Below the pieces are notes generated by a model, which was not told the DNA's origin, searched no databases, and saw nothing but the letters and a program-made list of their open reading frames with translations. A stretch of DNA of 64,000 bases from Bacillus sp. AFS006103. GTDB lineage: Bacteria; Bacillota; Bacilli; Bacillales; Cytobacillaceae. Position numbers and translations under genes: made by a program. The stretch covers positions 24,886-88,885 of the forward strand of contig NTXX01000078.1 of NCBI GenBank assembly GCA_002559145.1. Direction: 5' to 3'. Of this stretch, positions 1-64,000 are shown one piece after another. How positions within the stretch are numbered: position 1 is the stretch's first letter; every line of letters begins with the position of its first letter.

Positions 1-2
1 GA

Positions 3-68
3 GCGAAGGACACTAGCCGCAAGGGCGCTGGAGCTGGACAATTTTCAAAGTCGAAATTTAAACTCTAG
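3..68 (+). CDS. C-terminal end of an unidentified protein (partial)
   Basis: This reading frame is open from the left edge of the window to a TAG at 66-68. It encodes a short basic, glycine- and serine-rich tail of 21 residues. A second frame is also open here (from base 1 to a TAA at 73-75), so even the frame is uncertain. I do not recognise the product. It could equally be non-coding. Confidence 0.2.
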   Translation, partial: AKDTSRKGAGAGQFSKSKFKL

Positions 69-111
69 TTCTTAAAAAAAGCGCAAGCGACCTTCTGAAG
101 TTTTTTCCATT

Positions 112-177
112 CATGGTTAGCTTCCTAATTGTAAATGATAGTAAAGGGAGCAATCCAGCTCCTCTAAGTTAACCATG
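112..177. repeat. Inverted repeat with nested hairpin upstream of the YfhD-like gene
   Basis: The 8-base arms catggtta (112-119) and taaccatg (170-177) are complementary and enclose a second hairpin, ggagc/gctcc at 147-162. The block ends 16 bases before the YfhD-like start. It may terminate the upstream gene or fold in the leader, but there is no U-tract directly after it. Confidence 0.3.
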
Positions 178-193
178 GAAGGGGTTTTTAGAA

Positions 194-376
194 ATGGGAC
201 GTATGCATAATAGTGGAACTGGTAATAGTAACAAAAGTTCACTTCCACAAACACCTAAGAACCTAAAAACGGATGGAAAAGACGTAGAATACTCGGCAGA
301 ATTTGCGGATCATGCTGACTTAGAGGCACTTGCTCGTGCCAACGCTGCAAATCAACGTGTAAAAACAAGAAAATAA
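194..376 (+). CDS. yfhD: YfhD-like small protein
   Basis: This is a 60-residue hydrophilic protein that starts MGR, has an Asn/Ser-rich N-terminus, a central acidic stretch with EFADHADLEAL, and a basic C-terminus ending RKTRK-like. This pattern fits the YfhD family of small proteins in spore-forming Bacillaceae, whose role is not established. There is no signal peptide or membrane segment. The ATG is preceded by a ggaaggggttttt stretch that serves as the ribosome binding site. A strong terminator follows, so it is probably transcribed alone. Confidence 0.65.
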   Translation: MGRMHNSGTGNSNKSSLPQTPKNLKTDGKDVEYSAEFADHADLEALARANAANQRVKTRK

Positions 377-389
377 TTTAAGCAAAAAA

Positions 390-416
390 GAAGAAGCAGG
401 ATCTCCTGCTTCTTTT
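390..416 (+). terminator. Intrinsic terminator after the YfhD-like gene
   Basis: A near-perfect stem of agaagcagg and cctgcttct is followed by a T-run, 14 bases after the YfhD-like stop codon. Confidence 0.85.
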
Positions 417-446
417 AATATAATAAAGGGGGAAAACTAAAATTAG

Positions 447-482
447 CGAGTTCAAAGAGAGGTATTATAATTGTTGAACTCG
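447..482. repeat. Hairpin with 9-bp arms in the 417-788 intergenic region
   Basis: The arms cgagttcaa (447-455) and ttgaactcg (474-482) are perfect complements separated by 18 bases. No T-run follows on either strand, so it is not a clear terminator. The rest of 417-788 is AT-rich with no gene that I can support; it contains the two DnaA-box-like 9-mers listed separately. Confidence 0.4.
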
Positions 483-699
483 TTTAAAAACAAACCTGAT
501 AAGCGAAAATATGTGAATTGCTTCACTATATCTCTACTTTTTTAATATACTCTACTCATTATAAATTGCCAATGACTTTCACAGTTTTTTAACATATTAA
601 TGTTAGAAATTTGAAGAGAATGTGAACTAAACAAGTTGATCATATTAGTAACGCAAAAATCCTGTCAAGAACAAATTGTTGATAAAACATATGAGGTGT

Positions 700-759
700 T
701 GTGGATAATGTGCGTAAGTCTGTGGAAGGCTTATATTATAGGAATTTAGATGTGGATAA
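700..759. promoter_or_regulatory. Pair of DnaA-box-like sites
   Basis: The 9-mer tgtggataa occurs at 700-708 and at 751-759. It is the exact complement of the consensus Bacillus DnaA box TTATCCACA. The copies are direct repeats 51 bases apart. A partial match (tgtggaagg) lies between them at 721-729. The sites are in the gap between the YfhD-like gene and a convergent glycosyltransferase gene, so they may act as a DnaA-binding cluster, not as a promoter operator. Function is inferred only. Confidence 0.45.
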
Positions 760-788
760 AAGCGTGAATAACTAAGTGAACAGTACTT

Positions 789-1481
789 CTAATCATTTGA
801 GCTATTTTTTGAAACTAGAGGTTTGTAATCATCTGTATAGGTGATTGTTTCTCCCCATTCCATAAGCTCATTATCGGCAATCTTCCAGGTATGTTTTTCG
901 GCATCATTCCTAATAACCGCGAAATGATAGCGATCCGTTGAATAGACAGTAAACCCCTTCTCTTTACATTCTTCAATGAAAAAATAATCCTCTGCCCGAT
1001 TGACTTTTTCAAATTGAACCTGTTGAAATACCTCTTTTCTAAACATTAATGTTGCTCCAGCAACGGTGTCAGTGACTGCATTCTCAATACCTGATACATG
1101 GATCAAGGCCTTCTTATTTTTAAAATAAATATAAACTGAGCTTTTTCCGATAATAGAAATATCTTTATTATTAAAGGCATCCATCGAACTTTTAATGTAG
1201 TCAGGCCCGTAATAGTCGTCATCATCAAATTTTGCAATAATATCATAATTTGATTTCATTATCCCAAAATTTAAGCAGTCGCCTAAGGCTGCTCTTTCAT
1301 GTAGTTGATAAATCTGGACATTACGATATTTTTTTGCCTTTTTAATCCATCGATCAATATCCATGGAATCCTTATTTAGGATGATGATCAGTTCCTTATC
1401 CTTCCAGGATTGGCGTTTATAATTTTTGAAAACATTATTGATATTTTCCTCTCTTATGGTACAAGTAATAATGGAAACCAC
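789..1481 (-). CDS. Family 2 glycosyltransferase
   Basis: The 230-residue protein begins directly with the GT-A fold strand VSIITCTIR and carries a KFDDDDYYGPDY segment, the aspartate-rich metal and nucleotide-sugar binding motif of GT2 enzymes, around residues 87-98. A later acidic region with NRAEDYFFIEEC matches the catalytic-base region. There is no membrane helix, so it is probably cytosolic. The GTG start has GAAGGAGTG upstream at good spacing. It lies 36 bases downstream of another GT2 gene on the same strand and probably forms an operon with it. Donor and acceptor sugars cannot be read from the sequence. Confidence 0.8.
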   Translation of the reverse strand: MVSIITCTIREENINNVFKNYKRQSWKDKELIIILNKDSMDIDRWIKKAKKYRNVQIYQLHERAALGDCLNFGIMKSNYDIIAKFDDDDYYGPDYIKSSMDAFNNKDISIIGKSSVYIYFKNKKALIHVSGIENAVTDTVAGATLMFRKEVFQQVQFEKVNRAEDYFFIEECKEKGFTVYSTDRYHFAVIRNDAEKHTWKIADNELMEWGETITYTDDYKPLVSKNSSND

Positions 1482-1517
1482 ACGCTCACTCCTTCAACTA
1501 GCTAGGGGATTTTTTGA

Positions 1518-3365
1518 TTAAGAGTTCATGACCTTTTCCAAAAGGTAGGTTAAATTTGTAAAGTTTTTCAGTCCCTTGATAGAATTAATATCCACTTGAA
1601 GCTCCTTTCTATCGACTGAGCTAAAGCCAGCAGCCCCCAAGATATTTATGTGACGGATGTCGACTTGTAGTATAAGGACGATTGTCTCAAGAATATGAAT
1701 GAACTTTTCTTGGAATTTTTGAAACCGCTCAGGATCGGATTGAAGGAGCAGTTTATACTCCCCTAATACCTTATTCATCGTTAATAAATCTGCAAGTCCG
1801 CAAATTTCTAATCCAAGAATAAGAATATCGATCTCATAATGCTTTTTAATAAAAAGTCCTAAGTTGTTAATTGCCTCTTCCCATTTACTTTCACCTACAG
1901 GATGTTCTTGATGGTACGTTTTCAAATCTTCTCTAATAATAAAGTTAGCACCCATTTTATATAAACGATATCCTAATTCCCAATCTTCGTATCCGTACTG
2001 GACAAAATCTTCATCCAATAACCCTGCCTGAATAATCAGCTCTTTACGAATGGAAACATTCCCTGTAAGAAATGCCATCCAAGGAAATTCAAAACCTTCT
2101 AAGTCAGCAGCAAAGTTGCGTGTTATTGATTGGAACCAAGGGTAGGCTTTAACACCTAAATCCTTGAAAACCTGCTTTTCAATATCACTTTTTTTTAACA
2201 ACGGGTACGGCTCTTTACATGGATACTTTAAGTTTTTTAACCTTGAATAAATCTCTTTATTTCTTTTGGTTAATGACGTAATTTGGTTGATATTCTCTTT
2301 GGTGAATTCAGGAAAGATACTAGAGTAAATAACTTTTGAATGCATTGCTCCTGATAAAATTAGATTAGTTTTTGACTGGTGGAGCCTATAATGGTTTTCA
2401 ACAAACTCAGGTTCTGTTATCATTTCAGCATCAAGAAAGATCAAAAGGCTCCCTCTTGCTGAACGAATACCTAAATTTCGAACCTTCGCTCTTCCTAGAT
2501 TCTTTTTACTACGAATATACTTAAAATGGTATGGAGGAGTGTATCCACGTAGTTTTTCTTCCGTTTGGTCTGTTGAAGCATCATCAATAAAGATTACTTC
2601 CATTTTTGAAAGATTGAAGGTTTGCTGTTCTAGTGAAAAGAGAGTAAAAAGATTTAGTGGATATTTATTTAGTGAAGGAATAATAATACTGACTTCAATA
2701 CCGTGGTTATTCTTTACTTGGATGTTTTTATTTTGACTCTCCTTCGGGCTTGGGTCCGTTTTATTTTGGGAGTTTTTGTTTGGTGTATTTGTCCTTTGTG
2801 TATCAAGTTCATTAACAGGTGGGACCGGCCAAATACCATATAGTCCTGCTTCGCTTCCAGTAAGCTTTTTATTCAAATAGTCATTAAGATTATCTTCTGT
2901 TCTGCAATGATCCCAAAGTACAATCTCTTTGATATCTCCATTAAAGAATAGACCAGGCTGCCCACCTATCAGCCCAGCAGGGTAGACAAGAGTTTGAGGA
3001 CTTTGTTCACCTTTTTTAACAAACTTACCATTGACGTATAGCTGCGGCTCTCGATTATCATAGACCACAGCAATATGAACGAGGTCATTAATTCTTCCTT
3101 CATAAACTAACACTGCGTAGATATCTTCTGAAGTATGTTCATAGACCGTTATGCCATTTAGTCCAACAGAAACACTAATCCCCGCATCATTTTCAGATAA
3201 CCCTTGTCCTGGCCCAATGATATAGTTTTTACCATTTACCCCTGCTGGCTTCTCGCGTGTTTGCTTATCGATGCGATGAACACTCTCAGGTAATACCCAA
3301 AATTCATAGGTGAATGTGTTTTTTAGATTCGTTAATAAACGTCCATTTAAGCTATTCCCTAACAT
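1518..3365 (-). CDS. LamG-like domain fused to family 2 glycosyltransferase
   Basis: The 615-residue protein has two parts. Residues about 15-175 look like a concanavalin A/LamG-type beta-sandwich, with the phrases YEFWVLPES, VAVVYDNREPQLYVNGK and GDIKEIVLWDHCR typical of that fold. An Asn/Lys/Ser-rich linker follows (about 185-220), then a GT2 domain beginning VSIIIPSLN with a DDAS motif and a LDAEMITEPEF metal-binding motif. A region with GYEDWELGYRLYKMGANF matches the acceptor side of GT2 enzymes of the chondroitin-polymerase type. No signal peptide or helix is seen. The ATG at 3365 was chosen because AAGAGGTG precedes it; a TTG 15 bases earlier is also possible. The target glycan is unknown. 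Confidence 0.75.
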   Translation of the reverse strand: MLGNSLNGRLLTNLKNTFTYEFWVLPESVHRIDKQTREKPAGVNGKNYIIGPGQGLSENDAGISVSVGLNGITVYEHTSEDIYAVLVYEGRINDLVHIAVVYDNREPQLYVNGKFVKKGEQSPQTLVYPAGLIGGQPGLFFNGDIKEIVLWDHCRTEDNLNDYLNKKLTGSEAGLYGIWPVPPVNELDTQRTNTPNKNSQNKTDPSPKESQNKNIQVKNNHGIEVSIIIPSLNKYPLNLFTLFSLEQQTFNLSKMEVIFIDDASTDQTEEKLRGYTPPYHFKYIRSKKNLGRAKVRNLGIRSARGSLLIFLDAEMITEPEFVENHYRLHQSKTNLILSGAMHSKVIYSSIFPEFTKENINQITSLTKRNKEIYSRLKNLKYPCKEPYPLLKKSDIEKQVFKDLGVKAYPWFQSITRNFAADLEGFEFPWMAFLTGNVSIRKELIIQAGLLDEDFVQYGYEDWELGYRLYKMGANFIIREDLKTYHQEHPVGESKWEEAINNLGLFIKKHYEIDILILGLEICGLADLLTMNKVLGEYKLLLQSDPERFQKFQEKFIHILETIVLILQVDIRHINILGAAGFSSVDRKELQVDINSIKGLKNFTNLTYLLEKVMNS

Positions 3366-3511
3366 GACGCACCTCTTCAATTTACTTTTTATGAATAACT
3401 AGTCCATTTGGTCGAGCTTTTACACAATATGAATACCATTTGATTTTGACTAGACTTCTCCCCAGATTTAAACTGGTTTGTTCACTTTTTTTGAAGAAAT
3501 GACATGCACAC

Positions 3512-3539
3512 AAAAAAAAGAGCGCCTTCGGCTTCTCTT
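3512..3539 (-). terminator. Terminator after homoserine dehydrogenase
   Basis: On the minus strand an imperfect stem, AGAGAAGCC with GGCGCTCT, is followed by eight T residues, about 35 bases after the hom stop codon. It separates hom from the glycosyltransferase genes. Confidence 0.75.
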
Positions 3540-3574
3540 TTTCCAGGAATAACTGCTATTATGGTGATTTTAAA

Positions 3575-4813
3575 CTAGAGGGCTGCTAGTGTTATTTCTT
3601 CATATTTCCTTTCTATTTTATAGCCATCTATTATTTGAAAGTAGTACGCTTCCTTCTGCTGATTCATTACCTTTTCAACTTCTTCCCTAGCTGCCTGAAT
3701 AATCGCGATCTCATCGGTAGCTTGAGCCACCCATGTGATTAAAGGGTTTTTATTATTCTTAGGTAGACCTTTAATTAACCATAATTCTTTTACCTGTCCT
3801 ATTTCCTCTCCATGATTTCCTGCTCTTGTTTTTGTAAAATTCTTATTTGACGGTTGATGTTGACAGACATAGACTAAATCCTCGATAACTGCACTTGCCG
3901 TTGGAAACATTCCCGCTCCAGGTCCTTGTAACGTAATGCTGCCTACAATATCGGATTGAACATTCACAGCATTTTCTACCCCTTCAATATGATAAAAAGG
4001 ATGTGTTTTCCCAACTAGGACTGGTTTAACCGTTGCACGTATTTGATTACCTGCTTTAGTAATACTCGCGACATGTTTAAACCTTAAACCAAATTTTTCA
4101 GCGGCATCGATTAAATTACTTGTAATCGTTGTAATCCCTTCACGTTCAACATCCTGCCAATTTGGCTCTTCTCCAAAAGCGATTCTGCTGAGAATCATTG
4201 TTTTAAAAAAGGCATCAAAGCCCTCCACATCATTGGTTGGGTCTGCTTCAGCATACCCTTTCTTTTGCGCTAAACTTAGGGCATCAGCAAATGACTGCTT
4301 TCTCTCGCGCATTTCTGTTAGGATAAAATTCGATGTCCCATTTAGTATTCCTTGTATGAGAGAAACGCGGTTAACATTTAATAACTGCCTTAAGGTTTGA
4401 ATAACAGGGATTCCACCCGCAACAGTCGCTTCATAACCTACTGAAACCTTATGACTGTCTGCTAACTCAAGTAGCTCTTTACCATGGTGAGCAAACATCT
4501 CTTTATTTGCTGTGATAATGTGGCAGCCTCTTTGAATCGCTTGTTTTAAAAATGTATAGGGTGGTTCCTTGTCGACGATTGCCTCGATCACAACATCCAA
4601 CTGGGGGAGGTGTAAAATTTCATTGAAATCTGAAGTAATTAGAACCTCTTCATCAATATTTCTCTTTTTCTGCTTATTTCTAATTAGAACAGCAGCAACT
4701 TCAACCTTACTCCCTAACACTCTCTCGAGCTCTTCCCCATGTGATTGAATCGTTTGATAAACCCCTTCCCCGACTGTTCCAAAACCTAGAATTGCCACTT
4801 TAATTACAGACAT
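3575..4813 (-). CDS. hom: Homoserine dehydrogenase
   Basis: This enzyme reduces aspartate semialdehyde to homoserine, the branch point to methionine and threonine. The N-terminal Rossmann motif GFGTVGEGV, the TANKEMFAHHG segment, the catalytic region GGIPVIQTLRQLL with GILNGTSNFILTEM, and KGYAEADPTNDVEGFDA are all typical. The protein is 412 residues from the ATG that follows AAGGGTGG. The last 80 residues do not look like the regulatory ACT domain that ends many Bacillus Hom proteins. It is monocistronic, flanked by a SAM riboswitch upstream and a terminator downstream, with no thrB or thrC beside it. Regulation by SAM suggests a role in methionine supply. Confidence 0.92.
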   Translation of the reverse strand: MSVIKVAILGFGTVGEGVYQTIQSHGEELERVLGSKVEVAAVLIRNKQKKRNIDEEVLITSDFNEILHLPQLDVVIEAIVDKEPPYTFLKQAIQRGCHIITANKEMFAHHGKELLELADSHKVSVGYEATVAGGIPVIQTLRQLLNVNRVSLIQGILNGTSNFILTEMRERKQSFADALSLAQKKGYAEADPTNDVEGFDAFFKTMILSRIAFGEEPNWQDVEREGITTITSNLIDAAEKFGLRFKHVASITKAGNQIRATVKPVLVGKTHPFYHIEGVENAVNVQSDIVGSITLQGPGAGMFPTASAVIEDLVYVCQHQPSNKNFTKTRAGNHGEEIGQVKELWLIKGLPKNNKNPLITWVAQATDEIAIIQAAREEVEKVMNQQKEAYYFQIIDGYKIERKYEEITLAAL

Positions 4814-4882
4814 GTTGATATCCACCCTTCAATTAAATTAGACACGACCAATAGTTATTTATTTTAATATCATATAAATAGG

Positions 4883-4907
4883 AAAAACCCTCTTCATAAG
4901 AAGAGGG
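4883..4907 (-). terminator. hom: Riboswitch-controlled terminator before hom
   Basis: On the minus strand the 8-bp stem CCCTCTTC/GAAGAGGG is followed by five T residues. Its 5' side is complementary to the 3' side of the riboswitch P1 helix (AAGAGG), so ligand-free RNA could form an antiterminator instead. Confidence 0.8.
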
Positions 4908-4918
4908 TAGATTTCCTC

Positions 4919-5030
4919 CTCTTATCTATCAGGTTAAAAATAACCTGCAGGAATTAGCACCTTTTCAAGAAATATCTTGATGGTTGCCGGGCTTCATAGG
5001 GCCTAGTCCCTCCGCCGCTCTGGATAAGAG
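4919..5030 (-). promoter_or_regulatory. SAM-I (S-box) riboswitch upstream of hom
   Basis: Read on the minus strand, the segment has the S-box core: GAGCGGCGGAGGGACUAGGC followed by CCUAUGAAGCCCGGCAACC, then a P3/P4 region with GGUGCUAAUUCC. A perfect 8-bp P1 closes it (gataagag 5023-5030 with ctcttatc 4919-4926). A terminator follows and then hom, so SAM binding should stop transcription of hom. Confidence 0.95.
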
Positions 5031-5071
5031 TTTTATTTAATTTTTCATTAAATTTCCAAGTTATAAAGAGT

Positions 5072-5100
5072 ATTTTAGTTGAAACTAAAGTCATTGTCAA
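5072..5100 (-). promoter_or_regulatory. Sigma-A promoter of the S-box-hom unit
   Basis: On the minus strand TTGACA (5095-5100) and TAAAAT (5072-5077) are separated by 17 bases, about 40 bases before the riboswitch. Confidence 0.8.
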
Positions 5101-5187
5101 TATTATTTGAAATTTCTTTTTATTATTACGGATTTATCAAACTCAAAAAATAAACCCACCAAATGGCGGGCTTGGTAAAATTCATAA

Positions 5188-6564
5188 TTATCGCTGTAGT
5201 TTTCCCTCAGCTAGCTTGATTTGCTTTTCGACTTGCGCTGGCGCTGTTCCCCCAAAGCTATTTCGAACACCCACAACATGTTCTGGAGCCAATACTACAT
5301 ATATATCTTCCTCAAACAGTGGACTAAAGCCTTGATATTCTTCAAAACTTAAATCTAGTAAAAATTTATTCGACTGGATCGCATATAAAACTATTTTCCC
5401 AATAACTTCATGAGCATCACGGAATGGCAGACCTTTTCTCACCAAGTAATCAGCAATATCTGTGGCATTAGAAAAGTCATTATTAATCGCCTTACGCATT
5501 ACGTCTTTATTCACTGTCATTGTCTCAATCATTGGAGCTAGTAGCATTAATGATCCTTCAAGTGTTTCAACCGTATCAAACATGCCTTCCTTGTCCTCTT
5601 GTAGATCCTTGTTATAAGCGAGCGGCAATCCCTTCATGACTGTTAGCAAACCAATTAAATTACCATAGGTCCGGCCTGTTTTTCCACGCAGCAACTCTGG
5701 TACATCGGGATTTTTCTTTTGCGGCATTATACTTGAACCCGTACAAAACGAATCGTCCAACTCTATGAACTGAAACTCCTGGCTAGACCAAATGACCAGC
5801 TCTTCAGATAATCTGGAAATATGGGTCATGATAATTGAACCGATTGATAAAAATTCAAGAATAAAGTCACGATCACTAACTGCATCCATACTATTAGGAT
5901 AAACCGTTTCAAAGCCCAAAAGTTCAGCGACACGTTCACGATTGATTGGAAAAGTAGTTCCTGCCAATGCACCAGAACCAAGCGGAAGCCAATTGATACG
6001 CTTCAAACTATCCATCAATCTTTCCTTATCACGCTCAAACATCCAAAAGTAAGCCATTAAATGATGAGCAAAGGATACAGGCTGAGCGCGCTGCAAATGC
6101 GTATACCCTGGAATTAACGTTTGGATATTCTCCTTCGCTTGCTCTACTAATGCCTGCTGGACATCTTCTACTAATTTAATAAGCTCTGTCGTTTTTGTTC
6201 TTAAATACAGATGCATATCGGTGGCTACCTGATCATTACGGCTTCGCCCGGTATGGAGCTTACCACCCACGGGACCAATCTTTTCAATTAATAACTTTTC
6301 AATATTCATATGAATATCTTCATCTTCAACTAGGAACTCAGCCGTGTGGTCGTCAACCATTATCTTGATAGAAAGTAGTCCGTCCTTAATTTTATTAGCA
6401 TCCTCCATTGGAATAATACCGCACTCACCAAGCATTTGCACATGGGCAAGACTTCCGGCGATGTCTTCCTTAGCCAATTTTTGGTCAAAAGAAATTGATG
6501 CTGTAAATTTCTCAACTAGTTTATTGGTTTCTTTTGTAAAACGGCCGCCCCATAACTTCGACAT
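5188..6564 (-). CDS. argH: Argininosuccinate lyase
   Basis: This is the last enzyme of arginine synthesis; it splits argininosuccinate into arginine and fumarate. The 458-residue length is normal. It starts [10 protein letters not shown], has the [13 protein letters not shown] substrate motif near residue 105-117, and the fumarase/aspartase superfamily signature [12 protein letters not shown] near residue 280, including the mobile catalytic Ser loop. It follows argG by 65 bases, a gap that contains a hairpin, and is probably cotranscribed with it. No riboswitch or promoter is seen directly upstream. Confidence 0.97.
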
Positions 6565-6598
6565 GTAATTTCCTCCTTAGCCTTAGCCTAACAAGACA

Positions 6599-6621
6599 GC
6601 CCTCGAAAAGGATTCGAGGGC
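6599..6621 (-). repeat. Hairpin between argG and argH
   Basis: Perfect 9-bp arms gccctcgaa (6599-6607) and ttcgagggc (6613-6621) with a 5-base loop. No T-run follows on the minus strand, so it is more likely an mRNA-stabilising or partial attenuating hairpin than a full terminator. Confidence 0.55.
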
Positions 6622-6629
6622 AATCCGAC

Positions 6630-7841
6630 TTATTTTAAAATGGATTCCTTTTTATTCACTTCTGCATTGACCTTTGTTGGCAGACCCCAAATCTTGATAA
6701 ATCCAACCGCTGCATTATGATCAAACGCATCGCCTTTAGAATAGGTTGCAAGTTCCTCATTATATAGGCTATATGGCGACTTTCTTCCAACAACCGTATG
6801 ATTACCTTTATGAAGCTTGACACGAATCGTTCCGGTCACTGTCTTTTGCGTTTCATTAATAAATGCATCCAGTGCCGGTTTAATTGGGGAATACCAAAGA
6901 CCCTCGTAAATGATCTTAGACATCTGCTGTTCAACCTGTGTCTTAAATTGGCTGACTTCACGAGTTAATGTTAAAAATTCTAGTTCTTTATGGGCATTGA
7001 TTAAAATGAGTGCAGCAGGATTTTCGTACACTTCACGAGATTTAATTCCTACTAATCTATTTTCAATATGATCGATACGGCCAACACCGTGCTTGCCGCC
7101 AAGTGCATTTAGAGTTTCAATTAATTGGACAAGTGGAAGTCTTTCGCCGTTAAGGGCAACTGGTACACCCTGTTCAAATTCGATTTCCACATATTCAGCG
7201 GAATCAGGAGTTAGCTCAATCGGATTTGTCCAATCGAAGGCAGCTTCAGGTGCTTCAGCCCATGGATCTTCCAGAACTCCTGCCTCGCAAGCACGACCCC
7301 ATATATTTGCATCAATGGAAAATGGATTATCTAAATCGACTGGAATTGGAATTCCGTTCTCTTCGGCATATTTGATTTCTTCGTCACGAGTCATTCCCCA
7401 TTCACGAACAGGAGCAACCACTTTTAAACTTGGGTTCAAGGCTTGGATGGAAACTTCAAAACGGACCTGATCGTTTCCTTTTCCTGTACAGCCATGAGCA
7501 ACAGCAGTGGCACCTTCTTTTTCAGCTACTTCTACCAATAATTTTGAAATAAGCGGTCTTGATAATGCTGAGGATAATGGATATTTCCCTTCATACAAGC
7601 AATTCGCTTTTAACGCTGGTAAAATATATTCTTTTGCTAGTAATTCTTTTGCATCGATCATATAGGCTTTAATAGCTCCGACATTCAAAGCTTTATTTTT
7701 GATTGCTTCTAAGTCTTTTCCTTCGCCGACGTCAAGACCTAAGGCAATCACATCGTAGCCATATTTTTCTTGAATCCACTTTACTGATACTGATGTATCT
7801 AAACCGCCTGAGTAGGCTAGAATAATTTTTTCTTTTGTCAT
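6630..7841 (-). CDS. argG: Argininosuccinate synthase
   Basis: The enzyme joins citrulline and aspartate with ATP to give argininosuccinate. It is 403 residues, as usual. The N-terminal [14 protein letters not shown] is the PP-loop ATP-binding motif, and [14 protein letters not shown] is the second family signature near residue 115-128. The ATG has AAGAGGAG upstream. It lies 82 bases after argF; that gap has its own TATAAT element and an ARG-box-like site, so argGH can be transcribed separately from the argC-F operon. Confidence 0.97.
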
Positions 7842-7865
7842 GATTATGATTCTCCTCTTACCGTT

Positions 7866-7883
7866 TGTGTATTTTTATTCAAC
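7866..7883 (-). promoter_or_regulatory. ARG-box-like operator upstream of argG
   Basis: On the minus strand the site reads GTTGAATAAAAATACACA, close to the AhrC/ArgR ARG box consensus CATGAATAAAAATKCAAK. It is just downstream of a TATAAT element at 7894-7899, a position suited to repression by arginine-bound AhrC. No strong -35 is seen. Confidence 0.6.
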
Positions 7884-7923
7884 TGATAGAATTATTATAC
7901 AACAAGTCTCATAGAAAAGGAAA

Positions 7924-8904
7924 CTATTTTGCTAGTAAAAGTTTTAAAATTGCTTTCTGGGCATGAAGGCGATTCTCGGCTTCATCAAAAACGACTGAAT
8001 GAGATCCATCGATGACCTCTGCTGTTACTTCTTCGCCACGATGGGCTGGCAAACAATGCAAAAAGATAAAATCCTCCTTCGCCAATTTGCACAGTTCATC
8101 ATTTACTTGGAATCCTTGGAATGCCTTCAATCTTTTTTCCGTTTCTTCTTCCTGTCCCATACTGGTCCAAACATCTGTCACGATGACATCTGCGCCTTTA
8201 ACAGCTTCTAGCGGATCATTTGTAATCAGGAGTGAACATCCCGTTTGTTTTCCAACTTTAATAGCCTTTTCAGTAATATTACCATTTGGCAAATATCCCT
8301 GTGGACTCGCAATGCTAATATCCATTCCCACTTTCATTGCGCCCTCCATTAATGAATGGGTCATATTGTTATTGCCATCGCCAATATAACACATCTTTAA
8401 GCCAGACAGTTTTCCTTTATGCTCGAGTATCGTTAAAAGGTCTGCTAATACTTGGGTTGGATGCTGCAGATCTGTTAAACCGTTAATGACTGGTACTGTT
8501 GCATGTTCAGCTAATTCTTCCACTGAATCATGCGAAAAAGTTCTAATCATCAAACCATCCACATAACGGGACAGCACTTTTGCGGTATCGGAAATACTTT
8601 CTCCTCTTCCAAGCTGAATATCCTTTGAACTTAAGAAGATTGCGTGTCCTCCAAGCTGGAGCATCCCTACCTCAAAGGATACTCTTGTACGGGTGGAGGA
8701 TTTTTCAAAAATCATCCCTAAAACTTTTCCGCTTAAATACGGATGCGGTTTGCCTTGTTTTTGGAGTTTCTTCATCTCTATCGCTTCGTTTAGAAGATAG
8801 AGAATTTCATCTGCACTGAAATCAGACAGCTGTATAAAATCTTTTCCTTTAAACTTCGGCTTGTGAATATTACTTATCTCATTTATTTTAATCGCCTCAC
8901 CCAT
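7924..8904 (-). CDS. argF: Ornithine carbamoyltransferase, anabolic
   Basis: The enzyme makes citrulline from ornithine and carbamoyl phosphate. The carbamoyl-phosphate motif SSTRTRVSFE, the HPTQVLADLLT motif, the ornithine motif of the form DVWTSMGQE, and the HCLPAHRGEEV loop are all present. The protein is 326 residues from the ATG at 8904, which has GAAAGAGGTG upstream. Its first codons overlap the end of carB by 8 bases, so translation is probably coupled. Context in the arginine operon argues for the anabolic role. Confidence 0.96.
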   Translation of the reverse strand: MGEAIKINEISNIHKPKFKGKDFIQLSDFSADEILYLLNEAIEMKKLQKQGKPHPYLSGKVLGMIFEKSSTRTRVSFEVGMLQLGGHAIFLSSKDIQLGRGESISDTAKVLSRYVDGLMIRTFSHDSVEELAEHATVPVINGLTDLQHPTQVLADLLTILEHKGKLSGLKMCYIGDGNNNMTHSLMEGAMKVGMDISIASPQGYLPNGNITEKAIKVGKQTGCSLLITNDPLEAVKGADVIVTDVWTSMGQEEETEKRLKAFQGFQVNDELCKLAKEDFIFLHCLPAHRGEEVTAEVIDGSHSVVFDEAENRLHAQKAILKLLLAK

Positions 8905-11900
8905 GTACAGCACCTCTTTCTTTCAACTTATAATATTCATTCACAGATCGAACCTCAAAATCAGATAGAGACCCTTTTTCCAGACCGATTATCGCTTCAA
9001 TTGTATCTAAGTGTGTAAATACCGGTATCTTGTAGCGAACGGCATGTTCGCGAATTTGGTAACCAAATTTAATTTTATTACGCCCCTGATTCGGTATATT
9101 AATAACTGCCTTCATGAGCTGATTTCGGAAAAGTTCAATGACCTCATCTTCATTCTTGATCACTTTTTCAACCTGAATTCCAGCGCTTTGAAAATATGCA
9201 GCAGTCCCTGCTGTGGCCGCAATCTTGTATCGTTTTTTTACAAGGTCCTGGATAATTGGGAGAGATGCTTGCTTATCTCGATCAGAGATGGAACAGAAAA
9301 GATAATTTTCCTCGGTTTGCCCGCCGAGTGATGGAATAGATTTTTCAAGTGCCTCTTGATAGGTTGCTCCCATGCCAAGCGCTTCACCTGTTGATTTCAT
9401 TTCAGGTCCGAGCACATGGTCGACACCTTTAAGCTTACTTGATGAAAATACTGGTGTTTTCACTGAATAATAATCAGGTTCATCCAATAGTCCCTTTGTT
9501 GAACATAGGTCAGTGAGCATTTCTCCTAATTGAACACGCGTCGCCCATTCAATCATCGGGATTCCTGTGACCTTGCTCATGATTGGTACCGTTCTGGAAG
9601 ACCTAGGATTAACTTCAAGTACATTAACCAGATCTTCGTAGATAACAAATTGAATGTTCATGATTCCAATCACCGGTGCAGAGTTAGCGATTTTCCCAGC
9701 GTAGTCAATTAATGTTTCTTTCATATTTTCGGACAGTGAAACGGGCGGGAACACCGAAATACTGTCTCCAGAGTGGACCCCGGCTTTTTCGATATGTTCA
9801 AAGATTCCCGGTACGACGATATCTTTCCCATCACAAATGACATCAATCTCGCACTCTAGTCCAGGTAAATATTTATCTACTAATAATGGCCACATCGTTG
9901 TCTGCGAATTTTTTTCAAGCTGTATTATATACTGGCTCAATTCCTCTTCTGAAAAAATAGTAAACATGGATTGTCCGCCAATGACATAGGATGGACGCAC
10001 CAGGACTGGATAACCCAGTTTTGTAGCTGCTTCTATAAGTTCATCTGGATGAGTAACGGTTTGACCCACTATATGCGGTATGTCAAGGTCTTCAAGCAAC
10101 TGATAAAATTCTTTTCGATCTTCTAAGCGATCGACATTTTTTACAGAGGTGCCTAATATTTTGATCCCTTCTTCTTCTAAATCATGTGCTAAATTAATGG
10201 CCGTTTGCCCGCCAAACTGAATCAACACACCTTCAACCTGTTCTTTTTCGATGACATGAAGTACATCCTCAGCCGCTAGGGGCTCAAAATACAGACGGTC
10301 CGCAACAGAATAATCGGTACTAACTGTCTCAGGGTTATTATTTATCACCACTGCCTCGTAGCCCTTTTTCTTGATTGCTTTTGCCGCATGTACCGAACAG
10401 TAATCAAATTCAATCCCTTGCCCAATTCGAATCGGACCTGAGCCAATGACAAGAATCTTTTTCTTACCTGTAACCTCAACCTCGTCAAACCCGTGCCAGG
10501 TTGAATAATAGTAAGGTGTAACAGCATCAAATTCAGCTGAACAAGTATCAACCATTTTATAGCCTGGTTTCCAGTCCAGTTCCTTCCACTTGTCTCTTAC
10601 TTGTTTTTCTGGAATTGCATATATTTGCGATAGTAGCTTATCAGCAATATTATTTTGCTTCGCCTGCTTGAGTAAGGAAACGGGAACCTCGCTCCAATTA
10701 TAGGAGGTTAATAAAGTTTCTAGCGTTACGATTGAGCTAATTTTGTGTAAAAACCATGGATCAATCTCGGTCAACTGTTGCACTTTTTCAAGTGTGATAC
10801 CTCTTCTAAGCGATTCAGCAATGATGAATAAACGCTGGTCATTTGCCTGTTTAAGTAGTTCATTCAATTCCAGTTCAGCAATCAATTTATTTTTCTCGAG
10901 GCAAAGTCCATAAACATTCATTTCCATTGAGCGAATGGCTTTATTTAAGGCACCTTCAAAGGTCCGATCAATCGCCATAACTTCCCCGGTTGCCTTCATT
11001 TGCGTTCCTAAGGTCCGGTCCGCCTCAGGGAATTTATCAAAAGGGAAGCGAGGCAGTTTTACCACAATATAATCAATCGCTGGCTCAAAGGATGCAAAAG
11101 TATTCCCTGTTATTGGATTCACAATCTCATCCAAATGATACCCAACCGCACACTTCGCTGCCATCCGGGCGATTGGATAACCAGTTGCTTTCGATGCAAG
11201 CGCCGATGAACGACTCACCCGTGGATTTACTTCGATAATATAATACTGATTTGACTCCGGATGTAGAGCAAACTGGATGTTACAACCACCGATAATCTTA
11301 AGTTCTTTAATTACTTTAATAGAAGAATCACGAAGCATTTGATATTGAACATCTGTAAGGGTTTGCGACGGGGCTACGACAATCGAATCTCCCGTATGAA
11401 CACCCACCGGGTCCATATTTTCCATATTGCAAACAATGATGCATGTATCATTTGCGTCTCTCATGACTTCATACTCAATTTCTTTCCAGCCTTTGATACT
11501 TCTTTCAACTAATACCTGCTGAATGGGACTCGCTGCTAAACCTTTCTTAAGAACCGTTTCTAGTTCCTCATCAGTATAAGCAAAGCCGCCCCCATCCCCT
11601 CCAAGTGTATACGCAGGGCGAATAATAACTGGGAATCCAATTTCTTTTACGAAGGCTATGCCCTCCTCAAAGCTGTGAATGATAGCCGATTCAGGAATTG
11701 GTTCGCCAATTTGAAGCATCAAATTACGGAACTTTTCTCTGTCCTCCCCATTTTGGATAGACTCAACAGATGTTCCTAATAATTCAACATTGTATTTTTC
11801 TAAAATATTTTGTTCATAAAGTTGCACGGTTAAATTTAATCCAGTTTGGCCGCCTAGTGTACCAATAATTCCATCAGGTTTTTCTTTCTTGATGATCTTT

Positions 11901-12124
11901 TCAATGGTTTCAACGTTAAGCGGTTCTATATAGACCTTGTCAGCTACGGCTTCATCGGTCATGATGGTCGCTGGGTTATTATTAATTAAAACAACTTCGA
12001 TTCCTTCTTCTTTCAAGGCTATACATGCCTGCGTGCCTGCATAATCAAATTCTGCCGCTTGCCCAATGACAATTGGACCTGAACCAATCACTAGTACTTT
12101 TTTTAAGCTTTTATTTAATGGCAT
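8897..12124 (-). CDS. carB: Carbamoyl-phosphate synthase large subunit, arginine-specific
   Basis: This 1075-residue protein has the expected tandem duplication. Each half carries an ATP-grasp fold with the entry motif VIGSGPIVIGQ (near residue 11) or VIGSGPIRIGQ (near residue 560), and GGQTGLNL or GGQTAINLA. EVNPRVSRSSALASK and EVNPRSSRTVPIMSK mark the metal sites. The C-terminal methylglyoxal-synthase-like domain, with AATAGTAAYF, is present. It uses ammonia from CarA to make carbamoyl phosphate. The start overlaps carA by 14 bases. Its place between argD and argF indicates the arginine-specific isozyme, not the pyrimidine one. Confidence 0.97.
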   Translation of the reverse strand: MPLNKSLKKVLVIGSGPIVIGQAAEFDYAGTQACIALKEEGIEVVLINNNPATIMTDEAVADKVYIEPLNVETIEKIIKKEKPDGIIGTLGGQTGLNLTVQLYEQNILEKYNVELLGTSVESIQNGEDREKFRNLMLQIGEPIPESAIIHSFEEGIAFVKEIGFPVIIRPAYTLGGDGGGFAYTDEELETVLKKGLAASPIQQVLVERSIKGWKEIEYEVMRDANDTCIIVCNMENMDPVGVHTGDSIVVAPSQTLTDVQYQMLRDSSIKVIKELKIIGGCNIQFALHPESNQYYIIEVNPRVSRSSALASKATGYPIARMAAKCAVGYHLDEIVNPITGNTFASFEPAIDYIVVKLPRFPFDKFPEADRTLGTQMKATGEVMAIDRTFEGALNKAIRSMEMNVYGLCLEKNKLIAELELNELLKQANDQRLFIIAESLRRGITLEKVQQLTEIDPWFLHKISSIVTLETLLTSYNWSEVPVSLLKQAKQNNIADKLLSQIYAIPEKQVRDKWKELDWKPGYKMVDTCSAEFDAVTPYYYSTWHGFDEVEVTGKKKILVIGSGPIRIGQGIEFDYCSVHAAKAIKKKGYEAVVINNNPETVSTDYSVADRLYFEPLAAEDVLHVIEKEQVEGVLIQFGGQTAINLAHDLEEEGIKILGTSVKNVDRLEDRKEFYQLLEDLDIPHIVGQTVTHPDELIEAATKLGYPVLVRPSYVIGGQSMFTIFSEEELSQYIIQLEKNSQTTMWPLLVDKYLPGLECEIDVICDGKDIVVPGIFEHIEKAGVHSGDSISVFPPVSLSENMKETLIDYAGKIANSAPVIGIMNIQFVIYEDLVNVLEVNPRSSRTVPIMSKVTGIPMIEWATRVQLGEMLTDLCSTKGLLDEPDYYSVKTPVFSSSKLKGVDHVLGPEMKSTGEALGMGATYQEALEKSIPSLGGQTEENYLFCSISDRDKQASLPIIQDLVKKRYKIAATAGTAAYFQSAGIQVEKVIKNEDEVIELFRNQLMKAVINIPNQGRNKIKFGYQIREHAVRYKIPVFTHLDTIEAIIGLEKGSLSDFEVRSVNEYYKLKERGAVHG

Positions 12125-13196
12125 AAACAGTCTCTCCCATAGAAGCTATCTGAGTTACAAAATCTTTTAAGATATATTCGGTATCGCTTGGCCCTGGATG
12201 GGCTTCTGGATGAAATTGTACCGTTTGAATTGGGTAATTCTTATGCATTAACCCCTCAATCGAACGATCATTTACATTTCGATAGCTAATATCAAATACT
12301 TTGGTGTCAATACTTTCATCAACAACAACATAGCCATGGTTCTGAGCGGTGATTTTCACTTTTCCTGTCATTATTTCCTTAACTGGATGATTGCCACCGC
12401 GATGTCCATAGGCTAATTTGGTTGTTTTAGCCCCGTATGCAAGAGCAATTAATTGATGCCCTAGACAAATTCCAAGTGTAGGATAATTTTGGGTGATCTT
12501 TTTTATTTCCGGAAACCATTTTTTTAATTCCATTGGGTCCCCTGGGCCGTTACTGAACAGAACTCCATCTGGATTCAGTACTTTTATTTTTTCATAAGAT
12601 GTGTTGTAAGGAACAATTGTGACCGCACAATTTTCATCTAGCAGAGCGTTAAGAATCGACTTTTTAAAACCATAATCCATGAGCACCACATGCGGTCCAT
12701 TGTTTTTGAAATATTGAATCTTCTTCGTTGATACTTTATCCACCCAAAATGATCGATTATCTGATTCTACATTTTCATTATTCTTTTTCTTGCTTAAATA
12801 GCCTTTTACCGTCCCACGGCTGCGAATAGTTTTTACTAAGAGACGCGTATCAATTCCTGCAATCCCTGGTACTCCTGCGTCTTTAAGTTTCTCAGAAAAT
12901 TTATTAACAGATTGATAATGGCTCGGTGTTTCACATAAATCCCCGATTACTACTCCTGATAATGCAGGGGTGATACTTTCATTATCGAGCGTATTAATTC
13001 CGTAACTTCCGATTATTGGGTAACAAAAGGTAATGATTTGTCCAGCGTAAGATGGATCTGTGATGATCTCTTGATACCCAGTCATGCTAGTATTAAAAAC
13101 TACTTCTCCGAGAGAATCTTTATCGGCTCCAATTAATACTCCTTCAAAGACCTCTCCCGTTTCCAAAGTAAGGTATCCATTCTGCAAAATATTCAC
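12111..13196 (-). CDS. carA: Carbamoyl-phosphate synthase small subunit (glutaminase)
   Basis: This is the class I glutamine amidotransferase subunit that feeds ammonia to CarB. It is 361 residues. The N-terminal CarA domain has GYLTLETGEVFEG and NTSMTGYQEIITDPSYAGQI. The C-terminal GATase domain has the nucleophile motif GICLGHQLIALAYG (Cys near residue 245) and the HPEAHPGPSDTEY His/Glu motif. It starts with GTG and overlaps argD by four bases (GTGA), so translation is coupled. Confidence 0.97.
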   Translation of the reverse strand: MNILQNGYLTLETGEVFEGVLIGADKDSLGEVVFNTSMTGYQEIITDPSYAGQIITFCYPIIGSYGINTLDNESITPALSGVVIGDLCETPSHYQSVNKFSEKLKDAGVPGIAGIDTRLLVKTIRSRGTVKGYLSKKKNNENVESDNRSFWVDKVSTKKIQYFKNNGPHVVLMDYGFKKSILNALLDENCAVTIVPYNTSYEKIKVLNPDGVLFSNGPGDPMELKKWFPEIKKITQNYPTLGICLGHQLIALAYGAKTTKLAYGHRGGNHPVKEIMTGKVKITAQNHGYVVVDESIDTKVFDISYRNVNDRSIEGLMHKNYPIQTVQFHPEAHPGPSDTEYILKDFVTQIASMGETVYAIK

Positions 13197-14392
13197 TCGC
13201 CTTTCTCTATACTCTGGAAAGTTTTTTCCAATGCTTTAATAAATTCATGAATTTCTTCTTTTGTTACTGTTAATGGAGGTAAAATCCTCACTACATTCGG
13301 ACCGGCTGTTAAAATAAGAAGCTGGTTTACTATGGCTTTTTGAACAATTTCTAAAGCACTCGTTTCAACTACTATTCCCTTGAGAAGGCCGAGCCCGCGG
13401 ATATCTTTGATAAAAGAGTACTTTTCCTTCAGGCCTTGCAATTTTTTATCTAAGTACGATGAAATTTCGTTTGATTGATTTAAAATATTAGTGGCAACCA
13501 TATGATGAATCGTAGCGATTCCGGCAGCTGTTGCTAATGGATTTCCTCCAAAGGTACTGCCGTGGCTACCTGGATCAAAACCTTTGGCCGCTTCTTCCTT
13601 AGCGATAATTGCTCCAATCGGGAATCCTGAGCCAAGGCCCTTTGCAATGCTAATGACATCAGGCTCTATACCGTATTGTTCATAGGCAAACAGTGTTCCC
13701 GTTCGGCCAATCCCTGTTTGAATTTCGTCAACCATGAGAAGAATTTCTCTATCCTGACAAATTTTTGCGAGTTTACTAACCCACTCTTGTTTCGCAGGAA
13801 TGACTCCACCTTCGCCCTGAACGAGTTCGAGAAGGACGGCAGCAGGCTCAATGGTATATAGTAGTTCAAGTGCTTCTTCATCATTAAATGGCAGATAACT
13901 AAACCCGGATACTAACGGGGCAAATCCTTGCTGGATTTTTTCTTGGCCAGTTGCCGATAAAGTGGCTAGTGTTCTCCCATGAAAGGATTGCTGAAAGGTG
14001 ACAATTTCAGGTGCTTCGTTACCCTTCACTTTGTTTGCATATCTCCGTGCTAGCTTAATCGCAGCCTCATTTGCCTCCGCTCCACTGTTGCAAAAGAAAA
14101 CTTGGTCCGCGCAACTATTGGCTGTAAGAAGGGCTGCCAGCTGCTGCTGATTCGGGATGTTATAGAGGTTTGAACAGTGCCAAAGATTCTGTAATTGCTC
14201 CTCAAGTGCTTCTTTTACGACATCTGGAACATGCCCTAGGTTACAGGTCGCTATTCCGGAAGTGAAATCTAGATATTGAGTACCCTGATCATCCCAAACA
14301 TAGCTGCCTTTCCCTTTAATGACTGTGACAGGGAAGCGAGTATATGTTGCCATGACTGGTGATGTTAGGGAGATGGAATTATTTGTTGCCAT
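13193..14392 (-). CDS. argD: Acetylornithine aminotransferase
   Basis: This class III PLP aminotransferase converts N-acetylglutamate semialdehyde to N-acetylornithine. It is 399 residues. FTSGIATCNLGH, FFCNSGAEANEAAIKLAR, the LMVDEIQTGIGRTG motif with its conserved Asp, and ISIAKGLGSGFPIGA with the PLP lysine are all present. The start overlaps the argB stop by one base (TAATG). Direct neighbours argB and carA fix the pathway role. Confidence 0.96.
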   Translation of the reverse strand: MATNNSISLTSPVMATYTRFPVTVIKGKGSYVWDDQGTQYLDFTSGIATCNLGHVPDVVKEALEEQLQNLWHCSNLYNIPNQQQLAALLTANSCADQVFFCNSGAEANEAAIKLARRYANKVKGNEAPEIVTFQQSFHGRTLATLSATGQEKIQQGFAPLVSGFSYLPFNDEEALELLYTIEPAAVLLELVQGEGGVIPAKQEWVSKLAKICQDREILLMVDEIQTGIGRTGTLFAYEQYGIEPDVISIAKGLGSGFPIGAIIAKEEAAKGFDPGSHGSTFGGNPLATAAGIATIHHMVATNILNQSNEISSYLDKKLQGLKEKYSFIKDIRGLGLLKGIVVETSALEIVQKAIVNQLLILTAGPNVVRILPPLTVTKEEIHEFIKALEKTFQSIEKGE

Positions 14393-15189
14393 TACGCGAT
14401 CCCCTCTTCTAGGACAATTTTTGTGCCGACTTTTTTGCCATCCATATAATCTATCAAGCTATTTTTCTCAAATCCATTGATAATACCAACCTCTGGGATG
14501 TTATGAACAAGTCCGTCTATCGCGGCTTTTACCTTCGGAAGCATACCACCATATATTGTTTTATTTTCGATTAACGTTTCAATTATCGATTTGGAAGCTT
14601 TATCAAGCTTCGTCTTAATTCCGTTTTTTTCGATTAAAATCCCTGGAATATCACTGATAAAACAAAGGTTTGCTTTCAATGATTTGGCAATCGCACTTGC
14701 TGCTATATCTCCATTAATGTTGTACCTCTGCCCGCTATTATCTATTCCGATGGGGGATATGACTGGAATGTATCCTTGTTCAATGATTGTATTTATTACA
14801 TTGTGGTTTACTTCAATAACGTCTCCTACAAAACCTAAATTCTTTGAATCAGAAGTTGGCTCCGCTTTTAACAAACTCCCATCAACACCGCTTATACCTA
14901 GGGCTTCCCCGCCAACTTCTACAATGTTTCTAACAACTTGTTTGTTAACAGAACCGCTTAATACCATTTCCACTATATCTAATACTTCATGATTGGTTAC
15001 TCTAAGACCATTCACAAAAGTGGTTTCAACATTTAGATTTTTTAATAACGACGTGATTAGTGGACCGCCGCCATGAACGATGATGGGTATACACTCGCCC
15101 GCTTTATGCATTTTTACGACATCTTCATAAAAGGATCTTGGAAGATTATCTAACACACTTCCTCCGCACTTAATGACTATATATTTCAT
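14392..15189 (-). CDS. argB: N-acetylglutamate kinase
   Basis: An amino-acid-kinase fold protein of 265 residues that phosphorylates N-acetylglutamate. The N-terminal IKCGGSVLDN and the VHGGGPLITSLL glycine loop are the ATP and substrate sites; FVNGLRVT and GGMLPKVKAAIDG are family signatures. It lacks the longer N-terminal helix of arginine-inhibited hexameric enzymes, so direct feedback inhibition at this step may be weak. It sits 14 bases after argJ. Confidence 0.95.
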   Translation of the reverse strand: MKYIVIKCGGSVLDNLPRSFYEDVVKMHKAGECIPIIVHGGGPLITSLLKNLNVETTFVNGLRVTNHEVLDIVEMVLSGSVNKQVVRNIVEVGGEALGISGVDGSLLKAEPTSDSKNLGFVGDVIEVNHNVINTIIEQGYIPVISPIGIDNSGQRYNINGDIAASAIAKSLKANLCFISDIPGILIEKNGIKTKLDKASKSIIETLIENKTIYGGMLPKVKAAIDGLVHNIPEVGIINGFEKNSLIDYMDGKKVGTKIVLEEGIA

Positions 15190-15203
15190 ATTTAGGTCCT
15201 CTC

Positions 15204-16430
15204 TTACGTGCGGTAGGATGCGTTTATTTTCACATAATCATAAGTTAGGTCGCATCCCCAGGCTGTTGCGCTATATTCACCTTGGTTTAATTCAACACTT
15301 AATTTTACATTTTCTGATTCTAAATATCCCTTTACTTCTTCCTCTACAAAGTTACTTGGAAGACCATTTTCAAATACCGTAAAAGGCCCGATCGACACCT
15401 TAATTGCATTAGGTTCAACTGGTACACCGCTGTATCCAATTGCAGTAACAATTCTTCCCCAGTTAGGGTCTGTTCCATAAATCGCTGTTTTTACAAGATT
15501 AGAAGAAATAATCGCTTTTCCGACTGCACTTGCCGCGTTTTGGCTGTAACCGCCATTTACTTGAACTTCTACTAGTTTTGTAGCACCCTCACCGTCTCTT
15601 GCAATTTTTTTAGCTAGGGATTCGCAAACGATTTTCAACCCCTGTTTAAAAGTATTCCATTCAGGGTGTTCTTTTGTTAGTTGATTATTCTCAGCTAATC
15701 CATTTGCCATGACTAAAACCATGTCGTTCGTACTTGTATCCCCATCAACTGTTATCATGTTGAAGGTTTGATTCGTTACCTCACGAAGTACTTCAAGTAG
15801 GTCTTCTTGTTCAATATTGGCATCTGTTGTTACAAATCCAAGCATAGTGGCCATGTTCGGATGGACCATCCCAGACCCTTTTGAGGCACCGCCAATGGAA
15901 ACTGTTACTCCATCGATTTTCATTTGCACTGCTGTATGTTTGATACAAGTGTCAGTTGTTAGGATAGCATCCATAAAGTTATTTTCATTTTCATACTCTT
16001 TATTTAGTATTTGCTTGATTCCATTTATCACTTTATCCATCTGAAGTAATTCCCCAATAACTCCAGTTGAAGTAACCGCAACAAGATGTTTTTGTATTCC
16101 TAATTCGTTCGCAAAGCCCTGTTGCATAGCGAATGCATCCTGTAGCCCTTGCTCCCCAGTACAAGCATTAGCGTTGCCTGAATTCACGATAATTGCTTGA
16201 ATCTTTTTTTCCTTTGCGATACTTTCTTGGGTAACTAACAATGGAGCTGCCTGAAAGAGGTTGGTTGTATACACTCCTGCAGCAGTTGCCGGAACCTCTG
16301 AAATGACGTATCCGAGATCAAGTCGTTTTCTTTTCAGTCCACAGTGCATACCGCCAGCTTTGTACCCCTTCGGTAAAGTTACACTACCTTCTTCTATAAT
16401 AATGATTTCATTAGATGATATAGCCTGCAT
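15204..16430 (-). CDS. argJ: Bifunctional ornithine acetyltransferase / N-acetylglutamate synthase
   Basis: ArgJ recycles the acetyl group from acetylornithine to glutamate. It is 408 residues from the ATG at 16430, preceded by GAAGGGGGAA. The self-cleavage site of the family is visible as PNMATMLGF, where the Thr after Ala becomes the N-terminal nucleophile of the beta chain. MITVDGDTSTNDMV and the C-terminal WGRIVTAIGYSG and GCDLTYDYVKINASYRT are also typical. The presence of argJ in place of argE/argA indicates the cyclic acetyl pathway. Confidence 0.95.
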   Translation of the reverse strand: MQAISSNEIIIIEEGSVTLPKGYKAGGMHCGLKRKRLDLGYVISEVPATAAGVYTTNLFQAAPLLVTQESIAKEKKIQAIIVNSGNANACTGEQGLQDAFAMQQGFANELGIQKHLVAVTSTGVIGELLQMDKVINGIKQILNKEYENENNFMDAILTTDTCIKHTAVQMKIDGVTVSIGGASKGSGMVHPNMATMLGFVTTDANIEQEDLLEVLREVTNQTFNMITVDGDTSTNDMVLVMANGLAENNQLTKEHPEWNTFKQGLKIVCESLAKKIARDGEGATKLVEVQVNGGYSQNAASAVGKAIISSNLVKTAIYGTDPNWGRIVTAIGYSGVPVEPNAIKVSIGPFTVFENGLPSNFVEEEVKGYLESENVKLSVELNQGEYSATAWGCDLTYDYVKINASYRT

Positions 16431-16487
16431 CAATTTAATTTCCCCCTTCAAATCCCATTTTGATCTACACCTAAAAGGTAGTTATAC

Positions 16488-17525
16488 TCATGGATACATT
16501 GGAATGTCTGTTAGCCCCGTTCGCTCTTCCCAGCCATTCATCAAATTCACATTTTGGATAGCCTGCCCTGCAGCACCTTTGACTAAATTATCGATCACTG
16601 AAACGATTGTCAGCCGATTGGTTCGCTCGTCAACATGTAGCCCAATATCACAATAATTTGAACCTAGAACCTCTTTTGTTGAAGGTATATTCCCCTCAGG
16701 CCGTACTCTTATAAAATGAGATTCTTGATAAAATTGTTTATATAAATCTATAACTTTTTTTGTAGAAATTTCATCTTTAAGGTTTAAATAGATCGTGCAC
16801 ATAATTCCCCTTGTCATCGGAACAAGATGGGTTGTAAATGTAATCGTTATTGGATTTCCGCTCTCGTCAGAAAGTACTTGCTCAATTTCTGGAATATGCT
16901 GATGTGCTCCTAGTTTATAAGCTTTTAAGTTTTCATTGATTTCTGAGTAATGGGCTATTAATGAAAGTCCTCTTCCAGCACCAGAGACACCCGATTTTGC
17001 ATCAATGATAATCGACTTTTCATCAGCTAAATTTGTTTTTAATATCGGAATAAGACCGAGTGTAGTCGCAGTCGGATAACAACCTGGATTGGCTATTAAA
17101 TTGGATGACTTTATTGAGTCGGGATATATTTCGCTTAAACCATAGGTTGCTTGTTTTAAATAATCCTCATCAGCTGGTTTATGTTTATACCAAGATTCAT
17201 ATTCTTCCATAGACCTTAGCCTGAAGTCCCCTGATAAATCTATACATTTAATCCCGCTCTTCAAAAGTGGTGGAACTAGCTTACTGCTAACACCTGACGG
17301 GGTTGCCAAAAATACGATATCGTTTTTTTCACTTAATGTATCTGCATCAAATTTCTCTAGTGGTTGATCAACTATTTCAGAAAGATGTGGATAAATCCCA
17401 CTAAAGCTGGACCCTGATTGTGAGTTAGAAACAACTGAACCAATCTCCAAAAAAGGGTGTTTATTGATTAACCTGACTAACTCAATTGATCCATAACCAG
17501 TACCACCGATAATTGCAGCCCTCAA
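16488..17525 (-). CDS. argC: N-acetyl-gamma-glutamyl-phosphate reductase
   Basis: First gene of the arginine operon; it reduces N-acetylglutamyl phosphate to the semialdehyde. The Rossmann motif IIGGTGYGSIELVRL starts the protein and ANPGCYPTATTLGLIPI carries the catalytic Cys near residue 146. AGRGLSLIAHYSE and HQHIPEIEQVL are family motifs. The TTG at 17525 was chosen because AGGAG lies nine bases before it and the Rossmann strand then begins at residue 3; a TTG nine bases earlier sits on the ribosome binding site. Confidence 0.93.
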   Translation of the reverse strand: MRAAIIGGTGYGSIELVRLINKHPFLEIGSVVSNSQSGSSFSGIYPHLSEIVDQPLEKFDADTLSEKNDIVFLATPSGVSSKLVPPLLKSGIKCIDLSGDFRLRSMEEYESWYKHKPADEDYLKQATYGLSEIYPDSIKSSNLIANPGCYPTATTLGLIPILKTNLADEKSIIIDAKSGVSGAGRGLSLIAHYSEINENLKAYKLGAHQHIPEIEQVLSDESGNPITITFTTHLVPMTRGIMCTIYLNLKDEISTKKVIDLYKQFYQESHFIRVRPEGNIPSTKEVLGSNYCDIGLHVDERTNRLTIVSVIDNLVKGAAGQAIQNVNLMNGWEERTGLTDIPMYP

Positions 17526-17560
17526 TTTCTCCAACTCCTAAATTGCTTTAATAATGAATT

Positions 17561-17589
17561 ATTATACACAACAATATATATTTATTCAA
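17561..17589 (-). promoter_or_regulatory. Promoter of the argC operon with overlapping ARG-box-like site
   Basis: On the minus strand TTGAAT (17584-17589) and TATAAT (17561-17566) are separated by 17 bases. The segment 17572-17588, TGAATAAATATATATTG, overlaps the -35 and spacer and resembles one side of an ARG box, so AhrC/ArgR binding would block RNA polymerase. Confidence 0.75.
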
Positions 17590-17641
17590 TCAGAAAGTGG
17601 CTTAATTTTCTGTTTTTATTAAAAATAATCACTATTATTTT

Positions 17642-17655
17642 TGAAAACGCTTACA
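17642..17655 (-). promoter_or_regulatory. Perfect CcpA cre-type site upstream of the arg promoter
   Basis: The forward sequence tgaaaacgcttaca matches the cre consensus TGWAANCGNTNWCA at all 14 positions. It lies about 55 bases upstream of the argC -35, where CcpA would more often activate than block, and about 110 bases after the end of the upstream regulator gene. Confidence 0.5.
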
Positions 17656-17671
17656 TTATTGGATGTAAGAT

Positions 17672-17690
17672 TATACAATTTTTATGCATA
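17672..17690 (-). promoter_or_regulatory. Second ARG-box-like site upstream of argC
   Basis: On the minus strand the site reads TATGCATAAAAATTGTATA, about 14 of 18 positions like the CATGAATAAAAATKCAAK consensus. It lies about 85 bases upstream of the -35 and could give DNA looping with the promoter-proximal site. Confidence 0.45.
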
Positions 17691-17701
17691 TTTAAATATA
17701 T

Positions 17702-17736
17702 AAAAAGACAGTGAATACAGTTACATTCACCGTCTT
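17702..17736 (-). terminator. Terminator after the XylR/PucR-type regulator
   Basis: On the minus strand GACGGTGAATGTAA pairs imperfectly with TTCACTGTC and is followed by five T residues. It lies about 25 bases after the regulator stop and separates it from the arg operon. Confidence 0.75.
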
Positions 17737-17761
17737 AGAAACTTAATATAGAAATTTGCAT

Positions 17762-19645
17762 TTACAAAGCTTGCGATTTCAAGTCCAAATCTCCAATCAG
17801 ATTCAATGCTTGGATTGTTAATAAGAGTTGGTAACCTGTAATCGGGTCCCGAATATCTTTTTGGAGCAACTCTTCTATTTTAGAAATCCTATAACGTAGA
17901 CCGCCCACTGAAAGTGATAAATCATTAGCTGTTCTTTCTAAACTCCCACCGGTTAATAGAAAGGCATAAAGTGTTTTAATTAACTCAATACTTCTAGGAT
18001 TAGGTCCTTTTAAATTCCCCAGCACATTTACTGCCCATTTTCTAACTTCCTCTATATTATTTTCATTTACTAAAATCCCGATAAGCCCTAAGCTTTCAAA
18101 TCCGATGATTGGATTACTTTTTGAAACCATTTTGCTTGCTGTAATTGCCTCTTGATATGCAATTGAAGCTTCCTTAATTGATTCTGACTTTTTACTCAGA
18201 CCCATATAAAAATCACCATTTGGATACTTAGTCCGGAGAAACTGATATAAATCCCCAAAAATGAAGTTTTTTTCTTTTTTCTTTTTCTGTTTATCTGTTA
18301 CTAGTAAAATAAACTGTTTTGCACTTTGACTAATTAAAAAATCACGCCTTTGGTTGGTGCAATAATCAAATATACAGTCCATTAGTTCTTTATGAATTTC
18401 TAATTGATTCATAAAGTCAGTATGTGGGATAGAATAGTCGATCACACCTACCCAATAAGGCATGGATAAATCCAGCTGGATTAAACTCGCCTTCGCAATG
18501 ATTTCTTCATTCGAAGTGAACTGGCCCCCAAGGATTTCATCAAAGAAGAAGCCTTTCATCCGTTCAAAAGAATCTATTTTAGTCTTTTCAAAAAATAAAC
18601 AAAGCGAGATCACTAAAGTAACCTTTTCGATGAGCATATTAGATAAATGCGGTTGGTAATCTTCAAACTTATTAAAAATAAATACACAAACCCCGGCAGG
18701 TTTTTCTTGAATGGAGAACGTGGAGGTTAGCAATAAACTGGATTTATATTGATGAATTTCTTGACGAAGTGGATGAGAAAATGAATTTGAATTAATCTTT
18801 TCCTTAAAAAACTGTTTTAATTCATATGGGGAAGTATCCAGAGATAGAGAGGATAGACCTGAATAAGCAAGCATTTGCCCATTACTTGTAAAAATGACAA
18901 TTGGAATTTTAGTTAACTTATATACCGTTTGAATGATTGAGTCAATTCCTTTCCCTCTCGTTACCTCCTCGGTTAATTTCTTATGTATTTCACTGGCAGT
19001 TGCACGATTATCCCGTTCCTGCAACAACTTCTCATAGGTGATTTCTAATTCTTCGAGGATGGGTTTCGCTTGTAAATAATATGACTCATCCTTTATTGCG
19101 CTCCCCCATTGTGCCGCAGTTTTACCAATAGCCCGGCAATTATTTCCTCCGGCTGCACAGCAGCATACCTCTTTAAAAATCACTCTTTCACCTGTGGCTT
19201 CGGACACAAATCCGCTTGCATATCCAGCTAGCGTAAAACACACTGGCGAAGTGCTTCTCCCGATTTGTTTATAATGTTCTGAGGCTTCATAAGAATTCTC
19301 CCAAATACTTTCCATGAGAAAATTAAGTCTATTTTCTTCATTTCTTATCACCAATTTAGTTGTCTTTGAGTAAACAAATCCTTTCATGGAGTGTATTTTA
19401 GGGCCAAACTCAATTAATTCATTTAAGGTAAGATGGGGCTCGTTTTCTTTACATTCCTTCGCATCTCGCACGCCTAAGTCAAAGCCGTAACGAAATAAGA
19501 ATCCTTTGGCTCTATCATGTCCAATATTATTAATAAGGTCTTTTCTTAACGATCCAAAGGCATGAACATCAACAAGAATTGATCCATTGGGAACAAAAGA
19601 AGTTTCCACCCCCTTCCCATTTAAGGATGTAGAAGTTGCCTGCAT
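17762..19645 (-). CDS. Aromatic-sensing regulator: XylR_N + V4R sensor with PucR-type C-terminal HTH
   Basis: The 627-residue protein has an N-terminal part like the aromatic effector domain of XylR/DmpR (about 15-105, with ILVDVHAFGSLRKDL and GFLFRYGFDLG). A V4R domain follows (about 110-185), with the Cys-rich EVCCCAAGGNNCRAIG segment. A central region of about 230-360 is GAF-like. The C-terminus (about 560-615, with TANDLSLSVGGLRYRISKIEELL) is a PucR/CdaR-type HTH. There is no sigma-54 AAA+ domain, unlike Pseudomonas XylR. It follows the ferredoxin gene by three bases and sits beside the meta-cleavage operon, so it probably senses phenol or catechol-like compounds and controls that operon. 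The effector is inferred. Confidence 0.82.
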   Translation of the reverse strand: MQATSTSLNGKGVETSFVPNGSILVDVHAFGSLRKDLINNIGHDRAKGFLFRYGFDLGVRDAKECKENEPHLTLNELIEFGPKIHSMKGFVYSKTTKLVIRNEENRLNFLMESIWENSYEASEHYKQIGRSTSPVCFTLAGYASGFVSEATGERVIFKEVCCCAAGGNNCRAIGKTAAQWGSAIKDESYYLQAKPILEELEITYEKLLQERDNRATASEIHKKLTEEVTRGKGIDSIIQTVYKLTKIPIVIFTSNGQMLAYSGLSSLSLDTSPYELKQFFKEKINSNSFSHPLRQEIHQYKSSLLLTSTFSIQEKPAGVCVFIFNKFEDYQPHLSNMLIEKVTLVISLCLFFEKTKIDSFERMKGFFFDEILGGQFTSNEEIIAKASLIQLDLSMPYWVGVIDYSIPHTDFMNQLEIHKELMDCIFDYCTNQRRDFLISQSAKQFILLVTDKQKKKKEKNFIFGDLYQFLRTKYPNGDFYMGLSKKSESIKEASIAYQEAITASKMVSKSNPIIGFESLGLIGILVNENNIEEVRKWAVNVLGNLKGPNPRSIELIKTLYAFLLTGGSLERTANDLSLSVGGLRYRISKIEELLQKDIRDPITGYQLLLTIQALNLIGDLDLKSQAL

Positions 19646-19648
19646 TAT

Positions 19649-19927
19649 TTATTTCACCCTCTCTTTCATTAAATCGATTTCTAAATGACTTAAGGGATAT
19701 GTTTTACAGAGTAATATCTGTTGGTTCTCCCGCTCCCGGTTAGTTAATGCTTGTTTTGAGTACATATCCATCCTGTAATCTCCATGGAGGACTTTGACTT
19801 TACACATCCCACATCCGCCGCTTGCACATCCATAGGGTACTTTCACCATTTGGGAACGAGCGGCTTTTAATAGATTATTATTTTCCGAACATGAAAAAGT
19901 CTTATCATTGATACTTATTCTAAACAT
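19649..19927 (-). CDS. Plant-type 2Fe-2S ferredoxin (XylT-like)
   Basis: A 92-residue ferredoxin with the chloroplast-type cluster motif CASGGCGMCKVKV and a distant Cys in ILLCKTYPL. In aromatic degradation clusters such ferredoxins (XylT, DmpQ) reduce and reactivate the iron of catechol 2,3-dioxygenase. It lies downstream of the catabolic operon after a terminator and directly before the regulator gene. The ATG has AGAGGAGTGGGG upstream. It could instead serve a ring hydroxylase, but none is nearby. Confidence 0.85.
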   Translation of the reverse strand: MFRISINDKTFSCSENNNLLKAARSQMVKVPYGCASGGCGMCKVKVLHGDYRMDMYSKQALTNRERENQQILLCKTYPLSHLEIDLMKERVK

Positions 19928-19978
19928 ATTGCCCCACTCCTCTTAAATTTCATGAATTTTTTGCGAACCTTTTATACG

Positions 19979-20011
19979 AAAAAGGGCTGTCCGCTAATTG
20001 CTAAACAGCCC
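19979..20011 (-). terminator. Terminator between the semialdehyde dehydrogenase and ferredoxin genes
   Basis: On the minus strand GGGCTGT and ACAGCCC form a 7-bp stem with a 14-base loop, followed by five T residues. It ends or attenuates the meta-cleavage operon before the ferredoxin-regulator pair. Confidence 0.75.
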
Positions 20012-20029
20012 TGTTTTAATCTAAGTTCT

Positions 20030-21505
20030 TCAATGCAACGCAATACAAATATTTTTTGCTTCTGTAAAGAATTCAAGACTGTGATGACCGCCTTCACGAC
20101 CGACCCCGCTCTTTTTATAGCCGCCAAACGGTGCCCGTAAATCACGGACAAACCAGCAGTTCACCCAAATGGTACCTGCACGGACTGAATGAGAAACTCG
20201 ATGGGCGCGTTGAAGGTTATCTGTCCAAATCACAGCATTCAAACCATAATCCGTACTGTTGGCAATTTGCAGTGCCTCATTCTCGCTATCAAAAGGTATA
20301 ATAGTCACGACTGGTCCAAAGATTTCCTCTTGGCAGATTCGGGCTTTAGGATTTTCTTGAACATAAACAGTTGGCTCCAAATAGTAGCCATCCTTCAAGT
20401 ATTCAGGGAGGTTTGGTTGTTTTCCGCCTGTAATCAACGTTGATTTTTCTAGTTTAGCAATTTCAAAATAACTTGTTACTTTTTGATAATGCTCTTGACT
20501 AACTAATGGTCCCATATTTGTTAAGGTATCTTGAGGGTCCCCAACAACTAACTCTTCTGCTGCTTTCTTAAACCTATCGATAAACTCATTAAAGATACTC
20601 CGTTGAACGAGAATTCTTGACCCTGCCAAGCAAACCTGCCCAGAGTTCATAAAAGCTGCTCGAATCGATTCGGGAATTGCCTTCTCAAGGTTAGCATCTT
20701 CAAAAATAATATTCGCTGCTTTTCCGCCGAGTTCAAACGATACCTTCTTCAATGTATCCGCACCTGTTTTCATAATCGCTTTCCCCGTCGATGTTTCACC
20801 CGTGAAGGAAATTATATCAACCTCAGGATGCGAAGTCATAAACTCACCCGCTGAATTTACCCCAAAGCCGTGAATAACGTTAATTACTCCATCCGGAATT
20901 CCAGCCTCCTTGGCAATTTCCCCCAAAAGTGAAACTGTTAGAGGAGTGGCTTCTGCAGGTTTAATTACTGCCGTATTTCCTGTTGCTAAACATGGGCCTA
21001 ACTTCCATGTGGTCAGCATAAATGGCAGATTCCAAGGGGTAATTAATGCCGCAACCCCGACGGGCTCATAGCGGGTATAGTTTAAAAAATCTTCTCCCAT
21101 CGGATAGACTTCTCCACCCTGTTGTTCCATGAAGTCAGCAAAGAACTTTAAGTTATGGGCTGAACGCGGTATTTCGAACCCAAGTGCAACCGGGTAAGGC
21201 TTCCCGACATCAAGCGCTTCAAGCCTTGCCAGTTCTTCTTTTCTTTCAATGATTATTTCTGCCATTCTACGAATCTTATTGGATCTTTCCTGTACGGTCA
21301 TCGTCCGCCATGGCCCTTTTTCAAATGCCCTCCGTGCAGCAAGGCAGGCCCTGTCGACATCTTCCTTTGAAGCCTCATGAACCTTGGCAATCACTTCTTG
21401 GGTCGCCGGATTTTTTACCTCAAAGAGGGAATTCTCACTCGAACATACATACTCTCCGTCTATAAACAATTTTACCTCTCTTAGTTTTGTCTTAACTTCG
21501 GTCAT
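20030..21505 (-). CDS. 2-hydroxymuconic semialdehyde dehydrogenase
   Basis: An aldehyde dehydrogenase of 491 residues that oxidises the ring-cleavage product of catechol to 4-oxalocrotonate with NAD+. ALITPWNLPFMLTTWK, FTGETSTGKAIM, the general-base motif FELGGKAANIIF and the catalytic cysteine in NSGQVCLAGSRI are all in place, and GPVVTIIPF follows. Position after catechol dioxygenase and tautomerase genes supports the DmpC/XylG role over a general aldehyde dehydrogenase. The ATG at 21505 has GGAGG nine bases before it; a TTG nine bases earlier would sit on that site. Confidence 0.88.
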   Translation of the reverse strand: MTEVKTKLREVKLFIDGEYVCSSENSLFEVKNPATQEVIAKVHEASKEDVDRACLAARRAFEKGPWRTMTVQERSNKIRRMAEIIIERKEELARLEALDVGKPYPVALGFEIPRSAHNLKFFADFMEQQGGEVYPMGEDFLNYTRYEPVGVAALITPWNLPFMLTTWKLGPCLATGNTAVIKPAEATPLTVSLLGEIAKEAGIPDGVINVIHGFGVNSAGEFMTSHPEVDIISFTGETSTGKAIMKTGADTLKKVSFELGGKAANIIFEDANLEKAIPESIRAAFMNSGQVCLAGSRILVQRSIFNEFIDRFKKAAEELVVGDPQDTLTNMGPLVSQEHYQKVTSYFEIAKLEKSTLITGGKQPNLPEYLKDGYYLEPTVYVQENPKARICQEEIFGPVVTIIPFDSENEALQIANSTDYGLNAVIWTDNLQRAHRVSHSVRAGTIWVNCWFVRDLRAPFGGYKKSGVGREGGHHSLEFFTEAKNICIALH

Positions 21506-21510
21506 TCCAA

Positions 21511-21714
21511 TCAACCTCCGACCTTTTCTTTTCTCCTTTTCACGGATTCCCCAGCAATACCCCAGTGTTCGCTAGGCATTTCATTAATGAGGATTCTGAC
21601 GGTCTCTCTTGGTGCTTCTAACACTTCACAAATGGTATTCGTAAGTTCGTAGATTAGTTTTTCTTTTTTTTCTGGAGAGCGTCCTTCTAACATATTGATC
21701 TGGATAAATGGCAA
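21511..21714 (-). CDS. 4-oxalocrotonate tautomerase
   Basis: This small enzyme interconverts the enol and keto forms of 4-oxalocrotonate. Family members act through an N-terminal proline exposed after Met removal. The TTG at 21714 is followed by a Pro codon, giving (M)PFIQINMLEGR, and has GGAG eight bases upstream, so I chose it over the GTG nine bases earlier. The basic residue after EG and the later VRILINEMPSEHWGIAG match the DmpI/XylH family. The length is 67 residues, near the usual 62-63. The stop is five bases before the dehydrogenase start. Confidence 0.88.
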   Translation of the reverse strand: MPFIQINMLEGRSPEKKEKLIYELTNTICEVLEAPRETVRILINEMPSEHWGIAGESVKRRKEKVGG

Positions 21715-21737
21715 ATCTATCACTCCATTTCCCTACC

Positions 21738-22529
21738 TTATTCCGTGAACGATACATCCAACGACCCTAAGTGGTCAAAATGGCAAGAAAAGACATCATT
21801 TTCTTTCATTGCAACTGCTCCTGTTAAGGCTCCACTTAAGATGACTTCTCCTGGTTTCACATATTGTCCCGTTAAGGCGAGTTTATTTACCATCCAAGCA
21901 ACCGCTCTTGCAGGATGACCCATCACACTTGCACCCGCACTAGTGGCAACAATTTTCCCATTTTGCTTAAACACCATACCTACAAGACTTAAATCAAAGT
22001 CCCCCAGCCTTGTAAATTTGTCTCCGATAATAAACCGGGAAGAGGAAGAATTATCAGCAATAACATCCAGCAGTGAAAACGAAAAATTCCGGTAACGGCT
22101 ATCAATAATCTCAAGTGCAGGTGCAACATATTCCGTGGCTGCTAAAATATCTGCAACCGTAACCCCTGGACCCCTTAATTCACGGTTCATAATAAACGCC
22201 ATTTCGGGCTCTATTTTTGCATGAATAAATGGTGCTAAAGAAATGGGTTCACCACTGTAAAGCTGCATATTCTGCAACAGCACACCATAGGTTGGTTCAT
22301 GGACACCCATCATTTCCTGCTTTGCCTTACTAGTTAATCCCAGCTTCCAACCGGCAACTCTCGTTTTTTCCTCGATACATTTTCTGTCAACCAACCGTTG
22401 TTGAACCTCATAGGCCAGTTCAACATCCAAATATGGATATCGATTGACCAACTGATCAAGCTCTATCCCACTTTTTTCTGCTAAAAATAACTCGCTTGCC
22501 ATTTGCTCGATACTTTCTGTCGCGATCAT
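21738..22529 (-). CDS. 2-oxo-3-hexenedioate (4-oxalocrotonate) decarboxylase
   Basis: A 263-residue member of the hydratase/decarboxylase family. It decarboxylates 4-oxalocrotonate to 2-hydroxypenta-2,4-dienoate. The stretch IDSRYRNFSFSLLDVIADNS closely follows the DmpH pattern SRYENF...VVADNAS, and HAKIEPEMAFI has the metal-binding acidic residues. That pattern and its place next to the tautomerase distinguish it from the paralogous hydratase one gene upstream. These two enzymes form a complex in the known pathways. Confidence 0.85.
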   Translation of the reverse strand: MIATESIEQMASELFLAEKSGIELDQLVNRYPYLDVELAYEVQQRLVDRKCIEEKTRVAGWKLGLTSKAKQEMMGVHEPTYGVLLQNMQLYSGEPISLAPFIHAKIEPEMAFIMNRELRGPGVTVADILAATEYVAPALEIIDSRYRNFSFSLLDVIADNSSSSRFIIGDKFTRLGDFDLSLVGMVFKQNGKIVATSAGASVMGHPARAVAWMVNKLALTGQYVKPGEVILSGALTGAVAMKENDVFSCHFDHLGSLDVSFTE

Positions 22530-22580
22530 CTTTTGTTCACCTTCTTACTAGTTTGTGTGTTGTAACCTTCTAGCCCCCTA

Positions 22581-23351
22581 TTACTTAATGGTCAGAGAAA
22601 CCTCCCCAATCCGGTCAAACTTAGCAGTAAAGGTATCGCCGGATGTAACTGGTACTGCTGCTGTCAAGGCGCCGGAAAGGACAATTTCTCCCTTGTAAAG
22701 AGAAATATCGTATTTTGCAAGGGAATTTGCCAGCCATGCAACGGCATGGATTGGATTAGCCATCACCGCTGCACCTGCAGCAGTGTCAAACAATTGACCA
22801 TTTCGGTAAACAGCCATTCCAAGCAAAGATAAATCCAAATCTGAAATTGGCGTCGGTTTGCCGCCAATTACTGCTCGTGCCGAAGAACCATTATCTGCGA
22901 CGGTATCTTCAAATTTGATATTCCAATTCTCGATTCGACTATCAATCACCTCGATGGCCGGAACCACATAGTCAGTTGCTTCTATTACGTCCTGAAATGT
23001 AACGACAGGTCCTTTTAAGTCTTTTTTCAAAACAAAGGCTATCTCAAATTCCAGTTTCGGTTGTATGAGACCATCAAGTGACATGGTCTCGCCATCAATA
23101 ATCATCATGTCATCTAAAAGGTGTCCATAATCCGGTTGTTTGACATTGAGCATATTTTGCATCGCTTTACTTGTAAGTCCAATCTTTTTTCCAACGATCT
23201 TTCTGCCCTTTTTAACTTTGGCAGCAATTTGCTTAAGTTGAATCTGGTATGCCTCATCCACTGTAATACTTGGAAATATCTTAGTAATTGGCTCGATTGC
23301 TACATGAGTATCCTCTGCTTTTAATAAAAAAGAAGCATATTCACTTATCAA
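22581..23351 (-). CDS. 2-keto-4-pentenoate hydratase
   Basis: A 256-residue protein of the MhpD/DmpE family that hydrates 2-hydroxypenta-2,4-dienoate to 4-hydroxy-2-oxovalerate. The motif IDSRIENWNIKFEDTVADN matches the MhpD pattern SRIRDW...VDTVADN, while QPKLEFEIAFVL holds the metal ligands. The gene lies 12 bases after the dioxygenase. The TTG at 23351 was chosen because AGGAG is eight bases before it; a GTG nine bases earlier overlaps that site. Confidence 0.85.
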   Translation of the reverse strand: MISEYASFLLKAEDTHVAIEPITKIFPSITVDEAYQIQLKQIAAKVKKGRKIVGKKIGLTSKAMQNMLNVKQPDYGHLLDDMMIIDGETMSLDGLIQPKLEFEIAFVLKKDLKGPVVTFQDVIEATDYVVPAIEVIDSRIENWNIKFEDTVADNGSSARAVIGGKPTPISDLDLSLLGMAVYRNGQLFDTAAGAAVMANPIHAVAWLANSLAKYDISLYKGEIVLSGALTAAVPVTSGDTFTAKFDRIGEVSLTIK

Positions 23352-23363
23352 CTCCAACACTCC

Positions 23364-24284
23364 TTAAGTTAAAGCTAAATTGAAGGATTCCACCAATTCA
23401 CGGCGGTGATAGAAAATTCCTGCCCCAATTTGATCTTCAGTCCAAGTAATCGTTGGGAAGTCTGCATATGTCATATAACCACTTGCAAATGCTTCATTTC
23501 GGTTTCCTGATGGGTCAAAGAAATAAACGGTTTGTCCGCGGGTAATCCCATGCCTTGTTGGAGTAATTTCCACTTCCACTTTATTTTTGGATAAGATATC
23601 AGCCGCCTTCAAAACTTCATACCAATTATCCACATAGAAGCCGACATGATGGAGTTTGGCATCGGGGCCCTTAATAAAAGCAATATCATGGGCTTTATTT
23701 GTTGTTGTTAAAAAGCTTCCGATCATTTGCTCGCCATCAACACTGAGAATTTTCTCACTTTGTTTAAAACCAAGAATATCAGTGAAAAATCTGGTAGTAG
23801 TTTTTACATCATCCCCAACTAGAAGAGCATGGTCGAGTCGGTGCGGAGCAATCCCTCTTAATCCATCAGGCCATGGGTCCGGATTAACAGAACCAGTTGC
23901 AATCCCCAAATGTTCAATATCCGTATATAATTCTACGTAGTGACCGGTAGGAATTTGGAAACGGATCGCTTCACCTTCAGCAATACGTGTTCTATTTGAA
24001 ATTCGGCTTATTTTACAGCCAAATTGTTCAATTTTGTATTCTAATAATTCTAATGCCGCATGGTCAGCAACCTTGAAGGCCATGTGATCCATTCCAGCGG
24101 AATCAGATTTTTGAAGAATAAGGCTGTGATGGTCAAACTCATCCCAGGCTTTAAAATAGACTCGGTTTTCATCCTGAGCAGTAACATCTAAACCAATGAC
24201 GTTTTTGTAGTAATCAACCGATTTTTCTAAATCAAATACACGCAATTCCAACCGCCCGGCCCTTAAAATTCCATTTCCATTCAC
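23364..24284 (-). CDS. Catechol 2,3-dioxygenase (extradiol, type I)
   Basis: The ring-cleaving enzyme of the pathway: it opens catechol next to the hydroxyls to 2-hydroxymuconic semialdehyde with Fe(II). Two vicinal-oxygen-chelate modules are visible. The ligands fall at His152 (RLDHALL), His213 (LHHVGFY) and Glu264 (GNRNEAF), almost the same numbering as His153/His214/Glu265 in XylE. The length of 306 residues is normal. The GTG start has GGAG four bases before it. It is the second gene of the operon after a GlcG-like gene. Confidence 0.93.
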   Translation of the reverse strand: MNGNGILRAGRLELRVFDLEKSVDYYKNVIGLDVTAQDENRVYFKAWDEFDHHSLILQKSDSAGMDHMAFKVADHAALELLEYKIEQFGCKISRISNRTRIAEGEAIRFQIPTGHYVELYTDIEHLGIATGSVNPDPWPDGLRGIAPHRLDHALLVGDDVKTTTRFFTDILGFKQSEKILSVDGEQMIGSFLTTTNKAHDIAFIKGPDAKLHHVGFYVDNWYEVLKAADILSKNKVEVEITPTRHGITRGQTVYFFDPSGNRNEAFASGYMTYADFPTITWTEDQIGAGIFYHRRELVESFNLALT

Positions 24285-24299
24285 TTTTCTCCACTCTCC

Positions 24300-24740
24300 T
24301 TATATTGTTTTTGAAAACATTTCTTTTTTAATAAGCTTTAAAGCTGCTTCACAGCATTGCCGGTCTTCATCCTCTGAACCCCCACTTACCCCTATACCGC
24401 CAACCAATAGATTACCATCATAAACGGGATACCCACCGCCAAATACAACTAGTTTTTCCGTGTGAACAATCCCCATTTTTAAGCTCGGCTGGTCCTTAAT
24501 TAGACCATACCATTCATGTGTTGGCAGCCTAAAAGCCACTGCCGAATAAGCCTTGTTTTGAGCGATGTTTATACTTAGAAGCGGGGCATGATCCATTCGG
24601 GAAAAAGCAACTAAATTACCACCTTGATCAACGATTGCAATGTTTACATTTATCTTCATTTGTTGTGCTTTTATTTTTGCTGCTTGAATTAGTTCTTGTG
24701 CAAAGGAGTTACTAATGCTTTTTTGTTCAATAAATTTCAT
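24300..24740 (-). CDS. GlcG/HbpS-family (DUF336) protein
   Basis: A 146-residue protein with VNVAIVDQGGNLVAFSRMD, PLLSINIAQNKAYSAVAF and a glycine-rich GGGYPVYDGNLLVGGIGVSGG, the marks of the GlcG/HbpS (DUF336) family. Some members bind haem; others occur without known function in glycolate and aromatic operons. It is the first gene of the meta-cleavage operon, 16 bases before the dioxygenase. The inner ATG has GAGGGGTGAT upstream. Its role here, perhaps protecting or assembling the dioxygenase, is speculative. Confidence 0.82.
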   Translation of the reverse strand: MKFIEQKSISNSFAQELIQAAKIKAQQMKINVNIAIVDQGGNLVAFSRMDHAPLLSINIAQNKAYSAVAFRLPTHEWYGLIKDQPSLKMGIVHTEKLVVFGGGYPVYDGNLLVGGIGVSGGSEDEDRQCCEAALKLIKKEMFSKTI

Positions 24741-24756
24741 TTGATCACCCCTCATT

Positions 24757-24770
24757 TGTATCCGTTTTCA
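24757..24770 (-). promoter_or_regulatory. CcpA cre-type site in the meta-cleavage operon leader
   Basis: On the minus strand TGAAAACGGATACA matches the cre consensus TGWAANCGNTNWCA at 13 of 14 positions. It is just upstream of the ribosome binding site of the first gene and downstream of the proposed promoter, a position suited to a CcpA roadblock. Confidence 0.55.
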
Positions 24771-24852
24771 TTTCTTTCTTCCCGATACTTTTTCTCTGGT
24801 ATTTTTGAAAATAAGCATCACTTCCCTTATCTAAAAATACATATCTAAATAA

Positions 24853-24881
24853 ATAGTAGTGGCTGGGATATCATTAAACAA
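24853..24881 (-). promoter_or_regulatory. Candidate promoter of the meta-cleavage operon
   Basis: On the minus strand TTGTTT (24876-24881) and TACTAT (24853-24858) are 17 bases apart. A palindrome, agcat-gag-atgct, lies upstream at 24915-24927 and could bind an activator. No sigma-54 -24/-12 element is visible. Confidence 0.4.
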
Positions 24882-25040
24882 CAACACCAACTGTATGAAA
24901 ATCTTCTCAAATTCAGCATGAGATGCTAGTTTTATAAACTTATGATGAATAAAATTATCGAAGAAAAATATTTATGGTTTCATCTATGAATTTATATAAC
25001 CGTTGGGAGCTTATTCGTGCCCGTCTCCTAACAAAATAGC

Positions 25041-25068
25041 AAAAAGCACTCGTCTGAGTGCTTTTCGG
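25041..25068 (-). terminator. Terminator after aroD
   Basis: On the minus strand AAAAGCACTC and GAGTGCTTTT form a strong stem with a T-run, a few bases after the aroD stop codon. Confidence 0.85.
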
Positions 25069-25072
25069 ATTT

Positions 25073-25837
25073 TTATAAACTTTCATGTAACAGATTTAAA
25101 ACACTTCGCAATTCCTTCACATTTACCTGTCCGGGGGCTGAGGCTTTTTTTGCTGCCCCAAACGTAACTGCAGACCCAAATACTTCGCCTGCCAATCGAC
25201 TTATGACCCCTTTACCTGCCATAGACATGGTAATAAACGGCCGATCCGCATACTGTTCCTTCATTGTATTAGTTGCATCTAAGAGGGTTAGAACATCGGC
25301 TGCACTAGTTGGCATTACTGAAATTTTTGGAATATCTCCACCTAACACTTGTGCATTCCTTAACCGCGAGATAATTTCCTCTTTTGTAGGCGTCTTCTCA
25401 AAATCATGGTTTGAAATGATGACAAAGACATTTTTTGCATGCGCCTTTTCTATTATTGCTAGGACTTCCTGTTCATCATTGAATAGCTCGACATCAATAA
25501 TATCCACCATGCCAGTTTCAGCGGCCGTCTTAATTAATTGAAAATAAAAGGAAGTGGATATTTCCTTATTGCCACCTTCTTTATGACTTCGAAAAGTAAA
25601 GATAAGTGGTGTATTAGGCAGGATCGTTCGAATTTCAACAAGAGCCATTTTCACCTGCTCAATCTCTTCTACCTTGTCAAAAAAGTCGACCCGCCACTCT
25701 ACCAAATCTAAGTCAATTGTTTTTAGAAATTCGGCTTCTTCCTTTATTTGTGCAAGTGTTTCTCCCACCAAGGGGACACAGATTTTTGGCGTGTCTTCCC
25801 CAATGACGATATCTCTAACCGTTACAGTTTTAGTCAT
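25073..25837 (-). CDS. aroD: 3-dehydroquinate dehydratase, type I
   Basis: The enzyme converts 3-dehydroquinate to 3-dehydroshikimate through a Schiff base. It is 254 residues from the inner ATG, which has AAGGAG nine bases upstream. ICVPLVGETLAQI, LVEWRVDFFD, FTFRSHKEGG, the catalytic His in IISNHDFEKTP, the Schiff-base Lys in GGDIPKISVMP, and MSMAGKGVISRL are all present. It follows aroK by 51 bases and ends in a terminator, so aroK-aroD is a two-gene unit. Biosynthesis is the default role; a quinate-catabolic role cannot be excluded from sequence. Confidence 0.93.
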   Translation of the reverse strand: MTKTVTVRDIVIGEDTPKICVPLVGETLAQIKEEAEFLKTIDLDLVEWRVDFFDKVEEIEQVKMALVEIRTILPNTPLIFTFRSHKEGGNKEISTSFYFQLIKTAAETGMVDIIDVELFNDEQEVLAIIEKAHAKNVFVIISNHDFEKTPTKEEIISRLRNAQVLGGDIPKISVMPTSAADVLTLLDATNTMKEQYADRPFITMSMAGKGVISRLAGEVFGSAVTFGAAKKASAPGQVNVKELRSVLNLLHESL

Positions 25838-25888
25838 TTGTTCCCACTCCTTGTCCCATCCTCCATAAGCTTTGCTGCCGATTTTCAC

Positions 25889-26407
25889 CTAGATTGAATT
25901 TAATTCGACAATAATTTGGTCAGCAATTTCGTTTGCATCCTTGCTGTCCGTTGAAATCTTCAAATGATGGTTAATATAAATATCCTGTCTTTTGTAAAAT
26001 AGCTCTTCCATTTCCTCAACTGACTTTCCTTTTAAAACAGGGCGGCTGTCGATAATCAATCCTAATCGATCCTTCCAGGCTTCCAAAGATAGTTCGATAA
26101 AAATAACAATACAAGATTCTAAACATATCTCTCTAATGTCTTCTTGAAGAAAGGCTCCGCCGCCGACAGAAATAACCTTTTGTGGCTGCTTTGCTAGATT
26201 TGCAATTAAACTTTTTTCTCTATCTCTAAATTCAGTCTCACCAAATTCAGTAAATATTTGGGATATTGGCATGTGGTATTCTTTTTCAATTACTTCATCA
26301 ATATCTATAAAATCGCGATTTAGTTTACTCGCAACTATCTTACCAATCGTAGTTTTTCCAACACCCATAAAACCGATAAAAACAATGCTCTTATCCCTGT
26401 TCTCCAA
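25889..26407 (-). CDS. aroK: Shikimate kinase
   Basis: A 172-residue P-loop kinase that phosphorylates shikimate. The Walker A sequence GFMGVGKTTIGK, the shikimate-binding FIDIDEVIEKEY, FRDREK, and GGGAF with the later DSRPVLKG lid arginine are all in order. The start is uncertain: the TTG at 26407 has GGAG four bases before it; a TTG 18 bases earlier lacks a good site. It precedes aroD on the same strand. Confidence 0.9.
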   Translation of the reverse strand: MENRDKSIVFIGFMGVGKTTIGKIVASKLNRDFIDIDEVIEKEYHMPISQIFTEFGETEFRDREKSLIANLAKQPQKVISVGGGAFLQEDIREICLESCIVIFIELSLEAWKDRLGLIIDSRPVLKGKSVEEMEELFYKRQDIYINHHLKISTDSKDANEIADQIIVELNSI

Positions 26408-26502
26408 AATACTCCAAACCCCCAATAAAATAAAACAAATTATTAGTCATAATTATAATGCTATTTTCAGATATTAGACAATTATTAATCATTAAAGTTA
26501 TC

Positions 26503-26515
26503 GGTGCCTGACACC
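26503..26515. repeat. GGTGCCTGACACC repeat copy
   Basis: The 13-mer ggtgcctgacacc, itself near-palindromic, also occurs at 52498-52509 (12 bases) and in the long palindrome at 33432-33481. It lies beside the terminator of the ABC importer operon. Confidence 0.55.
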
Positions 26516-26516
26516 A

Positions 26517-26549
26517 AAAGAAAAAGAAAGAGACCCACATAGGAGTCTC
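26517..26549 (-). terminator. Terminator of the peptide ABC importer operon
   Basis: On the minus strand GAGAC and GTCTC form a short stem followed by TTTCTTTTT, just after the last permease gene. Confidence 0.6.
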
Positions 26550-26554
26550 AATAT

Positions 26555-27460
26555 CTATTGCTTCATTTTCGGATCAAGGATGTCCCTCAGTCCATCTCCC
26601 ATTAAGTTGAATCCAAGCACGGTCAGCATAATGGCAACCCCGGGGAAGAAAAGCGTCCAGGGTGCTTGGGTGATATAATTTTTGGAATCGGCTAGCATTT
26701 TCCCCCACTCAGGTGTCGGTGCTTGTGCCCCCATTCCAAGGAAACCTAGAGCCGCTGCCTCAATAATGGCTGTCGCAATTGCTAATGTTGCTTGGACGAT
26801 GACCGGTGATATACTATTAGGTAAAATATGGCGAAGTAGAATTCGTGTGTCTTTCATGCCGACGGCACGTGCCGCCATAATATATTCTTCTTGTTTCACA
26901 CTTAATACTTTTGAGCGAACAAGTCGACCGAAGTTCGGGATATTAATCACCGCAATGGCAATCAATGCGTTTTGGAGTGATGGTCCCAAAATAGATACAA
27001 CAGCAATCGCTAATAAAATACTTGGAAAGGCAAGCATAATATCAAAAATACGTGAGATAATTGCATCTACCCAGCGACCGTAATATCCAGCGACAATTCC
27101 AAGTAATGTCCCTGCTACAACTGAACCTAAGACTGAGAAAAAGCCAACCCACAAGGATATTCTTGCACCATAGACAATACGAGAAAAAATATCGCGGCCA
27201 AAATCGTCTGTCCCAAACCAATGCTTACTTGAGGGCGGGAGCATTCGGTCAGCCAGTACTTGGTCTTTAAAACTATATGGAGCAATAATAGGAGCGATAA
27301 TAGCAATTATGATAAAAAAGACAACAATTCCTAAACCTGCTAGTGCTAATCTATTTTTATAAAATGAAATCCATGCTTCCTTCCAGGGAGGTGTCAGCTT
27401 TTCTTCAACAATTATCGTTGCAATATTTGCCGGTTTTTTTGCAAGTTCCGCCACTTTCAA
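26555..27460 (-). CDS. Peptide/nickel-type ABC transporter permease, DppC/OppC family
   Basis: A 301-residue inner-membrane permease with six predicted helices. The OppC N-terminal region includes WISFYKNRLALAGLGIVVFF and PPSSKHWFGTDDFGRDIFSR. The cytoplasmic EAA loop reads EYIMAARAVGMKDTRILLRHILPN. It forms the channel with the DppB-type permease encoded 12 bases upstream. The start is a TTG with GGAGG five bases before it; a GTG six bases further on is an alternative. Last gene of the five-gene importer operon. Confidence 0.92.
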   Translation of the reverse strand: MKVAELAKKPANIATIIVEEKLTPPWKEAWISFYKNRLALAGLGIVVFFIIIAIIAPIIAPYSFKDQVLADRMLPPSSKHWFGTDDFGRDIFSRIVYGARISLWVGFFSVLGSVVAGTLLGIVAGYYGRWVDAIISRIFDIMLAFPSILLAIAVVSILGPSLQNALIAIAVINIPNFGRLVRSKVLSVKQEEYIMAARAVGMKDTRILLRHILPNSISPVIVQATLAIATAIIEAAALGFLGMGAQAPTPEWGKMLADSKNYITQAPWTLFFPGVAIMLTVLGFNLMGDGLRDILDPKMKQ

Positions 27461-27471
27461 ATCCCCCTCCT

Positions 27472-28479
27472 CTACTTGGTATATTTAATTCGTGGATCAA
27501 CAAACACATATAATAGATCCACAACTAAATTAATGAGTACAAAAATTGCCGCAATGATTAATATCCCTGACTGGATCACTGGATAATCACGATAGCCGAT
27601 TGCATCATATAGATATCTCCCGATTCCCGGCCAGCCAAAGATGGTTTCCGTTAATATGGCTCCTCCGAGTAAAAGACCAGTTTGCAATCCGATAATCGTA
27701 AGCACTGGGATAACAGCATTTTTTAAGGAATGCTTATACACTACCCAGAACATGCTCAGTCCCTTTGCTCTTGCTGTACGGACATAATCTGACTTCATTA
27801 CTTCCAGCATGGTTGCGCGGGTCATTCTGGCAATAATCGCCATTGGAATGGTCGCTAGTGCAATGCTAGGTAGGACTAAATGTTTTAATACCGTTATAAA
27901 CTGATCAGGTCTTCCTTGTATAAGCGTATCAATTAAATAAAAATGAGTAATTGCTGCAACGGGGTCTCGAACATTCTCTCTCCCTGTCGTTGGAAGCCAG
28001 CCTAATTCAATGGAAAATACCCATTGCTCCATTAAACCAAGCCAAAAAATAGGCAGTGATACCCCAATAAGGGCAAGGACCATGGCAATATAATCAAACC
28101 ATGATTTAGAGAACCATGCACTGACAATGCCAGCATTGACCCCAACAATAATGGCAATTAACATGGCTACTACTGTTAATTCTGCAGTGGCAGCTAAGTA
28201 GGACCAAATTTCTTCGTTAATTGGACCCCTGGTCCGTAATGAAACTCCTAAATCCCCATGAAGTAAAGAATTAATATAATCTGCGTATTGTATGTACCAA
28301 GGCCTGTTCAACCCTAATTCTTTTGTTAAAGTAGCAATAGATTCTGCAGTTGCTCTTTGCCCCAGAATTACCTGTGCAGGATTCCCCGGTATAGCATGGA
28401 TGATTGCAAATACCACCAGAGTCATCCCGATTAAAACGGGTATTAAAGAAAACACACGTCGGACTGTATAAGTAAACAA
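27472..28479 (-). CDS. Peptide/nickel-type ABC transporter permease, DppB/OppB family
   Basis: A 335-residue permease beginning FTYTVRRVFSLIPVLIGM, then VFAIIHAIPGNPAQVILG, the usual DppB N-terminus. The EAA loop reads SDYVRTARAKGLSMFWVVYKHSLKNAVIPV. Six transmembrane helices are expected. The TTG at 28479 is chosen because GGGGTG precedes it by six bases and the protein then starts like its family. It lies downstream of the binding-protein gene. Confidence 0.92.
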   Translation of the reverse strand: MFTYTVRRVFSLIPVLIGMTLVVFAIIHAIPGNPAQVILGQRATAESIATLTKELGLNRPWYIQYADYINSLLHGDLGVSLRTRGPINEEIWSYLAATAELTVVAMLIAIIVGVNAGIVSAWFSKSWFDYIAMVLALIGVSLPIFWLGLMEQWVFSIELGWLPTTGRENVRDPVAAITHFYLIDTLIQGRPDQFITVLKHLVLPSIALATIPMAIIARMTRATMLEVMKSDYVRTARAKGLSMFWVVYKHSLKNAVIPVLTIIGLQTGLLLGGAILTETIFGWPGIGRYLYDAIGYRDYPVIQSGILIIAAIFVLINLVVDLLYVFVDPRIKYTK

Positions 28480-28607
28480 ATTTTTCACCCCACTGAAAAG
28501 CGTTAGCACCTGAAAAGATACTTTGGCTAAACAATTTTTTTACGAAAAAGACAGGATGGTCTAGTTAACAAAAGGGGAGGCTAAGCTCCCTCCCCTTTCA
28601 GCCATTA

Positions 28608-30224
28608 TTATTTAAATTCAACTTTTGTCAGTGCTTCTGATCCAGTTGGGTGTGGTAAGTAATTTGTCACGTCTTTCCCTGCTGCTAACAGCGGAGTTGA
28701 GTGAACAAGTGGAACCCAAGGAGCATCGTCATGGATGATTACTTGTGCTTCTTCATATAGTGCATTACGCTTTGCTTGATCGATTTCTGTTTGTGCCTTA
28801 ATTAAGACGTCATGTAATTTGTCATTGCTATACTGGGAGTAGTTATTACTTCCAATGCTGTCCTTATCAAGCAATGTGTATAAGAAGTTATCAGGGTCAC
28901 CATTATCCCCTGTCCAGCCTAGCATGAACATGTCAAATTCGCCTTTTGCTGCTTTGTCTAAGTACGTAGCCCAGTCCACAGATTGGATTTTGGCTTTAAC
29001 ATTGATTTTGCTTAAGCTCTCTTGAATAACTTCGGCAACTTTTTGTGCTTCAGGCATATAAGGACGAGCTACAGGCATTGCCCATAGGTCAATTGCAAAT
29101 CCTTTTTCATACCCAGCTTCTTTTAACAATGCTTTAGCTTTTTCTAAATCATATGGATACGGCTCAACTGCCTTATTATAGCCTTCGATGGAAGGCGGCA
29201 TTGGATTGACAGCAGGAAGTGCTTTTCCACCATAAAATGCATCAATGATTGATTTTTTATCGACAGCATAGTTAATCGCTTGACGAACGAGTTTATTATC
29301 AAATGGTTTACGAGTGGTTGTTAAACCGATGTAGCCAACGTTCATTGATGGACGTTCAATCACTTGGAGGTTAGGATTTGATTTAACAGTCGCCTCATCT
29401 GAATTATTTAATCCATCCATGACGTCAATTTCGCCGTTAGCAAGAGCATTTAAACGTGCAGTATTTTCAGGAATTACACGGAAAATAACTTTATTTAACT
29501 TAGGTAAGCCTTTTTGCCAGTAGTCAGGGTTCTTTTCAAGCGTAATTGTATCGTTCTCTTTCCACTCAACGAATTTAAATGGACCTGTTCCAACTGGATT
29601 TTGTCTAAACTTGTCACCGTATTTTTTAACAGCCTCAGGGCTTGCAATACCAAACGGAGACATAGCCAGGTTCTTAAGGAACGGTGCCTGTGGACGTTTT
29701 AGCACAAATTGAACGGTATTCGCATCTACTGCTTTAACTTCTTTAATTACGTGGCCCTCATCCTTTTTATATCCACCAAACATAGTGTAATAAGGGAAGC
29801 TATCGGCATTACCATTCATCCAGCGGTCAAAGTTAAATACAACCGCATCTGCGTTAAAATCAGTACCATCATGAAATTTAACTCCTTGACGCAGGTGGAA
29901 TGTGTAGGTCAAACCGTCTGGAGTAACTTCCCACTTCTCAGCAAGTCCCGGATTAATAGTGGTATCTTGATCACCATATTGAAGCAATGTTTCATAAATG
30001 TTTTCTGTTACTTTGAATGCTTCACCTTCAGTTGTTGTGATAGGATCTAAAGATGTAGAGTCTCCACCACGACCATATACGAGTGTATCTTTTTTTGATT
30101 CACTTCCGGCGGCAGGATCCTTCTTGCCTCCTGCTTCTTCATTCGTTTTACTGCTGCAGCCAACTAAAAACATACTGATGGCTAATAAAGCGATTAACAG
30201 CAGTTTAAAAGATCTCTTCTTCAT
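28608..30224 (-). CDS. Oligopeptide/dipeptide-binding lipoprotein (SBP family 5)
   Basis: The extracellular solute-binding protein of the importer. It has a lipoprotein signal peptide with a lipobox LVGC at about residues 20-23, then a Ser/Lys/Glu-rich linker. The SBP_bac_5 body includes SLDPITTTEGEAFKVTENIYETLL, ADVVF-like WMNGNADSFPYY, and VRQAINYAVDKKSI. The length of 538 residues is normal. Substrate cannot be told: the family includes dipeptide, glutathione and nickel binders. The ATG follows AGGGGGC. Confidence 0.92.
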   Translation of the reverse strand: MKKRSFKLLLIALLAISMFLVGCSSKTNEEAGGKKDPAAGSESKKDTLVYGRGGDSTSLDPITTTEGEAFKVTENIYETLLQYGDQDTTINPGLAEKWEVTPDGLTYTFHLRQGVKFHDGTDFNADAVVFNFDRWMNGNADSFPYYTMFGGYKKDEGHVIKEVKAVDANTVQFVLKRPQAPFLKNLAMSPFGIASPEAVKKYGDKFRQNPVGTGPFKFVEWKENDTITLEKNPDYWQKGLPKLNKVIFRVIPENTARLNALANGEIDVMDGLNNSDEATVKSNPNLQVIERPSMNVGYIGLTTTRKPFDNKLVRQAINYAVDKKSIIDAFYGGKALPAVNPMPPSIEGYNKAVEPYPYDLEKAKALLKEAGYEKGFAIDLWAMPVARPYMPEAQKVAEVIQESLSKINVKAKIQSVDWATYLDKAAKGEFDMFMLGWTGDNGDPDNFLYTLLDKDSIGSNNYSQYSNDKLHDVLIKAQTEIDQAKRNALYEEAQVIIHDDAPWVPLVHSTPLLAAGKDVTNYLPHPTGSEALTKVEFK

Positions 30225-30274
30225 CAATTTTTTGCCCCCTTATATTTTTATTTTTTTATCATAGATGCTGCAAA

Positions 30275-31243
30275 TCACTTGTTATATAAGTGACATGCGA
30301 CAAAATGACCGTTAAGATCTTGCTCCACTGGTCTAGTTTTTTTACAAATGTCCATCACTTGTGAGCAGCGTGTATGGAAGGCACAGCCAGAAGGAGGATT
30401 AGCAGGACTTGGAAGTTCCCCTTCTATTAAAATCGTTTCCCTCTGTATATCAGGATCTGGTATGGGTACAGCCGAAAGCAGAGCTTTTGTATAAGGATGT
30501 TTCGGATTTTCATATAGATCTTCACTTTCTGCTAACTCTATTAATCTTCCTAAATACATCACACCCACACGATTACTAATATGGCGGACTACGCCTAAAT
30601 CATGCGCGATAAATATGTAAGTAAGTTGGAATTCCTTTTGAATATCCTTCATCAGGTTAAGAACCTGTGCCTGGATGGATACGTCCAGTGCTGATACAGG
30701 CTCATCAGCAATGATTAGTTTTGGCTTGGTCATTAACGCTTTGGCAATCCCAATCCGTTGACGCTGACCACCGCTAAATTGGTGCGGATATCGTTTGGCA
30801 TGGTAACTGCTTAAGCCAACCACTTCCAGCATTTCTCTCACTTGCTTTTGGCGTTCCTCTTTTGTCCCAATTCCATGAACAATCAGTGGCTCTTCAAGAA
30901 TCTGTTCGATAGAATGCCTTGGATTAAGCGATGCATAGGGGTCTTGGAATACCATCTGAATATCTCGGCGCGTTTTTCTTAATTCAGATTTTGACATACT
31001 AGTAATCTCTTGATCTTCAAAAACAATCCTGCCCTCACTTGCCTCAATCAATCGCATCAGGAGTCGGCCAGTGGTAGATTTACCGCAGCCGCTTTCACCA
31101 ACTATGCCCAATGTTTCTCCTTTTCTAACATAAAAAGATACATCATCCACAGCTTTGACTTCGCCTTGTTTCCTTCCAAAAAGCCCGCCTGTAATCGGAA
31201 AGTACTTTTTTAACCCATTAACTTCAAGAAGTAACTCCGACAT
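30275..31243 (-). CDS. Peptide ABC transporter ATP-binding protein, DppF/OppF family
   Basis: A 322-residue ATPase. GESGCGKSTTGRLLMRL is the Walker A, FSGGQRQRIGIAKALM the signature and LIIADEPVSALDVSIQAQVLNLM the Walker B with D-loop. The C-terminal oligopeptide/dipeptide domain contains ELPSPANPPSGCAFHTRCSQVMDIC, with the Cys pattern that binds an iron-sulfur cluster in some relatives. It overlaps the end of the OppD-type gene by 20 bases. It pairs with that protein as a heterodimer. Confidence 0.93.
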   Translation of the reverse strand: MSELLLEVNGLKKYFPITGGLFGRKQGEVKAVDDVSFYVRKGETLGIVGESGCGKSTTGRLLMRLIEASEGRIVFEDQEITSMSKSELRKTRRDIQMVFQDPYASLNPRHSIEQILEEPLIVHGIGTKEERQKQVREMLEVVGLSSYHAKRYPHQFSGGQRQRIGIAKALMTKPKLIIADEPVSALDVSIQAQVLNLMKDIQKEFQLTYIFIAHDLGVVRHISNRVGVMYLGRLIELAESEDLYENPKHPYTKALLSAVPIPDPDIQRETILIEGELPSPANPPSGCAFHTRCSQVMDICKKTRPVEQDLNGHFVACHLYNK

Positions 31244-32237
31244 GGCTGGCACTTCCCTTCTTCAATGTATGTAGGAAACAACGCACTTCATGTCCGTCTT
31301 TTTCCATTTTAAATAAATCTGGTGTTTCTTCCTGGCACTCCGCGAAGACCTCTGTGCACCTGGCGGCGAATCGGCAGCCCTTATGAATCGACCCTGGAGT
31401 TGGAACTGTGCCTGGAATACTATAAAGCCGGTCTTTTTTCCCTCTTAAATCAGGAACGGATTTTAATAGGCCCTTTGTATAGGGATGCTGAGGATTTTTG
31501 AGTATCGTTCTTACATCACCTTGCTCTACGATTTGCCCCGAATACATGACGATTACACGTTCACATATTTCTGCGACAACCCCTAAATCATGGGTAATGA
31601 GAATGATCGTTGTATTTGTCTTTTTATTTAAATCCTTCATTAAGGCAAGAATTTGTGCTTGGATGGTAACGTCAAGTGCGGTTGTTGGCTCGTCTGCAAT
31701 CAGCACCCTAGGATTGCACGCCATTGCCATGGCAATCATTACCCGTTGTCTCATACCGCCTGAAAGCTGGTGTGGATTTTCTTTTAGGATTCCTTCTGCT
31801 CTTGGAATCCCAACCAGTTTTAATAATTCGATACTGCGTACAATTGCCTCTCGCTTTGAAAGGTCTGTATGTAATCGGATTGCTTCCATTAACTGATTTC
31901 CAATCGTAAACAGTGGATTCAATGATGTCATTGGCTCTTGAAATATCATTGAAATTTGATTGCCTCGGATTTTCCGCCACTCTTTTTCAGAAAGATTTTT
32001 CAGGTCTTTTCCCTCAAAAATAATTTCGCCATTCTCAATTTTTCCTGGTGGAGAAGGAATCAGCCCCATGGTCGCTAACGAGGTGACGCTTTTACCACTC
32101 CCCGATTCACCGACAATCCCTAGAATCTCTCCGTCCTTTAATTCGAAACTGATGCCATCAACTGCAGGTACAAGTTTTTTCCCTGTTTGAAATGATACCT
32201 TTAAGTCTTTTATGCGAAGAATAGGATTCTTTTCCAC
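31224..32237 (-). CDS. Peptide ABC transporter ATP-binding protein, DppD/OppD family
   Basis: First gene of the importer operon, 337 residues. GESGSGKSVTSLATMGL is the Walker A, LSGGMRQRVMIAMAMAC the signature and VLIADEPTTALDVTIQAQIL the Walker B. The C-terminal PGTVPTPGSIHKGCRFAARCTEVF is the oligopeptide-transport ATPase domain with its Cys motif. The GTG has AGGTAGGTG upstream. A clear sigma-A promoter lies about 95 bases upstream. Confidence 0.93.
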   Translation of the reverse strand: MEKNPILRIKDLKVSFQTGKKLVPAVDGISFELKDGEILGIVGESGSGKSVTSLATMGLIPSPPGKIENGEIIFEGKDLKNLSEKEWRKIRGNQISMIFQEPMTSLNPLFTIGNQLMEAIRLHTDLSKREAIVRSIELLKLVGIPRAEGILKENPHQLSGGMRQRVMIAMAMACNPRVLIADEPTTALDVTIQAQILALMKDLNKKTNTTIILITHDLGVVAEICERVIVMYSGQIVEQGDVRTILKNPQHPYTKGLLKSVPDLRGKKDRLYSIPGTVPTPGSIHKGCRFAARCTEVFAECQEETPDLFKMEKDGHEVRCFLHTLKKGSASHVGVTS

Positions 32238-32331
32238 ACTTACACCTACCTGTACATGGATTAATTTATGTATTCCCCTTAATCAGAAATATAATAATAT
32301 AGTAAATTTTAAAATTATTATGACATATATT

Positions 32332-32360
32332 ACTTTAGTGGTATCACCCAAATTTGTCAA
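32332..32360 (-). promoter_or_regulatory. Sigma-A promoter of the peptide ABC importer operon
   Basis: On the minus strand TTGACA (32355-32360) and TAAAGT (32332-32337) are separated by 17 bases. The rest of the 32238-32587 gap is AT-rich leader plus the terminator listed next. Confidence 0.75.
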
Positions 32361-32477
32361 TTACGTGAAAAAAGTTCAAATTTCCCAGTAGTACTTAGTC
32401 GCGTTAATGCAATAAGGTACTTTTTGTGATGGGAAAAAGCAACTTTATTCTTTAAATATTAAAATAATAAAACAATA

Positions 32478-32513
32478 TAAAAAAAACCTGTAAGACTATC
32501 GCAGCCTTACAGG
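32478..32513 (-). terminator. Terminator after the MerR/TipA-like gene
   Basis: On the minus strand CCTGTAAG and CTTACAGG form a perfect 8-bp stem followed by eight T residues, about 75 bases after the regulator stop. Confidence 0.85.
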
Positions 32514-32587
32514 GAATCTCAATATTTATATGTTTTTTATATTCATTTTTGCACTCATAGATTTATCTCTAGTTCCTATTAAAAAAA

Positions 32588-33352
32588 TTAATTCTTCATC
32601 CCAGTATAAATTTGAATGGCATCCCTTAAAAACGCAGCAGTACCAGGCTGTTCCTTGTCATAATAAGCAGTAAATCGTTCATCATCCACATACATTTGCG
32701 CAAGACCTGCATGGGCTTCCTTACTATATTCATTCCAATAGTAGCTTAACCATCGCTTATGGAGGTCCGCAGCCTTTTGTGCTAAATCCCCTGCTGGGTC
32801 CCCGGTTTTATAGGCCTCCGCCAAAGTTTCTATGACCTGTTCGGCCAGCTTAGTAACCTCGTCATATTGCGCTTGTGTCATATTTTGTAGTTTGGCATTT
32901 GACTTGTTAACTGTTTCTTCCCCGTACTTTTCCCGAATTTCTTTTCCGTATTTCTTCTCATTGTCATCAATCATTTTCTTCTTAAAGCCCTCGAACTTTT
33001 CTTTGTTTGACATTTTCATTCTCCCTTCTGTTACTGCGATTGATTTATCCACATTCGCTATTAACATTTCTAATTGTTCCTTTTTCTCGAGAAGTTTTTC
33101 ACGATGATCTCTAAGTGCAGCAGCCCCATCAAAAGAAGGCGCTGTAACAATTTCTTTTATACTTTCTAAACTAATCCCTAATTCCCTGTAGAATAAAATT
33201 TGCTGAAGTCGGTCCACTTCCGCTTGACCATAGATTCGGTATCCTGACGAATTAATTCTGGCCGGCTTAAGAATTCCAATCTCATCATAATATCGAAGTG
33301 TTCTAGTACTTACACCCGCTAGACTACCTAATTTCTGCACAGTATACTCCAT
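32588..33352 (-). CDS. MerR-family regulator with TipAS domain
   Basis: The 254-residue protein has an N-terminal MerR winged helix (residues 1-70, with VSTRTLRYYDEIGILKPARI and GYRIYGQAEVDRLQQILFYRELG), a coiled-coil dimer helix (about 75-115), and a C-terminal TipAS domain (about 135-250, with YDEVTKLAEQVIETLAEAY and HKRWLSYYWNEYSKEAHAGLAQMYVDDERF). TipAS domains bind thiopeptides and other hydrophobic drugs. Its promoter has the 19-base spacer typical of MerR-controlled promoters, so it probably autoregulates. The divergent POT transporter is a possible target, but that promoter has ordinary spacing. Confidence 0.9.
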   Translation of the reverse strand: MEYTVQKLGSLAGVSTRTLRYYDEIGILKPARINSSGYRIYGQAEVDRLQQILFYRELGISLESIKEIVTAPSFDGAAALRDHREKLLEKKEQLEMLIANVDKSIAVTEGRMKMSNKEKFEGFKKKMIDDNEKKYGKEIREKYGEETVNKSNAKLQNMTQAQYDEVTKLAEQVIETLAEAYKTGDPAGDLAQKAADLHKRWLSYYWNEYSKEAHAGLAQMYVDDERFTAYYDKEQPGTAAFLRDAIQIYTGMKN

Positions 33353-33373
33353 TCGCTAACCCCCTCATAAGCA

Positions 33374-33404
33374 ACGATACACCTTTACGCAACGTCAATG
33401 TCAA
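33374..33404 (-). promoter_or_regulatory. MerR-type promoter with 19-bp spacer
   Basis: On the minus strand TTGACA (33399-33404) and TATCGT (33374-33379) are 19 bases apart. The spacer contains an imperfect dyad (ACCTTTACG with CGTCAATGT on the plus strand), as expected for a promoter untwisted by a MerR protein. Confidence 0.7.
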
Positions 33405-33431
33405 TTCGTATTATGCCTATTTTCGAAAAAA

Positions 33432-33481
33432 AGTGCCTGACACCACAGATGGACATTTGTCCAACTGTGGTGTCAGGCACT
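33432..33481 (-). terminator. 50-base near-perfect palindrome containing the TGCCTGACACC repeat
   Basis: The arms run agtgcctgacaccacag and ctgtggtgtcaggcact with an inner tggaca-tt-tgtcca hairpin, so 46 of 50 bases can pair, broken only by an A-A mismatch and a 2-base loop. On the minus strand it is followed by seven T residues, which makes it a very strong intrinsic terminator. It lies between the divergent MerR and POT genes, so it would block minus-strand read-through into the regulator. Confidence 0.8.
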
Positions 33482-33671
33482 CATATTAATTAAATTCTCC
33501 TTATATCCTCTGTTAGTGAATGTATTTCTATTATTCTATTATAACGAAAGTTCATTTTAATCAGAAATCATTTACTATTTCAAAAAAACTTTCTTTTAAC
33601 AATACATCCACCTAAAATTCAGTAATAGCAATGTTTATAACCTTTTATAACTTATTTTCCAAAAAAAGTTT

Positions 33672-33701
33672 TTGACAATTCAAAACTCTAGAAAGTATTA
33701 T
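33672..33701 (+). promoter_or_regulatory. Promoter of the POT transporter gene
   Basis: TTGACA (33672-33677) and TATTAT (33696-33701) are 18 bases apart, 25 bases before the start codon; the ribosome binding site is gggaggt. Confidence 0.65.
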
Positions 33702-33726
33702 AGTATAATAAAAGGGAGGTAATAAC

Positions 33727-35211
33727 ATGTCAAACATCAATAGACAGAAAATTGTGGATAGTGTCCCTCAAACAGGATTTTTCGGACATCCTAAAGGACT
33801 ATCTACACTTTTCTTTACCGAATTCTGGGAGCGTTTCTCTTACTATGGTATGAGGGCCATCCTTGTATTCTATATGTACTATGAAGTTTCAAAAGGCGGC
33901 TTGGGCATTGATAAGAATCTTGCACTTTCAATCATGTCCATATACGGATCACTTGTTTATATGTCCGGTATAATTGGCGGCTGGATGGCTGACCGAATCT
34001 TCGGTTCTTCAAAAGCTGTATTTTACGGTGGAATCTTAATTATGTTTGGACATATAGCACTTGCTGTTCCGGGCAGTGTTTCTATGTTCTTTGTTTCCAT
34101 GGTATTGATTGTCCTTGGTACTGGGATGCTTAAACCAAATGTTTCTTCCGCTGTAGGTGAATTGTACAGCGAAAAGGACGAACGCCGTGATGCAGGTTTC
34201 ACAATTTACTATATGAGTATTAACTTGGGAGCATTCTTATCCCCATTAATCGTTGGGTCTATAGCCAACTTCCACATTGGATTTGCGATTGCAGCTGTAG
34301 GGATGTTCTTTGGATTAATCGTCTTCGGTCTAACAAAGAAAAAAAATCTAGGTCTAGCAGGAACGATGATCTCCAATCCACTATCACCTGCAGAAAAGAA
34401 AAAGACCTTCACTATTTTTGGACTAGCTGTCATTATTATTGCTGCTTTATGTGCAGTATTAATTCCAAAAGGACTTTTAACTTTTGCTAGCTTTATTAAT
34501 ATCGTTACTTTCCTAGGTATTTTAATTCCAACAATTTACTTTGTAGTGATGTATCGCAGTCCAAAAACAACTGCGGTTGAACGTTCAAGGATCATTGCTT
34601 ATATTCCGATATTTATTGCTGCCGTAATGTTCTGGTCCATTCAAGAGCAAGGCTCAACCATCCTTGCAAGCTATGCAGATACACGTACGCAATTACATTT
34701 TGCTGGTATCGAAATTAAACCTGCATGGTTCCAATCTTTAAATCCGTTATTTATTATCATATTCGCTCCTGTATTTGCTTGGTTATGGGTTAAATTAGGA
34801 AATCGTCAGCCATCAATACCTCAAAAGTTCTCATTATCATTATTATTTGCTGGTTTGTCATTCCTAGTGATTCTTATCCCAGCCTATTTTGGCGGTTCGG
34901 ATTCATTGGTAAACCCAATGTGGCTTGTTCTTAGCTATTTAATTGTTGTATTTGGTGAATTGTGTATGTCACCTGTCGGATTATCAGCCACAACAAAATT
35001 AGCACCAGCAGCCTTCTCAGCACAAACGATGAGCCTATGGTTCTTAGCAAGTGCTGCTGCACAAGCACTAAATGCACAAGTAGTTAAATTCTACACACCT
35101 GAAACAGAAATGACCTACTTTGGTGTAATCGGCGGAGCATCAATCGTCCTAGGAATTATCCTTTTAGTGTTGGCACCTAAGATTCAAGGCTACATGAAAG
35201 GTATCCGATAA
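33727..35211 (+). CDS. POT-family proton-dependent oligopeptide transporter
   Basis: A 494-residue membrane protein with about 14 hydrophobic helices. The family signature FFTEFWERFSYYGMRAILV in the first helix includes the ExxER proton-coupling motif, followed by LVYMSGIIGGWMADRIFG. GTGMLKPNVSSAVGELY and INLGAFLSP match the PTR2 signature region. It imports di- and tripeptides with protons. It has its own promoter and terminator. It is divergent from a TipA-like regulator. Confidence 0.93.
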   Translation: MSNINRQKIVDSVPQTGFFGHPKGLSTLFFTEFWERFSYYGMRAILVFYMYYEVSKGGLGIDKNLALSIMSIYGSLVYMSGIIGGWMADRIFGSSKAVFYGGILIMFGHIALAVPGSVSMFFVSMVLIVLGTGMLKPNVSSAVGELYSEKDERRDAGFTIYYMSINLGAFLSPLIVGSIANFHIGFAIAAVGMFFGLIVFGLTKKKNLGLAGTMISNPLSPAEKKKTFTIFGLAVIIIAALCAVLIPKGLLTFASFINIVTFLGILIPTIYFVVMYRSPKTTAVERSRIIAYIPIFIAAVMFWSIQEQGSTILASYADTRTQLHFAGIEIKPAWFQSLNPLFIIIFAPVFAWLWVKLGNRQPSIPQKFSLSLLFAGLSFLVILIPAYFGGSDSLVNPMWLVLSYLIVVFGELCMSPVGLSATTKLAPAAFSAQTMSLWFLASAAAQALNAQVVKFYTPETEMTYFGVIGGASIVLGIILLVLAPKIQGYMKGIR

Positions 35212-35219
35212 TATAAGAA

Positions 35220-35275
35220 AAGTGTCCGTTTTCTCATCTTTGTTAACAGATGAAGAAGGTAGGGCACCTTTTTTT
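35220..35275 (+). terminator. Terminator of the POT transporter gene
   Basis: A long imperfect stem, gtgtcc...ttctcatct pairing with agatgaagaa...gggcac, is followed by seven T residues, directly after the stop codon. Confidence 0.8.
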
Positions 35276-35309
35276 TATGATAAAATATTAGGAGAATGGA
35301 GGATTTCAT

Positions 35310-36392
35310 ATGGAACTTAAAGAGAAAGTAAAAAATCTCCCCTCTTCCCCGGGAGTGTATCTTATGAAGGACTCCAGAGCACAGATTATATATGTAGGGA
35401 AAGCAAAGAATCTTAAAAATCGTGTGCGGTCCTACTTCCAAAATTCCCAAGCTCATTCTAAAAAAATCATTAAGCTTAAAGCAAGTCTAAAGGATTTTGA
35501 TTATATCCTTACAGATACAGAATTTGAAGCCTTCATGCTCGAATGTCAATTAATCAGGGAAATAAAGCCTATTTTTAATCGGATGATGAAAAGTCCTCAA
35601 GCCTATATCTACATCGGGATTCAAATGGATGACGGTTATCAAAGAATTGAAATTTGTAGTAACCCTGATAAGCCAAATAGTCTCTACTTTGGGCCTTATA
35701 CAAGTAAACATACAGTGGAAAGGGCACTTCAAGCGATAAAGGACTTCTATAAGATAAGCTGCAGCACTCCTTCAAACAAGAATACTCCGTGTTTAAACTA
35801 CTCCTTAGGGTTGTGCATCGGTATGTGTTTGGGAGGGGCAGCGCTCGACCAGTACAATGACAGCATAAACAAAATCATCGGATTACTTGAAGGCAAGGAT
35901 ACGAGCCTATTGGAAATATTTGAGCGAAGAATGATAGAGGCCTCAGAAACATTCGAATTTGAAGAAGCTGTAAAATACAGGGACATATTAGAGACCATTC
36001 ACTATCTACTCTATAAAGAAAAAGTGATTGAATTTACGGAAAGTGATAAAAATATGGTCGTTATCGAATCCCTAACAGATAAGAGTTTTAAGCTATTCCT
36101 GATCAAGAAAAACAAGATACTCTTTCGTGAAAAATATCAATGGTCTGAGGTTGAAACTTTGCGTGAAGCCATCAAGACCACTATATTAACCACTTTTAAA
36201 ACTAATAAAGAAACATCAGCAAAAAAAATCAACAAGGATGAGATAGATGCAGCTCAGATTATCTATAGCTATTTAAAAGGAAGTAACAGTCGTTATCTCA
36301 TCATTTCTGAACAAATGCTTGATTTAGTATACACAACAGATTTAGATGCGGAATTAATGAAATTCCTAACTTATCGTGAAACTGTTAACTGA
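35310..36392 (+). CDS. UvrC-like GIY-YIG nuclease lacking the C-terminal half
   Basis: The 360-residue protein matches the N-terminal half of UvrC: LPSSPGVYLMKD, IIYVGKAKNLKNRVRSYF (the GIY-YIG nuclease), then TEFEAFMLECQLIREIKPIFN. A central region with CLNYSLGLCIGMCLG has the UvrC cysteine pattern, and FEFEEAVKYRDIL is a UVR (UvrB-interacting) motif near residue 215. The RNase H-like second nuclease and the HhH domains of full UvrC (about 600 residues) are absent. It resembles stand-alone Cho-type nucleases, which cut one side of a lesion. The ATG has GGAGG upstream. It converges on and overlaps the methyltransferase gene by 22 bases. Confidence 0.85.
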   Translation: MELKEKVKNLPSSPGVYLMKDSRAQIIYVGKAKNLKNRVRSYFQNSQAHSKKIIKLKASLKDFDYILTDTEFEAFMLECQLIREIKPIFNRMMKSPQAYIYIGIQMDDGYQRIEICSNPDKPNSLYFGPYTSKHTVERALQAIKDFYKISCSTPSNKNTPCLNYSLGLCIGMCLGGAALDQYNDSINKIIGLLEGKDTSLLEIFERRMIEASETFEFEEAVKYRDILETIHYLLYKEKVIEFTESDKNMVVIESLTDKSFKLFLIKKNKILFREKYQWSEVETLREAIKTTILTTFKTNKETSAKKINKDEIDAAQIIYSYLKGSNSRYLIISEQMLDLVYTTDLDAELMKFLTYRETVN

Positions 36393-36985
36393 TAAATTAA
36401 AAATCTTTCATTAGAATTATGCTCATAAAAGTAAGGAAGAGTAATTTCCTTTTTCAAATCAAAAGAGGTATCATTTTCTAAATAATAAATATAATCTTCT
36501 GAAGGGTAGTATAAAATCAATTCAATATTTCTTTGGAATTTTTCAACGGATAATAATATATTATTAATGGTTTTCATAAAAATTTGAATGGAAAATGGAT
36601 TAAAAAAGTAAAATCGATTATCCAATTGATCAACCTGATAATCTTCGGCAAGGCAGCAATAAAAATGAATAGGGCTTTCAATTGTTTTAGTCTTCTTTAA
36701 ATAACTATTTTGGTTTTCGATTGCTTCCTGATAGAATTCTTCATTCATTTCAATACCAACAACCGTTGAACCAAAGTGATAATGAATAAAAAAGTTAAGT
36801 CGCCCTTTACCACACCCAAAGTCAACGATCCGGTCGCTGCTAGTCAATTGATAGTTGTTGAATAATTCTTCTAGCGCACTATAGGGTGTGGGTTCATAAC
36901 GATGGTAGTGAAAAGACTTATTAAATCCATTTTGGTCCCCTCCCGTTTTAATCCCCAATAATTTATCATAATAATATTCTTTCAT
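36371..36985 (-). CDS. Class I SAM-dependent methyltransferase
   Basis: The protein is 204 residues from the ATG at 36985, which has GGAG six bases upstream. The Rossmann SAM-binding motif reads RIVDFGCGKGRLNFFIHYHF, followed by VVGIEMNEEFYQEAIENQ, with its acidic ribose-binding residue, and DNRFYFFNPFS as motif IV. Such genes are common single copies in Bacillus; the substrate is not known. It ends in the 3' end of the convergent UvrC-like gene. Confidence 0.8.
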   Translation of the reverse strand: MKEYYYDKLLGIKTGGDQNGFNKSFHYHRYEPTPYSALEELFNNYQLTSSDRIVDFGCGKGRLNFFIHYHFGSTVVGIEMNEEFYQEAIENQNSYLKKTKTIESPIHFYCCLAEDYQVDQLDNRFYFFNPFSIQIFMKTINNILLSVEKFQRNIELILYYPSEDYIYYLENDTSFDLKKEITLPYFYEHNSNERFLIYQLTVSR

Positions 36986-37039
36986 CGTAAACTCCATTTC
37001 GAACGAATTCATCCCCCACTTGACGTGAGGGATTTCTTT

Positions 37040-37567
37040 TCAAGCAACCTTGATTGCTTTACCAAAAGGAACCCTTGGTAAGATTGCACCAGGTACAAGC
37101 CAAATCATTTCAAAACTAACCGAGTCAATTTCCTCCGCAATAAAGCCTGTTACATCGGTAATATAAAACAGCGTATCGATATTTTCTTCCTTTGCCCACT
37201 CAAGCACCAAAGTATATGAAGACTTCCCATGTGTATAGTATTTAATTGTATCACTTTTGACTGGTGAAGTACTCCTAATTTTAAAGTCAGCTTGCACCAG
37301 AATGGTATCTGGCTTTAGTTGTTCAAACAGTTTTACTATGTTATTGATTAAAATGCTTGGGGCCTCATTCGTGGAAGTGTCAACAGCTAACGCAACCTTT
37401 TTATCTTGGCGCTGTTGAATCATTGAAAGCATCGTTTTGTGCCATTTCAACACAACCAACTCCTTTGGAATGAATAAGTGAACCATCTTATTTTGGTATA
37501 TAAAGAAAAGGTTTATGTTTGGATAATAGCGGTAATCAGAGCAACGATAAAAATGAATAAGGCTCAT
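37040..37567 (-). CDS. VWA-like (DUF2201 C-terminal) domain protein, possibly a remnant
   Basis: Residues about 55-175 resemble the C-terminal domain of VWA-like putative metallopeptidases: VALAVDTSTNEAPSILINNIV in place of the usual DTSGS loop, TILVQADFKIRS, IDTLFYITDVTGF and a final PFGKAI. The N-terminal helical metallopeptidase domain of these roughly 400-residue proteins is missing, and the MIDAS-type DxSxS loop is altered to DTSTN. No good ribosome binding site precedes the first Met, and a hairpin occupies the start region. It may be a decayed fragment or a divergent single-domain protein. Confidence 0.45.
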   Translation of the reverse strand: MSLIHFYRCSDYRYYPNINLFFIYQNKMVHLFIPKELVVLKWHKTMLSMIQQRQDKKVALAVDTSTNEAPSILINNIVKLFEQLKPDTILVQADFKIRSTSPVKSDTIKYYTHGKSSYTLVLEWAKEENIDTLFYITDVTGFIAEEIDSVSFEMIWLVPGAILPRVPFGKAIKVA

Positions 37568-37600
37568 CCTAGTCTACCATCAGATGAGCACATTATTTTC

Positions 37601-37828
37601 CTATTCTTTAATATCATTCAATTCATCAATCAGCTGTTTGGTTCGTTTCGCATTTCCTTCGGCAAAGTTTTCGAGGCGTTCTTTTAGTTCATCATCATCA
37701 TGAATTCGCTCTGCTGTTATAAGATATTCCCGCATTAGACTTTCTTCCGTTGCGATGGAATCCTCAAGAACGTCTTTTAGAATTTTCTTTTCTTCATCAT
37801 TTTTATTATTAGATAAATTTAAGTCCAT
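37601..37828 (-). CDS. Small acidic helical protein of unknown function
   Basis: A 75-residue acidic, almost fully helical protein. The ATG at 37828 has AAAGGAGG eight bases upstream, so the longer open frame of 100 residues is rejected. It contains LEDSIATEESLMREYLITAERIHDDDELKERL, that is, Glu-rich helices that could form a helical hairpin like ferritin-like or spore-coat-associated small proteins. I do not recognise the family with confidence. It is divergent from the gpx-ohrR operon. The hairpin at 37564-37591 may be its terminator. Confidence 0.6.
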   Translation of the reverse strand: MDLNLSNNKNDEEKKILKDVLEDSIATEESLMREYLITAERIHDDDELKERLENFAEGNAKRTKQLIDELNDIKE

Positions 37829-37904
37829 CTGCAAAACCTCCTTTTCACCTTTATCGTTCTCTTTTATATTTTCAGCTATCCATCTAGTTATTAATATATT
37901 CAAC

Positions 37905-37933
37905 TTGCCACTTTCAATTAAATCGTGTAAGAT
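37905..37933 (+). promoter_or_regulatory. Promoter of the gpx-ohrR operon
   Basis: TTGCCA (37905-37910) and TAAGAT (37928-37933) are 17 bases apart, with the proposed OhrR operator overlapping and following the -10. Confidence 0.65.
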
Positions 37934-37953
37934 TAAATCGTAGACGATTTAAT
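37932..37953 (+). promoter_or_regulatory. OhrR-type operator
   Basis: The sequence attaaatcg-taga-cgatttaat is a perfect 9+9 inverted repeat, close to the core of the Bacillus OhrR site (TTAAATTGTATACAATTTAA). A further half-site, aattaaatcg, is at 37916-37925. It overlaps the promoter of an operon that encodes an OhrR-like repressor. Confidence 0.7.
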
Positions 37954-37993
37954 TAAAAAAAAATCCTATTGATAATCCAAGGAGGATGCTTAA

Positions 37994-38473
37994 ATGACAA
38001 CAATATATGATTTTAGTGTAAAGATGACTAATGGCGAGGAAAAATCTTTAATGGATTATGAGGGTAAACCATTATTAATTGTCAATACTGCTAGTAAATG
38101 CGGGTTGACACCTCAATTCAAAGGACTTCAAGAATTATATGAAAAATACCATGAGCTTGGCTTAGAGATTTTAGGTTTCCCATGTGACCAATTTGCCAAT
38201 CAAGAATTTTCTAATATTGATGAGACGACTCAGTTTTGCCAATTAAACTATGGGGTAACCTTCCCGATTTTTGCAAAAATTGATGTAAATGGCACGAATA
38301 CTGATCCGCTTTTTACTCATTTAAAAAACAAGAAACCAGGAGCCCTATCCAAAAATATCAAATGGAATTTCACAAAGTTTCTAGTCGACCCTAATGGTCA
38401 GGTGATTGAACGTTATGCACCAACGACAGAGCCAAGCCGAATTGAGAAGGATATAAAAAAGTTATTGTCATAA
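37994..38473 (+). CDS. Glutathione peroxidase family thiol peroxidase
   Basis: The 159-residue protein has [22 protein letters not shown], with the peroxidatic Cys in place of selenocysteine, [13 protein letters not shown], and [24 protein letters not shown] with the Trp and Asn of the catalytic tetrad. In Bacillus these enzymes probably use thioredoxin or bacillithiol instead of glutathione. The ATG has AAGGAGG. It forms an operon with the following OhrR-like gene, 23 bases away, and so is probably induced by organic peroxides. Confidence 0.92.
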
Positions 38474-38496
38474 TTAGTTAAAGTAAGGTGATCATC

Positions 38497-38934
38497 ATGG
38501 AAAACTTCATGTCTTTAAAAAACCAACTATGCTTTGCGGTTTACGAAACAGCAAGTGAATTCAATAAATTATATTCTAATGCGCTTCAGCCCTATGGGTT
38601 AACCTATCCTCAATACTTAGTGCTATTAGCATTATGGGAAAAAGATGGTGTAACGGTAAAAGAAATAGGAGAAATATTAAGTTTAGGAACGGGAACATTA
38701 ACCCCTATGCTAACAAGAATGGAAGCAAACGGATGGATTAGAAAGGAACGTTCAAAAGCAGATGAACGAAGAGTCTATATCAATTTACAAAAGAAAGCAC
38801 AAGATGAAAAGCAGGCAATTATAAAAACAATCAGTAACAAAATACAATCTTGTAATATTGAACTCGAGGAATACACACAGTTAATGGAGCGTTTGAATCA
38901 ATTGCATAGGAAGCTGAAAGAACGGGAACGTTAA
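38497..38934 (+). CDS. ohrR: MarR/OhrR-family peroxide-sensing repressor
   Basis: A 145-residue winged-helix repressor. LKNQLCFAVYETA places a Cys at the N-terminal position used by OhrR for peroxide sensing (the LCFALY-type motif), and YPQYLVLLALWEKDGVTVKEIGE, GTLTPMLTRMEANGWIRKERSKADERRVYI form the MarR fold with its wing. The ATG at 38497 is preferred because AAGGTGAT is a ribosome binding site for it; a GTG nine bases earlier lies inside that site. No second Cys pairs with it clearly, suggesting the one-Cys class. A bidirectional terminator follows. Confidence 0.85.
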   Translation: MENFMSLKNQLCFAVYETASEFNKLYSNALQPYGLTYPQYLVLLALWEKDGVTVKEIGEILSLGTGTLTPMLTRMEANGWIRKERSKADERRVYINLQKKAQDEKQAIIKTISNKIQSCNIELEEYTQLMERLNQLHRKLKERER

Positions 38935-38942
38935 TTTCAAAT

Positions 38943-38979
38943 AAAAAAACAACACTTTTTGCCCAAGTGTTGTTTTTTA
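38943..38979. terminator. Bidirectional terminator between ohrR and the HEAT-repeat gene
   Basis: A perfect 9-bp stem, acaacactt/aagtgttgt, is flanked by a run of A on the left and T on the right, so it can terminate both convergent genes. Confidence 0.85.
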
Positions 38980-39010
38980 TTTGAAATATGCTCTGATATA
39001 AAAAGGGATT

Positions 39011-39454
39011 CTATTTATTCGGAAAAGAGACCCATGTATTTTCTAGCCAATGATCAAAATCAGAACCCTTATTTCCTTCGTAGGTATCATACACATCAAG
39101 TCTCATCTTCTTTACTTTCTCTTTAAATTCTTCAAAGCTATGACCTTCAGGAAGACTTTTCTTAATTCTTAACAAAATTTTATTTATATCTTTAATAAAT
39201 TCGCCTTTTTTCTTTTGCGGTAATTGTACATCTTCTCCTAAGTTTTTCAACTTTCGGAATGCCGCATCTTGAACTTTAAAGACTGTATCATTATTCATGA
39301 TTCGTATTAGTATATCGATAACATGTTTGTTCTTCCAATTTCCTAACTCTTCAACCGCATCTAAACGCTCTCTCCAATTAGATGTTCGACTGGCTTGTTT
39401 CTTTAATTCCTCATAATTTTCCGGTAACGTACTTTTTTCTTCAGTTTTTTTCAA
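39011..39454 (-). CDS. HEAT-repeat-like protein
   Basis: The 147-residue hydrophilic protein has helices resembling HEAT repeats: WRERLDAVEELGNWKNKHVIDILIRIMNNDTVFKVQDAAFRKLKNLG at about residues 28-75. The rest is basic and helical. HEAT repeats mediate protein contacts; no enzyme motif is seen. The TTG at 39454 has AAGGAG ten bases before it; a TTG nine bases earlier is also possible. It has no operon partners. Confidence 0.65.
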   Translation of the reverse strand: MKKTEEKSTLPENYEELKKQASRTSNWRERLDAVEELGNWKNKHVIDILIRIMNNDTVFKVQDAAFRKLKNLGEDVQLPQKKKGEFIKDINKILLRIKKSLPEGHSFEEFKEKVKKMRLDVYDTYEGNKGSDFDHWLENTWVSFPNK

Positions 39455-39560
39455 ATAATCCAATCTCCTTCAGTCCATATAATATTTCGATCTACCTCTC
39501 CAAGATTTGAGTGTAATATTTCTAATCATTGATGTCAATTTCCCACTGTTTTTCTAATAG

Positions 39561-39604
39561 AAAAAAGCAAGTAAACTTGTCCAACTTGGACTTTATTTAC
39601 TTGC
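39561..39604 (-). terminator. Terminator after the aldolase gene
   Basis: On the minus strand GCAAGTAAA and TTTACTTGC form a 9-bp stem, followed by six T residues, about 50 bases after the stop. Confidence 0.8.
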
Positions 39605-39651
39605 ACATTCCTCTATGACCCTATTAATCTATTTTTAATTAAATAAAAATA

Positions 39652-40680
39652 TTAAGCCAAAACGATTTTTGATTTGTTTTTAGCGATTTCTGCTGCTACT
39701 TCAACGATCATATCCTCTTGACCGCCAACTACTTTCCGCTTGCCCAATTCAATTAAGATATCACGTGAATCTACACCGAATTTTGCAGCCGCACGTTTTG
39801 CATGAAGCGCAAAGCTTGAATAAACACCGGCATATCCAAGCGTAAGGCTATCTTTGGTAATTTCTTGTGGTACTTGTAAAAGTGGTGCGACAATATCCTC
39901 AGATAAATCCATCATTTTATATAAATCTACCCCTGTTTTAATTCCCATCCGTTCACAAACTGCAACAAGTACTTCAGTTTGTGTATTACCGGCACCGGCA
40001 CCAAGGCAACGAACGCTGCCATCAATACGAGTAGCTCCTTCTTCGATGGCGGCAAGTGTATTTGCCATGGCAAGCGATAGATTGTTATGACCATGGAATC
40101 CAACATTAACGCCAATCGATTGTTTTAGGGCACGAATACGTTCGCGAACTTGATCAGGAAGTAAGTATCCTGCAGAGTCAACCACATAGACAGTGTCCGC
40201 TCCATAGCTTTCCATTAGTTTTGCCTGCTCAACTAACTTATTAACAGGTGCCATATGGTTCATCATTAAGAAACCTACAGTTTCCATCCCAAGTTCTTTT
40301 GCATAAGCAATATGCTGTGGTGCCACGTCTGCTTCTGTGACATGTGTCGCAATACGAGCCATTTTTGCCCCTAAATTGGCTGCTTCTTTTAATTCATGCA
40401 ATGTACCGATACCCGGTAATAATAGAACAGCAATTTTAGATTTATCGGCAACAGAAACAGCTGCTTCAATTAATTCCATTTCATTTGTACGTGAAAGTCC
40501 ATACTGTAAGGATGAACCTGCTAATCCGTCCCCATGTGAAACCTCAATATATGGAACATTTGCATCGTTTAATGCCTTTGTCACTTTAAGTACTTGCTCC
40601 ACTGTATATTGATGATTGATGGCATGGCTTCCATCGCGTAAGGCTACCTCAGTGATAAGAATATCTCTTTCATTTGTCAT
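39652..40680 (-). CDS. 4-hydroxy-2-oxovalerate aldolase
   Basis: The 342-residue DmpG/BphI-type enzyme cleaves 4-hydroxy-2-oxovalerate to pyruvate and acetaldehyde. TEVALRDGSHAINHQYT holds the Mn ligand Asp and catalytic Arg/His, VSHGDGLAGSSLQYG and GFHGHNNLSLAMANT the His ligands, and RCLGAGAGNTQTE the substrate loop. It follows the acetaldehyde dehydrogenase gene by 23 bases; the two proteins form a complex that channels acetaldehyde. Together they complete the catechol pathway whose earlier steps are encoded at 20-24.7 kb. Confidence 0.95.
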   Translation of the reverse strand: MTNERDILITEVALRDGSHAINHQYTVEQVLKVTKALNDANVPYIEVSHGDGLAGSSLQYGLSRTNEMELIEAAVSVADKSKIAVLLLPGIGTLHELKEAANLGAKMARIATHVTEADVAPQHIAYAKELGMETVGFLMMNHMAPVNKLVEQAKLMESYGADTVYVVDSAGYLLPDQVRERIRALKQSIGVNVGFHGHNNLSLAMANTLAAIEEGATRIDGSVRCLGAGAGNTQTEVLVAVCERMGIKTGVDLYKMMDLSEDIVAPLLQVPQEITKDSLTLGYAGVYSSFALHAKRAAAKFGVDSRDILIELGKRKVVGGQEDMIVEVAAEIAKNKSKIVLA

Positions 40681-40703
40681 TTTTATTTACCCCTTTCTAC
40701 AGC

Positions 40704-41591
40704 TTAAACTGTTGCTTTCAATAATAGTTTTTTTGCAAACGCTTCGGCAATTTTAACACCAGCAGATGTCATGATATCTAGGTTTCCTGCGTATTTAGGT
40801 AAGTAATCTCCAGCACCTTCTACTTCAAGGAAGATGGTTACTTTATTCCCTTCGAAAATAGGTTCGGTCCGTAGTCGATAGCCGGGTACATAGGATTGAA
40901 CAACTTCAGCCATTTCATCAATGGATTTTCTTATTGCTGCTTCGTCCATTTTTCCTTCTTCAACAAGTGTATAAACGGTATCACGCATCATAATTGGCGG
41001 TTCTGCAGGGTTTAAAATCATAATTGCTTTTCCTTTTTTAGCACCGCCAACCTTTGAAATAGCCAGTGATGTGGTTTCAGTAAATTCATCGATATTTGCA
41101 CGTGTTCCAGGACCAGCACTAAGGCTAGCAATCGTCGCAACGATTTCTGCATATTCTACTGGAGCGACACGGTTAACTGCATGAACCATCGGTATGGTTG
41201 CTTGACCGCCACAGGTAATTAAATTGATATTATCTTTATCTAAATGTTCGTCAATATTTACGGCAGCACATACATATGGACCAACAGCGGCAGGAGTCAT
41301 ATCAATTACTTTAATTCCAGCTTCTTTTAATACTTTTGCATTATAAAGATGAGCCTTGGCCGAAGTTGCATCAAATACGATGTCAGCTTCTAATGTTGGG
41401 TCTGCAAGAAAACCATCAATCCCTGTAGCAACTCCTGAATAACCTAATTCTCTGGCACGACGTAATCCATCTGATTGCGGGTCAATTCCAATTACAGCTG
41501 TTAACTCTAATAATTCTGAACGTCCAAGTTTGACCATTAAATCTGTTCCAATGTTCCCTGAGCCAAGAACGGCAACTTTTACTTTTGACAA
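40704..41591 (-). CDS. Acetaldehyde dehydrogenase (acylating)
   Basis: A 295-residue DmpF/BphJ-type enzyme that turns acetaldehyde, NAD+ and CoA into acetyl-Co[18 protein letters not shown] is the Rossmann motif, GIDPQSDGL the NAD specificity region, and [17 protein letters not shown] has the catalytic Cys. The TTG at 41591 has TAGGAGGAG seven bases before it and the protein then begins like its family; the longer open frame starting at 41633 adds an unmatched N-terminus. It is the middle gene of the iclR-dmpF-dmpG operon. Confidence 0.94.
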
Positions 41592-41642
41592 AATAATTCT
41601 CCTCCTAAAAATTAATGTATTTACTTTTTCCATCTAGTTCTT

Positions 41643-42419
41643 CTATATGTTGTTTTTACCTTGATAACCTAAACTTCTTGATATATCCGCTGCTGCTTTT
41701 TTAATCCCCGCTATGACCTTAGGAAGCTTAATTTCATCAAGCCTCATTTTTGGTGCAGCACAGCTGATTGAAGCGACTACATTCCCTTGATGATTAAAGA
41801 TAGGAGCAGCTACACATTTCAGCCCTAACTCAATTTCCTCATCATCAACCGCATATCCTTGCTCACGGATGGTATGGAATAACTCTTTAATCTTCTCAAT
41901 ATTTGTGATTGTGTGTTCTGTAAACGACTCCAATTTGATAGAAGATAAGATTCTATTTGCATCACTTTCATTTAAATGGGCAAGTACTGCTTTTCCCACG
42001 CCTGTACTATGAAAAGGAGCCCTTTTTCCAATATGTGAATAGATTGTAAGGGTACTATGGCCTTCTACCTTTTCAATGTAAATAATTTCATCGCGTTGTA
42101 AAGTAACTAAGTGAACGGTTTCATTTAGTTCATCGACTAGGTCTCTTATAATTGGTCTGGCAACCTGCCCAATATCGAGATGTTTTCCGACAAAGTTACC
42201 AAGTTCAAAAAGTTTTATCCCGGGCTTATACTTTAAATCTTCAGGATTTTGTTGAAGATACCCTCTATGTTCTAAGGTTTTGATGATCCCGTGGACGGTG
42301 CTTTTTGATAAGTTTAAATTCTCACTAATCTCCTTGATACTTAGTTCTGGTTTCGTCACCAAAAATAGTTCAAGGATATCAGCGGCTCTTTCAACAGACT
42401 GAATTAATCGTTCTGACAC
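41643..42419 (-). CDS. IclR-family transcriptional regulator
   Basis: A 258-residue regulator with an N-terminal winged helix (IQSVERAADILELFLV, LSIKEISENLNLSKSTVHGIIKTLEHRGYL) and a C-terminal IclR effector domain (LVTLQRDEIIYIEKVEG, RAPFHSTGVGKAVLAHL, GLKCVAAPIFNHQGNVVASISCAAP). It is the first gene of the operon with the aldolase and acetaldehyde dehydrogenase, so it probably controls them in response to a pathway intermediate. The GTG at 42419 is preferred because AGAGGAG lies before it at good spacing; a TTG at 42443 lies within the upstream palindrome. Confidence 0.88.
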   Translation of the reverse strand: MSERLIQSVERAADILELFLVTKPELSIKEISENLNLSKSTVHGIIKTLEHRGYLQQNPEDLKYKPGIKLFELGNFVGKHLDIGQVARPIIRDLVDELNETVHLVTLQRDEIIYIEKVEGHSTLTIYSHIGKRAPFHSTGVGKAVLAHLNESDANRILSSIKLESFTEHTITNIEKIKELFHTIREQGYAVDDEEIELGLKCVAAPIFNHQGNVVASISCAAPKMRLDEIKLPKVIAGIKKAAADISRSLGYQGKNNI

Positions 42420-42435
42420 AACCATTCTCCTCTTG

Positions 42436-42450
42436 TTCGACAATGTCGAA
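42436..42450. promoter_or_regulatory. Perfect 15-base palindrome at the iclR leader, candidate operator
   Basis: The sequence ttcgaca-a-tgtcgaa is a perfect 7+7 inverted repeat just upstream of the iclR ribosome binding site and downstream of its promoter, where an autorepressor would act. Confidence 0.5.
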
Positions 42451-42479
42451 TGCCGTTCGTAAATATTAAGGACAATTTA

Positions 42480-42509
42480 ATAGTACATCCTCGTTCATTA
42501 TTCTGTCAA
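42480..42509 (-). promoter_or_regulatory. Sigma-A promoter of the iclR-dmpF-dmpG operon
   Basis: On the minus strand TTGACA (42504-42509) and TACTAT (42480-42485) are 18 bases apart, about 60 bases before the iclR start. Confidence 0.7.
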
Positions 42510-42533
42510 TATTTTAATGATTTATTTTGCATC

Positions 42534-42574
42534 AAAAAAAGAGCCTGATTTCCACTGGAAATCAGACTCTTTTT
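42534..42574. terminator. Terminator after the HesB-like gene
   Basis: The stem gagcctgatttcc/ggaaatcagactc, with one mismatch, is followed by a T-run on both strands and overlaps the stop codon region of the minus-strand gene. Confidence 0.8.
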
Positions 42575-42842
42575 ATATAATCTCAAATTGCTTAAAACCT
42601 GTTGTATCCGGGATAAAATCTAATGTTTTATTATTAAAGTAATGGCACTCACCATTGTCAATAATAAAATGCAGCTCCTCTTTAGTAATTTCCGCATCAT
42701 TTGGGCGAATTATTTCTTCTAAGGTTAATTTCACCTTCATAAAACAACTCTTTCGCATTTGTAAGCGAATAAATGGTTTTGTATCCGCTAATTTCATCCT
42801 ATTTTTCAGTTCTGTTTTGGCATTCTCAGTTAAAATAAACAC
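42573..42842 (-). CDS. HesB/IscA-like (Fe-S biosynthesis fold) protein lacking the cysteine triad
   Basis: The 89-residue product starts at a GTG with GGGAGGGGAG upstream, which rejects a longer open frame that runs back into selO. FILTENAKTELKNRM, PFIRLQMRKSCFMKVKLTLEE and HFIIDNGECHYFNNKTLDFIP follow the order of strands in the IscA/HesB fold (ITE.A...L; LRI; FVID....Y..G..IDF). The conserved CGCG-type Cys of true Fe-S carriers are not present. It is 64 bases after selO on the same strand and may be cotranscribed. The family call is tentative. Confidence 0.55.
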   Translation of the reverse strand: MFILTENAKTELKNRMKLADTKPFIRLQMRKSCFMKVKLTLEEIIRPNDAEITKEELHFIIDNGECHYFNNKTLDFIPDTTGFKQFEII

Positions 42843-42906
42843 GCGTCTCCCCTCCCTGTATTCCTTGCTTCCCAAGCTATTCCTATGGGTTATAATTTTG
42901 TGAACC

Positions 42907-44376
42907 TCATGTCCCACAAAAGGTCCGGTAAGGCTGGGCAGTTTGGGCAGGCAGTGTCGAGTACTCAGATTGTTCCTCGGAGTGCGCGTATGGTGTTGAT
43001 AATATGTCAAGCAGCCGTTTCAGAACACTGTAGTCTTCTTGTTTCACTGCGGCTTCTAATGCTTCTTCTACCCGGTGGTTCCGAGGGATGATTGCCGGAT
43101 TGCTGTTTCGCATCAATTGTTTCGAAGAATCCCTCGAATCCTGCTGTCTATCAAGTCTCTCCTGCCATTGCTTATACCAATATTTAAACTCCGGGGCATC
43201 CTTTAAGACCGTATCCTCCGGCTTTTCAAAAGTTAAAGCTCGAAAGGTATTAGTATAGTCGGCCTTATACATCTGCATCATGTTAAGTAGATCTTCAACT
43301 AAAGATTCATCCTGTTTCTCTTCGTTAAATAGTCCGAGCTTGGCTCTCATGCCAGTTAGCCAATTGCTTTGATATATCTCGATAAAATTTGAAATTTCAT
43401 CCTGAGCCAGTTGGACAGCCTGTTCCTGATTGTCATGAATGAGCGGCAATAGGGTTTCAGCAAATCGTGCCAGATTCCAACCAGCAATATAGGGTTGATT
43501 GCTATAAGCATAGCGTCCTTGCGTATCTATAGAACTAAAGACAGTTTCCGGGTCATAGGTATCCATAAAGGCACACGGACCATAGTCAATCGTTTCTCCG
43601 CTAATCGTCATGTTGTCGGTGTTCATCACCCCGTGGATAAATCCAGCCAACTGCCATTTAGCAATGAGCGAAGCTTGCCGTTTGATCACTTCCTGGAGTA
43701 ATGAAAGATAACGCCGCTCATCAAGGGCAACCTTCGGGTAATGGCGTTCTAATGTATAGTCAGCAAGAACCCGAAGTTCCTCAACTGTGCCCCATTTAGC
43801 AACGTATTGAAAGGTGCCAACGCGCAGATGACTAGAAGCGACACGAGTTAGAATTGCACCAGGCAGGGCGGTTTCGCGGAGGACTGCCTCACCGGTTGTC
43901 ACAACTGCCAGACTTCGGGTAGTTGGGATCCCAAGTGCATACATCGCTTCGCTGATGATGTATTCACGCAGCATCGGGCCAAGAGATGCTCGACCATCGC
44001 CTCCGCGTGAGTAGGGGGTTCTCCCCGGACCCTTGAGTTGAATATCAAACCGTTCACCTTTAGGGGTAATCTGCTCGCCAAGCAGAATAGCCCGTCCATC
44101 CCCTAACTTAGTAAAATGCCCAAATTGATGGCCGGCATATGCTTGGGCGAGCGGCTTAGCACCTTCAGGTAACTGGTTCCCCGCAAACACGGCTAGGCCA
44201 TTTATATTTTCAAGCTCTTGTGGATTCAAACCTAGGGAAGCAGCCAGTTGATTATTAAGAATAATTAACTGTGGTAAGCGGACAGGCGTTGGGTTGATGC
44301 TGGTAAAAAACATTTCTGGCAGACGAGCATAACTGTTGTCGAAGTTCCATCCTGGTTCTATTATTTCTTCAGACAT
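42907..44376 (-). CDS. selO: Protein adenylyltransferase SelO (YdiU family)
   Basis: SelO is a pseudokinase that attaches AMP to proteins, linked to oxidative stress. The 489-residue protein shows [74 protein letters not shown] with the nucleotide-binding residues, [25 protein letters not shown] as the catalytic and metal loops, and the C-terminal CGT ending. The full length and intact ending argue that it is functional. The ATG has AAAGGGG upstream. Confidence 0.95.
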
Positions 44377-44491
44377 TTTATCCCCTTTTCTTTGTTTGTC
44401 ATATTTTACTTAGTGGAAATTTCAGCGCATCCTATAATAATTTCCCCATATATTAAGCAAAATTCAAATCCTGTCCAGAAATTATTCCAGC

Positions 44492-45010
44492 CTAGTCCCT
44501 ATATTTTAGAGCTAATCCTTTTAAGAAATTTCGGGCGTATTTATCCCCGCATTCTTTATAATTCTTATGTCCCTTCTTTCGTAATAGTGCGCTTAGTTCT
44601 CCTTTTGTTATCTGGACACCTGCTTCATTTAATATTTCAATTATATCCTCACTAGTTAATGTCAGTGCGATTTTCAATTTTTTTAAAAGAATATTATTTA
44701 CACTCTCATTTACAGGCTGCGCCGGTCTTTCAGGTTCTCCCGGGTTTGAATCTTGTTTTCCTCTTTTAAAAATAATAAAGCCGTTTAAAAAGGAATCTAG
44801 CGTCTTATTATTACATTTTATGTGCGCTTCATCCTCAGCAAACTCACTTCCATTATCATCTTCATCATAATTGTCAGGTGATTTTGTAAGGATCTTAAGT
44901 ACCTCTTCCTTGGTTACATCAATACCGCCCTGTTTAAATATCTCGACCATTTCTGTGTTTTTTATATCCAAAGCATATCTTAATCTAATTAATATATCGT
45001 TATTCTCCAT
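44492..45010 (-). CDS. DUF1456 (YehS-like) family protein
   Basis: The 172-residue protein has two repeats typical of DUF1456: NDILIRLRYALDIKNTEMVEIFKQGGIDVTKEEVLKIL (residues 4-41) and NNILLKKLKIALTLTSEDIIEILNEAGVQITKGELSALLRKKGHKNYKECGDKYARNFLKGL (residues about 105-167). Each unit ends with a segment such as LDSFLNGFIIFKRG. Function of the family is unknown. The ATG has AGGAGG. It is 31 bases downstream of the YgjP-like gene and may be cotranscribed. Confidence 0.85.
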   Translation of the reverse strand: MENNDILIRLRYALDIKNTEMVEIFKQGGIDVTKEEVLKILTKSPDNYDEDDNGSEFAEDEAHIKCNNKTLDSFLNGFIIFKRGKQDSNPGEPERPAQPVNESVNNILLKKLKIALTLTSEDIIEILNEAGVQITKGELSALLRKKGHKNYKECGDKYARNFLKGLALKYRD

Positions 45011-45041
45011 CTAAAAACCTCCTACGAAATAATTTACTAAG

Positions 45042-45536
45042 TTAGACAGTCATTTTCCAGCTTGATAATGCTAACCAGTTCTCCATTTGCACATAATCGG
45101 GGATTATTTTTCCAACAAGTCGCCAAAAAGATCGATCATGATTCAGATGAACCATATGGCACATTTCATGAACGACTACATAATCTATCACCTTTAATGG
45201 TGCCATCGCCAGCTTCCAATTGAATGTTAACTGCTGCCTGAAATCACAGGTTCCCCAGTTCTTGTTATTATCTGTAATACGAATAGACCTTGGTTTTGTT
45301 TTAAAGTTGCTTTGATAGGAACGAATACTTCTCTCTACTAATGTTTTACATTGCTGATAATAAAACCGTTTTAATGCTTGTTTTATTTTCTCATCTTCAA
45401 GTTGTTTCACATATATATTTAACTTATCCCCGTCAAACACTACATAGTCTTGCTTGATATCTATTTCTTGAGAGACCTGAATGGGATATTCGTTTCCTAA
45501 ATAAAGAAAACTCTGACCTAAATAATTATGTATCAT
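45042..45536 (-). CDS. YgjP-like zinc metallopeptidase
   Basis: The 164-residue protein carries VVHEMCHMVHLNHDRSFWRLVGKIIPDY, an HExxH zinc motif with the third His and the following Trp of the YgjP/DUF45 family. SIRITDNNKNWGTCDFRQQLTFNWKLAMAP precedes it, also typical. It is cytosolic, with no signal peptide or helix. Family members are often beside restriction enzymes, but here the neighbours are housekeeping-like. Substrate unknown. Confidence 0.85.
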   Translation of the reverse strand: MIHNYLGQSFLYLGNEYPIQVSQEIDIKQDYVVFDGDKLNIYVKQLEDEKIKQALKRFYYQQCKTLVERSIRSYQSNFKTKPRSIRITDNNKNWGTCDFRQQLTFNWKLAMAPLKVIDYVVVHEMCHMVHLNHDRSFWRLVGKIIPDYVQMENWLALSSWKMTV

Positions 45537-45569
45537 TAAAATAAATCACCTACATTTATGACAATGGAT

Positions 45570-45612
45570 AAAAAAGCGTTAAACCCTCAATATTCAAGGT
45601 TTAACGCTTTTG
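45570..45612 (-). terminator. Terminator of the GH3 gene
   Basis: An aagcgttaaacc/ggtttaacgctt stem, 12 bp and perfect, is flanked by A-runs and T-runs, so it works on the minus strand for the GH3 gene and possibly on the other. Confidence 0.85.
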
Positions 45613-45686
45613 AGTTGACGATATTATACCATACCTTTCGAGCGATAGATGATGATTTTGAATATACAGTTAATCAATACCTATTA

Positions 45687-47810
45687 TTAAAATGTTAGTC
45701 CATGACCAAGTTGATAGATATTACCATCGCTATCTTTATATGCATAGGTAAGTCCTTTAGGCATATATTTGTCCTTGTCATAGCCTGGTACATCATTTCT
45801 TGACACGCAATCTCCATTTTCATCAACCGCAATGACTGCTTCACTCGCTGGTAATGTTAAAGGTAAAACACCTACCGGACGGCTATTGCCTGCAATTACC
45901 TCATAATGTGCCTTGTAGTAAGTATCGTATCCTGCGATTAAGACATCTGCAAGAGGTTCAACATTACCAAGGATCCAAGGTAGAATGACATTCACGCTTA
46001 TGATTACTTTTCCACCACGAATATGGATACTGTCCGCTACTTCCTTTAAATGGTTCATACCAGTCAAAGTCGTTTCTTGATAGGTAGTACCATCCAAAGC
46101 GGATACCGTTTTATCTTCACAGATTTCAAGTTCTAATAGTCCTGGTGTCGCATTGAAATAAGCTCCGGATTTTGGACTTAAAAACAAGAAAGCTATGTCA
46201 GCTTCTTCATGGTTATCGGTCAAAGTAAATTGACCAAGCTCTTGACATTCCTGTCTTGCTTTTTCTGTATAAGAAGTGGCCCTCTCCGGTTCCTTATGGA
46301 ACACCTCTACATAAACCTTCTTACCCTCAAGCTTTTCACCTGTTAATGGTAAGGTTTGATTGTGATTTTTGAGCACGGTTACTGATTTTTTATGCGCTTC
46401 ATATGCCGCTTCCCAGTTAACTGGATTTTTCACTGCTTCAGTAGCCTGGTCGGGTGAAACATAGGTACGATCATCAAATAATCCTAAAGCAAACATTTCT
46501 GAAAGGAGACGTACATTTGCTTCATTGATACGCTCTTCACTAATCCAACCATTTTCGATCGCTGTTTTAAGGTTTTCAATATCATTCGTGTCAGAAATAA
46601 GATCTGTCCCCGCATTAATCGCTTTAGCAAAGCGTTCCGCCTCACTTAAGGTTTCAACGCCCCAGCTCATTTTACTTGTGACACCGCTGTCGCTATTTAT
46701 ATAGCCTTTAAACCCTAATTTTTCTCTTAGGATCTTATTTAAGAAATAATCATTAAAAGTAAAACCAACCTCTTCGAAAGGAATGACTTCCCCTTCAAAT
46801 TCTTGTTCCACACTTTTCCTAATACTAGGAATCGAATAATATGGCATCATGGAAGAAGTCCCATGTTCTACTGCTGCCCGAAATGGAGGCAGGTGATACT
46901 TTTCTAGGCTTCCTTGAGTTGGGTATAGGTTCCATTTCCCCTCTTCATAATGGGGATCAAATCCGTTTTCCCTTGGTCCACCGCCTGGAAAATGCTTGGT
47001 CGTCATTGAAATACTATGATTTCCAAGGGTCTTCCCTTGAAAGCCGTCAATGATACGGCCAATTGCATCAGTAATAAATTCTGGGTCTTCACCGAATGTA
47101 CCATATATCCGCTGCCATCTCGGGTCCGTAACAGTATCCGCCATATACATATATCCTTTTCTTAAACCCACAGCATCCCACTCATCATGAGCAATTTGGG
47201 CGAATTGGCTAATAAGGGAGGCATCACCGCCATTTTTGATATCGCCCTTTGCCGCTGCAGCAAGTCCTAGCGTTCCAGGCCATGTGGAAAAAATCCCAGC
47301 CGCATCATTCATCCCAAAAATGAATTCTGTATTTTCGTTTCTTGAATTCGATGCGATTAAACACGGAATACCAAGACGTGACCCCTCACATACTTCATTC
47401 ATGGTATTCACCCATTCTGCCATTTCAGATGGGCTCCAATTGTCTCTTAGAATAAAGTGGCGCAAATGCATGTTTTCAATCGTATGCGTTGTACCATATA
47501 CTTTTGCCAAAGCAAAAATTGTCTCGCCCTTTTCGACAATCCCTTCATCCAACAAACCATCATGGCTTGTCTTACTCTTATCTTTTTGAGAAAGACCCAT
47601 TTGGCGAGTATTAATAAGCATCATCCCGACTTTTTCATCAATATTCATCAATGAGACAAGGTTCTCTGCGCGTTCTCCCGGACTTAAACGCCAGTCCTTA
47701 TAAGGTTCTAATTTCCCATTGTTATTTAAATCTTTAAATTTTAATCCATCCACTTCAATGATGTTCTTGACTCTGACTTCTAAGTTCGGTTGTTTATGCT
47801 TCTGTTCCAA
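45687..47810 (-). CDS. Glycoside hydrolase family 3 enzyme (beta-glucosidase-like)
   Basis: A 707-residue GH3 protein. The N-terminal TIM barrel has SMTTKHFPGGGPRENGFDPHYEEG with the KHF and GPR-type motifs, and GFKGYINSDSGVTSKMSWGVE with the catalytic Asp in NSDSG near residue 370. The C-terminal alpha/beta sandwich follows, with VTVLKNHNQTLPL and KVIISVNVILPWILGNVEPLADVLIAGYD. No signal peptide, so it probably acts on imported oligosaccharides or glycosides. TTG start with GGAGG seven bases before. Whether it is a glucosidase, xylosidase or other cannot be told. Confidence 0.92.
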   Translation of the reverse strand: MEQKHKQPNLEVRVKNIIEVDGLKFKDLNNNGKLEPYKDWRLSPGERAENLVSLMNIDEKVGMMLINTRQMGLSQKDKSKTSHDGLLDEGIVEKGETIFALAKVYGTTHTIENMHLRHFILRDNWSPSEMAEWVNTMNEVCEGSRLGIPCLIASNSRNENTEFIFGMNDAAGIFSTWPGTLGLAAAAKGDIKNGGDASLISQFAQIAHDEWDAVGLRKGYMYMADTVTDPRWQRIYGTFGEDPEFITDAIGRIIDGFQGKTLGNHSISMTTKHFPGGGPRENGFDPHYEEGKWNLYPTQGSLEKYHLPPFRAAVEHGTSSMMPYYSIPSIRKSVEQEFEGEVIPFEEVGFTFNDYFLNKILREKLGFKGYINSDSGVTSKMSWGVETLSEAERFAKAINAGTDLISDTNDIENLKTAIENGWISEERINEANVRLLSEMFALGLFDDRTYVSPDQATEAVKNPVNWEAAYEAHKKSVTVLKNHNQTLPLTGEKLEGKKVYVEVFHKEPERATSYTEKARQECQELGQFTLTDNHEEADIAFLFLSPKSGAYFNATPGLLELEICEDKTVSALDGTTYQETTLTGMNHLKEVADSIHIRGGKVIISVNVILPWILGNVEPLADVLIAGYDTYYKAHYEVIAGNSRPVGVLPLTLPASEAVIAVDENGDCVSRNDVPGYDKDKYMPKGLTYAYKDSDGNIYQLGHGLTF

Positions 47811-48003
47811 ATTAATGCCTCCTAAACTTTTTCGAACAAAGTATTAAAAGATTGATTTTTTAAAAAATTATTTTGGGAAAAGATCTATCTTGATTACTCA
47901 TCGTTTTATTTTAGCGATAGGGATTCATTTTTACACATATTATTGCTCACAAGTTTTAAAACTTTTTTATAAGTATCGGAAATTCTTTAAAATAAAAGAC
48001 CGT

Positions 48004-48037
48004 AAAAAAATAGAAAGGCAGATGATTCTACCTTTCT
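48004..48037 (-). terminator. Terminator after the VOC-protein gene
   Basis: On the minus strand AGAAAGG and CCTTTCT form a 7-bp stem followed by ATTTTTTT. Confidence 0.75.
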
Positions 48038-48055
48038 CTTGCGATTATGTACTAC

Positions 48056-48451
48056 CTATTTTGCATTCGCATCGGGTTGATGAATTCCGATAATATTGCC
48101 TTCTGTATCAATATAGTATCCCTGCCAAGCCATACCAGGCAAAGCATATTTGGCCATTGCGACCTTGCCGCCATTCTCAATAATTTTTGCTTCCGTGACA
48201 TCGTAATTTTCCACACCCATTGTACATGCAAATCCATTTAAAGGTTGGTTTGGTTCTGGGGGAGGACCTTGACGTTGCATTAAAGCACCATTGATCCCTG
48301 GCTCATTCTCATCGCCGGTCACCGCTCCAAAGTACGGCATACCTGCATATTCGCTCCAGTCTTGAAATGACCAACCGAATACCTCACCATAAAACTTTTT
48401 CGCTCGTTCCATTTCACTCACATGAATTTCAAAATGCACTAATCTTCCCAT
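48056..48451 (-). CDS. VOC-superfamily (glyoxalase/bleomycin resistance-like) protein
   Basis: A 131-residue VOC protein: LVHFEIHVSEMERAKKFYGEVFGWSFQDW at the N-terminus, MPYFGAVTG, and YYIDTEGNIIGIHQPD at the C-terminus. The His/Glu metal ligand pattern is partly present (H6, and a C-terminal H in place of Glu). The best fit is the stress/antibiotic-binding VOC class of unknown substrate. The ATG has AGGAGG. Single gene with its own terminator. Confidence 0.85.
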   Translation of the reverse strand: MGRLVHFEIHVSEMERAKKFYGEVFGWSFQDWSEYAGMPYFGAVTGDENEPGINGALMQRQGPPPEPNQPLNGFACTMGVENYDVTEAKIIENGGKVAMAKYALPGMAWQGYYIDTEGNIIGIHQPDANAK

Positions 48452-48590
48452 AATGTCCTCCTATTTTTTCAAGAAAAAACATATCTGTAAAAACATAATG
48501 TGTAATTGACTATAATTGTCTATCATTATTATATCAGTAGTGGAATTATATTCAATTTTTATCAAAATATAGTACTTGGAATGAAATACT

Positions 48591-51500
48591 TTAATTATTT
48601 TGCTCAAGGCATCGATAAACCGCCATCATATCCCGTTTATTTAACTCACGAATACGATTGTAAATTGGAATATCAGCAACAGCTTCTGTATACAAGCTTT
48701 CAGCAACAACATCCCTAACTTTGCCCGTTAACCATGTTGCTACTGGTATGTCTTCAACCATTTCCTGGCGGCCTTCAGTATTGATACCACTTGCCTGACA
48801 ACTCACACATGGTATTGTTAATTTAAACACGCCATCATGGAGATTCTCTTCTGTAATGACTTTCTTCCCTTTACAGAATCGACATGGATAACTTTTAGTA
48901 ATTTTATTCATTTGAGTGACTATTTTTTTGTAACCAAATGCTTCATAAACATATGTTAGTTTTTTGTATTTTCCATTCGTGAAATACCTATCAATGATAG
49001 TTTCCCTTGTTTCATAGATAGTAGAAAAATCACAGATACTTACCTGATTATGGATGCTGATGGATTCGATATTGTCTTTAATGCTTCCCCAGAATGGTAA
49101 GACATTTTGTAATACCATTTCATAGCCTGTAAAGCTAGCGTGTTCCAATTCAAACATTTTCAATGCGACTTGTGTTTCCCTTGTCAGCAAGGAGACATCT
49201 TCCGTCAAAGTCATATCGCCGCCAACAATAGATTTTAGCTTTACGAGTACAGGTAACTCACCAACTATTTGTAACACTTGATCGAGTGGCTGATTGATTA
49301 TTTCACGAATATCTGTGTCACCAAACGTAAGCTGTTTATGATGATTAAGTACCGTTCCATGACAAATCGGACAGGTAATCTTTTCTTTTGATGCTTTCAT
49401 TTTCTCTTTAATCACTGATTTTGAAATGACCATATACCCACCCACGATGGTATTAAAGCCTACCCAGGTCCTCTGTGTCTTGCCTGCTTTATCATAGAAT
49501 GTCTTTTCAAAATATCCGTACCAAAAAATATGCTTTTCCTCTTCTGACATCTCATTGTAGCTTTTCGTCAGATCAAACCCGAGCTCATTCTTAATTTCCT
49601 CAAATAGAAACTCTAATTTTGGATATTGATAATATTTTAATACTTCCATCACCTCAGGATAAAATAAGCCATCCCAGAATGGAACGGTTTTGTCCTTAAT
49701 GACAAGATCTTTATCAAATATATCAATCTTAAGGCGTCCTGAGCATGATGGACAATGATTGTCTTGTGAATAGAAATCGAAGCTTCTCGTATCTTTATTG
49801 GTCGGATGCGTCGCCACAATATGGTTGATCACACCGCCCAGTTCATAGAGAAAACTATATTGACTATACAAATGTCTTTCAAAATCTATAGCAATGACAG
49901 GTGCAATGGTGTCAGATTCGTATTCGCCGTAAATTAAACGAGCCATTGATGATAAGCTTTTTAAGATACCGCCCTTATAGACATTTTCTGCATTTTTAAA
50001 ATAGGCGATATGGTTTTCTTTTAAATAAGTAATCCCATTTTGCGCTTTGAGTGTCGAAGTGATATGCGATGGAAGTGCAATATCTTCCTTATTTTTAAGC
50101 TGGAAATATTCGTTATGACTGACAACTTCAAGATGAATGACAGGTTCAATCTTTCTTTTACCAAAATCAACGATAAAATCAGAGCTTTCTAACATATAGG
50201 GATTATGTTCAATCATCATGAGAGAAACTGATTCATCATTTAGTATTCCCCTGGCACTATCAATGAATTGATTTAAAATATTTTGTGATAAACCTTTTGA
50301 AGGTTCATCAAAAATGAAAAGTGTATGTGGGTTTCTTGAGTTCGCAAACAACTCCGAAACTAAATGAACACATTGAAATTCACCAGTCGATAATGTTTGT
50401 GTTTTTCTTTCTAATGTCAAATAACCTAGTCCCAGCTTAATTAGCAAACTCAACCGTTTATGTGCGATATCTTGATTTGGAAGTTCATCAATAATATCTT
50501 CAATCGAACGCTCGAATAGATCATCAATATCTTCACTATATTTTGTAATTTTCCTTTTAATATCAAGAAATGTCGCAACAGTTGAACGACTAGTAATCGA
50601 TTGGTTCCGATCTTGCCCGACCATTACTAGTTTGTCTTTGGGATAACGCTTCTGAAAATCTTTGGCAATACATTCATTGACTAGCGTAGATTTACCACAT
50701 CCGGATTCACCCGTAACGGTTACAAGTCTATTTTTGGGTATCTGGATTTCAGCCAGTTGAATATTACGGAAGTAAAGATCTTGAAAATGATAATAATCTG
50801 CTGGCACAGTCTGATTTCTTTCCCAAATGATTGGTTTGGGACGTGGTGATTCTTCTACAATTTCCCCACCATATTTCCCACTGCCGGGGCCAAAGAATAC
50901 TTGCTCATCCGTTGTATCTAGCACGGTGTCAGAATGATCAATGAACCAAATTTGGTTGTTATAGCCTAATTGTTTAATCTGTTCTAAAATTTTCAATAGT
51001 GTTTGGTGATCCAGACCAACCGAGATTTCATCAATAATAATTACGGTATTTTCACTGGTTGCCATGAATTCTGCTAAGTAAAGTCGCGTTAATTCTCCAC
51101 CAGATAATGTTCCCATGATTCGATTTAATGTTAAGTAGCCAATATTCATATTGATGATATTTTTGAGAATATGCTGTTTCGCTTCGCTACTATGTAAAAC
51201 TTCTGCTAGTGATAAAATAGATTCCATGCTTAAGTTGTTGATATCGGAAATACGATGGGGTTGATCAAATAATTCAATACTATATTGTTCAACTTCTTGA
51301 TTATAGCGCTTTCCCTTACACTTTTTACATTCGACATTTTTAGTAGTACCGCGTCCTTTACAATCCGGACACCAGCCTAATGGATTATTAAATGAAAAAA
51401 CTTCTGGAGAAAGATTATATTTTTCAGCAAGAGCCACACGAATCTCTGTAAATACGCCAGTATGTGTGCCAATTGTTGAACGCGGATTGGAAGAAATAGA

Positions 51501-51761
51501 TGATCTTCCCAGAAAAAGCACAAGTGGCATTTCTTCCATTTTGATAGCACTAAAATTGGTTTCCATTATATTAGGAAACAAATACTGATAATCAGCCTTT
51601 GGCAATAAGGAAACGAGACGCTTCTTGGATTCTTCCCCAATGGTTTGACAAAAAGTTGTTTTACCAGATCCGGACAAACCAGCAATTCCTAACGATTGAT
51701 CAGCCGGAAGTGCTGCATCTAATTTGTTAATATTGTTCGCAATTAATTGATTTATTTTCAT
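48591..51761 (-). CDS. UvrA-like double ABC ATPase with an extra C-terminal module
   Basis: The 1056-residue protein has two UvrA-type ABC cassettes. The first has Walker A GLSGSGKTT (28-36), SSNPRSTIGT (90-99), a zinc finger C131/C134/C145/C148, LSGGE (219-223) and Walker B IIIDE (241-245). The second has Walker A GESGCGKST (351-359), an altered signature LSTGE (457-461) and FDE (484-486). The UvrB-binding and insertion domains and the first zinc finger of canonical UvrA are missing from the first cassette. Residues about 630-1056 hold four more CxxC pairs (670/673, 797/800, 960/963, 985/988) and segments resembling the UvrA insertion and first zinc finger region. ATG chosen for its GGAGGAG. 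Damage recognition or drug resistance are possible roles; function unknown. Confidence 0.8.
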   Translation of the reverse strand: MKINQLIANNINKLDAALPADQSLGIAGLSGSGKTTFCQTIGEESKKRLVSLLPKADYQYLFPNIMETNFSAIKMEEMPLVLFLGRSSISSNPRSTIGTHTGVFTEIRVALAEKYNLSPEVFSFNNPLGWCPDCKGRGTTKNVECKKCKGKRYNQEVEQYSIELFDQPHRISDINNLSMESILSLAEVLHSSEAKQHILKNIINMNIGYLTLNRIMGTLSGGELTRLYLAEFMATSENTVIIIDEISVGLDHQTLLKILEQIKQLGYNNQIWFIDHSDTVLDTTDEQVFFGPGSGKYGGEIVEESPRPKPIIWERNQTVPADYYHFQDLYFRNIQLAEIQIPKNRLVTVTGESGCGKSTLVNECIAKDFQKRYPKDKLVMVGQDRNQSITSRSTVATFLDIKRKITKYSEDIDDLFERSIEDIIDELPNQDIAHKRLSLLIKLGLGYLTLERKTQTLSTGEFQCVHLVSELFANSRNPHTLFIFDEPSKGLSQNILNQFIDSARGILNDESVSLMMIEHNPYMLESSDFIVDFGKRKIEPVIHLEVVSHNEYFQLKNKEDIALPSHITSTLKAQNGITYLKENHIAYFKNAENVYKGGILKSLSSMARLIYGEYESDTIAPVIAIDFERHLYSQYSFLYELGGVINHIVATHPTNKDTRSFDFYSQDNHCPSCSGRLKIDIFDKDLVIKDKTVPFWDGLFYPEVMEVLKYYQYPKLEFLFEEIKNELGFDLTKSYNEMSEEEKHIFWYGYFEKTFYDKAGKTQRTWVGFNTIVGGYMVISKSVIKEKMKASKEKITCPICHGTVLNHHKQLTFGDTDIREIINQPLDQVLQIVGELPVLVKLKSIVGGDMTLTEDVSLLTRETQVALKMFELEHASFTGYEMVLQNVLPFWGSIKDNIESISIHNQVSICDFSTIYETRETIIDRYFTNGKYKKLTYVYEAFGYKKIVTQMNKITKSYPCRFCKGKKVITEENLHDGVFKLTIPCVSCQASGINTEGRQEMVEDIPVATWLTGKVRDVVAESLYTEAVADIPIYNRIRELNKRDMMAVYRCLEQNN

Positions 51762-51813
51762 AGCGCTCTCCTCCCCATTCTCTAACTCTAGTATTGCCAT
51801 GTTAGTACAACTT

Positions 51814-51845
51814 AAAAAGTACCACTAATATAATTAGCGGTACTT
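51814..51845 (-). terminator. Terminator between DUF4256 and UvrA-like genes
   Basis: On the minus strand AAGTACCGCTAAT and ATTAGTGGTACTT form a 13-bp stem with one mismatch, followed by TTTTT. Confidence 0.65.
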
Positions 51846-51908
51846 TAAAATCATTTTATACCTTTGGAAAATCCAGCTTGGCAAATACCACTCTTTTCCA
51901 ACCAAAAT

Positions 51909-52475
51909 TTAGACTCTTAGCGAACCTCGGAAACCCCTGGCAGCATAGTAGGATTCTGCTCCATTATGGTACACAAAGACAGTGTCGTAGCGACGATCAC
52001 AAAAGATAGCCCCACCTAGTTTTCTAATATTATCAGGCGTTCTCACCCAGCTTGATGTTTTAGTATCGAATTTTCCTAGTCTTTGCATTTCCCGGTATTG
52101 TTCTTCCGTTAAAATCTCAATACCCATGTCAGCAGCCATATCTAAAGCGTTGTTTTTTGGTTTGTGTTCTTTCCTTGACTCCAGTGCATCACGATCATAA
52201 CAAACACTTCTTCGGCCTTTAGGACTTTCCGCTGAACAATCATAAAAAATGTATTCGCCCTCCTGTTTATCATGATCGATAACATCCGGTTCACCGCCTG
52301 TTCTTTCCATTTCACAAAGCGACCACAGTTTTTCAGTATTTGTTTCTAGCCTTGCTTGTACATTAGCCCATTCAAGGTCTTTATGGCGATCCATGTTTTT
52401 CTCAAAACGGGCTTTTAATATTCTAAGTATTTCTTCATGTTGTTCTGGTGACAACATCCTTTTTTCATTGTTCAT
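51909..52475 (-). CDS. DUF4256 family protein
   Basis: The 188-residue soluble protein has the pattern of DUF4256: LSPEQHEEILRILKARFEKNM, LWSLCEMERTGGEPDVI, YIFYDCSAESPKGRRSVCYDRDALESRK, and a C-terminal GGAIFCDRRYDTVFVYHNGAESYYAARGFRGSLRV. The function of this family is unknown. The ATG has AGGAGG at normal spacing. It is separated from the UvrA-like gene by a terminator, so the two are probably not one operon. Confidence 0.85.
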   Translation of the reverse strand: MNNEKRMLSPEQHEEILRILKARFEKNMDRHKDLEWANVQARLETNTEKLWSLCEMERTGGEPDVIDHDKQEGEYIFYDCSAESPKGRRSVCYDRDALESRKEHKPKNNALDMAADMGIEILTEEQYREMQRLGKFDTKTSSWVRTPDNIRKLGGAIFCDRRYDTVFVYHNGAESYYAARGFRGSLRV

Positions 52476-52497
52476 ACTAAACCTCCTATAGATTTAC

Positions 52498-52509
52498 GGT
52501 GCCTGACAC
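52498..52509. repeat. GGTGCCTGACAC repeat copy
   Basis: The 12-mer ggtgcctgacac, upstream of the DUF4256 gene, repeats the motif seen at 26503-26515 and 33432-33481. Confidence 0.5.
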
Positions 52510-52580
52510 GGCCCGAAGTTTGATTATGTTTAATAACATTATATCCAATTAGTTTGCGAGAATATCAAACTTAGACGGAG

Positions 52581-52619
52581 AAAAAAACGAAAGGGAGTGG
52601 GCACAAGCTCCACTCCCTC
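52581..52619 (-). terminator. Terminator after the LysM-VanY gene
   Basis: On the minus strand GGGAGTGG and CCACTCCC form an 8-bp stem, followed by TTTCGTTTTTTT. Confidence 0.8.
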
Positions 52620-52658
52620 TTTTAGCTTCGTATTTTAAAACAATCAGTTTTGAACACC

Positions 52659-53825
52659 TTATCTATAAATAGAATTCATTCGATTAATAGGAAGTTGACC
52701 GAGATACTCTTCCAAGGTTATGTTTTGACTAGCTATTTCCTTTGCTGCCTCTTTTCCTACATAACGAATATGCCAAGGCTCATATTGATACCCCGTGATA
52801 CTTTCTTTTCCTTTTGGAAATCGTATAATAAAACCAAAATTAGGTGCGTTTTGTACTAACCACTTTCCTTCTTTTGTATCACCAAGGGATTGGCTGAGAG
52901 AATTACCTACTGATGGACTGGAAATATCTATGCTTAAGCCCGTTTGATGTTCGCTTTCGCCAGGTCGAGCACTAACCTGATTGGCGTTGGGATTCGCTTT
53001 TATATTTCTTGAGAAAAGATCAACTTGATAGTCGTAAGAACGGTAGCCCGAAACACCAGTTAAATTGATATTGTCCCTCTCCGCTTTAGCGAATAGAGCC
53101 TCAACCGCCTTAGCCGCTTCTGGTTGCATCAGTTTTTGTTGTCGGAATTCCGAAAAGTAAAATGGAATATCTGTTACAGTTAAATTTTTAGGGACATATG
53201 ATGGAAGAAGAGCATTAAATTTATTTACTAACACCATTATATTGTCGGGATTTTGTACTACTTTATAGTTTGAAGATATAAGCTTTTGTAAAATTTCTTT
53301 TGTTTTGGGTCCATATACGCCATCAGCAACTAATACTTCCGGGTATTTTTTTTGTAAATCCAAGATAATATTTGAAGTTATAGGACCATAGACACCGTCC
53401 GGTTGAATATTAAAACCCATAGATACCAATGCCTGCTGTATTATTACTACATTGGGACCATGGCTTCCAATACCGAATACTCCCTCCGGCAGGGTTATTC
53501 CAAGTGGTGCAGGGATTAATAATGTTTGTCCTGGATAAATTAAATCACTTGTTAAATGGTTTGCATTCTTTAAATTCTGCACAGTAGTATTAAATTTATT
53601 AGCAATTGTATATAAGTAATCTCCTGGTTTAACAACGTAAGATATAGCTTCTGGAATAGTTAACGATTGTCCAGGATATATTGAATCGCTTATTAAATGG
53701 TTTGCATTCTTTATATTTTGAATGGTTGTATTAAATCTTTTTGCAATTGAATACAGCGTATCTCCCTTTTGCACAACATAATTTATGGTTCGATACCCTG
53801 CAGTCCAAGTGTTATTCCAAAACAC
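52659..53825 (-). CDS. LysM-peptidoglycan-binding VanY-type D-Ala-D-Ala carboxypeptidase
   Basis: The 388-residue protein has two LysM domains (about 16-60 and 62-106; NYVVQKGDTLYSIAKRFNTT and SYVVKPGDYLYTIANKFNTT), a PGB1-type peptidoglycan-binding domain (about 113-180), and a VanY peptidase (about 215-380). The zinc and catalytic motifs are SGYRSYDYQVDLF, SEHQTGLSIDI and EPWHIRYVG. It trims the stem peptide of peptidoglycan. No signal peptide or helix is seen, which is unusual for a wall enzyme and suggests release on mother-cell lysis or a spore-associated role. GTG at 53825 has GGGAG eight bases before it; a GTG nine bases earlier is possible. Confidence 0.88.
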   Translation of the reverse strand: MFWNNTWTAGYRTINYVVQKGDTLYSIAKRFNTTIQNIKNANHLISDSIYPGQSLTIPEAISYVVKPGDYLYTIANKFNTTVQNLKNANHLTSDLIYPGQTLLIPAPLGITLPEGVFGIGSHGPNVVIIQQALVSMGFNIQPDGVYGPITSNIILDLQKKYPEVLVADGVYGPKTKEILQKLISSNYKVVQNPDNIMVLVNKFNALLPSYVPKNLTVTDIPFYFSEFRQQKLMQPEAAKAVEALFAKAERDNINLTGVSGYRSYDYQVDLFSRNIKANPNANQVSARPGESEHQTGLSIDISSPSVGNSLSQSLGDTKEGKWLVQNAPNFGFIIRFPKGKESITGYQYEPWHIRYVGKEAAKEIASQNITLEEYLGQLPINRMNSIYR

Positions 53826-53938
53826 ATACCTCACTCCCTTAATAAATCCTACATAATAAGGTATGTATAATAAATGAGGGAGTGTTAAATTATTGGGATC
53901 CTCTTTGTAGCACAGAAAATCAATGTGTATATCAAAAA

Positions 53939-55528
53939 CTAAACTTCAATCTCCATTAACGCTTCTGCGCATTTTATCCCGTCAACAGCACTTGACGTGA
54001 TCCCGCCAGCATAACCTGCACCTTCACCACAAGGGTATAACCCTTTGATGTTCGTCTCAAATGTCAGCGGATTTCGCTTAATTGTAACTGGTGATGAACT
54101 TCGGCTTTCGACAGCTGATAAAACGGCATCATGTTTGATAAAGCCCGCAAGTTTTTTATCCATGACTCGCAACCCGTCTTTTAAACTATCAACGATAAAA
54201 TCATCAAGACATTCTCTTAGGTCCGTTGGTGTAACCCCCGGGGTATAAGTTGGGATAATATCGCCAAGTTGTTTACTACCCTTATTTTCTAAAAAGTCGC
54301 CGACCAATTGTACTGGTGCAAAATAATTACTGCCACCAAGTTCAAAAGCTTTTCGCTCCAGTTTTCTTTGAAACTCTATAGCCCCCAAGATATCTCCATT
54401 AAAATCATTTGGTGTGATAGAAACAAGCAAGGCACTGTTCGCATTTTCACCACTTCTTGCGCTATAGCTCATACCATTTGTAACTACAGCATTTTTCTCC
54501 GATGCGGCAGCAACAACATGACCTCCAGGGCACATACAAAACGTGTAAACACCACGTCCATTGGGAAGATGGGCATTCAACTTATACTCAGAAGCACCAA
54601 GAAGTGGATTATTTGCAAAGCTACCGAATTGCTGTAAATCGATGTCTTTTTGGTGATGTTCAATACGCACACCTACAGCAAAAGGCTTCGGTATCATGTC
54701 TACACCTAAATCCTTTAACATATAAAAAGTGTCTCGAGCACTATGCCCAATCGCCAATACCACCGCATCGGTTTCTATTGTCTCAGACTCTCCTAGTCTT
54801 TCTAGCAGCACGCCTCTAACTACACCATTTTCGATAATAAGTTCCTTCATTTTCGTTTCGAAACGCACTTCCCCACCCAGTCGTTCGATTTTTTTACGAA
54901 TATTTCTAACAACATTTATCAAAATATCCGTTCCAATATGGGGCTTTGATAAATAAGCGATCTTACTAGGAGCACCCGCTTCTATGAATTCCTTTAATAT
55001 TTTTGGAATTCTAGTATTTTTTACCCCTGTTGTTAATTTCCCATCTGAAAATGTTCCTGCTCCACCTTCACCAAATTGGACATTACTACTCGATTCAAGT
55101 TCGCCGTCTTTCCAAAATTTATCAACAGCCATTTTTCTTCGATCGACATCCATTCCCTGCTCTACTACAATTGGGTTTAATCCATGTTCTGCTAATACTA
55201 AGGCACAGAAAAGACCAGCAGGTCCACTGCCTACTACTACAGGACGGGTGGTCTTTTGTTTTTTCTTGATCACATACTCTGATGGTTCAAAGGAAGAAAC
55301 ATTTTTTATTCCTACATACAATTTCTCGTTTTCAATTTCAACATCAACTGAATAAACAAGCTGAACATTATTTTTTTCCCTGGCATCAATCGACTTCTTA
55401 GATATACTGAAAGACGATATTTTCTCCTGTTTGACCTTAAGTATTTTTTTGACTTTTTGAGCTAAAAGTTCCTTTTCCTTACTTGGGTCAAAATCAGCAC
55501 GAAGCTTAATATTACTTATTCTTAACAT
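53939..55528 (-). CDS. Uncharacterised FAD-dependent dehydrogenase (COG2509)
   Basis: The 529-residue flavoprotein has an N-terminal domain of about 90 residues (MLRISNIKL start), then the FAD Rossmann motif VVGSGPAGLFCALVLAEHG with VVEQG. The phrases FGEGGAGTFSDGKLTTG, MCPGGHVVAAASEKNAVVTNGMS and the C-terminal PCGEGAGYAGGITSSAVDGIKCAEAL define COG2509. The reaction is unknown. The inner ATG is favoured by AGGATGG upstream and by the start of family members; an ATG 12 bases earlier is possible. Confidence 0.88.
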   Translation of the reverse strand: MLRISNIKLRADFDPSKEKELLAQKVKKILKVKQEKISSFSISKKSIDAREKNNVQLVYSVDVEIENEKLYVGIKNVSSFEPSEYVIKKKQKTTRPVVVGSGPAGLFCALVLAEHGLNPIVVEQGMDVDRRKMAVDKFWKDGELESSSNVQFGEGGAGTFSDGKLTTGVKNTRIPKILKEFIEAGAPSKIAYLSKPHIGTDILINVVRNIRKKIERLGGEVRFETKMKELIIENGVVRGVLLERLGESETIETDAVVLAIGHSARDTFYMLKDLGVDMIPKPFAVGVRIEHHQKDIDLQQFGSFANNPLLGASEYKLNAHLPNGRGVYTFCMCPGGHVVAAASEKNAVVTNGMSYSARSGENANSALLVSITPNDFNGDILGAIEFQRKLERKAFELGGSNYFAPVQLVGDFLENKGSKQLGDIIPTYTPGVTPTDLRECLDDFIVDSLKDGLRVMDKKLAGFIKHDAVLSAVESRSSSPVTIKRNPLTFETNIKGLYPCGEGAGYAGGITSSAVDGIKCAEALMEIEV

Positions 55529-55587
55529 GTCATATTCCATCCTAAATTTATTTTTGCAGCTTTTAATATATCACTGTCCCCGTCCCA

Positions 55588-56550
55588 TCAACATTCTTTT
55601 CCAAAGTTATCAAGCAATGCGCGCACTTCATCTGTTGATTTCGTGTTCATCAATTGATTTCTTAATCCACCAGCTCCAGGAAATCCTTTGACATAAATTT
55701 TGAAAAAGCGATGAAGCCCTGTGATGGAACGTGGCAGTACTTCCGCATATTGATCCTGAAGATCAAGCTGCAGTCTTAAAAGATCAAGGTATTCTTTACT
55801 GCTATGCTCTTTTGGCTCTTTTTCAAAAGCAAAAGGGTTTTTAAAAATACCTCGACCGATCATAACGCCATCAATACCATATTGTTCAGCAAGCTGCAGC
55901 CCAGTTTGACGGTCAGGAATGTCTCCATTGATCGTTAACAACGTATTTGGTGCAATACGATCACGTAATTTTTTGATTTCGGGAATTAGCTCCCAATGCG
56001 CATCTACTTGGCTCATTTCCTTTCTTGTACGTAAATGAATAGAAAGGTTCGCAATATCCTGTTTTAAAATATGCGCTAGCCATTCCTCCCACTCAGTTAT
56101 ATCCTTATCGCCAAGTCGTGTTTTCACACTGACAGGCAGTCCGCCCGCTTTTGCTGCTTGAATAAGTTCTGCCGCAACGTCTGGACGCAGAATAAGGCCA
56201 CTCCCCTTCCCTCTCGATGCCACATTTGGTACAGGGCAGCCCATATTAATATCGATGCCTTTAAATCCTAGTTCTGCCATGCCAATACTCATTTGACGGA
56301 AATATTCGGGATTATCCCCCCAAATATGTGCCACGATTGGCTGTTCATCTTCTGTAAAAGTCAAACGGCCACGCACACTTTTTATGCCCTCTGGATGACA
56401 ATAGCTATCCGAGTTGGTAAACTCTGTGAAAAATACATCCGGTCGACCTGCTTCACTTACTACATGACGAAAAACAACATCTGTTACATCTTCCATTGGT
56501 GCTAGTATAAAAAAAGGTCGTGGTAAATCACGCCAAAAGTTTTCTTTCAT
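55588..56550 (-). CDS. tRNA-dihydrouridine synthase
   Basis: A 320-residue FMN enzyme that reduces uridines in t[17 protein letters not shown] is the FMN site, [23 protein letters not shown] has the catalytic Cys, and [33 protein letters not shown] and [14 protein letters not shown] are all typical of Dus proteins. The MKENFW start at 56550 was chosen because the longer open frame adds 35 unmatched residues; GGAGG lies 13 bases upstream, which is long, so the start is not certain. Which tRNA position it modifies cannot be read. Confidence 0.92.
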
Positions 56551-56768
56551 AGTAAATTCAAATCCTCCATTATGAGATACCAGGGCACCCCTTCTCCCAA
56601 AATTAAAAAAGCCGAAAGTCCTTGCTACCTTTACACTTATACCATGTTTTAGCACTTTATATCAATCGGTTCGGGATGTATATTATCACCAATTTCCTTC
56701 TTTATGCCCACACCATCCGAATTCTTGCAAAATATATATAGGTTAGCTAGATTTACATACAAAATAAA

Positions 56769-56785
56769 CCAGTCTTAAAGACTGG
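56769..56785. repeat. CCAGTC-taa-GACTGG hairpin, copy 1
   Basis: The hairpin ccagtctt-aaagactgg is similar to cccagtc-ctaa-gactggg at 63900-63917. The surrounding intergenic region 56656-57137 is AT-rich and carries the promoter areas of the divergent Dus and ABC-F genes; I see no further gene in it. Confidence 0.45.
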
Positions 56786-57137
56786 GCTAGATCGGTTTAA
56801 TTTAGATTAAAACTACAGGTGTAGAGTGTAGGTGGACTCTTGATATAAAAAAAGTTCAAGCTAGAACGGAACCAATTCTTTCATTTTTTGTACAGTTATT
56901 CCCACATGCAAATCACTCATACCTTCCCTACAGTTTCGGTTGTATAATAGACCTTTACCCAATTGTTAGATGTTCAAGTAAATATAATTCAATAATCTCA
57001 TAGTATTAAGATGGGGCAGAATTCAATTTAGCCCAAAAATCGAATGACATTTTTCACAAAAAATTACTTCAATATAGAAAAAACAGCTAAAATCTAGTAA
57101 GATATCCACATGTGACATTAGATAAGGGGTTAAAAAA

Positions 57138-58691
57138 ATGAGCGTATTAAACGTAAAGAATTTAAGTCACGGTTTCGGTGATCGTGCGATTTTTAATAAT
57201 GTGTCTTTTCGACTTTTAAAAGGAGAGCACATTGGACTTGTTGGGGCAAATGGTGAAGGTAAGTCTACTTTCATGAATATTGTTACTGGAAAGTTGCAAC
57301 CCGACGAAGGGAAAGTTGAGTGGTCACGAAAAGTTCGTGTTGGTTATTTAGACCAGCATGCTGTACTTCAAAAAGGTACTACGATGCGTGAAGCTTTGAG
57401 TACTGCTTTTCAATATCTTTTTGATGCTGAATCAGAGATCAATGACCTTTATGCAAAAATGGGTGATGAAGGTGCTGATATCGATGCATTACTTGCAGAA
57501 GTTGGAGAGCTGCAAGAAACTTTGGATAGTAATGATTTCTATCGAATTAATTCAAAAGTGGAGGAAGTTGCTCGTGGTCTAGGATTAGATGATGTTGGAC
57601 TCGATCGAGATGTAGATGACCTTAGCGGCGGACAGCGTACCAAAGTTTTGCTAGCTAAGCTTTTGCTAGAAAAGCCTGAAATCCTATTACTAGACGAACC
57701 TACGAACTATTTGGATGAACAGCATATCGAATGGTTGAAGCGCTATTTACAGGAATATGAGAATGCATTTATCTTGATATCACATGATATTCCATTCTTG
57801 AACAATGTTGTTAACTTGATCTATCACATGGAAAATCAAGAGTTGAATCGTTATGTCGGCGACTATGATAACTTCTTAAATATATATGAAATGAAGAAGC
57901 AACAGCTAGAGTCTGCTTACAAGCGTCAACAACAAGAAATTGCTGATTTGAAAGATTTCGTTGCACGTAACAAGGCAAGTGTTGCGACACGTAATATGGC
58001 GATGTCTCGTCAGAAGAAGCTCGACAAAATGGACGTTATTGAATTGGGGAGAGAGAAGCCGAAACCAGAGTTTAACTTCAAAGAAGCTCGTGCAGCTAGT
58101 CGTTATATTTTCACGGCTGAAGATCTTGTTATTGGTTACAATGAACCCCTTTCTCGCCCTCTGAATTTGAAAATGGAACGCGGACAAAAAGTCGCATTCG
58201 TCGGTGCAAACGGGATTGGTAAGTCTACTCTTTTAAAAAGTATTCTTGGGTTGATTGATCCCATTTCGGGTAAAGTGGAACGTGGTGAGTATCAACACAT
58301 CGGTTACTTCGAGCAGGAAGTTAAACAGTCCAACTACAATACTTGTATTGAAGAAATTTGGAGCGAGTTCCCAAGTATGAATCAGGCTGAAGTCCGAGCT
58401 GCTCTTGCAAAATGCGGTTTAACGACGAAGCATATTGAAAGTAAAGTTGAAGTCCTTTCTGGTGGCGAAAAAGCCAAAGTTCGATTGTGTAAAATTTTAA
58501 ACACAGAAACCAATTTATTAATACTAGACGAACCTACCAACCACTTGGATGTTGACGCAAAAGAAGAATTGAAGCGTGCTTTAAAGGCCTACCGCGGAAG
58601 TATCTTGATGGTATCCCACGAACCTGATTTCTATCGTGAAATTGCGACTGATATTTGGAATTGTGAGGATTGGACTACGAAAGTGTTTTAG
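57138..58691 (+). CDS. ABC-F family ATPase
   Basis: A 517-residue soluble protein with two ABC cassettes joined by a linker. Cassette one: GANGEGKSTFMNIVTG, LSGGQRTKVLLAKLLL, ILLLDEPTNYLD. Linker (about 240-295) rich in Lys/Arg/Gln helices, LESAYKRQQQEIADLKDFVARNKA. Cassette two: GANGIGKSTLLKSILG, LSGGEKAKVRLCKILN, LLILDEPTNHLD. ABC-F proteins act at the ribosome E-site to aid translation, and some give antibiotic resistance. No helices are present. The short linker suggests a housekeeping type, as in YbiT-like proteins. AAGGGG precedes the ATG. Confidence 0.93.
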   Translation: MSVLNVKNLSHGFGDRAIFNNVSFRLLKGEHIGLVGANGEGKSTFMNIVTGKLQPDEGKVEWSRKVRVGYLDQHAVLQKGTTMREALSTAFQYLFDAESEINDLYAKMGDEGADIDALLAEVGELQETLDSNDFYRINSKVEEVARGLGLDDVGLDRDVDDLSGGQRTKVLLAKLLLEKPEILLLDEPTNYLDEQHIEWLKRYLQEYENAFILISHDIPFLNNVVNLIYHMENQELNRYVGDYDNFLNIYEMKKQQLESAYKRQQQEIADLKDFVARNKASVATRNMAMSRQKKLDKMDVIELGREKPKPEFNFKEARAASRYIFTAEDLVIGYNEPLSRPLNLKMERGQKVAFVGANGIGKSTLLKSILGLIDPISGKVERGEYQHIGYFEQEVKQSNYNTCIEEIWSEFPSMNQAEVRAALAKCGLTTKHIESKVEVLSGGEKAKVRLCKILNTETNLLILDEPTNHLDVDAKEELKRALKAYRGSILMVSHEPDFYREIATDIWNCEDWTTKVF

Positions 58692-58705
58692 ATAAAGTGA
58701 AACTT

Positions 58706-58738
58706 CAATCAGTGGGGGGTTTTTCATCCCACTGATTG
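58706..58738. repeat. Hairpin after the ABC-F gene
   Basis: An 11-bp perfect stem, caatcagtggg/cccactgattg, directly after the stop codon. The run of T is in its loop and not after it, so it may be part of a longer structured element with 58762-58831. Confidence 0.6.
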
Positions 58739-58761
58739 TTAGTTGAACCAATCGGGCTTTT

Positions 58762-58831
58762 ACGGGCAGTTGATCCCCCACTTATACTTCCTGCATCCGC
58801 TAAGCCTTGAAGTGGGGGGCTTACTGCCCGT
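58762..58831. repeat. Long structured hairpin element
   Basis: The outer arms acgggcagt (58762-58770) and actgcccgt (58823-58831) and the inner arms cccccactt (58775-58783) and aagtggggg (58810-58818) form a 70-base hairpin with a 26-base loop. It lies between the ABC-F stop and the shared terminator. It is GC-rich for this genome and looks like a dispersed non-coding element. Confidence 0.55.
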
Positions 58832-58849
58832 TAATGCGGGATAAAGAAT

Positions 58850-58896
58850 AAGGGGTACCCACTGAATAAACATTCACTTGGGTACCCCTTTTTTAA
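58850..58896. terminator. Bidirectional terminator between ABC-F and purine permease genes
   Basis: A 12-bp perfect stem, aaggggtaccca/tgggtacccctt, is followed by T-runs on the plus strand and serves the convergent genes on both sides. Confidence 0.85.
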
Positions 58897-58903
58897 AAAG
58901 GTT

Positions 58904-60199
58904 TTAAATCACAAATACAAAATAACCTATAAATGTTACACAAAGAACATACATAAACGGATGGACTTCTCTTGTTTTTTTCATAGCAATCATACTGATT
59001 GGGTAAAGGATAAAGCCAAGAGCAATACCTGTTGCGATACTATAGGTCAATGGCATCATAATAATCGTGATAAAACTTGGAATCACTATAGCCAAATTGC
59101 TCCAGTTAATTTTGCTTAATTGCGTTGCCATCATCGCACCCACAATAATAAGAGCAGGAGCTGTTACCTCAGGAGTGACTATGGAAAGAACAGGTGAAAA
59201 AAATAACGAAATGATAAAACATGCCGAAATAATGATCGAAGTAAAACCTGTCCTGCCGCCAACACCAATTCCAGCTGTGGACTCTACGAATGAAGCAGTA
59301 GTAGACGTACCTAAAATAGATCCAACAACGGCAGACATTGAATCTGCAAGAAGAGCCTTTCCTGCATTTGGAATTTGGTTATCTTTCATTAAGCCTGCTT
59401 GGCTGGCAATGGCAATTAACGCACCAGCTGTATCAAAAAAGGCGACAAACAAAAAAATAAAGATAACAGCAAGGATTTTTGGATTGAAGATATCATCCAA
59501 ATGGCCGAAAACTACCCCAAAGGTAGGATGAAGGCTAGGTATACTTCCCATGATGGCATGAGGGGCTTTTATGACCCCAAATACGATGCCAAGAATAGTT
59601 GAAAGCACCATCCCGTAAAAAATCCCACCCTTAACTCCCCTATTTAATAGAATAATCGTTATCATAAAACAAACAATCGCAAGTACTGTTGGTGCAGATT
59701 TTAAATTTCCGATTGTTACAAAGGTAGCTTCACTGGAAGTAACGATTCCGGCATTCTTCAAACCAATAAATGCTACAAAGAAACCAATTCCACCGGCAAT
59801 CGCATATTTTAAATCCTCCGGAATCATATTAATGATTTTTTCCCGAATTTTTAACAGGCTTAATATCATAAATAATACGCCCGCGGTAAAAACCCCAGCC
59901 AGCGCTGTTTCCCACGGTATTTTCATGCCCATGCATACGGTAAAGGTAAAGAAGGCATTAATTCCCATACTGGGAGCAATACCAATCGGATAGTTTGCGA
60001 TTAACCCCATTAATAGGGAACCAATAATAGCCGAAAGAGCTGTTGCCGTGAACAATGCCCCTTTATCCATACCTGTTTGACTTAAGACTACCGGATTGAC
60101 AACCAGGATGTATGCCATTGAAAGAAAGGTTGTAATTCCAGCAATTGTTTCCTGTTTAAAGGAAGTTTTCCGCTCAGAAAATTGAAAGTAGTTTCTCAT
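58904..60199 (-). CDS. pbuG: NCS2-family hypoxanthine/guanine permease
   Basis: The 431-residue protein has about 12-14 hydrophobic helices and belongs to the AzgA/NCS2 family. TTFLSMAYILVVNPVVLS, GIAPSMGINAFFTFTVCM, the FDTAGALIAIASQAGLM segment, and STTASFVESTAGIGVGGRTGFTSI are signatures. It imports purine bases with protons. A guanine-type riboswitch and terminator lie in its leader, which is the regulation known for pbuG in B. subtilis. ATG has GGAGGG. Confidence 0.92.
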   Translation of the reverse strand: MRNYFQFSERKTSFKQETIAGITTFLSMAYILVVNPVVLSQTGMDKGALFTATALSAIIGSLLMGLIANYPIGIAPSMGINAFFTFTVCMGMKIPWETALAGVFTAGVLFMILSLLKIREKIINMIPEDLKYAIAGGIGFFVAFIGLKNAGIVTSSEATFVTIGNLKSAPTVLAIVCFMITIILLNRGVKGGIFYGMVLSTILGIVFGVIKAPHAIMGSIPSLHPTFGVVFGHLDDIFNPKILAVIFIFLFVAFFDTAGALIAIASQAGLMKDNQIPNAGKALLADSMSAVVGSILGTSTTASFVESTAGIGVGGRTGFTSIIISACFIISLFFSPVLSIVTPEVTAPALIIVGAMMATQLSKINWSNLAIVIPSFITIIMMPLTYSIATGIALGFILYPISMIAMKKTREVHPFMYVLCVTFIGYFVFVI

Positions 60200-60221
60200 G
60201 ATGCCCTCCGAATCTAGTAAA

Positions 60222-60253
60222 ATAAAAAAATCCTCCGGCCAACTGCCGGAGGA
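60222..60253 (-). terminator. Riboswitch-controlled terminator before the purine permease
   Basis: On the minus strand TCCTCCGGC and GCCGGAGGA form a perfect 9-bp stem with a 5-base loop, followed by seven T residues, about 50 bases after the aptamer. Confidence 0.9.
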
Positions 60254-60303
60254 ATATTATCTGCAAAGGTCAATAAAAAGTGCATGGATAGACTAATTAT
60301 TGC

Positions 60304-60372
60304 CCTTGTAGACAGGCTATTTACGGCAGCCGGGTAGAGACGTTCAATCCATATTATTGAACATATACAAGG
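60304..60372 (-). promoter_or_regulatory. Guanine-type purine riboswitch
   Basis: On the minus strand a 7-bp P1 (CCTTGTA with TACAAGG) encloses the purine aptamer core, including TCTACCCGGCTGCCGTAAATAGCC. The ligand-specificity nucleotide before the P1 3' strand is C (in GTCTA), which indicates guanine/hypoxanthine, not adenine. A terminator lies downstream. Confidence 0.92.
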
Positions 60373-60398
60373 TAATTCATTATTAATTTATTAAAAGA

Positions 60399-60427
60399 AT
60401 AGTAGCAAGAAAAAAGTTTATAGTCAA
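60399..60427 (-). promoter_or_regulatory. Promoter of the purine permease unit
   Basis: On the minus strand TTGACT (60422-60427) and TACTAT (60399-60404) are 17 bases apart, just before the riboswitch. Confidence 0.7.
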
Positions 60428-60537
60428 TATAGACTATCATATTCAGTTTATTAAGTTTATTAGTTGAATTTTCCCTCGGACATGTAAAAAGAATAGTACA
60501 TTTTACATATTTAAAAAACAAGGTGGGTCATCCAAAA

Positions 60538-60571
60538 GCAAAAAATCTATTGCCCAATGACAATAGATCTT
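60538..60571 (-). terminator. Hairpin with T-run in the 60428-60831 gap
   Basis: On the minus strand ATCTATTG and CAATAGAT form an 8-bp stem followed by TTTTTTG. The rest of this gap has an open frame of about 60 codons on the minus strand (about 60600-60800) without a start codon or ribosome binding site; I do not call it a gene. Confidence 0.55.
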
Positions 60572-60831
60572 TAGGTAATATTGCCCATCTTGCGATCAGC
60601 GAAGAGAAAGAGTCTTTTGTCTTCTCATTATGCACCTGTCCCACTGGACTTTTAAATGCAAGATGACTACCATGACTAGGAAAATAATCGTTCTTTCAAT
60701 ATTCCCAAAGTTAAGAGCCGCTGAGGATTCTGTATGTGGCAAGAAAGATGGTTGGTAAATTACATCTTTAAAATAAATTGCGCCACGTACTTGCTTTATT
60801 TATAATGTAAAATTATATTATTTCAATTCTA

Positions 60832-61242
60832 CTATTCATGATTTCGTGTATTCTTAAGAAAATATATCATAGGAATTAGGGTAAATGTGAACTCCATGGT
60901 AAAAGCAATAACTAACCATAGTTGTAAACTTGAAGGCCACGGCCAAATGAGCTGTATTATTATTCTTGAAAACCATATAAGAGTAAAGAATGCATAGAAT
61001 ATTTTTAATTCCTTTGAACCATCAAATAATTTTCTTTGCACTATTAAAAACAGCAAACTAAATCCGGCTAACAAAAATGAAAAGCAAAAATTTATGTAGT
61101 TAATTGATTGATATATCTCAATCGGCGCGCCCGGTATATAAGAATACCATTTAAAAGAATACGGTGCAAAAAAATGCAATATCCCAACCATGCAACTGAT
61201 CATGCAAGTAATATTAAAAAATACCATTACAATTTTTTTCAT
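60832..61242 (-). CDS. Four-helix membrane protein of unknown function
   Basis: A 136-residue hydrophobic protein with four predicted transmembrane helices at about residues 4-26, 47-68, 77-100 and 108-130. The sequence includes GILHFFAPYSFKWYSYIPGAP and WPWPSSLQLWLV. The pattern is like small DoxX-type or uncharacterised Bacillus membrane proteins, but I do not recognise the family. The ATG has GTGAGG upstream. It has no clear operon partner; the CPBP gene is 171 bases upstream. Confidence 0.6.
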   Translation of the reverse strand: MKKIVMVFFNITCMISCMVGILHFFAPYSFKWYSYIPGAPIEIYQSINYINFCFSFLLAGFSLLFLIVQRKLFDGSKELKIFYAFFTLIWFSRIIIQLIWPWPSSLQLWLVIAFTMEFTFTLIPMIYFLKNTRNHE

Positions 61243-61413
61243 TTCAAAACCTCACAAACACATTTAGATATTTACTATAGAAAACTTGATCTTCGCCAGG
61301 TAATAGCCAGAGTTCCAGTTGATTTTTGCCGTGTTTTGTTCGATTTCTGCGGCAAAGGTCATAACCAATCGTTATCCCGACAAAATTCTAGTTTAAGCAG
61401 CGCACCTTCTCAA

Positions 61414-62232
61414 TTAATTCTTAAATAATGATGCTTCGTATCGCTCATGAGAGGATCGTAAATATCCTCCCAGTAATATTAATGAAGCTACCAGATACAG
61501 CGCGGTAAATACCACAAAGAAATAAGCATCATCCGGACAGAATACCATCGACAAATTAAAACAGAAGTGAACCCAGAAGGCATTAAAAAGGTTATCACAC
61601 CTCTTCATAATAACTGCCATGATAAAGGTCAATGCTGTCAGGAGTACTAAATTTTCAATGATATAAAGAAGCAGCGACCATCCCATGTAATCTGTCGAGA
61701 CAAACCAAAGAGGTGCGTGCCAGAACGCCCAGATTACACCCAAGGTAAGGTTCCCTCTTATGAATCCAAATCGCTTCTCTAATTCAGGACGTAAGTAACC
61801 ACGCCAGCCTGATTCCTCGCCGGAAGCTCCCTGTAAAAGCGTAAACAAAAGAGCGCTCGGCAGTATGGACGAATCAAAGATAAGCTGCTCGTTGATGGAC
61901 GTCTTTTGGGTTGCGGATATAATCAACGCCGATAATATGAGAACGCCTGATGCGATTACAAATACAAATAAAATATGGCCCATATGCAATTTTTCTTTAA
62001 AAGCCTTTTGATAAAACCCCTTTACTGTTATACCGGGCTTAAGCTTTTTCAACATCACAAGGAGCACAATCGTCGGGGACCAGCTGCATATTACAACAAC
62101 CCATTGCATCGCTGCGGGTGTACCGTGTAGTACCTGTGATACCAGCCCGCCAATCCCTAAGACCATTACCCAAAACAACAAGTATGCATTAATCACATAC
62201 TTCCACATTTCATTAAACCTTTTCCCTTTCAT
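61414..62232 (-). CDS. CPBP-family intramembrane metalloprotease
   Basis: A 272-residue protein with about eight helices and the Abi/CAAX protease motifs: [22 protein letters not shown] (motif 1, EExxxR), [12 protein letters not shown] (motif 2, FxxxH) and [11 protein letters not shown] (motif 3, HxxxN/D-like). These are glutamyl intramembrane proteases; roles in Bacillus include bacteriocin self-immunity and processing of membrane proteins. The ATG at 62232 has AAAGGG nine bases upstream; an ATG 24 bases earlier lacks a site. Confidence 0.88.
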
Positions 62233-62435
62233 GATACTTCGCCCTTTCTTTTTCATTTAAATCTTTATTTAAATTCTCTTTAAAGGGTTATTTAAAAATC
62301 ATTTGGAGAACAAGTTCCATACATCCATATTTTACCACCATCGTTGCATTATTCTAATTTTACTTATAAAAATACACAAAGTGTTCAACATTATTATTTT
62401 GTGAATTAGAATTGGATAAATGTTTTTATAATTCA

Positions 62436-62532
62436 GTTGCTTGGCAACCAGCAGTATGCAAATTTTCTATTTAACTCCCAAAACGTACCTCAAAAAGTTT
62501 GCATACAAAAAGCCAAGTTTTGTAACTTGGCT
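62436..62532. repeat. Stacked inverted repeats downstream of the arr gene
   Basis: Three hairpins occur close together in the 62233-62743 gap: gttgc-ttg-gcaac (62436-62448), gtatgcaaa/tttgcatac (62454-62462 with 62498-62506), and agccaagtt/aacttggct (62511-62519 with 62524-62532). The last is followed by TTTTTG on the minus strand and could terminate arr. The open frames across this region are broken up by these repeats and I do not call a gene. Confidence 0.5.
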
Positions 62533-62743
62533 GAACGTTATCTTTTTTATTTTAAAACAAACTGGGACACACACTCTACATGTGCGGAGTTTATGTGGCA
62601 ACTTATGGGGTGCTGGTGAAGATTCAGAGAGCTTAGAGATCTCATTCATTTCGATTCCGGACAAATTCTAAGCTGAGTTGGTTACTAATCATTGTTATTC
62701 TATTTTCAAAAAGTCATTTGCATTGTACCATCTTGATATATGT

Positions 62744-63493
62744 TCAGTTTATAATTTCGCCCTTGTTTTTAGCTAAATTTTCGTGCCATTCGCGTCGCTC
62801 CATAGTTGTCAGTTTCGCCCATTCTGTTATTTCACCAATAATTCTTAAAGGTTCTTTTGAACGATAAGAACGTATTAAGTTACCAGGAAACTTTTTGTCA
62901 GTAACATTTGGGTCGTTCTCAAATTCACCTGTTGGTTCTATTAGATAAACTCGTTCACTTCCTTCTCCTTTTGATAAAGCCGCTGCAAGTCCTGCGCCAT
63001 TGGCATTAGCAGTGAAATAAATGTGGTTCATTTTAAGTCCAGATTGGTAATTTGAATTTCCACCTGCTGTTAGAAAATCACCAACCTTCAAATCCGCCTT
63101 TGTCCCATGGTAAAATGGTCCTACATCAGATGGAGCACCCTTAAATGAATTTGACAATTCATAATTTCTTTTTGCATTCTCAGTATCACACAACTCCTCA
63201 TAACATTTGGCAATGTTTAAATATAACGTTGAGTATGCACTCTTCACATTATCATCATTTATTTTTAGTGCACACTGTAGAGATGTTTCCATCCATTTTA
63301 ATTTGTCTGCAATACTCTTTTGTTGACGGGCTAAATGATAAGCTGCAATAAATCTTTCATAGTCGTCTTTTGCTTCGTGCCATGCTTTATGAAATATCTT
63401 GACTGCATCTTCAATATTTCCACTATCCTCCAATCCCATCCCACTCATACAGAGTTTAATAACGACGTTATTTGGATCAAACTTTATATTCAT
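62744..63493 (-). CDS. arr: Rifampin ADP-ribosyltransferase (Arr) with N-terminal helical-repeat extension
   Basis: The 249-residue protein has a C-terminal Arr domain (about residues 125-245): GPFYHGTKADLKVGDFLTAGG with the NAD-binding His/Tyr region, MNHIYFTANANGAGLAAAL, GEGSERVYLIEPTGEFENDPNVTDKKFPGNLIRSYRS and PLRIIGEITEW. Arr inactivates rifamycins by ADP-ribosylation. Typical Arr enzymes are only about 140 residues. Here residues 1-120 form TPR-like helices (EDSGNIEDAVKIFHKAWHEAKD, LYLNIAKCYEELCDTENAKRNYE). The ATG has GGAGG. A small gene lies 49 bases upstream on the same strand. Confidence 0.85.
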   Translation of the reverse strand: MNIKFDPNNVVIKLCMSGMGLEDSGNIEDAVKIFHKAWHEAKDDYERFIAAYHLARQQKSIADKLKWMETSLQCALKINDDNVKSAYSTLYLNIAKCYEELCDTENAKRNYELSNSFKGAPSDVGPFYHGTKADLKVGDFLTAGGNSNYQSGLKMNHIYFTANANGAGLAAALSKGEGSERVYLIEPTGEFENDPNVTDKKFPGNLIRSYRSKEPLRIIGEITEWAKLTTMERREWHENLAKNKGEIIN

Positions 63494-63542
63494 CTAATTA
63501 CCTCCAAATTCATTGATTGTTATTATGGGTACACCCGGAAAT

Positions 63543-63752
63543 TCAACTTCTCAAAATCTTTTCATTAGAAGAGTGATAAACAAAAGTTCCTTCTTTTGCG
63601 CGAATGAATTCTTTGTTTGCGTTCTTTTCAGAAATAGTTCTTATTGGGGCTACTACATCGACAATTTTCTTGTCACTTTTTTCATGATAATCAAGAATTG
63701 AAACCAAAAGAAACTGATTTAGGAATAATTCCCTCGCTTCTTGCCATTTCAT
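63543..63752 (-). CDS. Small protein of unknown function upstream of arr
   Basis: A 69-residue soluble protein starting MKWQEARELFLNQFLLVSILDYHEKSDK, with no membrane segment. The ATG is preceded by a run of eight G residues, a strong but unusual ribosome binding site. It precedes the Arr gene by 49 bases and may be cotranscribed. I do not recognise the family. Confidence 0.55.
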   Translation of the reverse strand: MKWQEARELFLNQFLLVSILDYHEKSDKKIVDVVAPIRTISEKNANKEFIRAKEGTFVYHSSNEKILRS

Positions 63753-63899
63753 TATAGCCAGCCCCCCCCTTTACTTTTCCTTAAATTTATTATAATTGAT
63801 TCAAAGGAAATATCATACAAAGCCATATAATGCTTAGTTAATTGTCACACAAGCTCGAAATGATCACTCCTGTAATGTATGCACCTTTATAGACTAAAA

Positions 63900-63917
63900 C
63901 CCAGTCCTAAGACTGGG
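63900..63917. repeat. CCCAGTC-ctaa-GACTGGG hairpin, copy 2
   Basis: The hairpin cccagtc-ctaa-gactggg is similar to the one at 56769-56785. It is followed by segments with aatcgggcgcttta (63948-63961) and aattgggcttttttg (about 63972-63986) that resemble aatcgggctttta at 58751-58763. They may be parts of a dispersed non-coding element at the right edge; no gene is seen in 63753-64000. Confidence 0.4.
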
Positions 63918-64000
63918 AATGAAAGTTCTTATCTTCAATTCTTCCATAATCGGGCGCTTTAGTTTCACCACAATTGGGCTTTTTTGACCGTATCATGGAC

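Follow-up and report, generated by a model that had tools for sequence, protein, structure and literature searches.

The gene on the minus strand of the window (the whole stretch of DNA analysed, 64,000 nucleotides from Bacillus sp. AFS006103) very probably encodes, judging from profile comparisons and structure models, a single-chain UvrA pseudo-dimer built of two tandem units with complementary losses. The N-unit would be a compact UvrA with two complete ATP sites that has shed the UvrB-binding domain, the insertion domain and zinc module 3, and the C-unit would be a second UvrA that retains its insertion domain together with zinc modules 2 and 3 and from which all recognizable ATP-site motifs have gone. 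Every protomer of ordinary UvrA has two ATP sites together with the DNA-reading parts, which makes roles hard to assign to one protomer or the other; in a natural protein that keeps motor and reader apart within one chain, the way ATP hydrolysis is coupled to the reading of damage or ligand would be open to direct test. A literature search of open-licence papers found no description of this architecture among the matches listed.

Motifs and domains are numbered along the enclosing 1069-residue ORF (P0001; minus strand, window 48591–51800), in which M14 marks the start at position 51761 (Table 1). This start is very likely the true one, because most relatives (among the matches listed) are 1055–1056 aa long and the in-frame ATG upstream of it sits within a conserved promoter-like DNA block, and the predicted gene coordinates, 48591 to 51761, thus hold. 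An inverted repeat (ACAAC/GTTGT) is present upstream in only 5/81 loci (shuffle mean, 0.14) and is therefore not a feature of the family; an Rfam search of window positions 46000–54500 at gathering threshold gave zero matches. A frameshifted or misread canonical uvrA, one of the cases that would have undone the original prediction, was ruled out—canonical uvrA is present elsewhere in the same genome (1499 bits) and many full-length relatives share the form of the window protein.

Table 1 Features of the tandem UvrA-like gene (window positions; residues in P0001 numbering)
Feature	Position	Strand	Basis
Tandem UvrA-like gene, 1056 aa	48591..51761	-	ORF list, length of relatives, CxxC conservation
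Promoter-like block (TTTAAG-17-TACTAG), core of CTAACATGG type	51788..51816	-	Common to 24/81 loci; consensus read by eye only
N-unit, probable compact whole UvrA (NBD-I + NBD-II), both ATP sites present	50121..51761 (residues 14-560)	-	
Walker A, NBD-I, GLSGSGKT (41-48)	51657..51680	-	Motif alignment
Short zinc module 2, N-unit (C144, C147, C158, C161), without insertion domain	51318..51371	-	Cys conservation
Signature I LSGGE (232-236)	51093..51107	-	Motif alignment
Walker B, NBD-I, IIIDEIS (254-260)	51021..51041	-	Motif alignment
Walker A, NBD-II, GESGCGKS (364-371)	50688..50711	-	Motif alignment
Signature II LSTGE (470-474)	50379..50393	-	Motif alignment
Walker B, NBD-II, IFDEPS (496-501)	50298..50315	-	Motif alignment
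C-unit, probable worn UvrA without ATP sites	48594..50120 (residues 561-1069)	-	Profile, structure and motif comparisons
Zinc module 2 (C683, C686, C810, C813), either side of insertion domain	49362..49754	-	PF17755 at residues 696-782
Worn signature I region (871-881)	49158..49190	-	No significant sequence match alone
Zinc module 3, C-unit (C973, C976, C998, C1001)	48798..48884	-	hhalign of 941-1069

The N-half aligns collinearly, in a single piece, with an entire UvrA, and its closest profile is that of compact UvrA-like proteins (~750 aa). As predicted, two UvrA-type cassettes come first: each contains Walker A, signature, Walker B and H-loop, with key residues invariant or nearly so in a 73-row alignment, and the second signature does read LSTGE. 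Because cassette 1 resembles NBD-I about as closely as NBD-II, it was assigned by collinearity. The losses proposed for this cassette were borne out for the UvrB-binding and insertion domains; zinc had also been listed as absent, which overlooked the four-Cys module at residues 144, 147, 158 and 161, a short zinc module 2 with 10 residues between its Cys pairs. Merely 24 residues separate NPRSTIG (105–111) and SFNN (136), where the UvrB-binding domain would be expected, and the UvrB-interaction domain PF17760 was not found in either half at E <= 1e-5 (canonical control P0213, 7.2e-37). Zinc module 3 is missing from the N-unit of both the window protein and P0238.

The C-half contains no Walker A and the N-half two in 221/221 full-length relatives. 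The four C-terminal CxxC pairs of the original prediction (683/686, 810/813, 973/976 and 998/1001) are kept in 81/81 Bacillales and 73/73 diverse sequences, and all 12 zinc Cys of the whole chain are present in the latter set. A profile search with the C-terminal segment alone, which had been proposed as a check, gave a UvrA-type match: the segment corresponds to positions 264–481 of TIGR00630 (E = 6.3e-16), that is, to the canonical region from the zinc module to signature I as originally read, and PF17755 (UvrA_DNA-bind) is recovered at 26.7 bits (gathering score, 23.2). The insertion domain accounts for 123 residues between the Cys pairs of zinc module 2. Against compact UvrA, the C-half aligns over 363 columns (E = 9.9e-17) in the order zinc 2, insertion domain, signature I region, zinc 3 and signature II, with a profile–profile score of 138.5 (reversed or permuted-column controls, <= 26.8); canonical UvrA fits about as well (7.5e-16), and for the insertion region alone it fits better (1.2e-17 versus 3.6e-13 for compact UvrA). 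Residues 941–1069 match the zinc 3/signature II region of compact UvrA in hhalign (E = 2.8e-8) and canonical UvrA at 2.0e-4, the zinc-3 part of the canonical comparison being weak (score 37.5; reversed control, 26.6). The predicted worn signature region can be placed, as a worn signature I, at residues 871–881, where sequence alone gives no significant match, and sequence comparison of residues 561–668 also gave none. The C-unit is under purifying selection, with per-segment omega of 0.065–0.234 against nine relatives (except for one value of 0.38 and one undefined).

Structure prediction of the C-half agreed in part. All 27 Foldseek matches at E <= 0.001 are UvrA, but query-normalized TM-scores are low (<= 0.38) and the whole-unit superposition on 9ga5_A has a large rmsd (10.4 A over 416 residues); in several of the top VIA alignments (9gxn_A, 3ux8, 9gy7_A and 9ga2_B), the first cassette of the C-half falls instead on UvrA cassette II. 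Confidence in the AlphaFold models is only fair: pLDDT is 61.9 for the full length and 73.4 for the C-half, and pTM is 0.45 and 0.51, respectively. For the N-unit, the best-ranked structural match is Ecm16 (7SH1), tied with several UvrA entries.

The original prediction explained the C-terminal part as a zinc/insertion module cut out of cassette I of a single UvrA and moved to the C terminus, in keeping with an insertion domain that is missing from the N-unit and carried by the C-half. We consider this very improbable and rejected it on the collinear alignments and on one divergent relative: the N-half corresponds to a whole UvrA in one piece and the C-half to most of a second in canonical order, which argues for two UvrA units; the N-unit also retains a zinc module 2 of its own, and zinc 3 is present in the C-half as well, in canonical order. 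The divergent relative (~1104 aa; locus L118) has eight CxxC pairs: each of its units carries zinc module 2 as well as zinc module 3, the latter having been lost from the N-unit of the main family. Such a doubled set is what a tandem origin predicts, whereas moving one module would leave a single set.

The protein resembles canonical UvrA in fold, in domain order within each unit and in its zinc/insertion module, and differs in having no UvrB-binding domain and in placing ATP and DNA-reading functions on separate units; it matches TIGR00630 (canonical UvrA) at 307 bits in 4 stretches, below the cut-off of 729.8. UvrA2 of Deinococcus radiodurans (2VF7/2VF8) has no tandem arrangement and keeps its ATP sites. 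The model NF001885/PRK00635 (1809 positions), which we take to represent the double-length chlamydial UvrA with about two UvrA per chain, scores 168 bits (cut-off, 3054); unlike that protein (~1800 residues), the present chain has a length of 1056 and one of its units is ATP-dead. Compact UvrA-like proteins (15 taken from P0197–P0228, the named ones from Clostridium and Enterococcus, with a Bacteroidales MAG in the same listing) are single units, and each has two LSxGE and four CxxC motifs. As far as available excerpts of the source papers describe them, Ecm16 and DrrC share with the window protein the lack of a UvrB-binding domain, two ABC cassettes, a zinc module 2 that brackets an insertion domain, and also a zinc module 3. 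The chain likewise has two complete ATP sites, here both in the N-unit. According to the same excerpts, Ecm16 (792 aa) combines every part in a single unit and homodimerizes, whereas the window protein distributes them between the two units of one chain: the insertion domain lies in the ATP-dead C-unit and not in an ATP-bearing NBD-I, and the ATP-bearing NBD-II lacks zinc module 3 (which the L118 relative has).

By analogy with Ecm16 and DrrC, the protein is most likely a UvrB-independent remover of a DNA ligand or of damage. The excerpts available on Ecm16 state that DNA binding requires its insertion domain and that the protein, which has no UvrB-binding domain, also protected a UvrB knockout. 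In the window protein, the C-unit would make the DNA contact and would use its insertion domain and zinc module 3 to sense a ligand bound there, or a lesion; the N-unit, by binding and hydrolysing ATP, would then power grip and release. A DNA-bound natural product (or lesion) would in this way be stripped off or exposed with no need for UvrB, the mechanism proposed for Ecm16 and DrrC of drug producers. We give even chances to the whole explanation, a single-chain pseudo-dimer with divided labour that handles DNA ligands or lesions independently of UvrB; protection against DNA ligands as the function is a tentative assignment, held with slightly less than even confidence. The analysis suggests a little-known kind of DNA-protection protein common to distantly related bacteria.

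At its locus, the L118 relative overlaps the fourth and last radical-SAM gene, with FkbM and U32-like genes alongside, and UvrA-like self-resistance is established in actinobacterial clusters (in the excerpts of that literature available); together with the patchy occurrence of the family and the promoter-like block common to 24/81 loci, this is consistent with self-resistance or immunity against a modified peptide that acts on DNA, or against another natural product, the lone Bacillales copies being acquired resistance genes. However, the radical-SAM context is a single locus, and tblastn with eight proteins encoded next to it (four radical-SAM, FkbM, U32-like, helicase and a 334-aa ORF) matched nothing in the 81 Bacillales loci at E <= 1e-5. 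This slightly lowered our estimate for immunity, now an unlikely reading. It lowered to a like degree the somewhat less probable view of a family of single-chain asymmetric pseudo-dimers, spread over Bacillota, Campylobacterota, Spirochaetota and Synergistota, that pairs a pure ATPase motor with an ATP-dead DNA/ligand reader, serves some hosts as the immunity gene of DNA-targeting radical-SAM peptides and could be used to find such peptides. If the family does protect against DNA-binding products, it would represent a resistance class outside actinobacteria and a possible guide to unidentified DNA-targeting peptides.

An anti-phage ATPase that recognizes unusual or phage DNA is improbable. The patchy, cross-phylum distribution and a HamB-like helicase gene downstream of the L118 relative would suit it, but that helicase is unmatched in the 81 loci; the protein also matches the PADLOC mad3 model (117.2 bits), which probably reflects general UvrA kinship, because the ordinary compact UvrA P0197 scores higher (230.5 bits). 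About as improbable is an accessory damage sensor feeding ordinary UvrB/UvrC repair: UvrA kinship and the canonical uvrA in the genome are compatible with it, but neither half has PF17760 and LexA-like boxes were found in 0/81 loci within the 200 bp upstream that were scanned. On this last result, SOS control was rejected. UvrB-independent handling of a DNA ligand or lesion is the reading that we prefer.

The 81 loci mostly extend at least 7 kb on each side, and their recurring neighbours were inspected by eye only, for which reason the estimate for the anti-phage reading was set marginally higher. ArsR and AHSA1 genes lie upstream in 28/81 loci; the pair was not found in the window itself. 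This pair and the position of one relative against four radical-SAM genes were counted toward function.

The family is patchy within Bacillales and is found as well among gut anaerobes whose assignments span several phyla, with members including Intestinibacter, Campylobacter, Treponema and Synergistaceae (Bacillota, Campylobacterota, Spirochaetota and Synergistota, the last two from MAG records only). Among the matches listed, named members mostly carry the annotation 'ATP-binding cassette domain-containing protein', 'excinuclease ABC subunit A' or one like these, and G842 was the only divergent member among the genome groups searched. Phage records yielded only partial matches to the C-half (9 records, 23–26% identity) and none to P0238 at E <= 1e-20. 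IMG/VR gave two weak partial matches (36%), and the tandem UvrA was not found in the one inspected (L115, 5000–12000, ORFs of at least 150 aa). Of 191 matching plasmid records, a single one, from a Niallia taxi megaplasmid, spans 80% or more of the query; it is also the sole match of P0276 at E <= 1e-60.

The gene at window 48591–51761 (minus strand) encodes a product of 1,056 amino acids, and its longest open reading frame, translated as P0001 and used here for residue numbering, has 1,069. A start at M14 agrees with the length of most relatives among the matches listed for the C-half (residues 561–1069) search (1,055–1,056 amino acids); the ATG upstream of M14 lies inside a promoter-like DNA block present in 24 of 81 Bacillales loci (80 plus the window; upstream DNA is only 274 bases in the L058 contig). 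A canonical uvrA is a separate gene elsewhere in the genome. Walker A motifs number two in the N-half (residues 14–560) and none in the C-half in all 221 full-length relatives (1,035–1,075 amino acids, many of them close kin), and LSxGE motifs follow the same distribution in 216, with small departures in the other five. The second signature reads LSTGE rather than LSGGE at residues 470–474, as predicted; the 443 LSxGE motifs of these relatives comprise 219 LSGGE, 210 LSTGE, 5 LSNGE, 5 LSSGE, 2 LSLGE, 1 LSCGE and 1 LSAGE.

At E ≤ 1e-5, a search for the UvrB-interaction domain (PF17760) and PF17755 found both in the canonical control, but of the two halves only the C-half matched, and it matched PF17755 alone. 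The zinc-2 Cys pairs are 123 residues apart in the C-unit (C686–C810) versus 10 in the N-unit (C147–C158), which, together with PF17755, indicates that the insertion domain is confined to the C-unit. The original prediction of two leading cassettes, the first without UvrB-binding and insertion domains, thus holds, but cassette 1 was also thought to have lost its zinc finger and in fact keeps a short zinc module (Cys 144, 147, 158 and 161). The proposed resemblance of the C-terminal segment to the zinc-to-signature I region of UvrA was borne out by a profile search with that segment alone, suggested at the outset (both PF17755 matches exceed the gathering cut-off of 23.2 bits), and by alignment of residues ~629–860 to canonical UvrA 229–455 (hhalign, 81-sequence Bacillales alignment; E 2.4e-14). 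The C-terminal CxxC pairs noted there are likewise real: the zinc cysteines (n = 12) are invariant in 81/81 Bacillales sequences and 73/73 diverse rows, and zinc 3 occurs only in the C-unit in the main family. Residues 561–668 and 861–940, searched individually, gave no significant sequence match. Per-segment omega against nine relatives (0.065–0.234; the exceptions are 0.38 for residues 561–668 in a single close pair, and one value that is undefined) indicates purifying selection on all segments.

Table. Features of the protein, its relatives and their neighbourhoods.
Feature	Location	Match or description
Cassette 1	residues ~9–317	TIGR00630 positions 608–917 (whole-protein scan)
C-terminal segment, searched alone		TIGR00630 positions 264–481, E 6.3e-16
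UvrA DNA-binding/insertion domain	residues 696–782	PF17755, 25.2 bits (full protein), 26.7 bits (segment alone)
Bleomycin-resistance-like VOC protein	window 48056–48451, directly downstream	Ble-like_N, PF22677
ArsR + AHSA1/SRPBCC pair	L012:7124–7870	PF01022, PF08327
Radical-SAM gene row	L118:388–8017	
90-aa ORF	L118:2590–2862	candidate precursor, no family match
334-aa ORF, then helicase	L118:12585–17190	
Broken copy of family gene	G871:C4:71523–74728	two adjoining part-length frames
Separate 100-aa frame	G666:C13:147551–147817	matches last 89 residues of family protein

The following comparisons argue that the protein is two UvrA units with complementary losses, not one UvrA with a module of cassette I moved to its end, as originally proposed. 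In a 73-row alignment, the N-half gave a single alignment spanning the whole of canonical UvrA (7–901, E 6.1e-67) and another to the compact class (15 single-unit UvrA sequences of about 750 amino acids; 15–723 of 769, E 1.8e-83), and the C-half also matched the compact class in a single alignment (363 columns over 134–636, E 9.9e-17). The last 129 residues alone gave a stronger match to zinc module 3/signature II (E 2.8e-8) than to the zinc 2/signature I region (E 1.1e-4). Real C-half profile scores were 138.5 and 133.2, and the last part scored 61.8 against the compact class, with 29.1 the highest score from controls with reversed or permuted columns; against canonical UvrA the last part scored only 37.5, a weak comparison given its reversed control of 26.6. 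Cassette 1 alone fitted canonical NBD-I (4.7e-40) and NBD-II (1e-37) about equally, with the order reversed against the compact class, and is therefore called NBD-I on collinearity. The divergent homologue at locus L118 (45% and 38% identical, in two pieces, to the family member P0238) has eight CxxC motifs, that is, two zinc modules per unit, which is expected if the protein descends from two UvrA units but not if a module was relocated; its module inside N-unit cassette 2 has no counterpart in the window protein or P0238.

Ecm16 is UvrA-like, has no UvrB-binding domain and depends on its insertion domain to bind DNA; its affinity is higher for DNA loaded with echinomycin than for plain DNA, it couples this binding to ATP hydrolysis, and it protects cells even without UvrB (PMC10192343). 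UvrA-like genes of this kind mark actinobacterial DNA-intercalator clusters (PMC10413001). The window protein shares the missing UvrB-binding domain, the insertion domain, zinc 2 and 3 and two ATP sites, but spreads these parts across two units. With the architecture established by comparison, the most likely mechanism is that the N-unit and C-unit would form a single-chain pseudo-dimer in which the C-unit would read DNA and ligand and the N-unit would burn ATP to release or strip the ligand; DNA binding, ligand and coupling are all predicted. Membership tests ruled out canonical UvrA, double-length chlamydial UvrA and plain Ecm16-type identities. Among the papers listed by searches of open-licence literature, none describes a tandem UvrA in which one unit is ATP-dead. 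The PADLOC mad3 model (PDLC04135, MADS defence system) strongly matches P0197, an ordinary compact UvrA (230.5 bits), so automatic calls on mad3 alone may be UvrA-like proteins.

The C-half retrieved 523 proteins at E ≤ 0.001 (the best 120 all at least 76% identical) and the N-half 7,495 at E ≤ 1e-10 (the lower part of the 120 matches listed being other UvrA). P0174, a distant member from the N-half search, retrieved 5,032 at E ≤ 1e-20; the best 120 were 44–60% identical (query excepted) and almost all 1,041–1,069 amino acids, and the matches listed include Intestinibacter bartlettii, Campylobacter devanensis and MAGs named Treponema and Synergistaceae. Counting the window's own genome, full-length members occur in 29/61 genomes of the genus (E ≤ 1e-200), 11/398 of the class and 3/398 of the phylum sample; 13 further phylum-sample matches were weak (26–28% identity, frames of 930–963 amino acids) and are ordinary UvrA. 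With the divergent query, full-length members occur in 3/393 of a largely repeated phylum sample, a count that includes G842, the genome of locus L118. Identity is 76–97% across genera in the 80 loci (kept of 146), and 71–80% for the C-half in class-level genomes. In a midpoint-rooted tree (35 rows), the Bacillales sequences form one clade, with a metagenome row at its base, and Campylobacter, Treponema and Synergistaceae rows intermix in a separate gut/anaerobe clade; long-branched L118 stands apart. Horizontal spread of the family is the simplest reading, although two of these three names rest on MAGs. A broken copy and a terminal fragment were also seen (Table).

At L118, four radical-SAM genes, an FkbM methyltransferase gene and a U32-like gene run straight into the tandem UvrA gene; with a start at 7998, this gene would overlap the final radical-SAM gene at its end. 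A dTMP-kinase-like gene belongs to the same row. This row is possibly a ribosomal-peptide cluster. Downstream lies a HamB-like helicase (1,243 amino acids; PADLOC HamB models, best E 2.1e-52), and the 334-aa ORF before it, which had no match in NCBIfam or PADLOC, is its candidate partner in a possible Hachiman-like pair beside the tandem UvrA. Eight of these L118 neighbours had no tblastn matches (E ≤ 1e-5) in the 81 loci, so this context is not common to the Bacillales clade. In 28 of those loci, genes for an ArsR-type regulator and an AHSA1/SRPBCC protein share the strand of the tandem UvrA gene and lie within 2 kb upstream of it; one locus has the AHSA1 relative alone, and 52, the window among them, have neither. 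In the window, the neighbouring genes encode a DUF4256 protein and a bleomycin-resistance-like VOC protein, and VOC-related neighbours occur in 5 of the 81. A single ORF of 250–257 amino acids with an ArsR-like start appears to combine the ArsR and AHSA1 genes in L020, L023 and L085.
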